Below, one piece after another: positions 1 through 64,000 of a stretch of 64,000 nucleotides of DNA. The DNA is taken from assembly GCA_020342235.1 (NCBI GenBank), contig CP073217.1, positions 1,488,001 through 1,552,000 on the forward strand, written 5' to 3'. This stretch comes from Saccharomycopsis phalli. Its lineage: Eukaryota; Ascomycota; Saccharomycetes; Ascoideales; Saccharomycopsidaceae. Position numbers and translations under genes: made by a program. Each line of letters starts with the position of its first letter. Position 1 is the stretch's first letter. The notes beneath the pieces are model-generated. The model saw only the letters and a program-made list of their open reading frames with translations, was not told the DNA's origin and did no database searches.

Positions 1-1
1 C

Positions 2-1771
2 TCGCATACTCCAAACGCTGGTGGATTGGGTCAATTGGCCATTGGTGTTGGTGGTGCTGATGCCGTCGACGTCATGTCCGGCTTGCCTTGGGAGCTCAAG
101 GCGCCAAAGATCTTGGGTGTCAAGTTGACTGGTAAGATGTCCGGATGGGCCTCGCCAAAGGACATTATCTTGAAGCTCGCAGGTATCACCACCGTCAAGG
201 GAGGAACCGGCAAGATCGTCGAGTACTTTGGTCCTGGTGTCGACACTTTCTCCTGTACCGGTATGGGTACCATCTGCAACATGGGTGCCGAGATCGGAGC
301 CACCACCTCTGTTTTCCCATACAACAAGTCCATGGTCGACTACTTGAACGCCACCAAGAGACACCAAGTCGCTGAGTTTGCCGATCTTTACAAGGGCAAC
401 TTCTTGAAGGCTGACGAAGGCTGTGAGTATGACGAGGTCATTGAGATCGACTTGAACACCCTTGAGCCATATGTCAACGGGCCATTTACCCCAGACTTGG
501 CTACTCCAATCTCCAAGTTGAAGGAGGTTGCTGTCGAGAAGGACTGGCCTCTTGAGGTCAAGGTCGGATTGATTGGTTCGTGCACCAACTCGTCGTACGA
601 GGACATGACCAGATCCGCATCGATCATCACGGATGCTGCTGAGCACGGCTTGAAGGCCAAGTCGATCTTCACTGTCACCCCAGGATCCGAGCAGGTCAGA
701 GCCACCATCGAGAGAGATGGCCAGATTGAGACCTTCAAGGAGTTTGGCGGAGTTGTGTTGGCCAACGCCTGTGGTCCATGTATCGGCCAATGGGACAGAA
801 GAGACGTCAAGAAGGGCGAGAAGAACACCATTGTCTCGTCGTTCAACAGAAACTTCACCTCGAGAAACGACGGGAACCCAGCCACCCACGCTTTCGTGGC
901 TTCTCCAGAGTTGGTCACTGCTTTTGCCATTGCCGGTGACTTGAGATTCAACCCAATCACCGACAAGTTGAAGGACAAGGACGGTAACGAGTTCTTGCTC
1001 AAGCCTCCACATGGAGTCGGCTTGCCAACCAAGGGTTACGATGCTGGTGAGAACACTTACCAGGCGCCACCAGCCGACAGAAGCTCTGTCACCGTGCAGG
1101 TTTCGCCAACCTCTGACCGTTTGCAATTGTTGACGCCATTCAAGCCATGGGACGGAAAGGACGCCATTGACATGCCAATCTTGATCAAGGCCAAGGGTAA
1201 GACCACCACCGACCACATCTCGATGGCTGGGCCATGGTTGAAGTACAGAGGCCACTTGGAGAACATCTCCAACAACTACATGATTGGGGCCATCAACTCC
1301 GAGAACGACAAGGCCAACAGCGTCAAGAACGTGGTCACTGGTGAATATGCTGGTGTTCCAGAAGTTGCTGGCTACTACAGAGACCACGGCATCAAGTGGG
1401 TGGTTGTTGGTGCCGAAAACATGGGCGAGGGTTCCTCCAGAGAACACGCAGCCTTGGAGCCAAGATTCTTGGGCGGATTTGCCATCATCACCAAGTCGTT
1501 TGCTCGTATCCACGAGACCAACTTGAAGAAGCAGGGTTTGTTGCCATTGAACTTTGTCAACCCAGCCGACTACGACAAGATTAACCCATCCGACAAGATC
1601 TCCATCTTGGGCTTGGCCGAGTTTGCCCCAGGCAAGAACTTGAAATACGAGGTCACTTCCTTGGACGGTAACAAGTGGAGCTCTGAGTTGTCCCACACGT
1701 TTAACCAGGAGCAGATTGAGTGGTTCAAGGCCGGCTCTGCTTTGAACAGAATGGGCCAATTGAAGAAATAA
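2..1771 (+). CDS. ACO1: Aconitate hydratase, mitochondrial (C-terminal part)
   Basis: This is the C-terminal 589 codons of aconitase, which interconverts citrate and isocitrate in the TCA cycle through a [4Fe-4S] cluster. The frame is open from base 2, so the start and the mitochondrial presequence lie left of the window. The segments [31 protein letters not shown] and [11 protein letters not shown] are hallmark aconitase motifs; the cysteines in the last two bind the cluster. The C-terminal swivel domain is present ([14 protein letters not shown]). Codon use is strongly biased (TTG for Leu, AGA for Arg), as in highly expressed yeast genes. The stop is at 1769-1771. An aconitase paralogue cannot be excluded without the N-terminus, but the identity is secure. 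Confidence 0.97.
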
Positions 1772-2093
1772 GCAGTGTAATTAGTACATATTTAAATTTG
1801 ATCTTATAAAGATGTAGTGTTGCAAATGGTGTTGAGGCAGATTGCATTGAGCCTAGTGTGCATCATATAGTGTTGGAGAGTCAATCAGTATAAGTCTTGG
1901 AGAATCAATACAGTGTGTTGGATATCAATACGGTGTTTGGTGGAGTCGTGTAAAATATTTCACCAATCCTAACCAACATGAATTGCCAAACCAATTATGG
2001 TTCTGAGCCCACGAATTTACCCGGCCGGTCCGTGCTCCAATAGAAATATAGTGAAAAGCAAATGGACTCCATCATATAGCGAAACAAGATAAA
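1772..2093. other. Intergenic region, ACO1 to QCR9
   Basis: This 322-bp AT-rich spacer holds the 3' flank of ACO1 and the promoter of QCR9. Short imperfect repeats of the type 'gagaatcaatacagtgt' lie near 1880-1945. I see no coding sequence or RNA gene. Confidence 0.6.
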
Positions 2094-2342
2094 ATGGTAA
2101 GTCACATTGCGAAAAGGAGGTATTTCAATACTAACAACCAGGCGTTCTATTCTACTATCGTGAACACTTTTGCCAAAAAGAACTCTATTTACTTGGCTAC
2201 TATTTTTGCCGGGGCTTTCACTTTCCAAGCTACCTTTGATGTTGCAGTTACAAAGTGGTACAACAACCACAACAAGGGAAAATTATGGCAGGACATTAAG
2301 CCAGCTATTTTGGCCAGAGATGGGGCCGAAGACGATGAGTAG
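2094..2342 (+). CDS. QCR9: Cytochrome bc1 complex subunit 9 (two exons)
   Basis: Subunit 9 of respiratory complex III is a small single-span protein of the inner mitochondrial membrane. The body matches yeast Qcr9 closely, including TIFAGAF-like, WYNNHNKGKLW and an acidic tail. The unspliced frame gives 82 residues, but 15 codons directly after the ATG form a perfect yeast intron. After splicing the ATG joins GCG at 2142 and the product is 67 residues, close to the 66 of S. cerevisiae Qcr9. The S. cerevisiae gene also has an intron right after its ATG, so the position is conserved. One transmembrane segment spans the ATIFAGAFTF region. Confidence 0.95.
   Translation: MVSHIAKRRYFNTNNQAFYSTIVNTFAKKNSIYLATIFAGAFTFQATFDVAVTKWYNNHNKGKLWQDIKPAILARDGAEDDE
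2097..2141 (+). other. QCR9: 45-nt spliceosomal intron in QCR9
   Basis: The 5' splice site is GTAAGT at 2097-2102, the branch motif TACTAAC is at 2129-2135, and the 3' splice site CAG ends at 2141. Only six bases lie between the branch motif and the exon. The intron is a multiple of three with no in-frame stop, so unspliced RNA would still be translated through it. Confidence 0.93.
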
Positions 2343-2399
2343 ATCATAGCATACGTATAATATTAAGATCATGAATTGTGTAGTGAAGGTGGAAGGCAT

Positions 2400-2665
2400 G
2401 GACCTTGAGAATAGAGCAATGGATATTGTAGATTAAGTGGGATGGCCTTGAGAATAGGAATGGATATTGTAGATTAAGTGGGATGGCCTTGAGAATAGGA
2501 ATGGATATTGTAGATTAGGTGAGAGGACTCGATGATTTATGGTGTATGAATATTGATTCACAAGATTGGGCGATGGTAATTATGAGGCCTTGAGGAATAG
2601 AGAGGATCTCGATGATTTATGGTGTGCGAATATTAATCCGCAGGATTGGGTGATGGTAATTATGG
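2400..2665. repeat. Minisatellite downstream of QCR9 (41-bp unit plus a longer duplication)
   Basis: A 41-bp unit beginning 'ggatattgtagattaagtg' occurs about two and a half times near 2420-2520. A longer duplicated segment containing 'ctcgatgatttatggtgt' follows at about 2528 and 2610. The array is noncoding and lies in the QCR9 3' flank. Confidence 0.85.
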
Positions 2666-2707
2666 ACCTTTGACTGTATGTCTATTAAAAGTCAGGTACA
2701 GTATAAA

Positions 2708-2862
2708 TGGTACATCAGTATAATCATGCCTCGCATTAACATAATACAATCACTCACACATATCTCCTACATCAGTATAATCATGCCTCACATTATTCAT
2801 AATACAATCACTCACACATATCTCCTACATCAGTATAATCATGCCTCACATTATTCATAATA
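2708..2862. repeat. Minisatellite with 57-58-bp unit
   Basis: Nearly three copies of a unit containing 'catcagtataatcatgcc' and 'caatcactcacacatatc' lie head to tail. It differs in sequence from the array just upstream and ends shortly before the stop codon of the convergent gene. Confidence 0.88.
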
Positions 2863-2902
2863 CAATCACTTCTATTGTCCTTATAACAGCGATCCTTATG
2901 CA

Positions 2903-5521
2903 TCATCTACTAAACATGCGTCTGAAAATCCCCTTCTTCTTCTCGCCTGGCTCTTGCTTACTGTCCAACTTCTTGTCCAGCCTCTTTGTATCGACAGTCT
3001 TGCTGCTGCTAATACTGGTGGCATTGCTCTTTGTCTTGCTGAGGATTTCCTTATATGTGTACCCCTTCTTCTCCAGGGATCGCTCAGAAGCCAAAGTAGG
3101 TTTCTGCTCAGCAAACAGAATGATCTTGGTAGCAACATAGTCGGTTGCCCCGTATGGAACACAGTCCTCGTCGTCCGACTCGCTGTCCGACGCCGAGTCA
3201 GAGTCGCTTTCGCTCAGGGAAACCACAGCCGATTCCTTGAGTTTTGCGCTGAGCTTGTTGACCATCATTCGCTTTCTTGTGCGAGACGTTGGCGGAAGCG
3301 ACTTATCCTTGGTCTTGGAGTTTCGCAAGTAGTTGACAGACTCCCGCAACGACTTTTCGCTGGCATGCACCAACAACTTGCTAAAGTAGTCGTGAGGGCA
3401 TGGCACGTCGTCCGAGACCGGTTCTGGGCTGCTTTTGCGAATGTCCTGCTTGATCGAGTCGAGCATGGCGCTAGCCTCGGTGACGTCTTCTTCTTCTTCG
3501 TCGTCGCTGCTTTCATAATCGTCCAACCATTGTTCGACCCACTGGTGATCGTTTGCCGAGTCTCCAAAGCCCTTTGGCACCACCAAGACGGCCAAGTTTG
3601 TATTTTTCACCAAGAATTCCGCAAAAGTGAGCCGTGTCAATGGCGGCGGCGTCTTGTTCTCGCTGATTGCCGATTCGCCGGTGTTGATGCGCGAAAGCCG
3701 GTGCATGCTGCCCAGATCGTTCATCAGCAGCGCGCTGCTGTTCACTGAGAGCGTGGTTCTTCTGCTCAAGCTCGTGGACTCGCCGCTCTCCTCAGGATAG
3801 ACCGAGAAGTCGTCGCTCTTGGATCCCACAACAAATACTGCGGGGTTGTATACCGAGACAATGCTCTGCAAGACAAACTTGAGATTGACATTATGTGCTG
3901 CGCGACGTCTGGACTCCCAGTTGCTTCCTGAAAGATACCCCTGGCCGAGGCTCGCGGCGCGGTTTTCTTCGTCGTCGCTTTCGTTATTGTCCAACTCGTT
4001 GTGCAAGAACTCGTCGCCGCAGATTTCCACGGTGATGCCAATGATCAACCCCCGTTTCTTGGCCAACTGCTCGACCCAGCGGAGAATGCTTTCTGCCTTT
4101 GGCTTCACCGTCTTGAGAATGTTCTCCTGCTCCTTTTCAGACGCAACTGCGCCCGGCTCGGACTTGCTCGATGATACAGACGCCTTGCGGTGGTATCCTC
4201 CAGATACAACCCGCGCCAACTCGCTTTCAATCGTCGATCCCGAGCGGCCGGTCTTGGCTGGCGGAAGTGCTCGGCTGGCAGTGCTTGTTTTTTTAATCGG
4301 CCAGCCATGGACCTCGTCAATGGCCCCAGTGGTCTTGTACCGGACCAAGGGAAACGGACTGTCGCTAGTCTTGGCCAAGCTGCGCGAATCGGCCGGAATA
4401 ATGGCAAACACGACAAGCCGGTCGCCGTGCTGTAGCAAGTTGCTGGCAAAGAGCTTTTCGACGGCGCGCAACGAGTGTTTCCGGCCGGAAATATACGCCA
4501 TGACCGTCTTGCACAGCGACAAGTGGGGGTCCAAATCCGCAAGCTCGTGCTCCGCAGAGAGGAGCAGGTACCCTCCTAGTGCAGTGGGGCACGATTCCAG
4601 CCCAATCTCGCGGGAAACCACCTCGGTTGGTGGATACGTCCAGCCTTTGGAGTTGTGCTGGACCCGCACAAAGTCCTTGTGGCGCGACTGCAACACGAAG
4701 CTCTTGTAGTTGACCTGCGGCCGGGTCGGATATGTCTTGTCGCTGATGTTGGTCACATTGACACCTTCCTTCAGGTACTTTGTCTTGATGTCCTCGGAGG
4801 TGCGAAACTTCAGAGACGCAATCGTGGAGTTCAAGTCCGACAACATCAGCTCCTTCAAGTGGTCCACCAGCTTTGGGGCGCGGAACTGCGCGTCCATCTG
4901 GAGAATCTCGTCGTCGGTCATCTCGGTCAATTTCTTCCTCCGCATCGGCATCGAGTCGACCTCCTTGGCCTCAGACAACACAGTCGCAGCAAGATACTTC
5001 TGGTCCGTGTTGATGTGCGTGTTTTTGAACGTCTCTGCGTCCTGGTCCTCCGACTTGAACCGGTTGTACACCAGCGAAAACAGGTTCGCATCGCTTCCCC
5101 GCGCTCCATGTAGCGCTGGAAGGTACCCGTTTTGCTCTGGCGGCGCACTCGGGTACGCAGTAGGCACCTTCTTGAGAATGCTCTTGGCCTTTATCTTGGG
5201 AAGCTTCTCACGCTTGAGCTTCTCACGCTTCTCCTGTGCGTCGTTGAACGACTGCTGGCTGCGCAAATCATTGTAGTACCGGTCGTTCTGGTTCACAAAG
5301 TTGAAGTCGTTGAATTTAAAGAACTTGGATGGGTCGTTGGACAATTGCGACGTCCGTTGCACTGTGAAACCAAAGTCTAGGTCCAACACCGGCTTGGGAG
5401 CGTCCTCATCGTCGGTAACAAACTTTGGCACGTAGCGCGGGCGCAGAGGATCGATCACCGACGCAAAGAAGCTGTTGAACGACACTCGTTTCCTATAGCA
5501 ATCGTCGACGGTTGCTATCAT
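2903..5521 (-). CDS. Large fungal protein with probable universal-stress-protein-like domain
   Basis: An 872-residue protein that I recognise only as a conserved fungal type. Near residues 350-400 the stretch LQHGDRLVVFAIIPADSRS resembles the first strand and loop of the universal stress protein (USP) fold. Later segments (AESILRWVEQLAKKRG, then VYNPAVFVVGSKSDD near 590) resemble its second half, so the fold appears split by a long low-complexity insert. The N-terminal KRVSFNSFF segment is basic. Acidic/serine runs (DDYESSDDEEEEDV; SDSDSASDSESDDED) and a lysine-rich tail suggest a phosphorylated soluble protein. It starts at the first ATG and is divergent from EMC6. No catalytic residues are visible, and the USP assignment is an inference from pattern. 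Confidence 0.6.
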   Translation of the reverse strand: MIATVDDCYRKRVSFNSFFASVIDPLRPRYVPKFVTDDEDAPKPVLDLDFGFTVQRTSQLSNDPSKFFKFNDFNFVNQNDRYYNDLRSQQSFNDAQEKREKLKREKLPKIKAKSILKKVPTAYPSAPPEQNGYLPALHGARGSDANLFSLVYNRFKSEDQDAETFKNTHINTDQKYLAATVLSEAKEVDSMPMRRKKLTEMTDDEILQMDAQFRAPKLVDHLKELMLSDLNSTIASLKFRTSEDIKTKYLKEGVNVTNISDKTYPTRPQVNYKSFVLQSRHKDFVRVQHNSKGWTYPPTEVVSREIGLESCPTALGGYLLLSAEHELADLDPHLSLCKTVMAYISGRKHSLRAVEKLFASNLLQHGDRLVVFAIIPADSRSLAKTSDSPFPLVRYKTTGAIDEVHGWPIKKTSTASRALPPAKTGRSGSTIESELARVVSGGYHRKASVSSSKSEPGAVASEKEQENILKTVKPKAESILRWVEQLAKKRGLIIGITVEICGDEFLHNELDNNESDDEENRAASLGQGYLSGSNWESRRRAAHNVNLKFVLQSIVSVYNPAVFVVGSKSDDFSVYPEESGESTSLSRRTTLSVNSSALLMNDLGSMHRLSRINTGESAISENKTPPPLTRLTFAEFLVKNTNLAVLVVPKGFGDSANDHQWVEQWLDDYESSDDEEEEDVTEASAMLDSIKQDIRKSSPEPVSDDVPCPHDYFSKLLVHASEKSLRESVNYLRNSKTKDKSLPPTSRTRKRMMVNKLSAKLKESAVVSLSESDSDSASDSESDDEDCVPYGATDYVATKIILFAEQKPTLASERSLEKKGYTYKEILSKTKSNATSISSSKTVDTKRLDKKLDSKQEPGEKKKGIFRRMFSR

Positions 5522-6090
5522 TGTATTTGCAAATCCAGATAAATCGTATCAGAAAATGCTCAAGGGTCTCCCGGGCTCGTGACTGTGGGGTTGACAGGCA
5601 CACGGTGGCGGTGAAATAATGTGGCTATGCAAAATGTCTGGCAAGCAGTCTTGTCAAGATTAGTCCAGGGAACTTTGCAGTGTACTTATAGGTATGCCCA
5701 ATACTTTGCCTCAGTTTTCGCCGGAGACAAGGAATATTATTGTCATTTCGGCTTGGCAGGAAGAAGTTACCTAACTGTTCCCTGGCTGCGTAACCCTTGC
5801 AGAAGGGGAATTCTTAGCCCATGTGGGGCTTGGCACATTGCCCTGGGCAAACTTTTGTATTTCCAAGCAGTCAACCTTGGGAGCACACCATTTACAAACA
5901 CTCGACAACACCATCCACACCTGTTTCCAATTTTCCAAATGGAAATCGCACAGGGAGAAAACTCTACAACGTGGCTTATGGCGCAGGACCGCATGCACCC
6001 GGATCCATGTGGGGGCATGAATACGACAGCCAGCAGGGCACGCAACCAGGGGCTGAAGTGTTTTGCTGGCGGGAGCTGGGAAAATATATC
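5522..6090. other. Divergent promoter region, USP-like gene / EMC6
   Basis: This 569-bp spacer lies between two divergent genes. An open frame runs upstream of the EMC6 ATG (from about 5821), but its sequence resembles nothing and EMC6 homology begins only near 6091, so I treat it as noncoding leader. Confidence 0.6.
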
Positions 6091-6414
6091 ATGTCCAAGT
6101 ACCAGGATGTCACGTACAGCGAAAACATCCTGCTAAATACAAAGAAAATCGGATATGTCCATGATATCAGCTCGCTTGTAATTGGCACGTTGGCTGGAAT
6201 CTTGAATCTTGAGTCGCAGCATGGCTTTGTTTTATTTTTTGTATTCATGTTGGCCATTGACTTGACGATATACTTGCTCTTAGTGGTGAACTCCGGGAAC
6301 AGGGTGAAAAACTACTTCAATAGCCCATTGTCAGAGATCTTTTTGAATGACTATTCCCGCAGCATTTTTAGCTTCATCATGATGTGGACGTTTGTGTTTT
6401 GCTTGACCTCATGA
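6091..6414 (+). CDS. EMC6: ER membrane protein complex subunit 6
   Basis: A 107-residue protein; yeast Emc6 has 108. EMC inserts tail-anchored and multipass proteins into the ER membrane. The pattern HDISSLVIGTLAGILNLES, then HGF, then NPLSEIFLNDYSRSIFSFIM and a final hydrophobic segment matches Emc6 in order. Three membrane segments are visible, near residues 25-40, 48-70 and 88-105. The start at 6091 (MSKYQDVTYSENILL) is chosen by length; an ATG at 5821 in the same frame would add 90 residues with no family resemblance. Confidence 0.9.
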   Translation: MSKYQDVTYSENILLNTKKIGYVHDISSLVIGTLAGILNLESQHGFVLFFVFMLAIDLTIYLLLVVNSGNRVKNYFNSPLSEIFLNDYSRSIFSFIMMWTFVFCLTS

Positions 6415-6574
6415 GAATGTCATCCAAGGAGGAGAAGCACGAGGCGCAGGAGGTTGGCGAATGAATAGTGGAAATTAGCATGGCGCAGATTGTAAATTCA
6501 ATAAAGTTGGGATTCGTACTATTAAATTAATTTTATGTACTCTATAACAGTTTAACGTAGACAGTGTTTCGAAA

Positions 6575-7094
6575 TCAAGACAGTCCATGTCGATTAGAGC
6601 CAGAATTGGTTGGACTTTTTCCACTTGCGTTGCCAGAATTTCCGTTGCCAGAGCTTCCGCTTTCAGATCCATTACTAGATGGGCTCGTATCTGCTGAACT
6701 GTTTTCACCAGAACTAGAGCCAGAACTAGAGCCAGAACTAGAGCCAGAACTAGAGCCAGAACTAGAGCCAGAACTAGAGCCAGAACCAGAACCAGAACTA
6801 GAACCAGAACCAGAACTAGAACCAGGGCTAGGACTAGGGCTAGAGCTAGAATCACCCGCCAGACCAGACCCAGTATCAGAACCACTAGTAGTTTGAGTGC
6901 CATCGCCTGAAGATCCCGAAGTAGAATCATTGTCTAAACTATTATTTTCCCCTTTTGTAGAATCGGAGCCAGAGCCCAGTCCAAATGAACCAAGACCACC
7001 TAGACCACCACCAGAAATCAATGCTGGCACTAGAACGTTTGATACAGTAGAAGAACGAGATCCGCTATCTTCGCTTACATCGTTGGAGCCTTGG

Positions 7095-7150
<56 letters not shown>

Positions 7151-7732
7151 ACTCAGAGGCTCATTGTTTCCCAGATTAGCAACATGCCCATTTGCCAGGT
7201 TACCATTTGCCAGATTACTATTTGCCAGATTACCCACGTCAGACAGCTTATCATTTCCTAGCTTATCATTTCCCTGGTTACCCACTTCAGGCAGCTTATT
7301 TCCCTGGTTACCCACTTCAGGCAGCTTATTTCCCTGGTTACCCACTTCAGGCAGCTTATTTCCCTGGTCACCCTTTGGAAGCTGATTTGGCAACGTAGTC
7401 TGTTGAGCCGTCGGCGATCGAGAAGGTTCTCCAGCTTTCAGTACGGGAGTTGGAGCTTCTTTTGATGGACTAGAGACCGTTATAGGGTGACCATCTTTGG
7501 AGGCATCAGCAGGACTTGCACCTTTATTAGTATGTACCTGAGTCTTTGGAGCAGCTTTCGGGTTCTTCTTGGCCACTGGCCGTCTCTCCGGCCGTCTATG
7601 CGGTCTTCTATGAATTATAGGACGAGAGCGGAACCTAAAGAGCCTCTTTTCAACGACAGCATCAACTGGAGCAGCAAAAACCTCCAGGAAGCACAAGGCG
7701 TAGACAATCAGGAACAAAACAATTATCTTCAT
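6575..7732 (-). CDS. Secreted low-complexity protein with Kex2-type site, poly-Asn and Ser/Gly repeats
   Basis: A 385-residue protein with a clear signal peptide ([20 protein letters not shown], cleavage likely before APVDA) and a dibasic EKR site about 30 residues in, where a Kex2-like protease could cut. A basic Arg/Pro-rich stretch follows ([11 protein letters not shown]), then a 10-residue repeat ([10 protein letters not shown], three to four copies), a run of about 19 Asn encoded by AAC codons, and a long SGSS/SSGS tail. There is no hydrophobic C-terminus, so it is probably not GPI-anchored. A cell-wall or secreted role is inferred. A TATATAA-type box lies about 35-40 bp upstream of the ATG. 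I do not recognise a family. Confidence 0.75.
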
Positions 7733-9402
7733 ACTATTTGTTTTATAGGTAGAGGCTTATAGTTCCACTTATATACCACTGGTAGCTCCTATCTAGCTTT
7801 ATTCCACTCATTCATGGTAAGCACTAGTGCTAATGTAGGATTGGGCATGCGAAATTTCGGAAAAAATATTTCCAGGGTCATATATTGTAATAAGATAGCT
7901 CCAAGACGACTCACATGGTCCCATTATAACCACATCAAATAAATCAACTTCTGATTCAATACAAATCTCTTTTGTTAAAGAGGTTCCTTATGGTCCAAGC
8001 CAAAGTATTGGCTGTATGATGCATGCCGGCGCACATTGATTATGATAAATGACAGTGTTTCGAAATCGACATCATAATCTGGGAAATGGAACTAAACATT
8101 GTTTGGAAAATGGAACTAAACATTGTTTGGGAAATTGTATTAATTCTCACAAATTGCCAATTTGTCACAAAGGCTCATGAATTGCCCGGATTGTACTTGC
8201 AATGTCCCACATTTGTGATGAGGAAGCTCCAATATCCTACAGCTCGGATATTTTCATAGCTGAAGATCCTTTTTCCGAAGATCTTCCATTTCAGAGCCCT
8301 TGCATCATATACAGATTTAATTCCATTTTGGTACCGTGGACTTGACTAGACCGTCAAAAAGCATGGTCTGTGCTTGCCTTTTTCTGTTAGGCATACAACT
8401 GGCCACTGGGTGTAGATGGGTATTGGTAAGATCTACAAGCATTATCCAGTCCCTGTTTTAGTACCGGCTATAAGAAAGAATTGCCCAGGGGTTTTCTTGG
8501 AATGGACAGAATCATGGGGTCTGTAGTGGGATATTCCAATGCTCGATATTCCATGAAATATTCACCTTGGGCCAGAGCCTATTGGAAGCAACTTAAGTTG
8601 TGCATCAGGAGTGGAAATTGTATAAATTTCCGAGCCATTGTTGACTGGGTCTAGCCTGAAGCAGAGAAGTGCGGTTTGGTCATGTTTTCCATTTTCCAAC
8701 CAGTGGTGGTTCATGAGCTAAGTGGATACCAATGCTTTTTATTATTAAAAGAGAACCATTGATTGAGTAGGCTGAGCCCAAGGCTTTTGCTAATTGGTGG
8801 GACAAAATATGTTGGTATATGGTGGCTTTGGGAATGTTTTCGCAAGCCCATTGCTGGATTTTTTTATCTGAGTTGATACACTGTGACTAATGAACAGTGT
8901 GATTCACAAGAGCTGAACTGTACTGATTAAATGACAATCTATGTTGGTAAATCTCAAACTATGTTGATTATTTTTCATGATTACTCTTGATGATTCATCT
9001 TCTGTTTATTCTGTTTATTCTTCTGTTTATTAAGGTCATTCTTAATGTTTCTGCTTCTGTTTCTTCTGTTAATGATTCTTCTGATTCTTCTGTTTATTAA
9101 TGTAATTAATGATTCTTCTGATTCTTCTGTTTATTAATGTCATTAATGATTCTTCTGTTTCTTCTATTTATTAATGTCATTAATGATTCTTCTGTTTCTT
9201 CTATTTATTAATGTCATTAATGATTCTTCTGTTTCTTCTATTTATTAATGTAATTAATGATTCTTCTGATTCTTCTGTTTATTAATGCCATTAATGATTC
9301 TTCTGTTTATTCTGCTCTGCTCATATGTTACATGCCATCATGTACACGTGACACTGTAGTTTTTCATATTTTTTGCCATCAATTTTCAACATTGATTACA
9401 CA
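7733..9402. other. Gene-free 1.7 kb between secreted-protein gene and CCT3
   Basis: AT-rich sequence with no convincing coding frame or RNA gene. It contains a short direct duplication 'aaatggaactaaacattgtttgg' near 8087-8130 (split here into shorter shared words) and a minisatellite from about 9000. It must hold the promoters of both flanking genes. Confidence 0.55.
9000..9312. repeat. Minisatellite upstream of CCT3 (about 37-bp unit)
   Basis: A unit built from 'attaatgattcttctg' and 'ttcttctatttattaatg' is repeated about seven times with small changes, ending about 90 bp before the CCT3 start. It therefore lies inside or next to the CCT3 promoter. Confidence 0.88.
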
Positions 9403-10986
9403 ATGCAAGCTCCAGTTGTGTTTATGAACACGTCTGCTGAACGGAAGACCGGCCGTGAAGCACAGACCCTGAACATCACTGCCGCCAAGGCTGTCGCGGA
9501 TATCATCCGAACCTGTCTTGGGCCAAAAGCCATGCTCAAGATGCTTCTTGATCCAATGGGAGGCATTGTGTTGACCAACGACGGACACGCGATTCTCCGG
9601 GAGATTGACGTGGCGCATCCTGCTGCGAAGTCGATGATTGAGCTTTCGCGGACCCAGGACGAAGAGGTTGGCGACGGGACGACGTCGGTGATCATTCTCG
9701 CTGGGGAGATTTTGGCACAGACATTCCCATACATTGAGCGGAACATCCACCCGGTGATCATCATCCAGGCGCTCAAGCAGGCATTGCGGGATGCATTGAG
9801 TGTGATCCACGAGATTTCGCGGCCGGTGGATGTGCAGAACGAGGCGGCGATGATCAAGCTCATTTCTGCGTCGATTGGCACGAAATACATTGCCAACTGG
9901 AGCAGCAAGATGTGCGAGTTGGCGCTCAAGGCGGTGAACACCGTGACTATCCGAGAGGGCGAGCACTTGGAGATTGACACCAAGCGGTATGTGCGGATCG
10001 AGAAGATCCCGGGAGGGGAGATTGAGGACTGTGAGGTGTTGGACGGCATTATATTGAACAAGGACATCACCCACCCGAAGATGCGGCGGCGCATTGAGAA
10101 CCCGCGGGTTCTTTTGTTGGACTGCCCGTTGGAGTACAAGAAGGGCGAGTCGCAGACCAACATTGAGATCAGCAACGAGGACGACTGGAACCGGATCTTG
10201 GAGATCGAGGAGGAGCAGATCCGCGGCTTGTGCGACAAGATCTTGGAGTTCAAGCCGGACTTGGTCATCACTGAAAAGGGTGTCTCTGATCTTGCCCAGC
10301 ACTATCTCTTGAAAGGCGGTGCCACTGCCTTGCGACGAGTCAAGAAGTCCGACAACAACAGAATCGCTCGGGCGACCGGTGCCACCATCGTGAATCGGAT
10401 CGAGGATATCCGCGAGTCGGACGTCGGCACCAAGTGCGGCTTGTTCAAGGTCGAGCTTATTGGCGACGAGTACTTCTCGTACATTGTCCAGTGCAAACAG
10501 CCTCGGGCATGCACCGTGGTCCTCAGAGGCCCTTCCAAGGACATTTTGAACGAGATCGAGCGCAATTTGCAAGACGCAATGGCCGTCGCCAGAAACGTCG
10601 CGTTCGAGCCGAGTCTTTCGCCAGGCGGCGGAGCAACCGAAATGGCTGTCGCAGTGAGACTCTCGGAGATTGCAAAGACCATCGAGGACGTGGCACAATG
10701 GCCGTACAAGGCTGTGGCTGATGCAATGGAGGTGATAGCCCGGACTTTGGTACAGAACGCCGGCGGAAACCCAATCCGCGTGATTTCCCAGTTGCGCGCA
10801 AAGCATGCCGAGGGATTGCACACATATGGTATCGACGGGGAGACTGGCAAGGTGGTTGACATGAAGTCGTATGGCATCTGGGAGCCGGAGGTGATTAAGC
10901 AGCAGAGTATCAAGACGGCAGTGGAGAGTGCGTGTTTGTTGTTGAGAGTTGACGATATTGTCAGTGCAAAGAAAGGTGCAAACTGA
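9403..10986 (+). CDS. CCT3: Chaperonin-containing TCP-1 subunit gamma
   Basis: A 527-residue group II chaperonin subunit of the cytosolic TRiC/CCT ring that folds actin, tubulin and other proteins (yeast Cct3 has 534). The start MQAPVVFMNTS matches Cct3. ATPase motifs are present: LDPMGGIVLTNDGHAILREI, GDGTTS at residues 90-95, and GGGATEMAVA. Codon 23 is CTG, at a position where yeast Cct3 has Ser (…AQISNITAAK), which fits CUG decoded as serine. The third codon positions are GC-rich in the first two thirds of the gene, unlike later genes in the window. Confidence 0.96.
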   Translation: MQAPVVFMNTSAERKTGREAQTLNITAAKAVADIIRTCLGPKAMLKMLLDPMGGIVLTNDGHAILREIDVAHPAAKSMIELSRTQDEEVGDGTTSVIILAGEILAQTFPYIERNIHPVIIIQALKQALRDALSVIHEISRPVDVQNEAAMIKLISASIGTKYIANWSSKMCELALKAVNTVTIREGEHLEIDTKRYVRIEKIPGGEIEDCEVLDGIILNKDITHPKMRRRIENPRVLLLDCPLEYKKGESQTNIEISNEDDWNRILEIEEEQIRGLCDKILEFKPDLVITEKGVSDLAQHYLLKGGATALRRVKKSDNNRIARATGATIVNRIEDIRESDVGTKCGLFKVELIGDEYFSYIVQCKQPRACTVVLRGPSKDILNEIERNLQDAMAVARNVAFEPSLSPGGGATEMAVAVRLSEIAKTIEDVAQWPYKAVADAMEVIARTLVQNAGGNPIRVISQLRAKHAEGLHTYGIDGETGKVVDMKSYGIWEPEVIKQQSIKTAVESACLLLRVDDIVSAKKGAN

Positions 10987-10987
10987 G

Positions 10988-11505
10988 GAGTGGTGAATGT
11001 GCTTCCTCTGATGTAATTATGTTTCTCTGATGTAATTGTGTTTCCTCTGGTATAATTGTGTTTCTCTGATATAATTGTGTTTCCTCTGGTATAATTGTAT
11101 TTGTCTGGTATGATTGTATTTAGTCTAATGTAATCGTGTTTCCTCTATTATAATTATGCTTTCTTTGATAGAACTGTGTTTCTCTGATATAATTATGCCT
11201 CTGATATAATTGTGTTTCTCTGGTATAATTGTATTTGTCTGGTATGATTGTATTTCCTCTAATTTAATTGTGTTTCTCTGATATAGTTGTGCTTCCTCTG
11301 GTATAATTGTGTTTCTCTGATATAATTATGCCTGATATAATTGTGTTTCTCTGGTATAATTGTATTTGTCTGGTATAATTGTATTTAGTCTAATGTAATC
11401 GTGTTTCCTCTATTACAATTATGCTTTCTTTGATAGAACTGTGCTTCTCTGATTAAATTGTGTTTCTCTGATATAATTATGCCTCCGATATAATTGTAGT
11501 AGTCT
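10988..11505. repeat. Minisatellite downstream of CCT3 (about 19-20-bp unit)
   Basis: About 25 degenerate copies of a unit like 'tctctgatataattgtgtt' run directly from the CCT3 stop. Variants (ggtataattgtatttg, gatagaactgtg) recur in the same order, so the array also shows a longer higher-order period. Confidence 0.9.
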
Positions 11506-11750
11506 CACTTAAATAGTGACCCATCTCTGTAGAAAGAAATGCAGCTAGACAATTGCCTTTGACACAATCTTGCATCAGAAAAATGTTAAAAAAGAAAAGA
11601 AAATTCTGAAAACAACAAGAAAATTTTATCAAGTCATGGAAAGACCACACAGTTGTAGAGTGTCATTCATAGAACATTGCCTTACAAAAGGGCCAGCCAG
11701 AATGGAGCAAAGGAGTAAAATCTCTCTTTTTCAAAGTCTATAATACAATT
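11506..11750. other. AT-rich spacer before LINE tails
   Basis: No gene is visible. It contains A-rich runs near 11580-11630 and ends in the 'ataatacaatt' motif that also appears after the next LINE tail. Confidence 0.5.
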
Positions 11751-12021
11751 AATGTAGTTGTTATTCTCCGCTCGATACAAGTGCATCGTCGTGGGTTGAA
11801 CTCAAGCCAAGTGACAACCCTATAGCACACTACCGTGCAAATACCTGAAGCAAAAGCTCAGCCTGTCCATACAAACTACCAGCACAACCACTCAATCCCT
11901 CCTGGAATGTTTCTACCCATTTAAAGGGTTCTCTGAGCAAACATATAGGGGCACCGTCCCTAGTCGTAGACGGTGAAATATCAATCTCCTCGAGCCAAAG
12001 TATAGCTATAGCCTTGCACAA
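11751..12021 (+). mobile_element. 5'-truncated LINE tail, subfamily I
   Basis: This 3'-end fragment of the non-LTR retrotransposon family in this window aligns with the copy at 57012-57359: shared 'ccgtgc', 'agcacaac', 'tttctaccca', 'caccgtccctagtc', 'gacggtgaaatatcaatctc', 'tatagctatagcc'. It keeps the perfect hairpin CACCGTC…GACGGTG at about 11952-11977. Flanking 'ataatacaatt' at 11740-11750 and 12022-12032 looks like an 11-bp target duplication. Confidence 0.8.
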
Positions 12022-12130
12022 ATAATACAATTCAATTAACATAGTCTACTATACAATTAATCTAGTCTATGATACAATTTATGTAGTCTAATATACAATT
12101 AATATATTCTATTATACAATTTATGTACTC

Positions 12131-12365
12131 GCTACCGCACTAGTACCCGGAGGGGTGGCTCAAGTCACCTCTAAAGATCTAGGCAAAAGCTCATTGCCCT
12201 CCAATGCTCATCACTTTACATATTCACAAGCTCTAGTCAAAAGGGTTGTATCTCTGTCACAAAGTTTTCTTTCGATGACTACATACCAGCACCGTCCTTG
12301 GTCTTGGACAGCAAAGTATAAATCTCCTCTGGGAGCCTAGTATAGCTATAGCCTTGAATTATCAT
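12131..12365 (+). mobile_element. 5'-truncated LINE tail, second copy
   Basis: It begins 'gctaccgcactagtacccgg', matching the LINE 3' region near 57140, and ends 'cctagtatagctatagcc' plus an A/T trinucleotide tail. The hairpin arms are eroded (caccgtcc…ggacagc), so it seems older than the neighbouring tails. 'tttatgta' occurs on both sides. Confidence 0.75.
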
Positions 12366-12373
12366 TATTATTA

Positions 12374-12572
12374 TTTATGTAGTCTACTCCACACCTCCTT
12401 CTGAGTCATCTCTCTTTAATAGTTCCTTAAAGATCTAGTCGAAATTTTTTATCCTCATTTCAAGGGTTTTCTCTCGACTTAAAAACTAGCGGCGCCGTCC
12501 TTGGCTTATTAGACGATGAAATATAAATCTCGCCTCAGGGAGAGCTTACTATAACTAAAGAAGTAAATAAAC
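12374..12572 (+). mobile_element. 5'-truncated LINE tail, subfamily II
   Basis: It matches the 3' end of the long LINE copy (56470-56660): 'ttctgagtcatctctct', 'gttccttaaagatct', 'agcggcgccgtccttgg', 'agtaaataaac'. 'atgtagtctac' lies on both sides and looks like a target duplication. It is the third insertion in about 800 bp. Confidence 0.8.
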
Positions 12573-12914
12573 GTTAATGTAGTCTACTATTCAATTTATG
12601 TGGCCTACTATACAATTTATCCATTAGTCTATGACATTATTACAATTCTTGATCCGATACAATCCATCATCTATTTATTAAATTTGCTACAGTCTCTATT
12701 ACACAACTTGTTCATATACTCAGTCCAGAATGTCCTAAATCCATGCCATCGTAGACTTTTCACTTAACAACAATATCTCGTTCTACTCCTGTTTGCACTT
12801 GTTCAACTCTCCAGTTTTACTTTCCTATTACACTCTTGATCTTTACTCTTGTCATCTTCCTCTTGACTTCCTTTATCTTCCTTTATCTTCCTTTTATCCT
12901 TTTATCTTCCTCTT
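12573..12914. other. Spacer between LINE tails and RPC17
   Basis: AT-rich spacer with repeats of 'tatacaatttatgta' near 12580-12620 that resemble LINE target sites, followed by a C/T-rich stretch (12840-12930) at the RPC17 3' end. No gene is seen. Confidence 0.5.
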
Positions 12915-13337
12915 CTACTGTCCACCTTCCCCATTTTGCTCAGCCACCTCCCCATTCTGCTCATCGTCACCCTCTTCGCCCTCAAACTCATGCGGAAACT
13001 CCTCTTGTATAATCGTCAACAATTCTTGAATCTGCTCCTCATTAAACCGTATATCACAATCTTCAATTATAGAAAACAAATTCACCTGGTTCTTTGGAAC
13101 AAGATTCACAATTTGAAACTTCTCAATAACCTCCAACTCAAACTTATCCAATCGCTCAATCACCTTGGACAAGCCATCCGTACTCTGGTTCTTTGCAGGG
13201 GTCTTGTTCAAGTACGCAATAACCTCCCTCATACCATTATCGTGCGATCGCTTTCTCCCCCCGACCTTCTGCTGCTTCAAATGCGCAAGAACCTCGGCAT
13301 TGGTCACAAACTTATCCCGCAACTCAATAATATTCAT
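12915..13337 (-). CDS. RPC17: RNA polymerase III subunit C17
   Basis: A 140-residue member of the RPB4/C17 family. C17 with C25 forms the Pol III stalk needed for initiation on tRNA and 5S genes. The C-terminal HRDC-like part (KFELEVIEKFQIVNLVPKNQ, then LFSIIEDCDIRFNEEQIQELL) matches Rpc17, and the N-terminus starts MNIIELRDKFVTNAEVLAHL as in the family. The acidic, Asn/Gln-rich tail is extra. The ATG lies only 9 bp after the MED7 stop on the same strand, so it has no room for its own intergenic promoter. Confidence 0.88.
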   Translation of the reverse strand: MNIIELRDKFVTNAEVLAHLKQQKVGGRKRSHDNGMREVIAYLNKTPAKNQSTDGLSKVIERLDKFELEVIEKFQIVNLVPKNQVNLFSIIEDCDIRFNEEQIQELLTIIQEEFPHEFEGEEGDDEQNGEVAEQNGEGGQ

Positions 13338-13346
13338 CCACCCTCT

Positions 13347-14033
13347 TTAGACATGGCTCGAATTTTTCTCATCCTGCACACCAGTGCCACTAACCAGATT
13401 GCTTATGTCAGCCACCAGCTGCTTTTGAATGTCCTGTGCGATTTTAGCCAATCTCTTGCGTACACTGTCGCAGGCATCTTCGATTTTCTTGATTTCACTC
13501 TTCTTGGTTTGCACCTGGTTGGTCAACATCAAAATCAAGGACTCACGTGCCTGGTGCGGCCGATAGTCGTTGAGTAAGTGATGAATGTTGATCAATATGA
13601 TGCGAATATCCTCCAATTTCGGGGGATACAAGGTTGCGTTTTTGCTCACGATGCCGATTATTTCTAGGAAGTTGAGTAGGAGTGACTTGAACAATTTTTT
13701 CAACTCGTCGATTCGCGCAAGCGACGACGACTGATCCTCGTTCCCCTCCTCCGACTCAAACAATTGCTTCACCCCCATCTCCGTTAGTGTCGGCATTCGG
13801 TCGTTGAATTGCCAGACATTACCAAACAACCGGTATGTTTCGCCCTCCGGCCTGCTGGGCGGAATTAAAAACTGGAGCTCATCTTCAGGCACTTTGTCGA
13901 GTTCGTGTGTGGTGGGGTCCTCATGTTCTTTTATCCAGGCGTTGGCCTTGTCGATATTCTCTGCCGTGAAAAACTTGTAGTATGGAGGTGGAGGAGGATA
14001 CAAATCCACGACTTCTCCATCACCGCCAGACAT
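13347..14033 (-). CDS. MED7: Mediator complex subunit 7
   Basis: A 228-residue Mediator middle-module subunit that pairs with Med21/Med31 and bridges activators to RNA polymerase II. Family features are the N-terminal proline run DLYPPPPPYYKFFT, the LIPP motif, then ELKKLFKSLLLNFLEIIGIV and LINIHHLLNDYRPHQARESLI, and a C-terminal coiled coil (TKKSEIKKIEDACDSVRKRL). Length agrees with S. cerevisiae Med7 (222). The downstream RPC17 start is 9 bp away. Confidence 0.93.
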   Translation of the reverse strand: MSGGDGEVVDLYPPPPPYYKFFTAENIDKANAWIKEHEDPTTHELDKVPEDELQFLIPPSRPEGETYRLFGNVWQFNDRMPTLTEMGVKQLFESEEGNEDQSSSLARIDELKKLFKSLLLNFLEIIGIVSKNATLYPPKLEDIRIILINIHHLLNDYRPHQARESLILMLTNQVQTKKSEIKKIEDACDSVRKRLAKIAQDIQKQLVADISNLVSGTGVQDEKNSSHV

Positions 14034-14157
14034 TGGTTTTGCAAGACGGGCAAGAAAATAATCGACCCTTGGAAAATGTAGCTGACTAAGACATGACTAA
14101 GACATGACTAAGACATGACTAAGACTGAGCACCGACTACAGTAGGCCGCTTCATTTA

Positions 14158-16215
14158 TTAACTAATGTATTGAAATAAGAATGTCAAAAAGGTACTTGCC
14201 ACCAACAATATACAAATTCCAACTGGCCCGGCTCTGTCGGAATAGTCGACTGCCTTTTTATGTCGGATTTGCACCACTCTCCACAAGTAGAGACCCGTAG
14301 CGTAGCCAATTGTCAAGATCGCGGTGATGAAAAAGCCAATGGACGAAACCAATGCTGCGGCATTACCGTAGGACAACAATGCAGTGGCAGTGGCTCCAAG
14401 GATCATGCCGATGGACAACCACGAAAGAAACGTTCGCTCGGTAGCAAAGTAGACCTTTGGCTCGATTCTCACCGGCACACAAATCTCCTTGCCCGGTGGA
14501 GCAGAGATATTGGCAAACACCGTTCCCTCAGGTATCTTGAACGTGCGCTCGTCCTTCAAGAACTTGGCCAAGAAGCTAAATGGCCCAGACACCTTTCTGG
14601 CAGCTGGCTGGCCGGTAAGAAGCAACGGCGCCGTCTCAGAAGTTCCAGCGACATTTGCACGGATCGACTCGACCTGCTCCTCTTCATCCAAGAACTCGCC
14701 CGTAGCACCATGCCCTTGGTCGCGGATGATGCCCACTCCCTCCAACTTTGGCTTGCGAATGTCGACGTCCATCTGAGGCAACCAGAATGGGATCAAGTCG
14801 ACGTGGTCAGGCAATAACGAGGCGCATCCGTGTATGAACTTGGAGAACTTTGGCACGGCCTCCACCAAGTGCGAGGCAATGAGCTCTCTGATCCACTGAG
14901 GAGGCTCCTGACCAAACTGGGTCTGAAGCTTGACCTCAAGCACGGCATATGGGAACCGGCAAATGTCCTTTTCAGGCAACTGGCTGAACGGCCAGTCGAT
15001 GCCGATGTCGGTTCGCCGCCAGTTGCCATTTGTCCGATCGACACCGTCAAAATTGTCTTCGCGCACAAGCGACAACTCGGTATCCAACGAGATCCGCACA
15101 CGAGCATCGCCCGGCAACTGGAACGCAGTACGATGGTAGAACGAGCGCATCACCGGGCGGAACTTGCGCTTCAACATCGCATACTGGATCTCCTCAGCTA
15201 GAGCCTCGAGGTTGTCAATCTCCTTGTTCAGCTTCTTGCCCTCCTTCCGCAACTTGTCAAACACCTGCTTCGCAGTGTACTTCCCCGAGATGAAGTCGTT
15301 GACGTATTTCTCCTTCAATGCAAACCGTTGCTTCACAGACAGCTCCCCGGTCCAGTCCTCTCGATGGGTCTTCCGCTCAAAGAAAATCGTGTCGCTGTTC
15401 ATGCCCCCATACCACCGGAGACGATGTGCCTCTGCCCCCTCGTCCTTCCGAAGACGGCCGTAGTACAAGTCCATGTTCTTGTTGTCGTAGTAGATCGACG
15501 TGATTGCCGAGTCCTGCGAGTCAAACTCCTTGTTCGAGTTAAACACCAACACAGGCAAGTGCTTGAGGATAATAAGCTTCAACTCAGTGACATTGTCCGG
15601 GTGTACCCAGTACTTGGTGGTTTGCCGAACAAAGTTCTGCTGCTTTCCACCAGCACTGGAGTCTCCTTTGACTGGGCTTCCTCTGGTCCGAACCAAGTCA
15701 TAGAGCTTCGACAACTTCACAATCAACTCGTCGTAGTTGTCCTTGAAAAATGGCTTCGAGTCCAATCGCGCCTGGAAAATAGGCTTCAACCGGAACTTGG
15801 TCCGCTTGTCGTGCTTCTTGATAATCTTGTAGAAGCCAGTGTAGTTCAACTTCGAAAACTTTGCAAGGTCGTGTGTATCGGCAATAATGTCCAGCAACTC
15901 GTCCTCCAAGTCAAGAAACACTTCTTCGTCAGGAGCCTCGTCGCCCCGTTGAATTGAGCCTACTGCTTGGGTAATGAGAAACTCCGTGTCGCGGATTCGC
16001 TTTTGGATTTCGCCCAGCTTGAGCTTGGTGAATGTATAGACTTTTTCCAACTCGGTCTCCAATGACGTGAGAAACTTTTCCTCCAACTCATTCAGCCATT
16101 GGTCATTATTAGAATTGAGCCCCTTTTTTAATTCGTACTTGAGGTCGTCATATGCAATATAATAGAAGTTATAGTCTTTAATAAGACCGCCCTTGAGCAG
16201 CTCGCCAAACTTCAT
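14158..16215 (-). CDS. VTC4: Vacuolar transporter chaperone 4, polyphosphate polymerase
   Basis: A 685-residue catalytic subunit of the VTC complex, which makes polyphosphate from ATP and moves it into the vacuole; yeast Vtc4 has 721. The order is an SPX domain (residues 1 to about 150, [18 protein letters not shown]), the tunnel polymerase domain ([43 protein letters not shown]) with the catalytic-type lysine in LEVKLQTQ, and a C-terminal VTC1-like block with three membrane segments. CTG at codon 6 and in the GE-x-SVKQ motif sits where relatives have polar residues. It is divergent from NUP53 with a 202-bp shared promoter. Confidence 0.95.
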
Positions 16216-16417
16216 TGTATACTATCTGAAGGACACAAATTTTATTCCTCGAAGCTTGGTTTTCTTTTCAAGCCCATCGCAGAAACAACGTGGGTGGCTC
16301 TTGCCCCAAAGGGGAAGCTGTAATAAAACGCAATATCGCGCGGGTGTCGCGTGCGCTGCTTAGGTAATGGCTGATGGATGTAAGTTGTATTGATCAACAC
16401 TTTTTGCAAAACGGCCC
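16216..16417. promoter_or_regulatory. Bidirectional promoter VTC4 / NUP53
   Basis: This 202-bp spacer between divergent ATGs must carry control elements for both genes. It has a CG-rich core near 16330-16355 (gcgcgggtgtcgcgtgcgc). No specific factor site is claimed. Confidence 0.6.
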
Positions 16418-17665
16418 ATGTTCAATACCCAAAACTCAGACACCACAAAGCCATGGTTCAATGACGGAATTAATAGCCGTTTGGTGCCGTTTTCCATAAT
16501 ACCCCGCGCGGTTTTCAGTAAGAAAGACGAAACGGAAAAGCACGATAAAGAGTCCGATTCTGAGGACGAAGATGACAAGGAAGAGGAAGAGGAATTGACG
16601 TCGTTAGACTCCCAGGTGAAACGTTTATTGTCCGGGCCTGCTTCTAGCGACTTTGGCTCAAAGAAATTTAAGCAGCTCTCGTTTAATAATCGCCATAGTA
16701 GCTTGAGTAGTTCCCGATTGATCAATGACGCGGCTGCACCACCAAAGGTATCGATATTCGATCAAAATAAAGACGAAATGGCAGAGGGCAAGCTTGATTC
16801 CGCAAGCCAATCCGACTTGAAAGCACCTCGTGCTAAGGTGGATGCCAATTCTTTTAATGTGTTCAACTCAAACTTTTTTTCCCAGTTCTCCAAGAATCCA
16901 ATCAGCAAGACCGACGTGATACAGTCGTTGTCTGCACCAATACCAGTTGATCTCGAGTCGCCAGTGGATCGAAAAAGTAACGAGACTGCAAAAGTGAAAC
17001 AGGAATATTCCGTCTTGGTTTCCGGGTACCCAGAGTCCGATTCCCTTCGAGTAATTGAGTACTTCAGCAAGTATGGGGAGATATTGGAGAATTTCGAGGT
17101 GCTCAGCAAAAAACGAAACAATCTCGGGAGACTCCTCAAGAAGGACGAAACGTCCAGTACGGTTCCAATCTATGTAGGCAAGTCGTGGGTGAAGTTGACC
17201 TTCAGCAACCGGTCTTCATACTCCAGGGCTTTGAAGGAAGATGATACTGTGTTCAAGAATTATTATCTCAAGGTGAAAGACTTTAATTCAGGATTGTTGG
17301 GCGAGCTTAAAACCAGCACGATCGACGTCAAGTACTGCGAAGAAGATGAAAGTGAACAAGATTACAACTTACTATTCCCAAAGAAGAATGACTCGAACTT
17401 TGAGGAAACCAGGTTTTTGTCCTCAGAAAGCCTGATTTTTAAGGCCAGCAAGGAACATGCCACTGCTGAAGAACAGCCTGCCAAGAGAATCAAAAAGGAA
17501 AACAACCACCGGTTGGCAATAATATCAGGGAAGCAGTTGCTAGTCAAGAAAAACCGCACTTCAGATAAAAAGAAATTGCTGACTATAAACTCACATCCTA
17601 GCAGTGCTGGACTGACGTGGCTCAACCGTGGATTGGATTGGGCATTTGGATTTAATAGCCTCTAG
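16418..17665 (+). CDS. NUP53: Nucleoporin Nup53/Nup59 family
   Basis: A 415-residue nuclear pore linker nucleoporin that joins Nup170/Nic96 to the membrane. It has an N-terminal disordered acidic region, a central MPPN-type RRM (YSVLVSGYPESDSLRVIEYF through SWVKLTFSNRSSYSRALKED, about residues 195-300) and the C-terminal amphipathic helix GLTWLNRGLDWAFGFNSL that contacts membranes. S. cerevisiae has two paralogues (NUP53, NUP59); which one this matches is not decided from sequence. It starts at the first ATG. Confidence 0.9.
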   Translation: MFNTQNSDTTKPWFNDGINSRLVPFSIIPRAVFSKKDETEKHDKESDSEDEDDKEEEEELTSLDSQVKRLLSGPASSDFGSKKFKQLSFNNRHSSLSSSRLINDAAAPPKVSIFDQNKDEMAEGKLDSASQSDLKAPRAKVDANSFNVFNSNFFSQFSKNPISKTDVIQSLSAPIPVDLESPVDRKSNETAKVKQEYSVLVSGYPESDSLRVIEYFSKYGEILENFEVLSKKRNNLGRLLKKDETSSTVPIYVGKSWVKLTFSNRSSYSRALKEDDTVFKNYYLKVKDFNSGLLGELKTSTIDVKYCEEDESEQDYNLLFPKKNDSNFEETRFLSSESLIFKASKEHATAEEQPAKRIKKENNHRLAIISGKQLLVKKNRTSDKKKLLTINSHPSSAGLTWLNRGLDWAFGFNSL

Positions 17666-17862
17666 TTTGTGCTGTAACATAATGGATTTTCATACAGAGA
17701 AGCTGCATCTGTCTGGTATTGTAACAAATATATTTATAATCGATTATATATTATCGACCAATTAGAAGATAGTAGCCTGACATGTATATCAATGATGCAT
17801 GTTCTCCACAAATAAGGGTTACGAGCGCACGGATCGTACAACTCCTGTCATCACATTGATTA

Positions 17863-19158
17863 ATGTTCCGCTTGATAACTCAGCTCAAAAGTATTATAAG
17901 TAAAAACCCAAATGAGAAAAATCCGCATGATGGAGCACAAGGTACCGCTGAGTACTCTCCTGAGCCGAACAATAGCCAGTATGAAGGGGCTCGGGTCGTG
18001 AAGAAGTTGTGGGACAAATTCTACAGCGAGGAGGAAAAGAGCTTTGTGAGTGATGTAAATATCAATGGAGTATATCCAGTGGGCGACAAAACGTACAGAT
18101 TTGTACTTTGGTCCGTGGTGATTGCAATTGCTGGTATAGTAGATGGTGCAAATAGCAAAGTTCCAGACGTCAGATCAGCCTGCCTCGGATTATTTGATAA
18201 ATCGTACGAGATACTCCAGAAGTATAGACACAAAAGGATTCCTGGCGCATACACTGCGTCAGAGTATTTCGACGGCAATGACGATATCTATTACGATGAT
18301 GATGCCCAGGTAGGGTCAGTGTTAGTATACATGTACCGAGCGACTCATGACAAAAAGTACCTTGACGATGCCCAAGAGGTTTTGCGCTTTTTGATCTCGG
18401 GATACAATTCGAGTGGTGGCGGAATGTTTTGGAATTTTTCTAGAACATATGTCAATGCCTGCACTACTTCCGAAAGTGCGCTAGTGGCATTGCGGATTTA
18501 TCAGTATGTAAAAAAAGAAGAATACTTGCAATTCGCAGTCAAGTGTATCCAATGGGAACTAGAAACCTTGAAAGACCCTTCGGATGACTTGATTTGGGAT
18601 GGTATAAACCCCAAGGATCAAAGCATCAGCCCCACGAAATACAGCTACAACTCTGGAACTTTGTTGTCTGCACTAGTATATATTTATAAATACTCAGAGG
18701 ATTCCAAGTGGCTTACTGATATTGAGGCCGTTGCTTCGTCTACCTTGGACCATACAAAGCTGTTGTTTGAGTCAAGATTCTCTGACTGGAATGCCACTTA
18801 CTGGAAAGACCATTCGTACTTTATCCAACTCTTGGTGGAAGGGCTTAGAGACTATATTACATTGAATGGAAAGCACAGTCAGCTAGCTCAAATGGAAGTC
18901 CAGAGACATGTTGGTTATATGAAGCTGTTTATGCAGGATTGCGAGGACGGACTCTATTACAGTAGCTTTGAGCCATACAAAATCAATCAGGAGATACTTG
19001 AAAAATTCAAACGACGCTATAATATTGAAAACTTGGAGCTCGAGCCTGACGACCAGGAACGACAGATTATCGACGCACCGTTGGAAAAAAGACCAATGGC
19101 CAAGACCTTGATTGGGAACGGGTCTGCAGCCAGGATATGGTTTTTGAGTAGTAGCTGA
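17863..19158 (+). CDS. GH76-type (alpha-1,6-mannanase-like) protein without signal peptide
   Basis: A 431-residue (alpha/alpha)6-barrel glycosidase-like protein. The catalytic Asp pair of family GH76 appears as YYDDDAQ at residues 143-149. Further family segments are SGGGMFWNF, ACTTSESALVALRIYQYV and KYSYNSGTLLSALVYIY. GH76 enzymes such as Dfg5/Dcw1 are normally secreted and GPI-anchored and act on mannose linkages. This one begins MFRLITQLKSIISKNPNEK, with no convincing signal peptide and no GPI tail, so it may be cytosolic or use another substrate. Its stop codon at 19156-19158 directly abuts the stop of the convergent sorting nexin. Confidence 0.8.
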   Translation: MFRLITQLKSIISKNPNEKNPHDGAQGTAEYSPEPNNSQYEGARVVKKLWDKFYSEEEKSFVSDVNINGVYPVGDKTYRFVLWSVVIAIAGIVDGANSKVPDVRSACLGLFDKSYEILQKYRHKRIPGAYTASEYFDGNDDIYYDDDAQVGSVLVYMYRATHDKKYLDDAQEVLRFLISGYNSSGGGMFWNFSRTYVNACTTSESALVALRIYQYVKKEEYLQFAVKCIQWELETLKDPSDDLIWDGINPKDQSISPTKYSYNSGTLLSALVYIYKYSEDSKWLTDIEAVASSTLDHTKLLFESRFSDWNATYWKDHSYFIQLLVEGLRDYITLNGKHSQLAQMEVQRHVGYMKLFMQDCEDGLYYSSFEPYKINQEILEKFKRRYNIENLELEPDDQERQIIDAPLEKRPMAKTLIGNGSAARIWFLSSS

Positions 19159-20730
19159 TTATTCAATGTTCCGCTTGAACTCCTCCCAGTTATCCAAGTT
19201 CTTGCGTCCATACTCTAGCATGCTTTTCACCATCTGTAGTAGCAACTTTTTAAACTCCACGCTCTTGAAATACTTTTCGTAGTTTAGTAGCTCTTGGTTG
19301 ATCTCGGCATCCAAGTGATTGTAGTCGCTCATCGCCAATTCCTGTACTTTCTTTAGCTGGCTGACGTCAAAAATCAACTTATTCACCTTGTCCAGGTGGG
19401 TTTTGACTGGGTCGCTATCATAGACTCTTTCCTTGAAAACCGACGTGATCTTGTTTACGCCCGGGATCTTGAACTTGCTGGCGGTTTTGGCGTCAGTAGG
19501 TTGCGAATCCTTGGTATCAAACTTGCTCAACACCAGGTCCAACTTTGCGTTCAGCCACAGGTTACTTTGGCCAACGGTCAAGTTTTTCAAGCTCTTTTCC
19601 TTGTGCGCCAAGTTCTCGTTGATGAGCTGTAGCTGGATATATTTTTTCTTCTTAAACTTCACGAGCCTGTTGGAAATATCGCTAAACTGGGACAACTCCA
19701 TGAGCGGCTCGGAGAAGTTCAAGTAGAGTGTCTTGTGGAGGTTTTCCAAGTTCAAGTAGTCCTGGTCGTAGTTGGCAGAGACCTTCTCTAGCAACGTTGC
19801 TTGGGAGTCGCTCTCTTGGAGAGAAAACCCATTGAAGAGAATGGCTAGTTCAGCAGCAATGGCCGACACATCGGCAATGTAGCGATTGCACTTTTTGTCG
19901 ATTCTGTCCAATTCAGACATGATGGTGTTTTCCGTGGTTCTCGAGCTGAGCTCCAGCTCGTCGTCGGTGCTGGTGGCTGGGTTGCTGTTTTTCAAGATCT
20001 TAATTGGTCCCGACGGAGGAATGGGCATCAAGCTATGGAGAAACAGACTCTTCTCCGGATGGAGCGGATCGCATTGCAAGCTGCTCTTTGGCACCAACGT
20101 CAAAGGCGGCTGCAGAAGCACGTCGTGCCAATTGATGTTGGGGTCGAGAAACTTGCTGAAGATCACCAGGTCCCGGATCTTTGCGGTGTTCATACACCGG
20201 TTCAAGAATATCGAGAGCATCCGCTTCCGGTGGTCGATGATGTTGAACGACGAGTCTAGTGGGCTCACCAAGCTGTCCAAGTTGTTGGTTGAGGCAGCAA
20301 GATTCGGGCTCTTGGAGTTCACTCCCGTTGCTGAGCTCAAAATCTCGGTGATTGTCTGCTTGGTGGGAATCGGAGGCACTAAAAGTGTCGGGAAAAGCGA
20401 CCGGAGCGCGTTCCGCAACGACTCAAACTCCCGGTAGCGTCTTCGGATCAACTTGTCATTGTACGAAATCGTGTAGGTAATATACCCGTTGGTGCTGTGG
20501 CCGTCACTCGACTTGTTTGCATCGACTATTTCAATCACGGTCCTGCCAACCAGTGGCGAAAACTGGCCAAACTCTTTCTTGGCTGGGGCGTCATCCTGCA
20601 AAACTTGAGGGGCAGTATCGTCGATTATCTCGCGCTGGGAATCGTCCGGCTGCTTCTTATACGGAAAGTCCATCTGGGACAACCCATTTGTAAACGGATT
20701 GTTATCTTCTTCTTCTTCTTCAAACGACAT
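19159..20730 (-). CDS. PX-BAR sorting nexin, Snx41/Atg20 type
   Basis: A 523-residue sorting nexin for endosome-to-Golgi retrieval and selective autophagy. The PX domain is clear (GRTVIEIVDANKSS, RRRYREFESLRNALRSLFP, VPPIPTKQT, then HRKRMLSIFLNRC), and a long helical BAR-like region makes up the C-terminal half. An insert between PX strands (TNGYITYTISYND) fits Snx41/Atg20 rather than Snx4. The two paralogues cannot be told apart here. The start is the ATG at 20730 (MSFEEEEEDNN). Only 103 bp separate it from the divergent RPN6 start. Confidence 0.85.
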   Translation of the reverse strand: MSFEEEEEDNNPFTNGLSQMDFPYKKQPDDSQREIIDDTAPQVLQDDAPAKKEFGQFSPLVGRTVIEIVDANKSSDGHSTNGYITYTISYNDKLIRRRYREFESLRNALRSLFPTLLVPPIPTKQTITEILSSATGVNSKSPNLAASTNNLDSLVSPLDSSFNIIDHRKRMLSIFLNRCMNTAKIRDLVIFSKFLDPNINWHDVLLQPPLTLVPKSSLQCDPLHPEKSLFLHSLMPIPPSGPIKILKNSNPATSTDDELELSSRTTENTIMSELDRIDKKCNRYIADVSAIAAELAILFNGFSLQESDSQATLLEKVSANYDQDYLNLENLHKTLYLNFSEPLMELSQFSDISNRLVKFKKKKYIQLQLINENLAHKEKSLKNLTVGQSNLWLNAKLDLVLSKFDTKDSQPTDAKTASKFKIPGVNKITSVFKERVYDSDPVKTHLDKVNKLIFDVSQLKKVQELAMSDYNHLDAEINQELLNYEKYFKSVEFKKLLLQMVKSMLEYGRKNLDNWEEFKRNIE

Positions 20731-20833
20731 CGCCCGAGATGGTTCCACACCTCATCGTCACCAAACCTACAGGGGAAGTATATGGTTGCGTGCCCTGTGT
20801 GAACACGAGCCCGGGCAGGCGTAGAAAGATTCG

Positions 20834-22141
20834 ATGGCAAATTGCACCTTGTACAACATAATGGGCAACTTGGACGCTGCCAATTTGGCTTTGGAGAAGA
20901 AAGAGTACAACAAGGCCGAAAACAATTACAAGATAATTGCCTTTGACCATGATTCGAAAGATTCCGTGCAAGACCGCGAAGTGGCAGTGAACCAGTTGGC
21001 AAACATATATGTAATCAAGAACGAGCCACGGGACATTTACGAGTTGATTGGCAAAGCAAGAGACTTGTTCAGCAAGATTGCCAAGGCTAAAGTCGGAAAA
21101 ATCGTCAAGACTCTCATCGACACCTACCAGAAAATCACCGTCTACAGCGATGAGGTCAAGAAGTTGGAAGTGGACTCAATCAACGAGTCAATTGAGTGGG
21201 CAATCAAGGAAAAGAAGTCGTTCTTGAGACAGTCCTTGCAGTTGAAATTGGCCGCAGTCTACTACAAGCGCAAGTTGTTTCCTGATTGCTTGAAGATCAT
21301 CAATAACTTGTTGAGAGAGTTCAAGAAACTCGACGACAAGTCCTCTTTGATCGAAGTGCAATTATTGGAGTCCAAGGTGTACTTCGAGTTGCGAAACCTC
21401 GCAAAGTCCAAGGCTTCTTTAACCAGTGCAAAGACTTCGGCAAATTCCGTCTACACCTCCAGCAAGTTGCAAGCCGAATTAGACTTGATGTCTGGTATCT
21501 TGCACTGTGAGGATGGCGATTACGAAACCGCCTTCAGTTACTTTTTTGAAGCATTTGAGAGTTTCAACAACGTCGGCGAGTACCTAAATGCCGTGAAATT
21601 GTTGAAGTATATGATTTTAACCAAGATTATGTTGGATAGACCAGACGAAATCAAACAGTTGTTGAACAATAAATCCGTGGTGGACAACATCTTAAAAAAC
21701 GCCAAGTACGACAGCGCGGAATTTGCTCCAATGAACTTAATTTCCAAGTCGTACGAAAACAAATCGTTGAACGAGTTCCAGCAGGTGTTAATCAAGTACA
21801 ATAATGAGTTGTCCTCAGACTTTATAATCAAGTCCCACTTCAAGATCTTGTACAACAACTTGTTAGAACAGAACTTGTTGAAGATCATCAAGCCTTACTC
21901 GGTGGTGGAAATATCATACATCTCACAGCAAATAAAATTGGATCCCAAATTAATCGAGAATAAGTTGTCTCAGATGATTTTGGATGGAATTTTCCATGGT
22001 GTGTTGGACCAAGGCAATGGTTGGTTGTATGTATATGATGAGCCAAAGAAGGATCCAAACTACGAGCACGCATTGTCATTGGTCCAAGAAATGAATGGCG
22101 TGGTTGAGTTACTTTATGAAAAGGCAGCTAGTTTAACATAA
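20834..22141 (+). CDS. RPN6: 26S proteasome regulatory subunit Rpn6
   Basis: A 435-residue PCI-domain subunit of the proteasome lid (yeast Rpn6 has 434). It clamps the lid to the 20S core. The N-terminal TPR-like solenoid (LEKKEYNKAENNYKIIAFDH, INESIEWAIKEKKSFLRQSL) is followed by the PCI winged helix (YSVVEISYISQQIKLDPKLI, MILDGIFHGVLDQGNGWLYV). A second in-frame ATG at codon 10 (MGNLDAAN) could be used; length favours the first. It is divergent from the sorting nexin. Confidence 0.95.
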   Translation: MANCTLYNIMGNLDAANLALEKKEYNKAENNYKIIAFDHDSKDSVQDREVAVNQLANIYVIKNEPRDIYELIGKARDLFSKIAKAKVGKIVKTLIDTYQKITVYSDEVKKLEVDSINESIEWAIKEKKSFLRQSLQLKLAAVYYKRKLFPDCLKIINNLLREFKKLDDKSSLIEVQLLESKVYFELRNLAKSKASLTSAKTSANSVYTSSKLQAELDLMSGILHCEDGDYETAFSYFFEAFESFNNVGEYLNAVKLLKYMILTKIMLDRPDEIKQLLNNKSVVDNILKNAKYDSAEFAPMNLISKSYENKSLNEFQQVLIKYNNELSSDFIIKSHFKILYNNLLEQNLLKIIKPYSVVEISYISQQIKLDPKLIENKLSQMILDGIFHGVLDQGNGWLYVYDEPKKDPNYEHALSLVQEMNGVVELLYEKAASLT

Positions 22142-22380
22142 TAGAAATATACGAAGCCCCCGATATTTGTAGCTGCTCAAGTTGTGCCTTGGAGTTGAGG
22201 TTTACATGGCAAAATCGCCATCATAAATCAACCTTGGATAACCTAAAGATAATTAATCGTGTTAAAAAGCGTTCAATTAAAAGTGTTTTATACAAGGAGT
22301 CAAATGAACTATCATTATTTACTCCACCTTGGCATGAAACTAAAGTAATACATGCATTATTAAATATTTTGCAGTCCAGC

Positions 22381-24846
22381 CTAGTAATAAATCATATCTT
22401 CTCCAGCAATCGCCCCACATTCAGCTATCAACTTCAAATATTCTCTCAAGCGACTGCCTTTGAAATACTCAATGAATCCGTTTTTGCTGTTGGCAATTTC
22501 AATACTAATATCTATTGCCTGCTTCAAGAACTTGTTTCCAAGCGGAGTTATAGCCTCGCCAGCAGTTTGAATGTCACAGAACCGCGAGTTGACCAATGTA
22601 TGGTGCAAATTTGTAATGAAAAACGGCACGTACAAGCTCTTAAAGTGCTGGTTGACTTCGTAGTTGTCACTGATTTCAATACCCACTAGTTGGTTGAAAA
22701 CCAAGCTCTTCAAAGGACTGATGAACAACAGAGCCACATCATCCTTGATGATTTTTTCTTTCCAAGAGGCCCGGTTTTTCCGTCCCAAGAGCTGTTTATC
22801 CAGCAAGTAGTCATTGTATTTGCGGAGAACCAAGAAGCCATTCTCGATTATCGACAAGAAATTAAGCAAGTATTTGCGACTGGCATAGTACTGGGTCAAA
22901 CGCAGCTTGCTGGCCACATCCATATCGTCCAGGATAGCTTTTGTCGCGACATTTATCTCGACGTCGGCGTTTTTGATGATATCTTGGAAGTCGTAGCTGC
23001 TGTAGAACTCCAAAACGGCATTGATCTTCCCGCTGAGAATAAGCTTGGTCATTATCTGGTTGATTTGATTCACGGCCTGTGTCTTGAGGCTTTTGAAGTT
23101 GAGGAAATAGTCAATGCTGTGCATGTAGATCTGGTCAATCTCGCTGACTTTTTCAACAACCTGCACAGCGTCCTTGTTCAGCGACATAAAGTCAATATAG
23201 TAGTCATGGTATCTGTTGCTGATAATCTCGACAGCATCAAGAAGAATCTCCCTCAAGTTTCCAATCTCGAGGATCTGGCACGTCTTGATCTGCTTCAATC
23301 TGTTTTCCAACACGATAATCTTGGACAAGTAGTACGAGTATATCTTTCTTTGCTCGGCCTCGATTGGGATGATCCTGATGTAAATCGGCACAAGGTCAAA
23401 CATACCCTTTTTGAACAACTTCTTCAAGTACAACTTGACAAGGTCCACAAGCTGGCCGTCGCTGACCAGTGAGTAGCCTACAAGCTTTAGGTACACTGCC
23501 AAATGCACAAAAACCCGTAGCAAGTACACATTGCTGTTGTCGTAGTTTGGATCCTCCTTCAAAATCAGCTCAAGCTCATGGTAGGTCTCCTCATAGTCCC
23601 CTTCATCATCCTTGTATTTGATCTCATTATCCTCAGTGACGTCAGTGATGTGCTCATCTAAATCGCTATACTGCTCCCGTTCCGTAGCCTGTAGCACCCT
23701 GTGATTGTATTCATCTCTGAGAAAACTGTCAGTGAGCTCTGGTATTCGGTCTACCATCAAGGAGCCCATCAAGCGTCTGAGATTGTTAGCACTGACCTCT
23801 TTCATATTCGGCAACTCCGACACCTCCATCAAGATATCCTCTATGTTGTTGCAATTGTACAATTCGTTGACCTTCTGGTCCTGAGCAAGGCCCAACTCGA
23901 CCAAGTACTGGTCCAACTTGTTCATCAAGAACGAGTTCAAATACACAAGCAAACAGTACTCCCACTTTCCTTGGTTGAGCTCCAAGTTGTACTTCACGCC
24001 TCCACTGAGATATTCTAATAACCCTCGCTGGTACTTGTCGTCACAGACTTGTGCCAAACTGTAGCAGTTACTAATCCAAAGCGAGCGATTCTTGATGCCC
24101 TGAGGCTCACCGTCGGTTCCAGCGGATATAGAGGTGTCAATAAGCGGATCAGAGTACTCGTGGACTCCCTGTAAGATCATGTAGTACGTCCAGTTGCCCG
24201 TCTGCTGACACAATTCCAACGCCTCTTCGTCCTTCTTCCTGAGAATCAAGCTGTACAAATGCTTGAAAAACTTGGCGTCCTCAGCAAGATCCGTCGTAGT
24301 GATATCCTTTTGTTCTCGCAACGGCGCATCGTAGTCCAAACTGTTCACCAAACCTCCATCATTGGTAACTTTAAATGCCAGAGGCAAGCTTTTCTCCTGC
24401 AACTTCAATTTGGTGTGAATCCACTTGGAAGAGCTCCACTCAGTCGACGGTTCAAGGCTGTACAAGTTTGACTGGATCCAGTACATGATGATCCAAATTT
24501 TTTTCAACGCCTCATTGTTGTTGAGGAAATTGTCGAGGAATGCGGAATTCGAATTGAATCTTTTCGAAAGAGTCGCAAAATGGTCCGTGACAGGCTCCTG
24601 GTTCTCCCGTACATCCACCAAACAATACGCCAAGTCCCAAAACTGGGACTCTAGAGAGAAATTCTGGTTTCGTGATTGTCTCTTTACTAACTCCACGTCC
24701 TTGCGCGAGGCAATCTCACCCAATGCTTGGGCCACTCCCAAGTAGTCAGAGCCGCCTAGAAGATACGAAAATAAGACATTTGCAAACTCCGTCTCAATTT
24801 CTTTGCCATCTATGCCGTCTTCAAACACCATTGCTTGTGTTGACAT
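22381..24846 (-). CDS. NUP84: Nucleoporin Nup84 (Nup107 family)
   Basis: An 821-residue alpha-solenoid scaffold of the Y-shaped Nup84 complex of the nuclear pore coat. Recognisable segments are the helical N-terminus with IWIIMYWIQSNLYSLEPS, LPLAFKVTNDGGLVNSLDYD, ALELCQQTGNWTYYMILQG and the C-terminal helical crown. Length is near yeast Nup84 (726) with extra acidic loops (DLDEHITDVTEDNEIKYKDD). It starts at the first ATG and is convergent with RPN6 across a 239-bp spacer. Confidence 0.88.
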   Translation of the reverse strand: MSTQAMVFEDGIDGKEIETEFANVLFSYLLGGSDYLGVAQALGEIASRKDVELVKRQSRNQNFSLESQFWDLAYCLVDVRENQEPVTDHFATLSKRFNSNSAFLDNFLNNNEALKKIWIIMYWIQSNLYSLEPSTEWSSSKWIHTKLKLQEKSLPLAFKVTNDGGLVNSLDYDAPLREQKDITTTDLAEDAKFFKHLYSLILRKKDEEALELCQQTGNWTYYMILQGVHEYSDPLIDTSISAGTDGEPQGIKNRSLWISNCYSLAQVCDDKYQRGLLEYLSGGVKYNLELNQGKWEYCLLVYLNSFLMNKLDQYLVELGLAQDQKVNELYNCNNIEDILMEVSELPNMKEVSANNLRRLMGSLMVDRIPELTDSFLRDEYNHRVLQATEREQYSDLDEHITDVTEDNEIKYKDDEGDYEETYHELELILKEDPNYDNSNVYLLRVFVHLAVYLKLVGYSLVSDGQLVDLVKLYLKKLFKKGMFDLVPIYIRIIPIEAEQRKIYSYYLSKIIVLENRLKQIKTCQILEIGNLREILLDAVEIISNRYHDYYIDFMSLNKDAVQVVEKVSEIDQIYMHSIDYFLNFKSLKTQAVNQINQIMTKLILSGKINAVLEFYSSYDFQDIIKNADVEINVATKAILDDMDVASKLRLTQYYASRKYLLNFLSIIENGFLVLRKYNDYLLDKQLLGRKNRASWKEKIIKDDVALLFISPLKSLVFNQLVGIEISDNYEVNQHFKSLYVPFFITNLHHTLVNSRFCDIQTAGEAITPLGNKFLKQAIDISIEIANSKNGFIEYFKGSRLREYLKLIAECGAIAGEDMIYY

Positions 24847-25231
24847 TAGTGCAAATTGAAGATCGATATGTGCCCCGCGTGCTCATAACCAAAGACCGGC
24901 CAGGAACCATGCCATGGATATTGTGTTGCTCGTTGGTTGGAGTTTATTTTTCTTTGGATAGTTTGGACAGGCTAATTTCTGTTGCAAAGTATTTCATGGG
25001 AAATTTCAGATGGCCCGTTTTCCAGCTTCTTTGGGATTTGGCTACATTGTAGTGAAATACATTTGTATGTCCGTAGAACATCAAATTATTGAGAAAAAAA
25101 AAATGCCAGGATATACTGCTTCTAGCATGTTCCTTGCGATGCTAGTCGTTGGCAGCAAGAACTTCATGTAGTGGACGGGTAATCACTCATGTAGAGTGTC
25201 AAGTGTCGTATAGCGGAGTTTGGCTTTGAAA
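24847..25231. other. Intergenic region upstream of the single-TM protein
   Basis: This 385-bp spacer contains a run of ten A at about 25093-25103 and GC-poor sequence. It carries the promoters of NUP84 (minus) and the following gene (plus). No coding or RNA gene is seen. Confidence 0.5.
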
Positions 25232-25807
25232 ATGACTTTGGAAGCCATTGACCGGTTTCTTACGGGTATTATCTGGAAGTATATCCCGTTTGCCAATGAC
25301 CATTTAGATTTCAAGCTTGGTGGAAACATCACCAAGTTGTTTGTAGTGGTATTGATTTTGGTGGTGGCCTATGAAGTGATGTTTCTTATACTAGTGAAAC
25401 TCAATGTGTGGGAGGATCCTGCCAAGAAGTATTTTGTCGATAAACCAGTGCATTGTGCGCATTTGTACTGCTTGATTTATTTTGTCGTTGATGGGGATTC
25501 CAATGACAGTTACAAGACGCTCCGAGCCAGACAACAGGTGCTTCGAAAACCGTTGAAGTACCACATTGAGTTTGGGCCGGATGACTACGACTACGAACAC
25601 GATGAGGAATTGGGCAGCACAGTTGGGTTCTTGATGAAGAAATTGGACCAGTTTGTGGCGGACAGTAGCGTAGTAAAGCCACTGGATATCTTTGAGAGCA
25701 AGTTGTACAGCCGGGGCCAGTTGGTTATCAAGAAGGATCTGGCATTGTGCTTGGAGGGCATTGAGACCGGCAAGACTGTCGAGTATTTTGTCTTGTTGAA
25801 GCAGTAG
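25232..25807 (+). CDS. Uncharacterised single-pass membrane protein
   Basis: A 191-residue protein starting MTLEAIDRFLTG at 25232 (an earlier open TTG is not used). One strong membrane segment, LFVVVLILVVAYEVMFLILV, lies near residues 36-55, followed by a soluble domain containing PLKYHIEFGPDDYDYEHDEE and a C-terminal LALCLEGIETGKTVEYFVLL segment. The gene has normal codon use and stays open over its length, so it is probably real. I do not recognise a family. It is convergent with the AIM24-like gene, with a 99-bp gap. Confidence 0.65.
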   Translation: MTLEAIDRFLTGIIWKYIPFANDHLDFKLGGNITKLFVVVLILVVAYEVMFLILVKLNVWEDPAKKYFVDKPVHCAHLYCLIYFVVDGDSNDSYKTLRARQQVLRKPLKYHIEFGPDDYDYEHDEELGSTVGFLMKKLDQFVADSSVVKPLDIFESKLYSRGQLVIKKDLALCLEGIETGKTVEYFVLLKQ

Positions 25808-25906
25808 TGTTTGTATGTAAATAGAAGCTGGCGACGTACGAGTACGCTCTACATATGAATTTACATCGTTGGAATTCTTGGAAATTCGCCTATCCACAGT
25901 AATCTC

Positions 25907-26738
25907 CTACATTATATTCCTCGTCAAGACTCTGGCCGGTCCTGTCACTTGCACCAATTGCCTGGCCTGCTTACCACTGAACCTCAACCAAGCCAGTTTA
26001 ACCTTCCGCAGCAACAATTTTGTCTGGTTGTACTTAGGACGAACACTCTCTTCATACCATTCGATATCCTTGGCATGGAATTTGAGCCCGGTGCGGCTTA
26101 GAATCCGGCTCACTAGCACCAATGACCCGTTGCCAATATTGGCAAGCAATCGCCAGCACCACACAATCCACGTGTTTCCAGTGAAGTGGTACTTGACGGT
26201 TCTATACTGCCCCTCTACAGCCACAAGAGAATTCTGATTTAAAAATAGACTCTGTCCTTCTGGAAGATCCACCATCTCATCATATGCTACCGCACGATAC
26301 TCAGTTCCTTGGATGCTGCTCAGCTGAATAATGCTGCCTTGGTTGAAAATTCTCCACGGGCTCCCGTGCTTGCCAATTTCAAATCTCGCCACCTCGTTGT
26401 ACTTCACTTGACTGTTCACGAGCAACGACAAAGGACTGGTGGTACTCAACCCCGCTTGCTCATTTCCAGAGACGTCAAATTTCAGATGCGGCGTGGTCAT
26501 CATGCAAATGATATTCCCTCGAAGTGCTACGGATGCCGAATTCGCAGGGATTTTCACATTGGCCAAGAGGGTCTCATCCTCGGTGACCCACGGTACAATT
26601 GAGGGTTCTCCAGTTAGTATTATAAAACTCCGCACAAAACAACATACTTTCCACAAAGGCACCATTCCCGGTCATCTTTGGCAAGTTTTTAAGCACCAGG
26701 CTAATATCATGCTGCAATATTTTGCTTGCTATAGACAT
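25907..26738 (-). CDS. AIM24-like protein, two exons
   Basis: Exon 1 is 26738-26648 and exon 2 is 26607-25907; together they encode 263 residues. The start is MSIASKILQHDISLVLKN at 26738, which runs in another frame from the long second exon, and a 40-nt intron joins them in phase (GAA A|AA CCC). Reading from the internal ATG at 26665 instead would force the intron sequence to be coding and lose the first exon. The beta-rich body (VKIPANSASVALRGNIICM, LPEGQSLFLNQNSLVAVEGQ) and end (QVTGPARVLTR) resemble Aim24, a mitochondrial inner-membrane protein, but the match is weak. It is divergent from CTR86 with 41 bp between ATGs. Confidence 0.65.
26608..26647 (-). other. 40-nt spliceosomal intron in the AIM24-like gene
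   Basis: On the minus strand the 5' splice site is GTATGT (26647-26642), the branch motif is TACTAAC, and the 3' end reads TGGAG with its last G at 26608. Five bases follow the branch motif. The 3' splice site is GAG rather than the usual YAG, which is the weak point of this call. Removing it restores one continuous frame. Confidence 0.72.
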
Positions 26739-26779
26739 GCTCTCTAATTATCCAGTTGAAACTTGGGTGTTATGCACCA

Positions 26780-28396
26780 ATGGCACGGCTCATTTTCGTC
26801 CGAGATGAAAATGTCCAGCCGAAAATGTCCAATCCATCTTACCAATTCAAAGATATAATCGACTCAGAAGATGGAAATATATTGAACCAGGCCTTGGTCG
26901 ATATTAGCAATTGCATTTCCCAGACATCCAGCTCCCAAGAAATTAGAAATGCCTATATTAATCTGCCAGAGTTTATCCCACAAATTATACATTTGATCAG
27001 CACAGCAAGCTTGGAAAATCTACCGCTACTAAAATTGAGGTATTTTAGAGGCGTGTTGATCTTGCTCAGAAACTCCTTGGTGGTCACTCATCTTTCTTTG
27101 CCCAGCCTGTTTCTCAAGAGCTTGTCTACAATCCATGTGCTGGTATTAAAGTGCGTATTAGCGAGCTTCAAAAACATCTCCCAGCAAGACTGGATAGAGA
27201 AAAACTTAATTCCTACTTTGCTTCAAGTGCTAGTGAATGCCACTGGAAATTTCTCCCAAATTAGCAATGGCCTCACGACCACCATACCCAATGAAGATGA
27301 AACCTACTTGCAAATAATCAATTTGCTCAATTCGATCATTTCCTCACGCCATTTGAGTTTGTCAGACCAGGAATTATTCTTGATTTACATCAATCAGTTC
27401 ACTTTGAACAATCACGCATTGTTCACAGGCGACTTTTCATCGACCGAGGACCAATACACCAACAATTTCATTTACCATTTGCTAAACTGCAAAGATACTC
27501 AGTTGTTGGAGTGGTTGCATTCCATGTTCATTTCGATGCACGATGCAGTTCATTTAAGACCCGTTGCTGACGACGTTCCCGCGGAAAAGATCTTTGAGGT
27601 TAAAGAACCCTCTGAAGAAGTCCCGGTTGATGACCAGGCAGAACAGAAATTTCTCATTTCCTGCTCAATATTCAAACGAATCGTCATTCATGAATCGTTT
27701 GGCAAGTTTACGATTGGCCATTTCAACTCCCCCATTGGCTCTGCCCAGTTGAAAATAGCCCAGATTCTTCTAACCAACATGGAAACACTATCAAACCTTA
27801 ACTTGACTGTGATACTCATCTGGATAAGTGATATATTCAACAAGTGTCTTGGCGAACTAACTCTGTTCTTCAATTCCCCAATTAATTCCCCTGATATACT
27901 CCATGGCAACTTGCTTATGCTTTTAGATATTGTGGTGCATATATCCACAATAGATCATTCGATTGAATATTTCAACCACTACCACTTTTTGAACGGTCTA
28001 GTATCAATGCTCAATCTTCTCCAACAAAAAGTTCCCCCAATTACAAAATTCTCCAACCACAAAGTTCACGAGTCAGCAAAATTCCCCAATATTAAAAAGC
28101 TCCTCATTCAGGCAATCACTTTTCTTGTACATGGTAACTTTGCCAATCAGGAATTGGTCAGAGACCAACACTGCTTAGCAGTCATCTTGTCTAATTGTAT
28201 TATAGACGAATTGAACCCATACATCAAGGAATCTGCCATTATTTGTGTGAGATATCTTTTGGAGAAAAACCCTAAAAACCAGGAATTTGTAGCCAATTTA
28301 GAGGCCAGAAAGGCGGTGGATGAAAAGGAATTGGAAGATTCTGGCATTGAGTTGGATATCGTGGATGGGAAGGTGAACTTTAAGTCCAAAAAGTAA
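26780..28396 (+). CDS. CTR86: Ataxin-10 family protein Ctr86
   Basis: A 538-residue armadillo-like protein. The C-terminal Atx10 homology block is clear: LNPYIKESAIICVRYLLEKN and PKNQEFVANLEARKAVDE; upstream helices contain KFPNIKKLLIQAITFLVHGN. Ctr86 is the essential yeast orthologue of human ataxin-10 with an unresolved role. The first ATG in frame is at 26780 (MARLIFVRDENVQPK); MSNPSYQFKDII 15 codons later could also serve. Codon choice is rich in CTC/CTT, less biased than the highly expressed genes. Confidence 0.9.
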   Translation: MARLIFVRDENVQPKMSNPSYQFKDIIDSEDGNILNQALVDISNCISQTSSSQEIRNAYINLPEFIPQIIHLISTASLENLPLLKLRYFRGVLILLRNSLVVTHLSLPSLFLKSLSTIHVLVLKCVLASFKNISQQDWIEKNLIPTLLQVLVNATGNFSQISNGLTTTIPNEDETYLQIINLLNSIISSRHLSLSDQELFLIYINQFTLNNHALFTGDFSSTEDQYTNNFIYHLLNCKDTQLLEWLHSMFISMHDAVHLRPVADDVPAEKIFEVKEPSEEVPVDDQAEQKFLISCSIFKRIVIHESFGKFTIGHFNSPIGSAQLKIAQILLTNMETLSNLNLTVILIWISDIFNKCLGELTLFFNSPINSPDILHGNLLMLLDIVVHISTIDHSIEYFNHYHFLNGLVSMLNLLQQKVPPITKFSNHKVHESAKFPNIKKLLIQAITFLVHGNFANQELVRDQHCLAVILSNCIIDELNPYIKESAIICVRYLLEKNPKNQEFVANLEARKAVDEKELEDSGIELDIVDGKVNFKSKK

Positions 28397-28555
28397 AGGT
28401 ATCAAATAATCGAGCACAAATTATATACTTATTTTCTAAACAAGATATTAAAAAAAAAAAGCCGTCTTTGGAACCACACTGGGTCAATATTCGTATATAG
28501 ATCACGAGCCCCTGTACAGAGTGCCAAAGTGCTCGATACCCCGGAAATTAATAAA

Positions 28556-30883
28556 ATGTCAGTGCCACAATTACTAGATGAGGGCCAACGAAAGCTTGAG
28601 AGGACCAAATTTTATTATTATACGTCCCAATTTGCCGACGCAGAGAAGATTGGATCGGAGGTAATAGCAATATTCAACAAATTGCTCATTGTCAACAAAC
28701 AAGACAAGACCGATCTTCCTGTGAGGCGTATATGTAATGAGGCAATAGATTTGTATACCAAGATAAAGAACAAAAACCATAGCATCAAAACTGAGACTAC
28801 GATATGCTGGCTTGGATCCAAGATCAACCACGAGATGTATTTTCCCATAGAGAGTGGGGTGTTTGTAGACAAGACTTGTGAAGGATTTGGGGACAATATG
28901 ACCCAGTTGTCAGCGCAGCAAAATAAACACTTTTCTAGATGGGAAAGCACAAATGGCGGTAAGGACTGGTCTTCTTTAGAAGTTGGAGACTTGTACCAAG
29001 AAGATTTTCTTTCTACGTGCTCACTAGTATCGGCAATGATCTCGGTCACGAATCAAAATTCCAAGATGATACTTGATAGAATCACTCCTCTGGGGCCTTC
29101 GCAGAAATATTGCGTGCTGCTACATATCAATGGATGCGAGAGGATGGTTTTTATCAACGATAAGTTGCCCTTCAGTGCTAATGCGGACGTCACGCTCTTT
29201 CTTCGGTCGTTCTCAAACGAACAGCTTCTTTGGCCTGCACTAATTGAGAAGGCGTACTTCAAGATCCTTGGGCGCAATTCTTATGAATTTCAAGGATCAA
29301 ATGCTGGATTGGACACTTTTATGCTCACTGGCTGGGTTCCTGAGTTTGTCAAGCCTGTGGAATACTTGGCTCGTGAGAAAGATGTGGACCAGTTCTGGGA
29401 CATGATTTATGAGAATTTTAAGGAGAATAAGTGCCTTCTCAGTGCTGGAACTGGTGACTCGTTTCCTAAATCCAGTAAGCTTGTAGCGAATCATGATTAC
29501 GCGATAGTTGATTTACAGGTAGATTCAAAAGGGGCAAGAAAGGTTCTCATCAAAAACCCCTGGTTGCTAACCGACCGTGAAGCCTGGTACTCCATCTGTG
29601 ACGTGTTGATGTACTTTGACACGATCTACATAAACTGGAATATATCGGTGTTTCCGACGACAAAGTTCGTTCGATTTCTCTATAATGTTGCTGCAAATCA
29701 AGACCAGGATCGTGGAATTGGAAATAGGCCCCAGTTTTGTGTCAGAAATACTAGTTCTGAAGCAGCGGAGATATGGCTTTTCTTGTCACAAAATGTCTTG
29801 GATATGGAAAGCAGGTACACCAAGTCTTCCATAAAATTCATTGTCGTGAAGTCGGAGATTGGTGAGAAGATATATTCACTCAAGGGAAGTGACCGAATAT
29901 CGCAGACAATTGAGACTACAAACTACCAATGCTTGACGAAAATGAAGCTTTGTGCGAATGAGTCGGTGACGGTGGTTGTGGAATTTAACGCATCTAGCGA
30001 AAACAAGAAAAAGATCGTGCCATTTAACCTTTTCTGCTACTCTGATATCCGCGACTCTTCGCATTTGATACTTCAAAAGGCCATTGGCAAATTCAAGTAT
30101 ACCCAGAAGGTGGATGGCTGTTGGAGTTTGGAAAATTCAGGTGGAAATTGGCTACAGCATGACTACGTTCTCAACCCACAGTATGAGTTGGTATATGAGG
30201 ATACCACAGACGCTTCTACGGAGATCGCTGCTACTTTATTGGTGGACAAGCATGATATTCACATATTATCCAATATACAAATTTTCTGGTTTCCTGATAC
30301 CGGGAAGTTGCAGAGGTTTGAGGAGAAGAAGCTTATATACAATGAGAAGTATACTTCAGAGGGCGAGTTGTCTACAGGAAAGCTACAGCTTCAGAATGGA
30401 AAGCGCTTCTTGTTGCTCTTGTCTACATTTGATTCTCTTCTGGAATACAAGCTAGAAAAGCTTCTGTATCTGCTCATTCTCGAGTCAAACCAGAAATTTC
30501 GATTGAATAAACTCAATACCACGTCGCTTGGGCTCTTTGTTGACAGGACGGTGTTCCATTGGAATAATAGAAACAGAAGTGAGGTGAAGTTTAATATTTT
30601 GAGGGAGTCGAATGTGAATATCAGGATAGTTAGCAAAGTTGGCACATGCAAGGATGAGTATTCTAGTTACCGGCCGATGATTAGAGCCAGTGTTTATACG
30701 GGAAACTATAAATGGGTGTACCATGATCAGGAATTTGACGACTGTCTTTATGGGCTATTTATTAATGACCTTACGCTAAGCCAAGGCAGCTATACGATTT
30801 TCATTGAACGGTTTGAGCAGGGAAAGGGTGAAGTGGAGGTGATGGTTGGGAGTAGCAACAAGATTTTGTTGACAAAGGATTGA
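28556..30883 (+). CDS. RIM13: Calpain-like cysteine protease Rim13
   Basis: A 775-residue calpain that cleaves the transcription factor Rim101 in the alkaline-pH pathway on endosomal ESCRT. The catalytic triad is visible: Cys155 in QEDFLSTCSLVSAM, His313 in ANHDYAIVDL and Asn334 in LIKNPW. An N-terminal MIT-like helical segment (MSVPQLLDEGQRKLERTKFY) precedes it and C2-like beta domains follow. Yeast Rim13 has 727 residues. The start is the ATG at 28556; the frame upstream opens only from a GTG. Confidence 0.9.
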   Translation: MSVPQLLDEGQRKLERTKFYYYTSQFADAEKIGSEVIAIFNKLLIVNKQDKTDLPVRRICNEAIDLYTKIKNKNHSIKTETTICWLGSKINHEMYFPIESGVFVDKTCEGFGDNMTQLSAQQNKHFSRWESTNGGKDWSSLEVGDLYQEDFLSTCSLVSAMISVTNQNSKMILDRITPLGPSQKYCVLLHINGCERMVFINDKLPFSANADVTLFLRSFSNEQLLWPALIEKAYFKILGRNSYEFQGSNAGLDTFMLTGWVPEFVKPVEYLAREKDVDQFWDMIYENFKENKCLLSAGTGDSFPKSSKLVANHDYAIVDLQVDSKGARKVLIKNPWLLTDREAWYSICDVLMYFDTIYINWNISVFPTTKFVRFLYNVAANQDQDRGIGNRPQFCVRNTSSEAAEIWLFLSQNVLDMESRYTKSSIKFIVVKSEIGEKIYSLKGSDRISQTIETTNYQCLTKMKLCANESVTVVVEFNASSENKKKIVPFNLFCYSDIRDSSHLILQKAIGKFKYTQKVDGCWSLENSGGNWLQHDYVLNPQYELVYEDTTDASTEIAATLLVDKHDIHILSNIQIFWFPDTGKLQRFEEKKLIYNEKYTSEGELSTGKLQLQNGKRFLLLLSTFDSLLEYKLEKLLYLLILESNQKFRLNKLNTTSLGLFVDRTVFHWNNRNRSEVKFNILRESNVNIRIVSKVGTCKDEYSSYRPMIRASVYTGNYKWVYHDQEFDDCLYGLFINDLTLSQGSYTIFIERFEQGKGEVEVMVGSSNKILLTKD

Positions 30884-30924
30884 AGAGGAGGCCTTGAAGT
30901 GGATGTTTGGCAAGAAGAAGTAGA

Positions 30925-31135
30925 ATTGAAAGATGGGTACGATTGATAGATGGGTACGATTGATAGATGGGTACAATTGGTAGATGGGTACAATTGAAAG
31001 ACGAGCGCAATTGAAAGACGGGCACAATTGAAAGACGAGCATAATTAAAAGACAAGTACAATTGATAGACGAGTGCAATTACCAAAGTACGAACACAATT
31101 GATAAAAGACGAGGACAATTACTGGAGAGACGTGG
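30925..31135. repeat. Minisatellite downstream of RIM13 (about 17-bp unit)
   Basis: Around ten copies of 'gatagatgggtacaatt' and variants such as 'gacgggcacaattgaaa' lie head to tail, starting about 60 bp after the stop codon. Confidence 0.88.
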
Positions 31136-31229
31136 AAATTGTATGCCAAGGAGAATGTGAGGAATTAACTGGTTTAGCTATTATGGAAGAAGTGGAGTCC
31201 TTTTTTATTACCACCAAGAAGAAATAAAT

Positions 31230-31455
31230 GCCTAGCAAAGTAGAGGCCTAGCAAATAAGTGCCTAGCAAAATAGATGCTTAGCAAAATAAGCACCTACAA
31301 AATAAATGCCTAGCAAAATAAATGCCTAGCAAAATAGACACCTACAAAATAACCATCTACAAAATAAACACTTACAAAACAACCATCTACAAAACAACCA
31401 TCTACAAAATAAACACCTACAAAATAAACACTTACAAAACAACCATCTTCAAATA
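31230..31455. repeat. Minisatellite upstream of RAM1 (15-17-bp unit)
   Basis: About 14 copies of units such as 'gcctagcaaaataaat', grading into 'acctacaaaataaac' and 'aaaacaaccatctac'. The array ends about 60 bp before the RAM1 start, so it occupies the promoter. Confidence 0.88.
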
Positions 31456-31514
31456 AACGTGAATCAAGTCCGTAGCATTCACACGTGACCATATTACCAT
31501 TTTTGGCTGCATCA

Positions 31515-32861
31515 ATGGCACTGGAGCTTGTCAGGATGCCTACTAAAGCAGGCCAGGCTGCTTATTTATTAAAACTCTTGGGACGAAAACGGGCAACGCT
31601 GGAGAAGGAGATGCACGACCCTGTACTTGGCCAGATGATGGCGTTGGTAGAGAATTACAAGCTTGCGCAAGCGATTGGTACTACGAGCCAAGACTCCACC
31701 ACTACCAAGGACCAACGACGGACCGAATTGAGCTGCATGGAGGTATATGAGGAGTTCCTTGAAGGCGAGTCTGAGGAATTGCCGGTTCTTCACCGCGAGA
31801 AGCACTTGAAGTACCTTGAAAACGCCATTGGCAGCCCGCTACCAAAACGGTTTGTCTCGTTGGCTGCATCCCAGACCTGGATATTGTACTGGTGGTTCAA
31901 CTCGTACTTGTTGCTAGGTGGAACCATCCTGGACGAGCACAGGACGTCGATTGGTGCCAAGATATTGCTGTGCCAGAGTCCCGAAGGCGGAATAGGAGGC
32001 GGTCCGGGCCAGTTGGCACATGTAGCTTCGACGTATGCGGGGACATTGGCACTTTCGTTGACGGAGGATAAGTCTGCGTGGGCGCAGATTGACCGGGAGA
32101 AAATGTACCACTGGCTTCTCCACGACTTGAAGCAGGAGGATGGGTCATTTGTCATGCACGTTGGCGGCGAAAAGGATACCAGAGCCGTGTATTGTGCGCT
32201 TGCAGTAGCGTCCATGTACAATCTTGTCACTCCGGAGCTTGTCCAAGGAACGGCAGAGTGGCTCTCGAGCTGCCAGACGTTTGAGGGCGGCTTTTCCGGG
32301 ATCCCCGACACCGAGGCCCATGGCGGATACACGTTTTGTGCGGTTGCCAGCTTATGTCTACTAGGAGACCCAAAGTTGATGTTGAACAGCCACTGCAGCT
32401 TGAGCAGCTTGACTAGATGGACGGTCAAACAGCAAATGGCGGTCGAGGGCGGGTTTTCTGGAAGAACCAACAAGTTGGTTGACGGCTGCTACAGTCACTG
32501 GGTGGGTGGGGTTTTCCCGTTTCTTGAAATGGCCACGGGCCATCGGCTCTTTTCCAGAGACGGCTTACTGGCGTATATTCTTGGCTGCTGCCAGGACGAT
32601 TCTGGGGGGTTGGTGGACAAGCCCGGGTGCTTTCCCGACTTTTATCATACAAACTACACGTTACTTGGGTTGTCGCATACCCAGCACCACTATACGTTTG
32701 ACCGGGCGAAGCTCAGCAAGATGGACCAGATGGATGCCGCTGGGTATTGTGTTGATGTTGTGAGGATCGATGACCAAGCGGGGAACCAGGTTCGGGCGGT
32801 GAATCCGGTGTTTGGCTGTGTTGCTGGATACGTGGAGGCGATGCGAAGTTTCTATGAATAG
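31515..32861 (+). CDS. RAM1: Protein farnesyltransferase beta subunit
   Basis: A 448-residue beta subunit (yeast Ram1 has 431) that, with Ram2, adds farnesyl to CaaX proteins such as Ras and a-factor. Family repeats are clear: CQSPEGGIGGGPGQLAHVAS, CQTFEGGFSGIPDTEAHGGY, EGGFSGRTNKLVDGCYSHWV. Zinc ligands Asp and Cys sit in the DKPGCFPDFYHTNY block, with the His in the later HHYTFD-containing part of the domain. The start is the ATG at 31515 (MALELVRMPT). A CTG codon just before the Cys of CQSPEGG lies where human FNTB has Leu, the one position I found that does not favour serine decoding. Confidence 0.93.
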   Translation: MALELVRMPTKAGQAAYLLKLLGRKRATLEKEMHDPVLGQMMALVENYKLAQAIGTTSQDSTTTKDQRRTELSCMEVYEEFLEGESEELPVLHREKHLKYLENAIGSPLPKRFVSLAASQTWILYWWFNSYLLLGGTILDEHRTSIGAKILLCQSPEGGIGGGPGQLAHVASTYAGTLALSLTEDKSAWAQIDREKMYHWLLHDLKQEDGSFVMHVGGEKDTRAVYCALAVASMYNLVTPELVQGTAEWLSSCQTFEGGFSGIPDTEAHGGYTFCAVASLCLLGDPKLMLNSHCSLSSLTRWTVKQQMAVEGGFSGRTNKLVDGCYSHWVGGVFPFLEMATGHRLFSRDGLLAYILGCCQDDSGGLVDKPGCFPDFYHTNYTLLGLSHTQHHYTFDRAKLSKMDQMDAAGYCVDVVRIDDQAGNQVRAVNPVFGCVAGYVEAMRSFYE

Positions 32862-33300
32862 TCTAGGAAGTTTCTATGAATAGTCTAGGAAGTTTCTATG
32901 AATAGTCTAGGATGTTTCTATGAATAGTCTAGGATGTTTCTATGAATAGTCTAGGATGTTTCTACGAGGGACGTTTCTATGAATGACGTTATGATGGACG
33001 TTTCTATGAATATACGGTATCCATAAATAAACAATTCTATGAATAATTGTTACTACGAATAACCGTTCTATGATGAACGTTTCCACCATACACATTCATT
33101 TCTAGCATAAACATTTCTATGAATAATTGTTTTACGAATATACCGTCTCTGAATATATGGTCTGAATATATGGTCTGAATATGGTCTGAATATGGTCTGA
33201 ATATGGTCTCAATATCGTCTGAATATCGTCTGAATATCGTCGTAATACCGCCTCAATATCGTCGTAATACCGTCTCAATACCCTCAACGGTCTCAACGAT
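32858..33300. repeat. Minisatellites downstream of RAM1 / upstream of APL3
   Basis: First, about five copies of a 22-bp unit 'gaatagtctaggatgtttct' start within the last codons of RAM1 and continue past it. Then related 'tctatgaatgacg' and 'tctatgaataattg' variants follow. From about 33150 an 11-bp unit ('gaatatggtct', later 'gaatatcgtct') runs toward the APL3 start. The C-terminal RAM1 residues RSFYE are encoded by the first repeat unit. Confidence 0.88.
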
Positions 33301-33347
33301 ACGCGTATTGCTACACGCACTACACACACGTCCATTGTTCGCAAGAC

Positions 33348-36149
33348 ATGGGTGCAGTTTTTGACAAACACACCATGGGAGCTCCAATGAAAGGGTTGAC
33401 GCAGTTTATTGCGGATATCCGGAATTCCAGTGCCCAGGAAGAGGAGGACCGGCGGATCAACACCGAGTTGGTCAACATCCAGAAGCAGTTCTTGGCACCG
33501 AACTTAAACGGGTACCAGAGGAAAAAGTACGTGTGCAAGTTGATTTACATCTACATTCTCGGGCACAAGTTGACGTTTGGGTACGTCGAGCTGACCCAGC
33601 TCATGTCCTCCAAGGTGTACTCTGAAAAGGAAATGGGCTATTTGGCCATCAGCGTGTTGTTGAACGAAACCCATGAGATGACAACATTGGTGATCAACAC
33701 CGTCAAAACCGACTTGACCGCGGAAAACCACGACTTCAATTGTCTCGCGTTGCAAACCATTGCCGCCATTGCAAACGAGGAATGGGCCCAGAACTTGGCC
33801 GAGCCGGTGTTTCTGCTTCTTCGGTCGCCAGCAACCCCGCCGTTTGTCCGCAAAAAAGCCACTCTTGCGCTTCTCCGCTTGATCAAGGTCAGTCCGGGCG
33901 TCTACTTCCGCTACCAGCTGTCCTGGTTGCCTCGGATCATCGCCATGATGGATCTGGACGACCGTAACCTTGGAATCACCTTGTCGACCATGCTGCTTGT
34001 GTCTCACATCTCCAAGATCAGCCTGGGCGCAATCAGCCTGTGTATGCCGATCATCATCCGCAAACTCCACCGCCTTGTGATCGACAAGGACTGTCCAAGC
34101 GACTATATATACTACACCGTGCCTGACCCGTGGCTCACAGTCAAGCTCCTCAACTTGATCGAGGACCTCATCTTGTCGCAGTCTGTCGGCATTATTGACG
34201 AGGAAAACCTCGGGAAACTCCGCCACGTTGTCTCCAAGGCCATTGAAAACGGCCGCAAAAGAGGATCCACCCAGCAGGAACACAATGGCCAGAGCGCAAT
34301 CTTGTTTGCGTCCGTTTCCTTGGCAACAAGACTTGGCCCGTCCTCCGACGCAATCAGCGGCGCAATACAAGCTCTTATTGCCCTTTTGGCCAGCCGCGAA
34401 ACCAATACTCGCTATCTTTCCGTAAACTCGCTCATCAAGATCTTCAAAGGAGGCTCCTTTGCCACCATGAACCAGCACTCGGCCGTCATCCTCGATCTCT
34501 TGAAGGATAAGGACGTGTCCGTCCGGCAAAAGGCCCTCGAGTTGTTGTTTCTCATCTGTGACAGCCACAACATCGAGTCCGTGATGAAGGAAGTCTTGGT
34601 GTATCTCAGCGACTCCGACTTCCTGATCCGCAACAAGGTCTCGCTCCAGACCTACGAGCTAGCCGAGAAGTTTGCCAAGGACTTGACCTGGTACGTCCTC
34701 AACACATTGAAAATCATCTCCATTGCCGGTAACTACGCCGACGAGCTGATCTGGAAAAGCTTCGTCAAGATTGTCACAAACAGCACCAGCGAGACTTTCA
34801 AGGGGTTTGCCTGCAAATCGTCGCTCAAGTATCTCCAGACAAGCAGCCCCAACGACTCCGTGGTGAAGATCGCAGCGTTCCTCTTGGGAGAATACGGCAC
34901 CCTCATCACCGGCTCGGAAAAGCAGTACTCCAGCCAGAGCCAATTCTCCATTTTAATTGATCGGTACTTCTCCGTGGGGTTTCCTGCTCGTTACATGATA
35001 TTGAGCTGTTTCTTGAAGTTCTACAAGAACTACCCAGAACTCAGGCAGCAGATTTCCCGGTTCTATCGTAACGAGCTCAACTCCATCAACAGTGAGATCC
35101 AGCAAAGAGTAGTGGAGTATATAAAAATCACGTCCGCCGCCAATGTGGGCTTGCTCAATCTTGTGATCCTCGAAATGCCCGAGTTCAAGCTCCAGAAAAG
35201 CCTGATATTAAACCGTCTAGAGAAAGGAAGCTTCACCTTCACCAATGACTTGCTCCAAATCGAAGACAAACCACATGCTCGTCTGCATATCATGTCGCCA
35301 GATATAGAAACCCCTTTTAACCCATTCACCGACTCGTATGGCGACTCTGACGATGAACTATTGGACATGCCTACCAAGATCGTCTTGTCTCCGAACTGGG
35401 AACAGGGATTCAAAAGACTACAAGTTACAAACAGCGGCACCTTATTTGAGAATTCGCTCATCAAAGTCGAATGCCTGCTTTTCACAACTAACATAAAAGA
35501 GGACAAGAAAATAGAGGTACTGATCAAGTTCTACAACAAATCGCCGGCGATCATGTCTTCATTTATTACTAATGTCAAGCTAATCAGGACCACAGACCCG
35601 CCGCTTCTTGTAAAAATACTCACTCTGCCAAGCAGTACTATCCCCCAAAGCGGAACGGCCTCACTACAACTTGAAGCAACCATACGGTCACCGTTTGACG
35701 AATCAGATGCGCCTATAATCGAGGTTAATTTCCTCAGCGGAGCATTCACAAGCTTGAAATTGCGGTTACCAACCATTCTAACCAAGGCCTTGACCTCCAC
35801 CTCTTTATCACACGAACACTTTATTCTTCGTTGGTCACAGTTGGAAAAGGCCAATAACCTGGCATTAGTAGCCACACAGACTCTACAACTCGATCAGTTG
35901 GAACCGTTGTTCACTAGGGTGGACAATATCCAAAAGATGCTAAGTCGAATGGGCTGGGGCCAGTGCCAGAGCGAAGCCCAAGATAAAAGTTTGCTCTTTG
36001 CGGGAATTGTCAATACAAAAAGTGGCAATTCGGGTACATTGTTAAAATTGCAGTTCTATGACTCGTCAATCGAGCTTACTGTCAGAAGTACCAGCCAAAC
36101 AATCCCCAACGCGATCATCAGCACCATTTCCAGTATATTAAGAGGATAA
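33348..36149 (+). CDS. APL3: AP-2 adaptor alpha subunit (alpha-adaptin)
   Basis: A 933-residue large subunit of the AP-2 clathrin adaptor at the plasma membrane. The N-terminal trunk is a close match to alpha-adaptins: MKGLTQFIADIRNSSAQEEE, then GYQRKKYVCKLIYIYILGH and YSEKEMGYLAISVLLNE, followed by armadillo repeats. A hinge near residue 650 (DSYGDSDDELLDMP) and ear domains follow. Yeast Apl3 has 1025 residues. Codon 82 is CTG where other alpha subunits have Ala, fitting serine decoding. The stop lies 6 bp from the stop of convergent SKI6. Confidence 0.92.
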   Translation: MGAVFDKHTMGAPMKGLTQFIADIRNSSAQEEEDRRINTELVNIQKQFLAPNLNGYQRKKYVCKLIYIYILGHKLTFGYVELTQLMSSKVYSEKEMGYLAISVLLNETHEMTTLVINTVKTDLTAENHDFNCLALQTIAAIANEEWAQNLAEPVFLLLRSPATPPFVRKKATLALLRLIKVSPGVYFRYQLSWLPRIIAMMDLDDRNLGITLSTMLLVSHISKISLGAISLCMPIIIRKLHRLVIDKDCPSDYIYYTVPDPWLTVKLLNLIEDLILSQSVGIIDEENLGKLRHVVSKAIENGRKRGSTQQEHNGQSAILFASVSLATRLGPSSDAISGAIQALIALLASRETNTRYLSVNSLIKIFKGGSFATMNQHSAVILDLLKDKDVSVRQKALELLFLICDSHNIESVMKEVLVYLSDSDFLIRNKVSLQTYELAEKFAKDLTWYVLNTLKIISIAGNYADELIWKSFVKIVTNSTSETFKGFACKSSLKYLQTSSPNDSVVKIAAFLLGEYGTLITGSEKQYSSQSQFSILIDRYFSVGFPARYMILSCFLKFYKNYPELRQQISRFYRNELNSINSEIQQRVVEYIKITSAANVGLLNLVILEMPEFKLQKSLILNRLEKGSFTFTNDLLQIEDKPHARLHIMSPDIETPFNPFTDSYGDSDDELLDMPTKIVLSPNWEQGFKRLQVTNSGTLFENSLIKVECLLFTTNIKEDKKIEVLIKFYNKSPAIMSSFITNVKLIRTTDPPLLVKILTLPSSTIPQSGTASLQLEATIRSPFDESDAPIIEVNFLSGAFTSLKLRLPTILTKALTSTSLSHEHFILRWSQLEKANNLALVATQTLQLDQLEPLFTRVDNIQKMLSRMGWGQCQSEAQDKSLLFAGIVNTKSGNSGTLLKLQFYDSSIELTVRSTSQTIPNAIISTISSILRG

Positions 36150-36155
36150 CTTTGT

Positions 36156-36887
36156 CTATTTACTGCTCTTGGCAATGAATTGCTTTCCATGATTTCTCAA
36201 TTCCTGGTCCATCAAATCTCGTATTCGCTGCGAACCAGCGATTCCCACAGCCAACATATTCTCAAGCTTATCAAAGGGAATCTTCTCCTCCAACAACAAG
36301 ATTGCAATTTTTTCCGACTTCCCAATGATTCCCACAGTCAAAAAGCTCATATCAAGTTCCTCCAAGTGATTCAAGTCAAGCAACGTCGTGGTGTTGTTGT
36401 AGAGTCCAACGTTGACCGAACTAATAAAGTCATACATGGCAATCCCCGCATCAATGATTGCTAAAGTGATGGCATTGGTGATAGCCGACAATATACCACC
36501 GTCCTGAGAAAGTACATACGCATCTATGGATATTTGAGATCTAGGATAAAGTGTAGTTATAATCGCCTCGCGAAAGGCCTTCTCCAAAATCGTCACCAAC
36601 TCTTTCACTCTTCGATCCGTTCTCAGACACTTGCGTCTTTCAATAGACGAGAAACTAGCTATATTTAAATTGATACTGATACTCGCTTCCGTGGCCTTGG
36701 AATTAGCCTTGCTCTTTGGCTCTATAGGTCCATTCACCATACATATCACCTTTGTGTTTCCCTGCTGAACGTACGACGAGCCGTCTGACGAGTTCTGATG
36801 AGTATTGACTTTACAGTTGAACGATTTAATCTCATTCCATCGACGTCCATCCAATCGAAGTCCCTCAGGGGAATATAATTCCGCCAT
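36156..36887 (-). CDS. SKI6: Exosome RNase PH-like subunit Ski6/Rrp41
   Basis: A 243-residue RNase PH-fold subunit of the eukaryotic exosome ring (yeast Ski6 has 246), used for 3'-5' RNA processing and decay in nucleus and cytoplasm. Motifs are YSPEGLRLDGRRWNEIK, GSSYVQQGNTKVICMVNGP, RRVKELVTILEKAFREAI and LSQDGGILSAITNAITLAII. Like other eukaryotic Rrp41 proteins it is probably inactive as a phosphorolytic enzyme. Its 3' end nearly meets APL3. Confidence 0.95.
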   Translation of the reverse strand: MAELYSPEGLRLDGRRWNEIKSFNCKVNTHQNSSDGSSYVQQGNTKVICMVNGPIEPKSKANSKATEASISINLNIASFSSIERRKCLRTDRRVKELVTILEKAFREAIITTLYPRSQISIDAYVLSQDGGILSAITNAITLAIIDAGIAMYDFISSVNVGLYNNTTTLLDLNHLEELDMSFLTVGIIGKSEKIAILLLEEKIPFDKLENMLAVGIAGSQRIRDLMDQELRNHGKQFIAKSSK

Positions 36888-37093
36888 TGCAATATGAAGG
36901 TAGACTGAAGTTTTTTGAATCCTACTTTTTCATGCACCTTCCCGCCAATTTGGTATGTACCTAAATGGTGGGTATATCGATCTGCGGTAGCTTATATTAA
37001 AACCTAAATATGCTAGTGATTCTTCAGCAGGAAGAATTGGCCCACGTCTCATGCTAATTAATAGCTGTATATGGTCCTTATTGGTTCCACCAC

Positions 37094-39679
37094 CTATCTT
37101 TTCTTCTGAGCAATGCTGTGTTCTAAAATGTGTATTATCTTGTTCAACTCTCCCGTTCTTTTGGTACATCCAAATAACCATGTCTCCAATGATACTCTAT
37201 ACTGCTTCAAATACTCTTGATTCAGCTTGTCTACATGCTTCTTGGAATTCACCAAGAAGTCAAACAAGGGATTCCATAAGTCCTGTTGCCAATACCGTTT
37301 AAACTTATTGACCAAGTGATACTTACCAGTGGTCTCGTCATAGTTCACAGCAATGTAATCACCAAACAACAAAGTATGAATCGTATTGGCTATTCCATAG
37401 TTGTCTATCTCGTACTTCCAACTTTCATTATTCTGAATCTCCACACAATCTTGGCGATCGACATTCTCCAAGTGCGTCTTGAATTGAGCACCTTTGTCGT
37501 AAAATGTTAAATCAATAGCGCGTCCAAAATCTATTAGCACAATATTATTCGCTCCGTTACCTTTGAAATTCACCATAAAGTTGTCTGGCTTTACGTCACC
37601 ATGCAAGATATCAATCTCGTGAAGTGTTTCCATCACCTTCAAAACTTGAATCGTCAAATAAATCACCAATATCTCGTCCACGCCTGCCTTTGAGGTACCC
37701 TTGAAAACATTCAAAAGATCCAACAAATTCCCTTGTTCATAATAGTTCAAAATTAAATGGCTCTCATCATTATACTGGTAGAATCCTTTGCACGCCACAA
37801 TATTATCCATGGGACCTAGTCTCTTTTCAATAGTCTTCATTATGTAAAATTCCCAGGGATTGGCAGGGTTTTCTACCTTCAAAGCATTGACCGCTCCCGT
37901 AGAAGACTCAACCAAGTATACTTTTCCATAACCGCCATTTCCTATTGGCCTTCTGATATTATACATTTCGTTCTCAAAAGTAATGTACAAGTTTTGACTT
38001 TTCTTGGCCAATAACTTGCTTAGTCCTTTGCTAGCTTCGAACTTCTTGTAGTCACTAAACTTATCTATTGAAATGTTATTAAGAAAAGCCAGGACCAGAA
38101 ATCTGTCAAATGGGTCATGAATATCATATTTTATCTTTTTTATCAATTTCTCATCTAATTCAATTGGGCTATTTCTTTTCTTCGGCAACAACTCGACCAC
38201 TGATATGTTGTTTGCCTTGTCCAATTCACTGTGTTCAATAAAACTTAATTCCTCAACCTTTTCATTCAAGCTTTCCAAGTTATCATTCAACTCCACATTA
38301 CTCACTTCCGTTAGCATTTTCTCACTGGTCTGAAATGATGCCGGATGATTTCTATTCTCGTCCAAATTTTCAATAATATCATTTGCGTTTTTATCTGATA
38401 ACTTGGAATTAAACATTGCCAAGACCTCGTTACTAGTTTTTTTGGAGTCTGGAGAATTCTGGAAGATGCTCAAGTGATTTTCATCGTTATCGTCTAATCC
38501 AAACTTACCGGTAATCGATGAACTGCCAAACATTAATAAGTTGTTCTCTCCAAGTTTTGCCTCTAGTCCGTCTGTATCAATTTCTACTTCTTCCTGTTGA
38601 GGTTCCTCTTTTCGTTTTGCTCCATAGCAGCCCCGCATTAACGCAAGAACTTCTTCAATACAATACTCTTCTTCTCCGTCATATAGAAGATCCATATTTA
38701 TGTCCAATTTCTCCGGGTTTTTTCCTGGTACCGTTACTGTCTTGGTGATCCGAATATTGCTGTCTTCAAAGTCATCTCTAAATACCATAAATTTGTCCGC
38801 ATTCTTCTGTGAGCTACTACATGCCTGCTTCATTGTCTCACCTACCCATGGCACTGATTTCAATTTATTCTCCTTGGTTCTAGTTGCAATAGTGCCAAAA
38901 TTGTCCCACCCACCTGCTTTGAATTCTAGTTTGCTTGACCCCATTTCTGGGTCCTTGAATACAGATATTTTACTATCTTTGCGTATTTGATCTTCCTCTT
39001 TAGCCTCCTCGTCCACTTCAAGCAGCCCGCCTTTAATTCCAAGGGCAGTCCGTTTGGGAAATGGGTCCATGCTATCTTCATTTATCACTGGGCGTGTCTC
39101 TTCCATCCTCTGCTTAAACTCCTTGAATCGAATATGTAGTCTTCTCACAGGCTTTGCCTCCACCTGAAGTCCTTTTTGATAAACCTGGTTACTCTCCAGG
39201 TACATTTCCTTGAGCTCTAGCAACTTTGCATACTCTTCATAATACAACGACAAGTGCTCTCCAATCTGCTTACGGTGCAAGAATATAAACACATTCAACG
39301 GGTTCTCCGAGTATTTTGCATACAACATCCACACCTTTAAGTATCTCGGGTCGTTCTTGTATATCAGATAATCTTTAAAGTACGTCGCACAGCGCTCTAT
39401 AACATTGACTAGGCCATTGGCAGCATTTGGTCCTTCTGGAAAATTCTCCTGGATCCACTTTATGTATTTCACATACGGCTCAATAGGATCCTCCAACTCC
39501 TCACAGTTATCTATCAAAGTCTCGAACTTGTTCTTTTGTTCAATCTGGTTTGCCTTGAGATCCTTTATAGGAATCGAAAAAATCTTGCTGAGAGAATTAA
39601 CAGAGCGACCCTCACTAATAGGCTCGATGTTTTCCTTGAAACTCTCCACCAATTCAAAAGGGACTGGGCTGTCACTCAT
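37094..39679 (-). CDS. BUB1: Spindle checkpoint kinase combining Mad3 and Bub1 features
   Basis: An 861-residue protein from the ATG at 39679 (MSDSPVPFELVESF). It carries a Mad3-type KEN box in FKENIEPISEGRS (residues 15-17), a Bub1/Mad3 TPR region (WIQENFPEGPNAANGLVNVI), a second KEN box in RTKENKLKSVPW (269-271), a GLEBS-like Bub3-binding motif (EEEYCIEEVLALMRG, about 336-350), and a C-terminal kinase with glycine loop IGNGGYGKV, Lys in ALKVE, HGDVKPDNF and DFG. S. cerevisiae splits these between Mad3 (KEN boxes) and Bub1 (kinase). Here one protein has all of them, as expected of an unduplicated MadBub. It acts at kinetochores to delay anaphase. An upstream in-frame ATG would add 47 unlikely residues. 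Confidence 0.9.
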   Translation of the reverse strand: MSDSPVPFELVESFKENIEPISEGRSVNSLSKIFSIPIKDLKANQIEQKNKFETLIDNCEELEDPIEPYVKYIKWIQENFPEGPNAANGLVNVIERCATYFKDYLIYKNDPRYLKVWMLYAKYSENPLNVFIFLHRKQIGEHLSLYYEEYAKLLELKEMYLESNQVYQKGLQVEAKPVRRLHIRFKEFKQRMEETRPVINEDSMDPFPKRTALGIKGGLLEVDEEAKEEDQIRKDSKISVFKDPEMGSSKLEFKAGGWDNFGTIATRTKENKLKSVPWVGETMKQACSSSQKNADKFMVFRDDFEDSNIRITKTVTVPGKNPEKLDINMDLLYDGEEEYCIEEVLALMRGCYGAKRKEEPQQEEVEIDTDGLEAKLGENNLLMFGSSSITGKFGLDDNDENHLSIFQNSPDSKKTSNEVLAMFNSKLSDKNANDIIENLDENRNHPASFQTSEKMLTEVSNVELNDNLESLNEKVEELSFIEHSELDKANNISVVELLPKKRNSPIELDEKLIKKIKYDIHDPFDRFLVLAFLNNISIDKFSDYKKFEASKGLSKLLAKKSQNLYITFENEMYNIRRPIGNGGYGKVYLVESSTGAVNALKVENPANPWEFYIMKTIEKRLGPMDNIVACKGFYQYNDESHLILNYYEQGNLLDLLNVFKGTSKAGVDEILVIYLTIQVLKVMETLHEIDILHGDVKPDNFMVNFKGNGANNIVLIDFGRAIDLTFYDKGAQFKTHLENVDRQDCVEIQNNESWKYEIDNYGIANTIHTLLFGDYIAVNYDETTGKYHLVNKFKRYWQQDLWNPLFDFLVNSKKHVDKLNQEYLKQYRVSLETWLFGCTKRTGELNKIIHILEHSIAQKKR

Positions 39680-39804
39680 GACTTGGTGATGTTGTTTATA
39701 CAACAAAAGTAAATAAACAAGAGCATGTATGCTATGCATGGATGTGCATGAAAAACACCAGATTACTAGGCAGCTTACATTGTATCGAATATCAAATATG
39801 GTCC

Positions 39805-40256
39805 TTAATAATACTTCCAAAACAACTCATCATAGCCAATTGTGACAGATTTATCCTTAGCGTAGTGCTCCAGCCACCCTACAAAACCTCCTTTCAAAAC
39901 ATAAATGTTGAAATGGTTTCTCTCTTGCTCTGTCAAGGCTCTGAAAAACTTGGCCGCCGCTGAAGGTCCCCGTACTTGTGATAAGGCACAGTGAAAGACA
40001 ACATCATTAAATGGCTTTACTTTCTCTATTATATCTTGTAGTTTTGCCTCAAATCCGCTGGAAGGATAGTTTAAAGCATTGACAATATGGCCCTACTAGT
40101 TAGTTCAAACACACATGTGCGACGTTATTAACTTACCCCGACATAATCGTCATCCCTCACATCAATAATCACAAATTTGCCATTTTCAGACTTTCCTGAA
40201 TCTATCCAGGCTTTCAATCTTGTAGGTTCTAAATATTTATAAGCAGCGCGTGACAT
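39805..40256 (-). CDS. YCH1: Rhodanese/Cdc25-type phosphatase, Ych1-like, two exons
   Basis: Exon 1 is 40256-40137 and exon 2 is 40092-39805, together 135 residues; yeast Ych1 has 148. The active-site loop HCALSQVRG (C-x5-R) is intact. FVIIDVRDDDYVG joins GHIVNALNYPSSG across the intron, recreating the conserved D-Y-x-G-G-H-I motif of this family, which settles the splice. The start at MSRAAYKYLEP gives the usual length; the frame is open up to 40358 with another ATG-less extension overlapping the promoter of the divergent CRH-family gene. Substrate is unknown; related Arr2 reduces arsenate. Confidence 0.88.
40093..40136 (-). other. YCH1: 44-nt spliceosomal intron in the YCH1-like gene
   Basis: On the minus strand it begins GTAAGT (40136-40131), has the branch motif AACTAAC, and ends TAGTAG. 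The first AG would place a stop codon in frame, so the second AG (ending at 40093) is used. Six bases follow the branch motif. Confidence 0.92.
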
Positions 40257-40397
40257 CTCTAGATCTGTATCCCTCAAATTATCGATCGAGTGATGAGCCA
40301 ATATTCCAAATTGACGGGTCAACATCCAACATGGACCTGGTAGCTCTGTTTGTGCCATATGCTAGTACAAGTTGTTCATCCAATAAACCTTCTCGTC

Positions 40398-41297
40398 ATG
40401 TATTGGATAAAGTCAATTTATCTATGTATTTTGGCGCTATCAGCACGAGCAGCAGAAATCAAGCCCTGTAATCCTTTATCGGACTGTGAGTGTGAAGGTA
40501 TCGACAAGGCATTATCTGGTACAATATCAGAAACATTTCAAGACCCATCTGATTATTTTGAGATCTTCTCTGAAAATGGTAGAACATCGTATACTAATTC
40601 TGGCTTGAAATTGACTGTGTCCAAGCGCTATGATAACCCTTCAATCAAATCAAACTTTTATATATTCTTTGGCAAAGTGGAAGTCATTGCAAAGGCAGCA
40701 AAAGGACGAGGTTTGGTTTCCAGTGTATTTTTGCAAAGTGATGATCTAGATGAAATAGACTTGGAATGGATAGGCGGCGATCCTTTTAATGTTCAAAGTA
40801 ACTATTTTGTTCGAGGGAACACCAGTGACTATTCCAGAAGCCGATTCCATAGCATTAATAACACACAGACTATGTATCACACATACACAATAGATTGGAC
40901 CATAAATGAGATAAAATTTTTAGTTGACAAGGAGGTAGTTCGAAGTGTTCAGCGGAAACATGTATCCCGAGATTATGGATATCCCCAAACACCAATGGTA
41001 GTTTATATTGGGCTATGGGTAGGAGGAGACAAAGATAATGAGTCTGGAACAATTGAATGGGCCGGTGGCCTAACAGACTTCAATGAAGCTCCGTTTAGCA
41101 TGAGAGTTAAAAGAATAATTGTTACCGACTACTCCTCTGGAAGATTTTATCAATATCATGGCAACTCAGGCCAATGGAAGTCTATAAAAAGTATTGATGG
41201 GAAGGTAAATGGAAGAATACATAGTGCAAATGAAGAATTTGATATTGAATCTGGAAAAGGGGCCAGGAGAATCAAACATAACAAATATCTTGATTGA
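40398..41297 (+). CDS. CRH-family chitin-glucan transglycosylase (GH16)
   Basis: About 299 residues from the ATG at 40398, whose first 18 residues (MYWIKSIYLCILALSARA) form a signal peptide; an earlier ATG at 40359 is also open. The GH16 catalytic motif DEIDLEW is intact, preceded by SSVFLQSDDL and followed by a beta-jellyroll with IDWTINEIKFLVDKEVVR. Crh enzymes join chitin to beta-glucan in the wall. It lacks a Ser/Thr-rich stalk and GPI tail, so it resembles the sporulation-type Crr1 more than Crh1/Utr2. This assignment is tentative. It is divergent from the YCH1-like gene. Confidence 0.85.
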   Translation: MYWIKSIYLCILALSARAAEIKPCNPLSDCECEGIDKALSGTISETFQDPSDYFEIFSENGRTSYTNSGLKLTVSKRYDNPSIKSNFYIFFGKVEVIAKAAKGRGLVSSVFLQSDDLDEIDLEWIGGDPFNVQSNYFVRGNTSDYSRSRFHSINNTQTMYHTYTIDWTINEIKFLVDKEVVRSVQRKHVSRDYGYPQTPMVVYIGLWVGGDKDNESGTIEWAGGLTDFNEAPFSMRVKRIIVTDYSSGRFYQYHGNSGQWKSIKSIDGKVNGRIHSANEEFDIESGKGARRIKHNKYLD

Positions 41298-41416
41298 GTT
41301 GAGTTCGTTTTAATCCGCCCAGGATAGTTGCAACTAGTTAAAGCTTAAATTCTGAGTCAGCTTACTGACAATACTGCTAAAGGCTTCTTTCATATACAAG
41401 TGTATATAATATTAAA

Positions 41417-43351
41417 TTAGAATGATTCAACATAATTATATATATCAGGCGCGTTTTTAATTCGCCTTGCCAGCTGGCAACTAGACTTTAAAGCTCCGGA
41501 AAATTCCTCAGGACCACAGCCAATAACAGCTAAAGATTTTAACTCATGTCCACTAATTGCGGTAGCTGCAGTGCTAATATATGAATTTAAATCAGGACGC
41601 TCGTACTGGATGTCAACCATATTATTGCCTGCTATTTCCTTACCGTATTCTATACCAGATAGTAAACTTGCCTCATTGATGATCCCAAGATTTTTACCTT
41701 TGCCTGAGCCTATTGATTCACATTGCAAGGATTCGCTTGAATTTTCGTCTAAGCTTTCAAGTTGTGTGATGTGAATAGATAATCTTAATTTCCTATTTTC
41801 CAAGTACGGAAGCATATCTTCAATGATATGCTTATACCAGATGATATCATCAAGTTTTCTGATTGTCCATACAAGTCTGATATGCGCTTTAGATGGTCTA
41901 AACAAATAGTCTTTTTGCATTTCTCTTTCTTGAATCATTTCCAACAAACTCAAGCAGACTGGAAAGCAAAATGACCCCCCTGAGCCAGCACATAAAAATA
42001 GGCAACTATCAAATCTTAGTAGTCTCTGGTAAGTACCGCCATATGGACCATTTATTGTAGCTTTCATTTTCAAGTTACCGTTTTCATCCTCAAAATCATA
42101 CGTATCATCAATTGACGAGCGCGACTTAGGGAATATTCTGGACACAAATTTCTTGGTTACACTGCCAACGATTCCCATGAATACTTGTATCCGATTCTGC
42201 GACTTTTCAATTCCAAGCTCATGATCGTCAACTTTCTCTGATAGCTTCTTGGTAAAACCCTTTTTCTTTCTAACTAATAGCTTTATCTCGCCAGTTCTAG
42301 ACAACGACGATATTGTAAATGGATGGTACAGCATGAGACTAATGCTAGGCACATTTAAAAGAACATGCTGACCGGCTCTCCACGTTTGATATTTAGGTAC
42401 AAATAGTTTCCACCAAAAGTCAGGAAAGTCTGTAGAAGATTCTCGCGGGCAAATAGGTATGGTTATCAACACCGTATCAGTATCATACGCCTCAAACTTG
42501 GATATGCCTCTGCTAGGCGACCGCCTTCCGTGCCAAATACCCATGACACGGCTAACTATCCTGTCAATGACTAACAGATGAACAGCAAGTATAATTCCCG
42601 ATCTACCCAATGGGTTGTGGAAAAAGGAAAAGAGTAACATCAAGGCAGAGAATATCCGATGCTGAGCAAGGAATACCTCAAAGGCAAGGTTTCTAACAAT
42701 TTTTAAAGAAGCCCAAGTTAGAATAGAACACGAAGCATATGAAATCATACCAAAATACTGCGGGGGTATGTATATCATAAGAGTAACACCCATGTTCAAC
42801 CAATAAGAAGCACACAAGTATAAGTGAATGGTAGACATGAGCCAGATAGTTCGCCCTACCCACTTGTGAAAGAACACTAGCCTATCCTCTTTGAGACCAG
42901 AAATTGCACACACAAGATCATTTTTCATGACAAATATATAAATCAAGGGAAACTGTCCCACACAGAGCCGCCCCAATCTCTTTCCGATAATATAGCTTCT
43001 CGGTTCATAAGTTATGTCTGTTGTTTTAATAAAGGCAAAAACCCCTAAAACACCGAGATAGCCACAGAATAGAAGTAACAACGAAGGCTGGAAGTATTTT
43101 TTCCTGCCCCCAGTGAAGGGAATAGTAACGCCAAAGCACCCATTCAAGCTCCCAAGACAATCGATGAACTTAAATACTATTCTATGGTTCAATGAGTCTA
43201 TATTTCTTATCGAGCGCAAGTAGTAAGGGAGCCAGAAGAACACAAGACCATGAAGTACTAGAACCCCCAACACAGCGACAAAGACCATCCATTGGAGTAA
43301 ATCATTACGCTCTTTTTCTACTATAAACTGATGCTGATACTCTATAGCCAT
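41417..43351 (-). CDS. Ferric reductase-like transmembrane oxidoreductase (FRE/NOX family)
   Basis: A 644-residue FRE-family protein. It has about seven membrane helices in the N-terminal half, with heme-ligand His in FHKWVGRTIWLMSTIHLYL and FLAQHRIFSALMLLFSFFHN. The FAD-binding HPFTISS motif and the NADPH-binding GPYGG, CAGSGGSFCFP and IGCGPEEF motifs are present. Such enzymes reduce Fe3+ or Cu2+ at the plasma membrane or vacuole. An insert of about 70 residues between the FAD and NADPH parts (KKGFTKKLSEKVDDHELGIE and on) is rich in charged residues. The exact subfamily (Fre8 or Frp1 types) is undecided. Confidence 0.87.
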   Translation of the reverse strand: MAIEYQHQFIVEKERNDLLQWMVFVAVLGVLVLHGLVFFWLPYYLRSIRNIDSLNHRIVFKFIDCLGSLNGCFGVTIPFTGGRKKYFQPSLLLLFCGYLGVLGVFAFIKTTDITYEPRSYIIGKRLGRLCVGQFPLIYIFVMKNDLVCAISGLKEDRLVFFHKWVGRTIWLMSTIHLYLCASYWLNMGVTLMIYIPPQYFGMISYASCSILTWASLKIVRNLAFEVFLAQHRIFSALMLLFSFFHNPLGRSGIILAVHLLVIDRIVSRVMGIWHGRRSPSRGISKFEAYDTDTVLITIPICPRESSTDFPDFWWKLFVPKYQTWRAGQHVLLNVPSISLMLYHPFTISSLSRTGEIKLLVRKKKGFTKKLSEKVDDHELGIEKSQNRIQVFMGIVGSVTKKFVSRIFPKSRSSIDDTYDFEDENGNLKMKATINGPYGGTYQRLLRFDSCLFLCAGSGGSFCFPVCLSLLEMIQEREMQKDYLFRPSKAHIRLVWTIRKLDDIIWYKHIIEDMLPYLENRKLRLSIHITQLESLDENSSESLQCESIGSGKGKNLGIINEASLLSGIEYGKEIAGNNMVDIQYERPDLNSYISTAATAISGHELKSLAVIGCGPEEFSGALKSSCQLARRIKNAPDIYNYVESF

Positions 43352-43815
43352 TATTTTATCATTGAAATAATTTAAGGGAAGTCATGTTAATAAATCCATG
43401 TATGTAGGGGTGCCAATTACACTGCATTATTGCAACCATTAGTACTGTTAAGGCTCACCCCTACCGAGCCTTGAAATGCTTACACACTGGATTAGTTGAA
43501 TTGCTATAGGTTTATTTTATTTAGTTGAAATTTAATTCATCTCTGATATATTATAAAACAGAAAGAACAAGCTATACTTGATGGTGATTGTCGGTTTGTC
43601 AATAATGCTATACAGATGCTTGCATATAGCTAAAAAACTGTCAAAGAGCATAAACCCTTGGGTTTAGGGTAGGGGTGCAAATTAGCAATTTAAGTTAAGA
43701 GTGTATATAAAGTGATGAGTTAAAACGTGAGTTAATTTAAAATTATTTTTTTAAGCAGATTACAAAAAAATAACACACTGACATTTGGAAGTAACTTCAA
43801 ATTTGTTGTAGTTCG
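43352..43815. other. Intergenic region upstream of FRE-like gene
   Basis: AT-rich, with a pair of related stretches 'gtaggggtgc' at about 43408 and 43670 next to low-complexity A/T runs (43735-43790). No gene is seen. Confidence 0.5.
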
Positions 43816-44467
43816 TTAACAGCCAATTAATTGTTCATGAGGTTGATTCAACCGTTGGATCAGATTCTGCATCAGAATTAGGCTTTGGCCCATGATGAAT
43901 GCCAAGGCACCTTCTAGGATCAGATCATCTAAGGAAATGTTAATATTTCCCAGACCAACAGATCTAATGATTATCTTCCCTAGAGGCCAGCAATAAATAA
44001 ACACATGCATGACGTTTGTGAATAAGTTTCTGTTAATACCAAGGGCCACCTCGGATCGAATATCGTTAAAAATTAAATTAGATTCCATCATACCTATTTT
44101 CCTTACCCAAATAGTACACTTAAGAATTTTCACGTCTCCCCTTTTCCTATTGTACGGGAATTTGGGCTTTAATTGCAGTTTCGCAGTGAACTGCCCATTC
44201 TCGCCTTTGATAATCAACAACTTTTTGTTGGCAGGATAAGGGCTCTCTGATTGCCTCAATCATTTCAACATGAATTTCAAATGTTTCCCGATATTTGAAT
44301 GGCATGATAATACCTATTTTTCCTCTAACCAGATTTAATGTAATGACCAAAAAATAAAATGCACTCATTAGAAGTTTGACAGCTTTACCTAGTCTTTCAT
44401 TGTCACCAAGAGTGTAGCTAACATTACACAACTCAATAACATTCGAGAACAGATTCTCCAGACATTA
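43816..44467 (-). pseudogene. Decayed coding remnant of unknown identity
   Basis: Two overlapping minus-strand frames each carry protein-like sequence: one (about 44467-44147) reads ENLFSNVIELCNVSYTLGDN and further; the other (44259-43816) continues in protein-like style with LLIIKGENGQFTAKLQLKPK and GALAFIMGQSLILMQNLIQR. The switch lies near 44200-44230, where I see no splice signals, so a single frameshift in a former gene is likely. There is no start ATG upstream. I do not recognise the family. Confidence 0.4.
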
Positions 44468-44934
44468 AATATAATGTTCATTGGTTACGTTATCCATGAT
44501 AATTGTCATAGTTAAACCTGTATCAAGACTAACCATTCTTCTAGGAGGGCAGAAGCTGCAAGCAAAACAAGCCAATTATCGGGCATTAGGCTTAACTCAC
44601 AGCTTAGCTTTCGGAGTCATCATATGCATTGAAGAGTTATGAAAAAAACATGACAAAGGCCCAATGGCACCAAGTCAGTGTCATCATCAACCCAATCACA
44701 TCATCGCCATGAGACTTACTCATGCCATTTCACACCCCAATCAGCTATATTCAGAGTGGCATATATAACTTCACCAATTCCGCTCAAATAATTAACCATA
44801 CCATACAAGATCCATAACACTCCGATATCCAAATACAAAGGGGGGAAATGGATTCAGAGCAAACAATCAAAGAATGGTGACGAAAGTATCGCAACCATCT
44901 CCCGAGGCACTATTAAATAGCTCTTCAATTAATG

Positions 44935-45538
44935 TAAGGCCCCTGATAGTATACAGGAACAAAACCAAGTTTCCAAGGAATCTCTGTCCCGATTTCACAA
45001 TGGATCAAGCATCATAGATGCTGAATTACTGAAACACATTGGCAACAAAGACTCGAAATGCCAAAGATGCAAAATTAATTTTCCCAGAATCATACACAAC
45101 ATTCAAGGTCCACAACTCCTAGGTCCACAACTCCTAGGTACACGAATCTCCTCACAGATAGACAGAATAATCGACTCTTCCAGCGGAAACATCCTACTTG
45201 AGTGTTTGCCGACCACAAATCAATTCATACACTCATTGAGTTCTACCAATCATGGTGGACTATGGCACCTCCAACACATCGTGCGACTCAGAGACCAAAC
45301 TTGTCCCTGGCAACAACGGCCAGACTTTTCAAATTTCCACATAAATCACTATGAATCAACAGCACAACAGATTCCATTGAATATTTCAATCCTAAAAAAC
45401 ACCAAACAAGCTAATGAAAGGGGTCTTAACAACAGCAATGTTGTCTCAGAATTTTCCCAAATAAAAGTATATTTGTTGAATCACCATGCCTTTGGAAATA
45501 ACATACAGCTCAATACAGAAGTAACATTATGCTAACCA
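44935..45538 (+). pseudogene. Open frame without start codon, unidentified
   Basis: About 200 codons are open from just after a stop near 44932 to a TAA at 45536, with no in-frame ATG. It includes a C-x2-C pair (SKCQRCKINFPRI), a tandem PQLLG duplication and LRDQTCPWQQRPDF. It could be a decayed gene or chance; composition is Asn/Ile/Ser-rich. A short frame starting at an ATG near 44875 precedes it in another frame. Not recognised. Confidence 0.3.
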
Positions 45539-45944
45539 TTAATACTAAGCTAAGTTACACGTGACTTTATACCAAATCAGTATTATATCACCAGTGTGAT
45601 GTTTATATTCAACAATTGATTTATTCAAGGCTCTTATATCTCGATGCAGATTTCAGTAGTTTCTTCAGTATATTTAACCGGTGTCCTATTGGTGTTTTGT
45701 AGATCAACCATGAGCTGCCTTATTAGACCTCATTGCGGTAACGTGACGCTAAATTAGTTTCAGTCTCATATTATGCTCAACAACGGTCTGATTGGATCTA
45801 AGCCGAATGACCACATAATCCCTGTTTTTTATCGGCATTGCGAACGGCGGATTACTAATCTGTCAATGCACATGTGCCCTGGTAAATCAAACGCCGATGG
45901 TAGCTCTTCCGTTGCATCTCGGACTTAATTTGTCTTCATTAACA

Positions 45945-46781
45945 ATGTCCCATCAAGAAGCGCTTCATGCTAATATCAAGGAGTTTAACAACGCCGACGA
46001 ATATGATTTAAGAGAATGCACGGAAGTATACAGTACAATATTTGCCAAACTATTGTTGGACAAGGAGATTCAGTTTGGCAGTTCTTTTGGAGACCACAAT
46101 AAACCAAACAGTGGAATTTCAGAAAGTATTATTAAAGGCAATAGCTTTGACGGAAAGAAGATTTTGGATTTTGCATGCGGTACCGGAATGGTGGCGAAGA
46201 AGATGATTCCGCGTTTGAAGGGGTCTGAGATTACGGGAATGGATATCAATCCGGTTTTTCTTAAAAAGTTTGACAGCGTTACGAAACCATTGGCTGACAA
46301 ATATGGCATAAAAGTTGAGAGCCGCAAAGTTGATGTTCTTCTGGAGGACGTATCACTGTTTGTGGGCCAGTTTGATGTGGTATACTGTACCATTTCATAC
46401 CATCATCTCCCAAACTATGAGGAAGTAACAAGAATACTAGCCACGTTTTTGAAACCAAAGGGCAAACTCTTTATAATTGACTTTTATAACGAAGATGTGG
46501 AGCGTCCAGCAAACAACCCATCCAATGCTGTGCAACACATGGGGGGCCTCAAGAAGGAATCTTTGGCCAGAACCTTCACCAGTGCCAAGTTGCATAATAT
46601 TAAGGTGGAGAAACTTTGCAGTGTGAAGACGTGGCATCATGATGATTTCATTACTAACCATTGTTCCGAGGAGACGATTAAGCTGTTAAAGGCAGGAAGT
46701 CTTGCTTCTAAGGATGATGCCATTGATGGATCGGTATATGCAATTGAGTCTACCATTATTCTTGCCATGGGTGAAAAATGA
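45945..46781 (+). CDS. Class I SAM-dependent methyltransferase
   Basis: A 278-residue protein from the ATG at 45945 (MSHQEALHANIKEF); an earlier ATG at 45897 is also in frame. The SAM-binding motif I is ILDFACGTGMVAKKM, followed by the acidic end of strand 2 (ITGMDINPVFLKKF), FDVVYCTISYHHLPN and the post-II segment FLKPKGKLFIIDFY. This is the UbiE/methyltransf_11-25 type. The substrate cannot be told; yeast relatives include stress-linked and lipid-modifying enzymes. It lies isolated in an AT-rich region. Confidence 0.85.
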   Translation: MSHQEALHANIKEFNNADEYDLRECTEVYSTIFAKLLLDKEIQFGSSFGDHNKPNSGISESIIKGNSFDGKKILDFACGTGMVAKKMIPRLKGSEITGMDINPVFLKKFDSVTKPLADKYGIKVESRKVDVLLEDVSLFVGQFDVVYCTISYHHLPNYEEVTRILATFLKPKGKLFIIDFYNEDVERPANNPSNAVQHMGGLKKESLARTFTSAKLHNIKVEKLCSVKTWHHDDFITNHCSEETIKLLKAGSLASKDDAIDGSVYAIESTIILAMGEK

Positions 46782-48310
46782 ATGGTGGAAACGGCTAAAT
46801 TTTTCAAGTAGCTGGAATTGTTTGCATATAGTGTCGCAAATGACTGAAATTACAGACTATATCCAGACCTACAGGATAGAAAGAAATGTGCAGGAGACAA
46901 AGGCCATTGAGGCAATGTGACTGGATTGAAAGATATAGCCGCACTCTGGAGAAAATATAGCAGTGAAAATAGTTGGAGAAAATAACAGAAACTGGTTTAA
47001 CTACTGTAATAAGCGGGCTGGAACCAGGAGGATTCATAAATTTCAACATAGAGCCACCAAATGAGTAGATGAAGTTACTGGCTTGATAAGCATCCAAGGC
47101 TGTACTTCTGGAACATTCAATTGCATTGCATTACATGTAGGTGACATTTTTATGGTACTGACGATTGACTGCCCCAGGGTTCATTTGGAAAGTCTTTGAT
47201 GTGTGCAAGCTGCTACTGAATAACGAGAGCTAAATTGTAGATATAAGCAAGGGGATTTCCTATAGGATTGACAAAGATCATGCTCTTTAAAATTACTGCG
47301 ACTGTTTTGTCTATCACCTATTTTCTAGTGGTTTCAATCCAAGGGATTGATTGAGACCTCCTACGGATGGTATAAATCGGGTAACCACAGTGGACCCTGC
47401 CGGTTGAAAGAAAAAATCAAAACAGAATAACGACATATCAACAAAAGAGGAACAAGATTTAATTTATAATTACAGAGTTTACTAATAGAGCATTTAAGTA
47501 TGTCTCTGAGCTGAACTAGTCTTCATCACCAAACTTAAGACAACAATCCATCCTATGAATATCGGCTAGTCACCGCACTTCCTCACTGACAAATCATCGA
47601 GTATTGGCTATGGAAAATCAAGATACTGCCATTATAAATGTGCTACTTAGAAGTGGGCCAAGCGTACTATAATAATCATAAATTGTGTGTGTTTATAAAA
47701 CGTCATGTTTACTAACCTTTTACAGACAGCCCATTGTGCAGCACACCCTACTTTACTTATTTGGACATGGCTATGTGCTGCGTGTAACGTTCCGGCGGAT
47801 ACCCCCACCATATTTCATAACTTTTAACCATATAACCTCAATACAATATACGCGGTAAAATACAGCACAGTGAACGCTAGCCAAGAGACTATGTGTCAAT
47901 ACCAGAGATAGTAATGGAATGCCTCAAGCCAAACATGAAACTATTCAATGGTTCATGGTTGCCAATGTTTTTACCGTCTGCAGCTACTTGCATGATTCTT
48001 GGTTTTGCTACAGCCACATGGTTTATCTGGAATCCAACAAATGCCTTCGTGCCTGTCCTCAGACCATAACACACTATCGTGCGATTCTAAGATATGCTGA
48101 GCATATATTATTTAAGATTCAACAGTAACGAATTAGCTTGTCGTCAGCATATTGATAATACCTTGACTAAGTTAATCTGACACCTTTGCAAATTCATGCA
48201 GAGTGTTGCATAAGAAAAGCGAGAAAATTCCGCTTCTCAATGAGATCCGCACAAGTGTATTTTTTTTCTTCTTGTAACACAAGCCAAGTATTTGTTATCA
48301 TAATTCACAA
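46782..48310. other. Gene-poor 1.5 kb between methyltransferase and RHO1
   Basis: AT-rich sequence with no convincing gene. A branch-like TACTAAC with CAG nine bases on (about 47707-47724) follows a short ATG frame starting near 47610, but the only donor that would fit is GTACTA, so I do not call a gene. The proximal 190 bp must hold the RHO1 promoter, with a T-rich tract at 48260-48272. Confidence 0.45.
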
Positions 48311-48919
48311 ATGGCAGGTGGAATAGCTGAGATCAGAAGAAAGTTGGTTATTGTGGGTGATGGTGCCTGTGGGAAAACCTGTTTATTGATCGTCTTCTCA
48401 AAGGGAACCTTTCCTGAAGCATATGTACCAACTGTATTTGAGAATTACGTCGCTGATGTGGAGGTCGATGGAAAAAAGGTCGAGTTAGCTCTTTGGGATA
48501 CTGCTGGCCAAGAAGATTACGATCGTTTGAGACCTCTATCTTATCCTGATTCCAACGTTATCCTCATTTGTTTTGCAGTGGACTTACCAGATTCCTTGGA
48601 CAATGTGCACGAAAAGTGGATCTCTGAAGTTCTTCATTTTTGCCAGGGTGTTCCAATAATCTTGGTTGGATGCAAGAGTGACTTGAGAAACGACCCAAAC
48701 ACTATTCAAAACTTGAGACAGACCTCTCAACAACCTGTGTCAGCAGCCGAGGGACAATCTGTGGCAGACAAGATTGGTGCTCAAAAGTACTTGGAGTGTT
48801 CTGCAAAGACTGGCCAGGGTGTCAGAGAAGTATTTGAGACTGCTACAAAAGCTTCGTTGAATACCAAAGGACAGGCCGGGTCACTGGGCGGGGGCTCTGG
48901 TTGTTGTATTATTTTGTGA
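48311..48919 (+). CDS. RHO1: Rho1-type small GTPase
   Basis: A 202-residue Rho GTPase that controls beta-glucan synthase, Pkc1 and actin polarity. All nucleotide motifs are intact: GDGACGKT, effector loop [26 protein letters not shown], a GCKSDL-type guanine motif and ECSAKTG. The G domain is almost the fungal Rho1 consensus. The C-terminus is unusual: instead of a lysine-rich stretch before the CaaX box it reads [13 protein letters not shown], a double-Cys tail like yeast Rho2, suggesting geranylgeranylation (L at the end) plus possible palmitoylation. It could be Rho1 with a diverged tail or a paralogue. Confidence 0.9.
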
Positions 48920-49208
48920 TTGAATATAATATGCCCTAGTAATATTGAGATATAACATGGCGCAATAATAATTGTGTGAATTAATACCTGGTGATATTTT
49001 CAGACAATCCAACTGAGTACCTTCATAGTTTGCTACACCAAAAAGGCTATAGTTTCTATCTGCAAAATTATACCAATATTGAAGGTGGTTTAATGAAATA
49101 ATTAGTAGAATATAGCATATTATCGACAGCCATTTTCCTATAATCAAAGGCTTTTTGAATACGTAAAATTATTGCTAATGCAACCAGAAAAGTAGGCTAA
49201 TCTAAATT

Positions 49209-50261
49209 CTATAGGCTTAAATCAATCATTACTTTTCCTTTGGCATGATGAGTAGCCAACTTAGCAACGGCATCATTAAACTTATCTATAGGATAAGTAG
49301 AGTCAATCAAAGGCTTGACTTTATTACTACTAAGCAACTCTAAAAGTTTCTCGAGTTGCTCATTGTTTATCATTAGGGGATGAAAGTGATAACCAAACCC
49401 TTTTGGACCCGTTATCCCAATAACTCTAAGAAAAAACCTGATGCTAAAATACTGGAAGATTCCACCACCATTACTATAAGAGCCGATATTATCCCCTGCA
49501 ACAGTAACATATTGAGAAATATTGTTTGGCTTGATAAAAGATAAGTCAATAAAATCAGTTCCTCCGACCGTATCTATGATCAAATCAAACCTCTCGCCAT
49601 TGAATTTATCAGTAATCACCTCAAGAACTTGTTTCTTTGAGTCTCCCTTGTCATAGTTCACCGTGGTTATTCCAGTTAATCCAAGGCCCTTTAACACATC
49701 ATTGGTCTTTGATGAGTTGACGGAAACCACATCCTTAGCCTTGTTGTCATTCTTCAATAGCTGTAACGCAAACAACCCAACCATTGTACCACCACCAAGA
49801 ACTAACACTTTTGTTGTCTCGGTAACTTTATAGTAGTCGTTAATTTGCTGATATGCTGACAACAAGCATACTGGGCTGGCAGCAGCATCTTTCAAGCTAA
49901 TGGTGTCCGGTAATTTAGCAGCATTCTGGCCAGCAACCAGAGGGTCGAACTTAAAATATTCTCCTGCAGCACCATGATCAAGATACAAGATGCGAATGTT
50001 GCCAACAATTCTATCTCCAACAGCAAAATTTGTTATATTTTTCCCTACCTTTTCAACTGTTCCAGAATACTCTCTTCCAAATCCATAGCGCCGGCCAAAC
50101 AAGTTAAACATCACACTATGTTTGAGCACCAAGTCAACTGGGTTTATAGACAAGTAGGCGACCTTCACGAGTACTTCGTTGTCATTTATAACAGGAATTG
50201 GTAATGAATCTATCAAAAAAGGATAAGAACCTTTAGTGTATTGCACAGCTTTATAAGACAT
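49209..50261 (-). CDS. Zinc-free MDR oxidoreductase, Yim1-like
   Basis: A 350-residue medium-chain dehydrogenase/reductase of the quinone-oxidoreductase type. The GroES-like half holds VAYLSINPVDLVLKHSV and GREYSGTVEKVG; the Rossmann half has VLVLGGGTMVGLFALQLLKN, with a G-x-G-x-x-G-like loop, and FDLIIDTVGGTDF. No structural zinc cysteines are seen. The ending (YPIDKFNDAVAKLATHHAKG) fits Yim1/YNL134C-type proteins. Cellular role is unclear; relatives respond to DNA damage or aldehydes. This is the last intact-looking gene before the repeat-rich right arm. Confidence 0.85.
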   Translation of the reverse strand: MSYKAVQYTKGSYPFLIDSLPIPVINDNEVLVKVAYLSINPVDLVLKHSVMFNLFGRRYGFGREYSGTVEKVGKNITNFAVGDRIVGNIRILYLDHGAAGEYFKFDPLVAGQNAAKLPDTISLKDAAASPVCLLSAYQQINDYYKVTETTKVLVLGGGTMVGLFALQLLKNDNKAKDVVSVNSSKTNDVLKGLGLTGITTVNYDKGDSKKQVLEVITDKFNGERFDLIIDTVGGTDFIDLSFIKPNNISQYVTVAGDNIGSYSNGGGIFQYFSIRFFLRVIGITGPKGFGYHFHPLMINNEQLEKLLELLSSNKVKPLIDSTYPIDKFNDAVAKLATHHAKGKVMIDLSL

Positions 50262-51064
50262 GTTTGATATGATTGAAGCAGACGAGGATTGCCTTTTTAT
50301 ATCTGACCCTGCGTTGCCAATTTTCGGCTTTTACGGTGCAAAAATCAAAAAGGGTACTTAAACTCCGATAGTTGAGACACACGATGCAGAGTTTTAATCT
50401 TAGCAACACTCTTTTATTCTGATTCTCGTCACTCATTCACAGAGATTTGTAATATATTGCTCACTTTATTGAAAATTAATGCTTGATTTAAAGCTATAAA
50501 TATCAAATCCAGAAAATAGTGCAACAAATTTTGAAAAATAACAAGACTGAAAAATAGATCTGAAGTATGCAACGACATGCAGTTGCAGGTTCCGATTTGG
50601 TGGCAAAGAGCCCTAGAACAAAAATTGTTCCATGCAATTTTTATACACTAGCAAGTGGCACATATCCTAAGTTGCTGTGGCTGAAATATAGGACCAATAC
50701 TGCTGTTTCCAAAGGAAGAACTCTAACTTACTCCTGATTTTCCTCTTAATTATTTTAAGTAGGGCGGCGCCGTATCTATTCTGCTGTTTTGTGTATTTTA
50801 GATAATGTTTCTCTGACGTGACTTTGAAAGTTGGGTTGTGTGATAAGGGTTATGGTGAATAATTTGCCTTCATTCGTTTCTAACATTTACCTTCCTTCCA
50901 GTAACTGGAGGCTTGAACTGCATTTGGGCGAGAATAAGTTAGCTCGGGATTAACCGGATGTATCTGAGTATTGGGCTATAGTGGAAGCTCGCGCAGTCTT
51001 ATTTTTCCCATCAGTCGCATTTCTTTAAACAAAGCTGGGACATGTGTTCGATCTATGAAAAGGT
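50262..51064. other. Non-coding region upstream of YIM1-like gene
   Basis: About 800 bp with no open frame of note. It contains isolated words (ggcggcgccgta at 50763) that recall the LINE 3' end but lack the rest. The boundary to mobile-element sequence is near 51065. Confidence 0.45.
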
Positions 51065-51345
51065 ACCCGTTTTGGCAATGATAATATCATTGATGAATCC
51101 TAGGGCCGCAAACCTTTGAGGCTAAGGTGCCTGTAAAGTTCATACATGTAAATCATGAATAGGATTGGGACACGCATGTGCCCTTTGTAGCTACAGATGT
51201 ACCTGGGAGTAGCTGATCCACCATTGAGTTTTAGTCCAATTCACCTGTTTGGTAGGAAGTTACTGGTCCAGTTGATGACCAGGAGGGGCATCAACTTTGC
51301 CTATTTTCCGGAGTAAAATCGAGTGGGACATGCTATTGAAAGTGT
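51065..51345 (-). mobile_element. Degenerate LINE reverse-transcriptase fragment
   Basis: Read on the minus strand, pieces match the RT of the long LINE copy at 54220-54490: an SILLRKIGKVDAPP-like segment, VPILFMIYMYELYRHL and GFINDIIIAK, in order and with the same spacing. The fragment has many stops and is clearly old, and it diverges enough to represent another subfamily. Confidence 0.7.
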
Positions 51346-51379
51346 CGTGGTTCAGCGGTTTACCGACTGAATCCGTAGA

Positions 51380-51660
51380 TACTAAACATGAATGATCAAT
51401 AGTGAGACAAGCATTGTCTTACACAAATGTGGGGACAATGCCTGACCACACGGATACATACATCCGACCTTGTATAAAAGGTAGAAAGAACACTATGACA
51501 ATAATCAATTATCGTTTAGCTATCCCACCCATCCGGTTATTCAATATAAAGGAACAAAACAATTATTTAAGAAGTTTATAGATATATCCTAATTAATCAT
51601 GGCTAACCGCTCCGGTAAATCTAAACTTCAACAGAAAGCTCCTTAGCATCATGCGCTGTA
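51380..51660 (+). mobile_element. Possible LTR-element 5' end (fossil)
   Basis: Promoter-like sequence with 'tataaaaggtag' at about 51472, followed about 130 bp later by a short ATG frame (MANRSGKSKLQQ). This looks like the LTR/leader edge of a retrotransposon of which nothing else remains here. It is weakly supported, an old fragment. Confidence 0.3.
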
Positions 51661-51744
51661 TGGTATAAAAAGCAGGTCACGTAGCGTGTAGACCAGGCAG
51701 CACCGGAAGCAAGGATGTCAATTCGAGATTACTCTTAGTTCCGC

Positions 51745-51935
51745 CCTGTGTTTACGGACGCGTACATGTGAAAGATATGTGTATAAAGAGATAGTAATTT
51801 AGCTATAAGAATCTTTAGTTTAAATATATTTAACTTTACGTTTGTAATATAGCCTGGCGATTACCACTATTACCTAAGCACACTCTTGAGTTCACTATTA
51901 TTACTTCTTATTAATTAATTAATAATTCATATCAG
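51745..51935 (+). mobile_element. Diverged solo LTR fragment, family C
   Basis: Aligns in order with the copy at 52079-52368: 'gacgcgtacatgtgaaagat', 'gtataaagagatag', 'agaatctttag', 'acgtttgtaatatagcc', 'gagttcactattattac'. It is much more diverged than the other copies, so it is older. Confidence 0.65.
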
Positions 51936-52078
51936 TAATACGCCCCGAATAAGAGAAGAGACAACAGGTGCGTCAGCAATTGTGCTTCTTCCTTTTATCC
52001 GTTGTGCTTTATTTCTTTCTAGAACTACCGTCTTTGAAGATAAGAACTAGTTACAATGACAGATCTGACAGAACAAAT

Positions 52079-52368
52079 TGACGTCATACGAAGTATGATA
52101 CAAGAAGATTGTCACGTGGTAAGCGGAATAAGCAACATAGGGAGCATAGGCGCCGATCTATGATGATACGCAGTATGACTCCGCTACATCACAGTGGACA
52201 CGTATATGTGAGAGATGCAGGTATAAAAGATAGTAGTTTAGACCTGAAGATCTTTAGTTCAAAATAAATATAGTATACGTTTGTAAGATAGCCCGGCACT
52301 ATCAATAATACCTCGTATCTTACTGAGCTCACTACTACTATTACTTATTATTTATTGATGTACTAACA
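52079..52368 (+). mobile_element. Putative solo LTR, family C
   Basis: About 290 bp beginning TGACGTCATACG and ending ACTAACA, with an internal 'gtataaaagatag' TATA-like segment. Related copies lie at 51745-51935 (plus), 53426-53584 (plus, partial) and 56662-56934 (minus). No internal genes are attached. It is called an LTR from its TG…CA ends, copy number and nearness to tRNA genes; the internal part of the family was not found here. Confidence 0.65.
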
Positions 52369-52389
52369 AAAAACCTTAGACTGTAATCA

Positions 52390-52655
52390 TAATAATAATG
52401 TTTATTTACTTCTATAGCTATACTAGGCTCCCCAGAAGGGTGAGATTGATATTTCACCGTCTACAAAACTAAGGACGGCGCCGCTATGTTGAGTGTTGAG
52501 AGAAAACCCTTCAAATGGGTAGAAAAACTTTCAACGAGGTCTTAAGTGTGGTCTTTCATGGTTTTGACTCTGGTCGCCTATGGGGTCTCCCTCCATTACA
52601 GAAGTACCTGCCCGGCTGGCTAACCAAAGGGGGGCAGCAGAGGGAGTCGAACTTC
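52390..52655 (-). mobile_element. 5'-truncated LINE tail with 13-bp target duplication
   Basis: A 266-bp 3' fragment on the minus strand, matching 56440-56660. It keeps the GCCGTCC…GACGGTG hairpin, the 'cttctggggagcctagtat' box and an ATT-repeat tail. The 13-bp sequence tagactgtaatca is present at 52377-52389 and again at 52656-52668, a clean target-site duplication. The insertion split the edge of the adjacent 309-bp LTR-like repeat. Confidence 0.88.
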
Positions 52656-52660
52656 TAGAC

Positions 52661-52969
52661 TGTAATCAATCATAAGGAAAAACTTAATACGTAAATACGG
52701 CCCACAATATTAAATAAATAATATTGTAGGTTCGGAGCACAGAACTATCAGTAGCTACTACAACAATTATACATTGTTCCAATCGATACCGTAATATACA
52801 TTGTGTATATAAAATTCTGAACTAAATTACTTGGAGGCAGTAAAGCCCTTTTATAAGGTATTATAGGTAGGGTAATACTGCTCCATCCGGTTGTAACCAC
52901 ATCATCAATAATCGTGGTTACGAGACCAAGAACTCTGATAGGATAAGTACATTTCACTAATGTACGTCA
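52661..52969 (-). repeat. 309-bp LTR-like repeat, family D, left copy
   Basis: On the minus strand it begins TGACGTACATTAG and ends GATTGATTACA (TG…CA ends). It is an almost exact inverted copy of 53597-53905. No coding sequence is present apart from an incidental short frame. Likely a solo LTR. The two copies flank the tRNA pair in opposite orientation with 627 bp between them. Confidence 0.75.
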
Positions 52970-53155
52970 TTTATTTACTACTACTAGTGCAAGGTCCCCA
53001 TCAGAGAAGAGACAACACTAAGTACGTCACTAAGTACGTCACTTTGTGCAAATTGTCGCGCCACAGGTTACAAAATATATTATAAGAGAGTCATGTGAGA
53101 GTCATGTGACGCAGTTTGTAACGAGGTGTGATAAAAAATTTTTCACATCAAGTAA

Positions 53156-53268
53156 GGACGTGTGGCCGAGTGGTCTAAGGCGCCCGACTCAAGAGTTAAT
53201 CTCTTCGGTTGTATCAGCTGAGTATTCGGGTCTTGTAAGAGGCAAGAGTTCGAATCTCTTCGCGTTCA
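53156..53268 (+). tRNA. tRNA-Leu(CAA) with intron
   Basis: A 113-nt gene. The acceptor stem GGACGTG pairs with CGCGTTC (one G-U at position 2), the D arm is GTGGCCGAGTGGTCTAAGGC-like, the anticodon stem CCCGA pairs with TCGGG, and the anticodon CAA is at 53190-53192. An intron of about 30 nt sits after the anticodon loop, as in yeast tRNA-Leu(CAA). The long variable arm (TCTTGTAAGAGGC) and T arm AAGAG-TTCGAAT-CTCTT follow. No run of four or more T follows before the next tRNA. Confidence 0.93.
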
Positions 53269-53282
53269 TCATACTTTATATT

Positions 53283-53356
53283 GCCGGGCTAGCCTAATTG
53301 GTTAGGGCGTCTGACTTCTAATCAGGAGACTCTGGGTTCGAGTCCCAGGTTCGGTG
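53283..53356 (+). tRNA. tRNA-Arg(UCU)
   Basis: A 74-nt gene. The acceptor GCCGGGC pairs with GTTCGGT through three G-U pairs, the anticodon stem TCTGA pairs with TCAGG, the anticodon TCT is at 53317-53319, and the T stem CTGGG pairs with CCCAG. It starts 14 bp after tRNA-Leu, and a T6 terminator follows at about 53361-53366. The G1-U72 end pair and two further G-U pairs make the acceptor weaker than usual. Confidence 0.92.
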
Positions 53357-53360
53357 TATA

Positions 53361-53367
53361 CTTTTTT
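53361..53367 (+). terminator. Pol III terminator after tRNA-Arg
   Basis: A run of six T about five bases after the tRNA-Arg end. It is the first T tract long enough to stop Pol III downstream of both tRNA genes. Confidence 0.75.
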
Positions 53368-53425
53368 AGTATTTGAAGAATTTATTATTCATTATTTTTA
53401 AACACGCCTAAAGTAGACAGACTGA

Positions 53426-53584
53426 CATTATACTTCGTATGATACAAGAATATGGTCACGTGATAAGCTGAATGAGCAACATAGGGAGCATGAACGCCGA
53501 TCTATGATGATACATAGTATGACTCCGACACTGCACAGTGGACACGTATATGTGAGAAATGCAGGCATAAAAGATAGTAGTTTA
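53426..53584 (+). mobile_element. Partial solo LTR, family C
   Basis: Matches the first 160 bp of the family C copy at 52079 ('acttcgtatgatacaagaa', 'gcaacatagggagcat', 'gccgatctatgatgatac', 'ggcataaaagatagtag') and stops where the family D repeat begins. It lies 70 bp downstream of tRNA-Arg. Confidence 0.75.
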
Positions 53585-53596
53585 TGACGTACTTAG

Positions 53597-53905
53597 TGAC
53601 GTACATTAGTGAAATGTACTTATCCTATCAGAGTTATTGGTCTCGTAACCACGATTATTGATGGTGTGGTTACAACCGGATGGAGCAGTATTACCCTACC
53701 TATAATACCTTATAAAAGGGATTTACTGCCTCCAAGTTATTTAGTTCAGAATTTTATATACACAATGTATATTACGGTATCTATTGGAACAATGTATAAT
53801 TGTTATAGTAGCTACTGACAGTTCTGTGCTCCGAACCTACAATATAATTTATTTAATATTGTGGGCCGTATTTACGTATTAAGTTTTTCCTTATGATTGA
53901 TCACA
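53597..53905 (+). repeat. 309-bp LTR-like repeat, family D, right copy
   Basis: The inverted partner of 52661-52969, with the same length and the same TG…CA ends (here …GATCACA). A second 'tgacgtac' lies 12 bp upstream. The truncated 5' end of the long LINE is joined directly to its right end. Confidence 0.75.
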
Positions 53906-55051
53906 GACCGGGTAAACCTGATTACAACAAAGCCAAGGCTTATCGACCGATAAGTCTCTTGAATATCATGGGGAAAATCTTTGAATCAATCATGACGCAG
54001 CGTTTGGCAGCTACGATTAGACTACCGAATCAACAGTACGGAGGCCGGGCAGGATACTGTGCGACTGATGCTGTTATGAAACTCATCAACGATGCTGATA
54101 TGCACAGAAATAGGCAAAAGAAGCGTGAACTACGACAGTACCAGAAGGGCGTCAGCACCCCTCCATCACAGCACAAGCACATGGGTGCAGTGCTAGTCGA
54201 TATCAAAGGAGCTTTCAACAACATGAACCACCCCATCCTCTTATCGAAGATGAAAGAAGTTGGGGCCCCGGGCGAGATAATCAATTGGACCAGCAGCTTC
54301 CTAACCAATAGGAAAACAAAACTCCGGATCAACAACAAGCTCTCAGAGAAGTGGATACCAGTGACCTTTGGAGTGCCTCAGGGCTCGCCGATCTCTCCTA
54401 TCCTTTTCATGATCTATACCCACGACCTCTATAAGCGACTACGAGACCATAGGGTCAAAGTAATTGGCTTTATCGATGACATAACCATATACAAGACAAG
54501 CGGACAGCGGACAATCCAGGGGCGCTCTCACAGAGTCTCAGCATATGCCACCAGTGGGCCCAAGAAAACTACACAGGCTTTGACTACGGGGAAAAACTAC
54601 AATACATCAGATTCTTTGCAAAATCACGCGGCTCAATTCTCCACCTTCCAGACGGAACAATAAAGGAAGAGTCCACAGAGGTGAAGCTACTAGGGATATC
54701 CTTAGACTCAAAACTTAGTTTCAGACAACACATTGGGACCATGACACTTCGTTTGAAGAGAACCACTGGACGGATACAGGCCATTAGTCGCATCACCAAT
54801 GGAACCCGAGGGAAGACCAATCTAATCTTGTTTAAGACATGCGCGCTACCCCTCATCACATATGGACTAGAGATTTTCTACCATAAGCTAACCAAGACCC
54901 AGATCGAAGCCATCAGAGTATGTTACAACATTTCATTGCGTAATGCACTTGGCATGTTGAAACCGACCCTGACCGGAATCCTCAATATTGAAGCAGGGAT
55001 GCTTCCGATCCAACTTCTTTTAAAACGAGCCGCGATAGAAAAGTGTGTGAG

Positions 55052-55692
55052 TGACGTGTTGAAAGTGCTGAAAGTGTTGAAGGAGTTAATGCATGGTGAA
55101 ATACATCATGCATGATAAATAAGCTGGTATTGAGAAATAGCAATCCTTCAGTACCATGATATCATACTGTTTATGGTATATTAAGAGTATGAGGTCATAG
55201 TATTAGCAATCTAATAAAGTTATCAGGTCATACTAATAGTGAACTGATAATAATATGAGGTCATACTAATAATGATGTCATGAGATAAAGATAACTGAAG
55301 GCATCTCAGAAAGAATATAAATAGGACAGGAAATAGCTAGTATAGTAACAAGAATAAGAATATCTACAATAGTAAGATATGGAAGCCATTGAAAGAAACG
55401 CTAGCTTACGACATGACGTAATCTAGCAGATCCTTATGGCATCCATATCTTCTATTATAGATAATTCATCTTCTTGTTACTATTCTAGCTATTTTCTGTC
55501 CTATTTATATTATTCTCTAAGATGCATTCAGTTATCCTTAACTTCAGATGTCTGTACCGGTGATCTCCTTAATGTATGACCCCACTGTCCATCTCCTTAA
55601 TTTATGAGATCCCCAATAGGACGATCTCCTTAATCTCTAGGATCTTCGACATCTTCAACATTTAATCTCTCAGATCTTCGACATCTTCAACA
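55052..55692 (-). mobile_element. Solo LTR, family A, interrupted by another LTR
   Basis: A 279-bp LTR on the minus strand (55052-55056 plus 55419-55692), nearly identical to the LTRs of the element at 59653-62256, with only about two differences by eye. It is flanked by the 5-bp duplication GTGAG (55047-55051 and 55693-55697) inside the LINE. It is a solo LTR left by recombination, and young. Confidence 0.88.
55057..55413 (+). mobile_element. Solo LTR, family B, nested in the family A LTR
   Basis: A 357-bp LTR with TG…CA ends (TGTTGAAAGTG … TTACGACA), inserted five bases inside the family A LTR and flanked by the duplication TGACG (55052-55056 and 55414-55418). It shares short blocks with family A ('ataaataggaca', 'gaaatagctag', 'agtaacaagaa'), so the two families are related. 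It is the youngest of the three layers at this site. Confidence 0.87.
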
Positions 55693-56661
55693 GTGAGATG
55701 GTTCACTAACATAAAAAACCCTCTACAAGATAGCATCAATAAGCAAATAGTACTCGGGGTCACAAACCGGGACGCCTACTCATACCCTCTCATACGAGAA
55801 TCCTTTGAAAGTCTTGGCATAAGTGCGCCATACCAAAGATCATTTAAAGAAGCTGCATCAAATATAGACCATCATGCAGAAGTGTTAGTCCAAACCCATT
55901 CGGAACTGTCAGATAGTCAGAGTTCAGCCCTGCAGGGACGAAAGAAATGGGTCCTTAAAGACCAAATAAACACAAAGATGACCAAGGAATGGCAAAAACT
56001 AGTGGACACTGGCGAGATTACTCTCCTAGCCCACTATAGAACTCTACGCGGAACGGATTCACCGGTGGTTACCACCGCTAAAGATAAACTCCTACTAGCC
56101 GAGGCCTTAGCCGGCCCTAAGAATATTTTGAGCCTGATAAGCCAACTCCTAAGTGGAAAAAGCTTGGTATCATGTACCATCAAGAAACAATTCAATCCTG
56201 AGTGTGATCCGAAGTGCCCTAGGTGCGACAATCCCTCCCCAACAATATTCCATGACCTATCATGCCCATGTTTAGAGGTATTCAGAACTCAGGAAACAAT
56301 CGGCGAAGGCCTCACAACCAGAGCGCAGATTCGCCGCCTCTTTACAGACGCAAAAACAGTTCATTCTCTTATAGGTTTCTACACGTTAGTGCTGGACGGG
56401 TAGATTCCTTTTCCTTTTGCAGCACACAAGAAGGGCGGCCGGGCAGGTAGTCCCCCTCAGGGGGCGAGACTCCATAGCTCTTTCTGAGCCATCTCTCTCC
56501 AACAGTTCCTTAAAGATCAAGTCGAAAGTTTTTATCCCCATTCAAAGGGTTTTCTCTCGACTCCAAAATTAGCGGCGCCGTCCTTAGTTTTTTAGACGGT
56601 GAAATATCAATCTCACCCTTCTGGGGAGCCTAGTATAGCTATATAAGTAAATAAACATTAT

Positions 56662-56934
56662 TATTATTATAGTAGTGAGCTCAGTAAGATACGAGGTATT
56701 ACTGATAGTGCCGGGCTATCTTACAAACGTATACTATATTTATTTTGAACTCAAGATCTTCAGGTCTAAACTACTATCTTTTATACCTGCATCTCTCACA
56801 TATACGTGTCCACTGTGCAGTGTCGGAGTCATACTATGTATCATCATAGATCGGCGTCCATGCTCCCTATGTTGCTTATTCCGCTTACCACGTGACAATC
56901 TTCTTGTATCATACTTTGTATGAAGTCAGCATAT
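56662..56934 (-). mobile_element. Solo LTR, family C, 3' end replaced by LINE insertion
   Basis: On the minus strand it begins TGACTTCATAC and matches the copy at 52079 over about 270 bp. Its last part is missing where the LINE 3' tail is joined, so the LINE probably landed in it with a small target deletion. Confidence 0.75.
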
Positions 56935-57011
56935 ATTATTTTTCAAGGATGAAATATGAGAATTGCGTAACAATAGACAATAATAAATACATTGAAGTAT
57001 CCAATTGGGAA

Positions 57012-57359
57012 AGGGTTGTCAAGTTTGGCGCAGTTGTTCATCCCGCCTGATAGTGTTCATCCCACCTGATAGGAAGGCACCGTCACGGGTTCAATTCGAT
57101 GGTTCAATTCGATGCTTAGTGACAGCCCTACGGCAGGCTACCGTGCTAGTACCCGCGGCGAAAACTCACAGCCTGCCCCATGCACAAATTACCAGCACAA
57201 CTACTAAAATCCCGCTTGGAGTTTTTCTACCCACTTGAAGGGTTTTCTCTGAGCAACATATATAGCGGCGCCGTCCCTAGTCTCAGACGGTGAAATATCA
57301 ATCTCTCTGGAGCCAAACTATAGCTATAGCCATAAATAAAATAATACATACATACATCT
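57012..57359 (+). mobile_element. 5'-truncated LINE tail, subfamily I
   Basis: A 348-bp 3' fragment with hairpin GCCGTCC…GACGGTG at about 57268-57293, flanked by 'aattgggaa' at 57003-57011 and 57360-57368 (9-bp target duplication). It contains a short duplicated word 'gttcatcccgcctgatag' / 'gttcatcccacctgatag'. It matches the tail at 11751-12021 best. Confidence 0.85.
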
Positions 57360-57368
57360 AATTGGGAA

Positions 57369-58783
57369 GTACAATTGACAAAAGAAAGAAAGGAAATTAT
57401 ACCGTATGGGTTAATGCGTATGGAGCGGCGCTATGAGACGAAGGGGCCACAGAAAAATTTTGTTCAAGTGATAATTAATGTATAAGGTAGGAAGTAAGTA
57501 ATGCACTGTATATATGATATATATACTATTAAATTATTTATAGGAAATAAGACCCGCTGTTATGGGTGTCATGTATATCGGATACAGAGAATTGTAGTCT
57601 CCATATCTCACTGCTATTAATGGATCTATCTTTGTGATTTACCTACATAACTTTTTTGCCATTCAAGGTCTTTCCAGCATAGGGTTATATCTTTTATTTC
57701 AATCACACTTTCCTCCTGTGGGCACTACCTCAAATGCATTGCAACTTCTGTGCATTACCCTCTCCCAAGAAGAAAAAAAAAATCTTCCCATTGCAAAAAC
57801 ACGAAATAAGCGGAATACCTCAAGACCCCAAATGATAGAAAAATAAATAAACTGTCACGGAGAATCCACTCACGCAAGTCGATATGACCCAAATGCATTC
57901 ATGGGCTACTTAAGGAGGACCAAAGTGACTTCTCAAAAGATGATACGAGCGGGTACAAGACATCGAACCACGAAGGCTCGGTACTACCACAATTACGGAA
58001 TCGACGAAACGTTGAACAAATGATTATTTTACCTCACAAATCCATTCATTGCTCCTAATGCTGACATTTACATTCCTTTTGTGTGGACGGCGCAAATTAC
58101 CGAAATAGTATACAGCTTGATCACACAAGTCAACGGCGCCTTCTGTTGCTCACTCAAAAGTAGGCCTAAGGCATGACCACTCAATGATGTATGGCTTCAA
58201 AATACGAGTGAGCATCTCAAAACTGAATAAAACTTTTGACGGTACCAATCAGCCGATCAACGACCCAAATATTACACCAGCCGGAGAAGAAATAGCAATG
58301 TCAGGAATAGTAGTTCAATTCACCAACCCATAAGATGGGAAGTGGATAAGTGACAAAGCGGACCAGTTCTACTTCGGCATCCCAAAGGTCGCTGGCCAAT
58401 TTTGCCAGAAAACTCAACATAGCTGTCTCATTTAGTTAAAACATTATTGTGCCAACCTCAGAGACCTTTTCCTCGGATGAAAACAAGCTAAGGCGCCAAG
58501 AATCCTTTGGTTCCGACTGAGCCTCATGGCACCGAAGCTTGGGTTTCTTAAATGATCTGGAACATTATGGCATGTATCTCCCCAACTAGAACGTTGAATA
58601 TCTTGGATTAGGGTGTTCGTCAGATATCACATATAGTGATAGAATAGAGCATACTTTGTAACTTGGTGGTGCTGCGAAATGGCATTGCGTGATATTTCAA
58701 AGTATGCTCAAGTAGCTTGTGTCATAGGCTTCAACATTACAGCAGTACAATACTGAGCCACAAAATGGTTAAAGGATTATACT
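57369..58783. other. 1.4 kb without an intact gene; scattered coding-like stretches
   Basis: No complete gene is visible. Parts of 57860-58450 have protein-like character in changing frames (for instance TNQPINDPNITPAGEEIAMS) and may be an old element or decayed gene. I could not name a family. A near-duplicate word 'gatatttcaaagtatgctca' / 'agagcatactttgtaac' forms a small inverted repeat around 58640-58705. Confidence 0.35.
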
Positions 58784-59652
58784 TTAAACGCCATTTCCAA
58801 TCAATGGGGCTTTAGTACCTTTATACAGAGTAATGCGAAATTTTTTGGCGTGTTGTCTGAGAATGTTTTTCATTTCTTGTGAATCGTAATCACCATTTTT
58901 ATAGGTGCTTTCGTGGTTTGGATTGGTTGAAATAAAGTAAGCAATGAGACCAGATACCTGCGGAGCGGCGTATGAGGTACCGCTGAGTTGGGTATTATCA
59001 TATTTAATCATTTCAGCTGTGGCCAAAAAATCGACGCAACTTCCCCAGTTAGAAAATTGCGACTCAATACCGCGATAATTGCATGAACCAACGGCACTTG
59101 CGTATTTTGAAGAGACCAACGGAACTCTACAGGCATTTTCATTTTCATTACCTGCAGCAATCGCGACATGAACATTAGGATTTTCGAAAAGGATATCGTC
59201 TAAATAGTCCAGGATTTCATGTGGTGGATCATATGGAGTAGAGTCATGGCCAAGACTGATATTGATTACAATGCCTTTTGGATGTGACAGTAGACGATTT
59301 GAGTGATAATCACTGATTGCAAGGTTAACTCCATTAATAATGTTTCCCATATTCAACGGCTTATCTTTGAATTTTATAGGGATAATAAAAACTTGGGCAT
59401 TTGGTGCGACACCTGTATCTTTTCCCGCAGCAATAAGGGCAACATTAATAGCATGATATGAGTTATCATGAGGTGGGCGTTTCTCATCGCTTGGGCGCTT
59501 ATAAATAAATTGGGGCTCTTTGATGAAACGATGTCGGTAGCGATACAATGGTATCAGCGGAGCGCTGTCGATAACGTAGATAGCAACACCTTCGCCGGCA
59601 TTATCGTCATATGTATAGTGGTAAGGGCCAGTTAGAGGTAGAATGTGGGCAG
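58784..59652 (-). pseudogene. Subtilisin-like serine protease (S8), catalytic part; gene split by an LTR element
   Basis: This holds nearly the whole protease domain. The catalytic Asp is in AIYVIDS (about 59585), His in NSYHAINVA (in place of the usual HGTHVA), oxyanion Asn in VAIAAGNEN, and Ser in SGTSYAAPQVSG. The frame is open rightward up to the element junction at 59652, with no start codon that would give a complete protein. The missing N-terminus lies beyond the element at 62257-62358 in the same orientation. The total would be about 320 residues, a short secreted subtilase without a large prodomain. The domain shows no stops, so the interruption seems recent. Confidence 0.82.
59648..59652. 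repeat. Target-site duplication, left
   Basis: GGCAG directly before the left LTR; the same five bases follow the right LTR at 62257-62261. Confidence 0.9.
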
Positions 59653-60329
59653 TGTTGAAGATGTCGAAGATCTGAGAGATTAAATGTTGAAGATGTCGAA
59701 AATCCTAGAGATTAAGGAGATCGTCCTATTGGGGATCTCATAAATTAAGGAGATGGACAGTGGGGTCATACATTAAGGAGATCACCGGTACAGACATCTG
59801 AAGTTAAGGATAACTGAATGCATCTTAAAGAATAATATAAATAGGACAGAAAATAGCTAGAATAGTAACAAGAAGATGAATTATCTATAATAGAAGATAT
59901 GGATGCCATAAGGATCTGCTAGATTACGTCAGGTTATGAGTTACCCTGAAGCGCGGCTGTTTTTCACCCAACAGAAAAGTTGCGAAGAGCTACCAGTTAT
60001 GCCAGATGGGCAAAGGTGTTCGTTCAGAAGTTTGATCCGTATGGCATTGGTCTTGTTCAGTATCTTGTTAATGGGGGGTCGTGGTTTACCAGACAGTTCG
60101 CCCAATGGTCTATTGACTAAAGCAACTAATGGATTAGATGCTCTCAATGGAATTTTATTGCAAAATAGACTGCCCAAAGATACTTATTAGAATATTAATA
60201 ATCCTGTGAATCAAATTATGAGGAGTTTTAGAGAAGCACTTAATAGTGGATCCTCTACCTCGAATGAAGCTGACCCTAGTATAGGTTCAGCTGTCAAAGG
60301 GGGAAAAGAGGTATCGGATTTCTGTGTTG

Positions 60330-60830
60330 GGATTATTAGGAGACTTATTAAGAGACTTATGGAAAGTCAGGAGACTTATTAAGAGACTTATGAAAGTCAG
60401 GAGACTTATTAGGAGACTTATAGATAGTCAGGAGATTTATTAAGAGACTTATAGATACTCAGGAGATTTATTAAGAGACTTATGGATAGTCAGGAGACTT
60501 ATTAAGAGACTTATGGAAGGTCAGGGGACTTATTAAGAGACTTATAGATACTCAGGAGATTTATTAAGAGACTTATGGATAGTCAGGAGACTTATTAAGA
60601 GACTTATGGAAGGTCAGGGGACTTATTAAGAGACTTATAGATACTCAGGAGATTTATTAAGAGACTTATGGATAGTCAGGGGACTTATTAAGAGACTTAT
60701 AGATAGTCAGGAGACTTATTAAGAGACTTATGGAAGGTCAGGGGACTTATTAAGAGACTTATAGATAGTCAGGAGACTTATTAAGAGACTTATGGATAGT
60801 CAGGAGATTTATTAGCAGACATGGATGTCA
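60330..60830 (+). repeat. Minisatellite inside the LTR element (about 31- to 42-bp units)
   Basis: Roughly 13 tandem copies built from 'ggagacttattaagagactt' plus 'atggatagtca' or 'atagatactca' variants. The variants alternate in a higher-order pattern. It spans a fifth of the element. Confidence 0.92.
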
Positions 60831-60934
60831 AGTGGCAAATAGATATGATTGACCAGGATAGTAATGACGCTCAGGAAGTTCTAGTTTCATTGGCGAAGAA
60901 GCAAAGTTGGACCAAATGAAAGACAATGATGTGA

Positions 60935-61235
60935 AACAGCTGTAATTAGTGAAGCAGCTGTGATTAGTGAAACAGCTGTGATTAATGAAGGAGCTGTGAT
61001 TAATGAAAGATCGGTGATTAGTGAAAGATCGGTGATTAATGAAAGATCGGTGATTAGTGAAAGATCGGTGATTAGTGAAAGATTGGTGATTAGTGAAAGA
61101 TCGGTAATTAGTGAAAGATCGGTAATTAGTGAAAGATCGGTAATTAGTGAAACAGCTGTGATTAGTGAAGGAGCTGTGATTAGTGAAGGAGCTGTGATTA
61201 GTGAAGGAGCTGTGATTAGTGAAGGAGCTGTGATG
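60935..61235 (+). repeat. 18-bp minisatellite inside the LTR element
   Basis: About 16 copies of an 18-bp unit such as 'gtgaaagatcggtgatta', with variant 'gtgaaggagctgtgatta'. Because 18 is a multiple of three, it is open in the plus strand, where each unit would read VISERS-like hexapeptides (60960-61316), and also on the minus strand (SFTNHR-like). Either may be chance. Confidence 0.92.
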
Positions 61236-62256
61236 ATTTATGCAGCTGACATGATTGAAATCATCGATACAATGAAAGGAAATACAAGGAAAAGAAAGTA
61301 TTTCAGAAAGCATTGAAGTGCTAATTAAGCTTATTATTGTCAGTGAGAGACAACTTCAGAGTAAAGGATCACTGCACTGAGTTGGTATAGTTAGGACTGA
61401 TTAAAGTGGAAGATTTGGAAATAAAGTTATTCACCAGTTTCATGGGAGCCCGTCATGGGTTGATATTTTCCTGATATTCTTAGCAAAATGGGGTAAAGGA
61501 ATGAATGCATCAAGGCAGTTAAGTGAAGAGTTATGATATATGCGAATAAAGAACCGGAGAAGTGCTGATGGAAAACAGTTATGACTGATGGGTTATCAAG
61601 TTTTGATGAAATTCCATTGATGATGAGAGTCTACATATAATATGAAGCACTATGAGAGGTGTCGGTTGTTTTATCCGACGAAACTAATTATTGCTACGGT
61701 GACGCATGCTTAGTTTTTGATGAAGGTAGCTGCTATTATTCCGCTATGTCTATGGCGCAGGAAATTGAAGTGGAAGGCTTCAGAAACGATTGATCAAAGA
61801 AATTGAAGAAACTATAATTGGCGGTAGGGTCAAAGAAATGCTTTGATGGTTAGAACCATAGGATGAAGAACTTGGTGCTGAAGAAATATTGCAGACGTGC
61901 TCACAAAGATTCTAGCAGATAGTAAATTCAATGAGTTAATTTCTGTGTGGAATGAGAAGCTTTCAGTTAAGGGAGGGTGTTGAAGATGTCGAAGATCTGA
62001 GAGATTAAATGTTGAAGATGTCGAAAATCCTAGAGATTAAGGAGATCGTCCTATTGGGGATCTCATAAATTAAGGAGATGGACAGTGGGGTCATACATTA
62101 AGGAGATCACCGGTACAGACATCTGAAGTTAAGGATAACTGAATGCATCTTAAAGAATAATATAAATAGGACAGAAAATAGCTAGAATAGTAACAAGAAG
62201 ATGAATTATCTATAATAGAAGATATGGATGCCATAAGGATCTGCTAGATTACGTCA

Positions 62257-62358
62257 GGCAGGACTCGATATGCGAGCCAAATATTTTTGGCTATCTTTTG
62301 TGACGATTTCTGCAAAAACTAGATATAAAAAATGGAAAAAGAAGATTATAAATAGCAT
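62257..62358 (-). pseudogene. N-terminal part of the split subtilisin-like protease
   Basis: Minus-strand frame from ATG at 62358: MLFIIFFFHFLYLVFA is a strong signal peptide, followed by EIVTKDSQKYLARISSP up to the insertion point. The frame phase matches that of the catalytic part at 59652. Upstream of the ATG the same frame is open for about 35 codons to a stop, but the signal peptide argues for this start. So the intact allele would encode a secreted protease. Confidence 0.72.
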
Positions 62359-62945
62359 TGCGAAGAAAGAAGAAGAAATAATGGCATTATATAAAATGCT
62401 AACTAGGCTATGTATTATTGTTGTTAAAGAGATTGACAGCCGTGCATTGCTGAACGGCTAAGGATAGATAAAAAGGAATGAGCGGACCAAGCAAAAAGGA
62501 AAATCTATTGAGCGATGACAGATAATATACGTTAAACTGAAATATTTTAAATTAGGAAATCTTCAATAGGGAGATGTATGATTAATATAATGTAGGGAAT
62601 AAATTATAGGGAGTATGATCACAAGTAATGATTGGATCGGCATTATCCAATGCATCGGATGAGAACGAGAGGCCAAAGAGGTGCAGAGGAATTTATGTTG
62701 CGAGAAAAGAAAATGAAAAAATAAAAAGTGAAAAATTAGGAAGAGAAGACATTAAGTATTGCATAAAAATAAAGAAAAGAATGAGAACCATATACAAAAG
62801 AATGATATTAAGGGAAGAATGGGGGTAGTGAAATTGAGCACAGAAAGAGGATACGTGCATGAAGAGGCATGTAGAGTATAGATAAAAATAGACTAAATGG
62901 CTTGATTAAGCATCATATTGCATGCACATAAGATGGCATAGGAGA
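62359..62945. other. AT-rich region upstream of split protease
   Basis: It should hold the former promoter of the protease. A Lys/Arg-rich short frame (62628-62828, plus) begins with an ATG but resembles nothing and follows the A-rich composition, so I do not call it a gene. Confidence 0.45.
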
Positions 62946-63240
62946 TGTTGTATATCTCGGAGTAAGGAGATTGTCTGTCGAAGATCTCACGGATTAAGAA
63001 GATCGTCAGAGATCTTGTACATAAGAGAGTTCACCTGTCGGAGTTTATAGATCTCTCTGAATCAGACATGGTACCTGTCGTGATATCCTGGGAATGCTAT
63101 ATCAGAGGTATAGTAGCGTGAACTATAACAGGAGATCACCTTACCGGATAGAGGACAACTGGAAACTAGAAGGATCACTTATTCATTAATCAATCATTTT
63201 ATTCTAAAGGAACAATAAAACATATATAGTACTCTTTACT
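62946..63240 (+). mobile_element. Diverged LTR-like sequence related to family A/B (fossil)
   Basis: It begins TGTTGTATATC and repeats the family A style ('ggagtaaggagattg', 'gaagatctcacggattaa', 'gatcaccttaccggata'). The right end is uncertain, near 63180-63290. A short ATG frame (MSGFNHNQSRERS) follows at about 63250. It is old and diverged. Confidence 0.45.
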
Positions 63241-63289
63241 TATTCTATAATGTCTGGATTTAACCATAATCAATCAAGGGAAAGGAGTG

Positions 63290-64000
63290 TTTCTCGACGG
63301 CACCTATATTGATTGTGTACGAAGCCTGGTTGTCCTTATTGTCACGTTTGACCACTGAATCCCAGCATGTGTTGAATCTAATAATTCATCAATGCACGAT
63401 AGATGCACTTTGAGCGGCATGGCGTTGATTTTGGTTGCGTACCTGTAGTGCTTGAGGAGTGAGTTGCTACGGGAGGTGAATGTTTCATGCCATTATTTGG
63501 TTGCCTGATCTGAGGCCATTCCTTTGAATATCTTCACGCGTGATTGTTGTAGGTCCTGTATCTGTGGTGGATCTACTTTGAGTCGCTTTTCCTCTAGTCG
63601 GTAATCGGCTCGTTTTTTTAAGTGATCAAAGGACCGCATTCAACCGATCTGATATCTTGGGTAGGTGGGGCTGTCGCCTTTAGCATGTTCGGGTCATTAC
63701 GTGGAGTTGGAAAGATTTGGCGATGTCACCAATTGCTTTAGTGAGTACTCTAGAGGTTTCTATAGCGTCACGAGCCCCGTTCTCAAATGTGTAATTTGAG
63801 TTCCCGCATTGGGAGGGGTGGCTGGATTAATAAGGTTGGATGAGCCTTTCTTTGATGTTTTGTTAATTCCAAGTTTGTAGAGGTGGCGAGTTTTCGTGTG
63901 CTAAAGTAGCATACCCGCTTGTTTCGTCGTTTGAGGGGTCGGTTTCGTCCTCCTCGGTGAGTCCAACGAATTTTCGACTCTGGTCATTGACCTATATTGC
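63290..64000. other. Degenerate coding-like sequence at the window edge
   Basis: On the minus strand several protein-like stretches occur (for example LKKRADYRLEEKRLKVDPPQ and KINAMPLKVHLSCIDELLDS) with interruptions. It has the feel of an old retroelement reading frame, but the family is not identifiable from this piece. Confidence 0.35.

Follow-up and report, generated by a model that had tools for sequence, protein, structure and literature searches.

How does an LTR retrotransposon without intact genes of its own arise, and how does it keep moving? The question is raised by an element close to the end of contig C6 in the genome of Saccharomycopsis phalli (14.15 Mb in 8 contigs), lying in a stretch of 64,000 nucleotides (C6:1488001-1552000, hereafter the window) for which a first-pass annotation had been made from the letters alone. 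Helper-dependent LTR elements are common, and their cis needs and the link to a helper are rarely visible. Here, one small yeast genome holds four near-identical copies of such an element, a sister whose LTR is for the greater part nearly that of a relative bearing a reverse transcriptase (RT), a relative with an open frame and relatives with short arrays. Should this yeast prove culturable and transformable, one could test directly how helpers are chosen, which signals govern packaging and how minisatellites are born in reverse transcription. We refer to the element and its full copies as LARD1 (LARD, large retrotransposon derivative) and to two related elements as LARD2 and LARD3. Our analyses make it very probable that LARD1 is a LARD of the Ty5 group that derives from an autonomous Ty5-like element, is moved by the proteins of intact relatives, exchanges LTR segments with RT-bearing relatives and carries its minisatellites as by-products.

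Structure of the element

LARD1 spans positions 59653-62256 of the window exactly (2604 bp; C6:1547653-1550256), and C6 ends 5.0 kb past it in an array of an 8-bp telomere-like unit. The first-pass annotation had listed identical LTRs, a perfect GGCAG duplication, a primer site and a purine tract, and all four were borne out (Table 1). With direct LTRs ending in TG...CA, a target duplication, a primer site and a purine tract, the element has the make-up of an LTR retrotransposon. The primer site has its complement in the anticodon stem-loop of tRNA-Met(CAT) genes of this genome: its motif was found at four places, and the three of these that were fetched are all such genes, the match to an initiator-type tRNA-Met comprising only 9 nt. 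Both the primer site and the purine tract are common to LARD1 and the RT-bearing relatives compared, and the closest of these relatives align to the LARD1 LTR mainly from the second of the two 32-bp units at its start (query 32/33-279). LARD1 RNA would be transcribed from its own LTR.

Table 1. Features of LARD1, in window coordinates.
Feature	Position	Strand	Evidence and remarks
Left target-site duplication, GGCAG	59648-59652	.	Perfect
5' LTR, 279 bp, TG...CA ends	59653-59931	+	100% identical to 61978-62256
32-bp direct duplication, two units, at LTR start	59653-59715	+	TRF; in both LTRs
TATA-box-like motif TATAAATAGGACAG, putative function	59836-59849	+	Present in 8/8 compared elements (in L037, 3' LTR only)
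Primer-binding site GGTTATGAG, 9 nt, directly after 5' LTR	59932-59940	+	Complement of the anticodon stem-loop of tRNA-iMet (half-tRNA priming)
Decayed Gag N-terminus, frame broken	59896-60163	+	tblastn E=1e-14 and 3e-6, C7 polyprotein query
Integrase-RT linker fragment (~aa 889-924 of C7 polyprotein), upstream of integrase remnant	60252-60347	+	blastn 83% over 66 nt at 60252-60317; weak tblastn (E=0.82) at 60294-60347
Minisatellite 1, 31-bp unit x 15.4, 89% matches	60338-60814	+	TRF; motif matches 15, 15, 16, 15 in the four copies
Minisatellite 2, 18-bp unit x 16.9, 92% matches	60931-61234	+	TRF; motif matches 16, 17, 16, 14 in the four copies
Decayed integrase core	61303-61513	+	tblastn E=2e-11, two joined pieces
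Decayed SH3-like region of Pol	61561-61775	+	tblastn E=4e-6, two joined pieces; blastn 78% over 126 nt
Pol C-terminal tail (after RNase H), runs into 3' LTR	61882-61983	+	Frame; tblastn E=1e-6 at 61943-62005; blastn 77% over 392 columns from 61871 through LTR
Polypurine tract AAGGGAGGG, directly before 3' LTR	61969-61977	+	One base different in the RT-bearing relatives shown
3' LTR, 279 bp	61978-62256	+	100% identical to 5' LTR
Right target-site duplication, GGCAG	62257-62261	.	Perfect

A decayed gag-pol gene in the interior

The interior had been described as having no gag or pol signature. This description fails, because a polyprotein encoded in the same genome aligns to it by tblastn in broken frames. 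The polyprotein is the open 1488-aa frame of a 4.9-kb Ty5-like element on contig C7, which has 252-bp LTRs that are 100% identical and is one of two elements in tandem with a common LTR; the frame matches the Ty5 Gag (PF17241), zinc knuckle, gag-pre-integrase, integrase core, SH3-like and RVT_2 models. Its Gag N-terminus, integrase, SH3-like region and C-terminal tail all align to LARD1 (Table 1; the tblastn E-values refer to one 2.6-kb subject, with the low-complexity filter and composition correction off). No RT remnant was detected in the interior in the alignment of this polyprotein, a Pfam scan of seven interior frames found no retroelement domain, and LARD1 contains no intact gag-pol frame. 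In the tandem locus on C7 (C7:1111990-1121536), 2.36-kb stretches within the fetched region are 99.96% identical.

The first-pass annotation had named, as evidence against its own reading, an interior that matches a known full-length element over its length. Such a match exists in patches only, amounting to about 867 of the 2046 nt (segments summed by hand), and the rest is unmatched, consisting of the arrays (782 nt) and of 397 nt without assignment. The DNA matches to the autonomous relative are colinear except for the 66-nt integrase-RT linker piece, which is out of order. The remnants align to a polyprotein with PF17241, then rve, then RVT_2, the copia order (integrase before RT) expected for the Ty5 group, and their broken frames, set against the 1488-aa open frame, give the combination of a noncoding gag-pol and coding relatives in the genome by which a LARD is recognized. 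Judged from these alignments, the interior is a decayed, partly rearranged deletion derivative of a Ty5-like (Ty1/copia) polyprotein gene plus two minisatellites. Its ancestor would have been an autonomous Ty5-like element that underwent deletion, rearrangement and loss of frame in gag-pol, and the parts kept intact resemble cis-acting ones, namely the LTR with its TATA box and TG...CA ends, the primer site with the gag start, and the Pol 3' tail with the purine tract.

Copies, mobility and insertion sites

The genome contains four full copies of LARD1: the one in the window (L001; 2604 bp, target duplication GGCAG), C6:205111-207732 (L002; 2622 bp, TACTC), C4:1815251-1817912 (L003; 2662 bp, CCTGA) and C2:2156229-2158796 (L004; 2568 bp, TCATT). 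All four duplications are perfect and all are different. The three further copies exclude, for this genome, that the element is without other copies. The LTR pairs have no mismatch in any of the four (all eight LTRs are identical), and outside the arrays there is no substitution among the copies; six single-base indels, which may be decay or sequencing error, all fall in L003. L001 and L002 differ solely by one 18-bp unit. Four full copies with identical LTRs, four different duplications and no intact gag-pol frame support the original view of a young, non-autonomous element.

Alternatively, LARD1 might be a relic whose copies owe their spread to segmental duplication of subtelomeres or to gene conversion instead of transposition. 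Relatives do spread in this manner: LARD3 on C1 sits in a 7.9-kb duplication (99.85% identity), and the relics on C2 and C3 represent one ancestral copy, duplicated in a block that is 96% identical over 3.4 kb. Duplication would however be expected to leave shared flanks, whereas the four full copies carry four different perfect duplications, and the sole similarity among their 1.5-kb flanks at E 1e-5 is a stretch of 857 nt at 68.7%, which the upstream flanks of L001 and L003 share in inverse orientation. Spread by segmental duplication, true for LARD3 and the C2/C3 relics, was rejected for the four full LARD1 copies, and we consider it very improbable that LARD1 is a relic spread in that way.

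Given copies that moved recently and the lack of an intact gag-pol frame, transposition with mobilization in trans by the proteins of related autonomous elements is the natural reading, and the LTR mosaic with an RT-bearing element described below points in the same direction. LARD1 RNA would be packed and copied by the proteins of intact Ty5-like elements in the same genome, and the cDNA would then be integrated with a 5-bp duplication.

Beyond the full copies, we picked 15 further LTRs by hand from 48 LTR matches. Ten of these are lone LTRs with a perfect 5-bp duplication (one after a 2-nt extension of the LTR), three are complete LTRs without duplication and two are partial; the search scored 40 of 154 candidates, so that LTR counts are lower bounds. 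A lone LTR of the LARD1 family, 99% identical, lies in the window at 55414-55692 on the minus strand. It has no 5-bp duplication (CTCAC vs TGTCG) and adjoins an LTR fragment on the opposite strand.

Three of the four full LARD1 copies lie within 25 kb of a contig end. When LARD2 is included, four of five duplication-flanked LARD insertions sit 4.7-24.2 kb from a contig end, and the fifth has its nearest RVT_2 match, part of the C6 cluster of Ty5-like elements, about 13 kb away; for comparison, 30-kb margins of the 16 ends make up about 3.4% of the genome, a margin that was chosen post hoc and a comparison that is uncontrolled for selection against insertions elsewhere. Ty5 prefers silent chromatin, and the position of the LARD insertions close to contig ends or a Ty5-like cluster resembles this preference. 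In the window, LARD1 adjoins a minus-strand subtilase frame (58784-59647; PF00082, E=6e-19), and since the match begins only at profile position 43 of 288, the insertion probably split a subtelomeric protease gene.

Autonomous relatives and a mosaic LTR

A search for an autonomous element with the same LTR, as the first-pass annotation had proposed, did not yield one. Among 48 LTR matches (40 of 154 candidates scored), no RT-bearing element was recognized whose LTR is closer than about 85% to that of LARD1; two of the LTRs, L057 and L059, look like lone ones and have no target duplication. RVT_2 matches number 83 in the genome, 23 of them within open frames of >1000 aa, and Ty5-Gag matches number 54. 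Comparisons of whole LARD1 with RT-bearing elements rest on blastn and tblastn, since the size difference makes pairwise alignments of entire elements uninformative in the arrays and toward the 3' end. One RT-bearing Ty5-like element, on C3, is flanked by the duplication ATTGG, and its two LTRs are identical; it may be damaged, because its Pol lies in two overlapping frames and its Gag in a separate frame of 129 aa. In a further RT-bearing copy (C6:225960-230858), the coding region is divided into frames of 506 and 984 aa, and the flanks are one base apart (TTTCA/TATCA).

A link to such relatives is visible in LARD2 (C7:1514431-1517201; 2772 bp, identical 415-bp LTRs, duplication ATATT). Its leader is identical to that of LARD1 at 173 of 173 positions (3 gap columns), its integrase-SH3 remnant at 628 of 633 and its tail at 110 of 110, and yet the LTRs of the two agree at only 230 of 278 positions, with 138 gap columns. 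Over 334 bp, the LARD2 LTR instead shows 97.6% identity to that of the RT-bearing C3 element. It equals LARD1 at positions 1-61, 61-357 differ from the C3 element in 2 columns, and 358-415 differ from the C3 element in 15 columns and from LARD1 in none. Because the last differences from LARD1 fall at 334 and 345 and identity to LARD1 holds over 358-415, we place the switch at about 346-358, just after the TATA-like box of LARD2 (320-333).

Such a sharp mosaic points to an exchange of LTR sequence with a helper, for which template switching is a possible mechanism. The U3 is of helper type, the ends are of LARD type and the break falls near the expected start of R, as would result if, in the established reverse-transcription cycle, strand transfer joined two different RNAs inside one particle. 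LTR segments would have been swapped between LARDs and RT-bearing relatives when RNAs of both were packaged together, with template switching as the probable route. Both the LTRs and the lengths of the arrays could also have been changed through recombination among genomic copies.

Minisatellites

Tandem repeats had been put at one third of the interior, and the two arrays indeed account for about 38% of its 2046 nt. Array length is graded among the relatives: LARD2 has 15.2 of the 31-bp and 11.9 of the 18-bp units, LARD3 has about 7 and 2.8, and the C2/C3 relics have about two degenerate 31-bp units and one degenerate 18-bp-like stretch (read on the C2 copy). At the stringency used, the cores of both units are confined to LARDs, with all 93 genome matches to a 16-nt core of the 31-mer (<=1 mismatch; 3 matches for a reversed control pattern) and all 38 matches to the 18-mer (<=2 mismatches; control 0) falling in copies of LARD1-3. 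The simplest reading of this gradient is a stepwise growth of the arrays that is still going on; we infer growth rather than loss in the relics, which are truncated. Descent of the units from the 4.9-kb autonomous element found no support, as local alignments of unit dimers to it were no better than those of shuffled units (as good in 131 of 200 shuffles for the 31-bp unit, and in 154 and 102 of 200 for variants of the 18-bp unit). In an interior free of coding constraint, the arrays would most likely be by-products of reverse-transcriptase slippage or template jumping. Many other minisatellites are present in the window between positions 1 and 34000, for example at 11006-11497 (19 bp x 26) and 32845-32964 (22 bp x 5.5), and array growth may hence be a habit of the genome and not only of LARD1.

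Alternatively, the minisatellites could be functional cis elements, acting as reiterated RNA structure, as a dimerization site for packaging or as filler of RNA length, and grown by selection rather than by slippage alone. The two LARD lineages with identical LTRs have long versions of both arrays, the other relatives short ones, and the predicted fold of the 18-bp array is far more stable than those of its dinucleotide shuffles (z=-9.1, 0/100 as stable). Most of this effect is tandemness, however, because 32 of 300 tandem arrays of column-permuted units were as stable. The order of the 18-bp units was matched in stability by few random permutations in three copies (4, 2 and 4 of 200), by 20 of 200 in L004 and by 35 of 200 in LARD2, tests that are not independent since the copies are related. 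The 31-bp array, in turn, has no structure beyond that of shuffles (z=-0.2, 42/100 as stable), and array length varies between otherwise nearly identical LARD1 copies. We therefore regard a selected function of the arrays as unlikely. Quite unlikely, too, is the fuller proposal of a selected modular cis signal, in which a multiplied self-complementary unit would provide dimerization or packaging sites and outcompete the helper RNA while capture of helper LTRs keeps pace. A structured packaging signal in the leader likewise found no convincing support: the alignment fold reached z=-1.6 against 100 column shuffles, with one two-sided change in 50 pairs, in 8 sequences that represent few independent lineages (one covers the first 79 nt only, and there are two identical pairs).

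The 18-bp array could also be coding, as a hexapeptide-repeat (left-handed beta-helix) protein, which would make the interior a gene and not debris. The frame 60930-61316 does score above the Pfam cut-off for Hexapep (E=2.9e-8, 33.5 vs 27 bits) and matches LbH_EIF2B with E=4.1e-9, below the cut-off of that model (36.8 vs 54 bits). But it has no methionine before the repeats from which a protein could start, LARD3 has no more than its 2.8 units, and any stop-free 18-bp period reads as a hexapeptide repeat. The match most plausibly stems from the 18-bp period itself, and a protein-coding array is extremely improbable. By-products of reverse transcription remain our preferred explanation of both arrays.

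Relation to known elements

A half-tRNA-iMet primer, a 5-bp duplication and insertion at chromosome ends are among the family features of Saccharomyces Ty5 and of the Ty5-like clusters of CTG-clade yeasts. LARD1 is alike in its half-tRNA-iMet primer site, its 5-bp duplication, its insertions near ends and a Ty5-like cluster, and its relatives share with Ty5 the PF17241 Gag model and, in one of them, a single long polyprotein frame; it differs from Ty5 in coding for no intact Ty5 protein. The host, too, probably reads CTG as serine, a reading that raised the score of AP-2 alpha, the one gene compared, by 14 bits (from 430.8 to 445.1). TRIMs are elements of a few hundred bp with almost no interior, a class that is ruled out by the 2604-bp length of LARD1. 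Plant LTR elements with internal tandem repeats and with exchanged LTRs are known, and a limited search of titles and abstract openings found no description of minisatellites or chimaeric LTRs in LARDs. The original plant definition of LARDs has an interior of about 4 kb; that of LARD1 measures 2046 bp, and our use of the name follows its use in yeast for a 2.4-kb interior (PMC12711049).

The latter element, Ty5.L of Wickerhamomyces anomalus, is a non-autonomous LARD with two LTRs, a noncoding interior and a Ty5-type primer site for the tRNA-iMet anticodon stem, and its authors think that it draws on proteins supplied by autonomous Ty5-like elements of that species (PMC12711049). LARD1 shares with it the two LTRs, the absence of intact genes and the primer site. 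Ty5.L belongs, however, to another yeast order, and its LTRs are described as substantially unlike those of its autonomous relatives, whereas the LARD LTRs described here are mosaics with long stretches in common with RT-bearing relatives. The accessible part of its description places Ty5.L at centromeres and mentions no internal minisatellites (PMC12711049), in contrast to the near-terminal location of most full LARD1 copies and their two arrays. In Scheffersomyces stipitis, LARDs are found at centromeres beside Tps5a/b/c (PMC8546629). As far as the available text describes them, they are, like LARD1, noncoding, non-autonomous and accompanied by Ty5-like elements in a CTG(Ser) yeast, but they are components of centromeres, and the likeness is one of description and not of sequence. 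LARD1 is thus likely an undescribed family of an already described kind, the Ty5-group LARDs of other yeasts, and its LTR mosaic and graded minisatellites are details not found in the portions available of the S. stipitis and W. anomalus descriptions (PMC8546629, PMC12711049).

Other features of the genome and the window

Dense clusters of Ty5-like RT matches, which are candidate centromeres, occur once on each of C2-C7 and twice on C1 (at about 0.78-0.82 and 2.05-2.14 Mb); none of the RVT_2 matches reported lies on C8. The left subtelomere of C1 recurs, inverted, within the same contig at about 1.62 Mb (7.9 kb, 99.85%), and C1 may represent a chromosome fusion or a misjoin. Among the matches listed, exact telomere repeats lie on C1 only at its two ends. 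The telomere-like repeat has the 8-bp unit GGATGTGC and is found at contig ends, including the right end of C6. Exact three-unit matches were obtained at both ends of C1 and C3 and at the right end of C2, with none at the left end of C2, among the matches listed.

Within the window, a plus-strand frame of 256 aa at 53893-54663 contains an RVT_1 domain (E=5e-28) without an RVT_2 match, and is possibly a LINE fragment. Directly before a tRNA-Arg gene, an Rfam tRNA match at 53156-53268 on the plus strand is 113 nt long, a length that suggests an intron-bearing tRNA gene.
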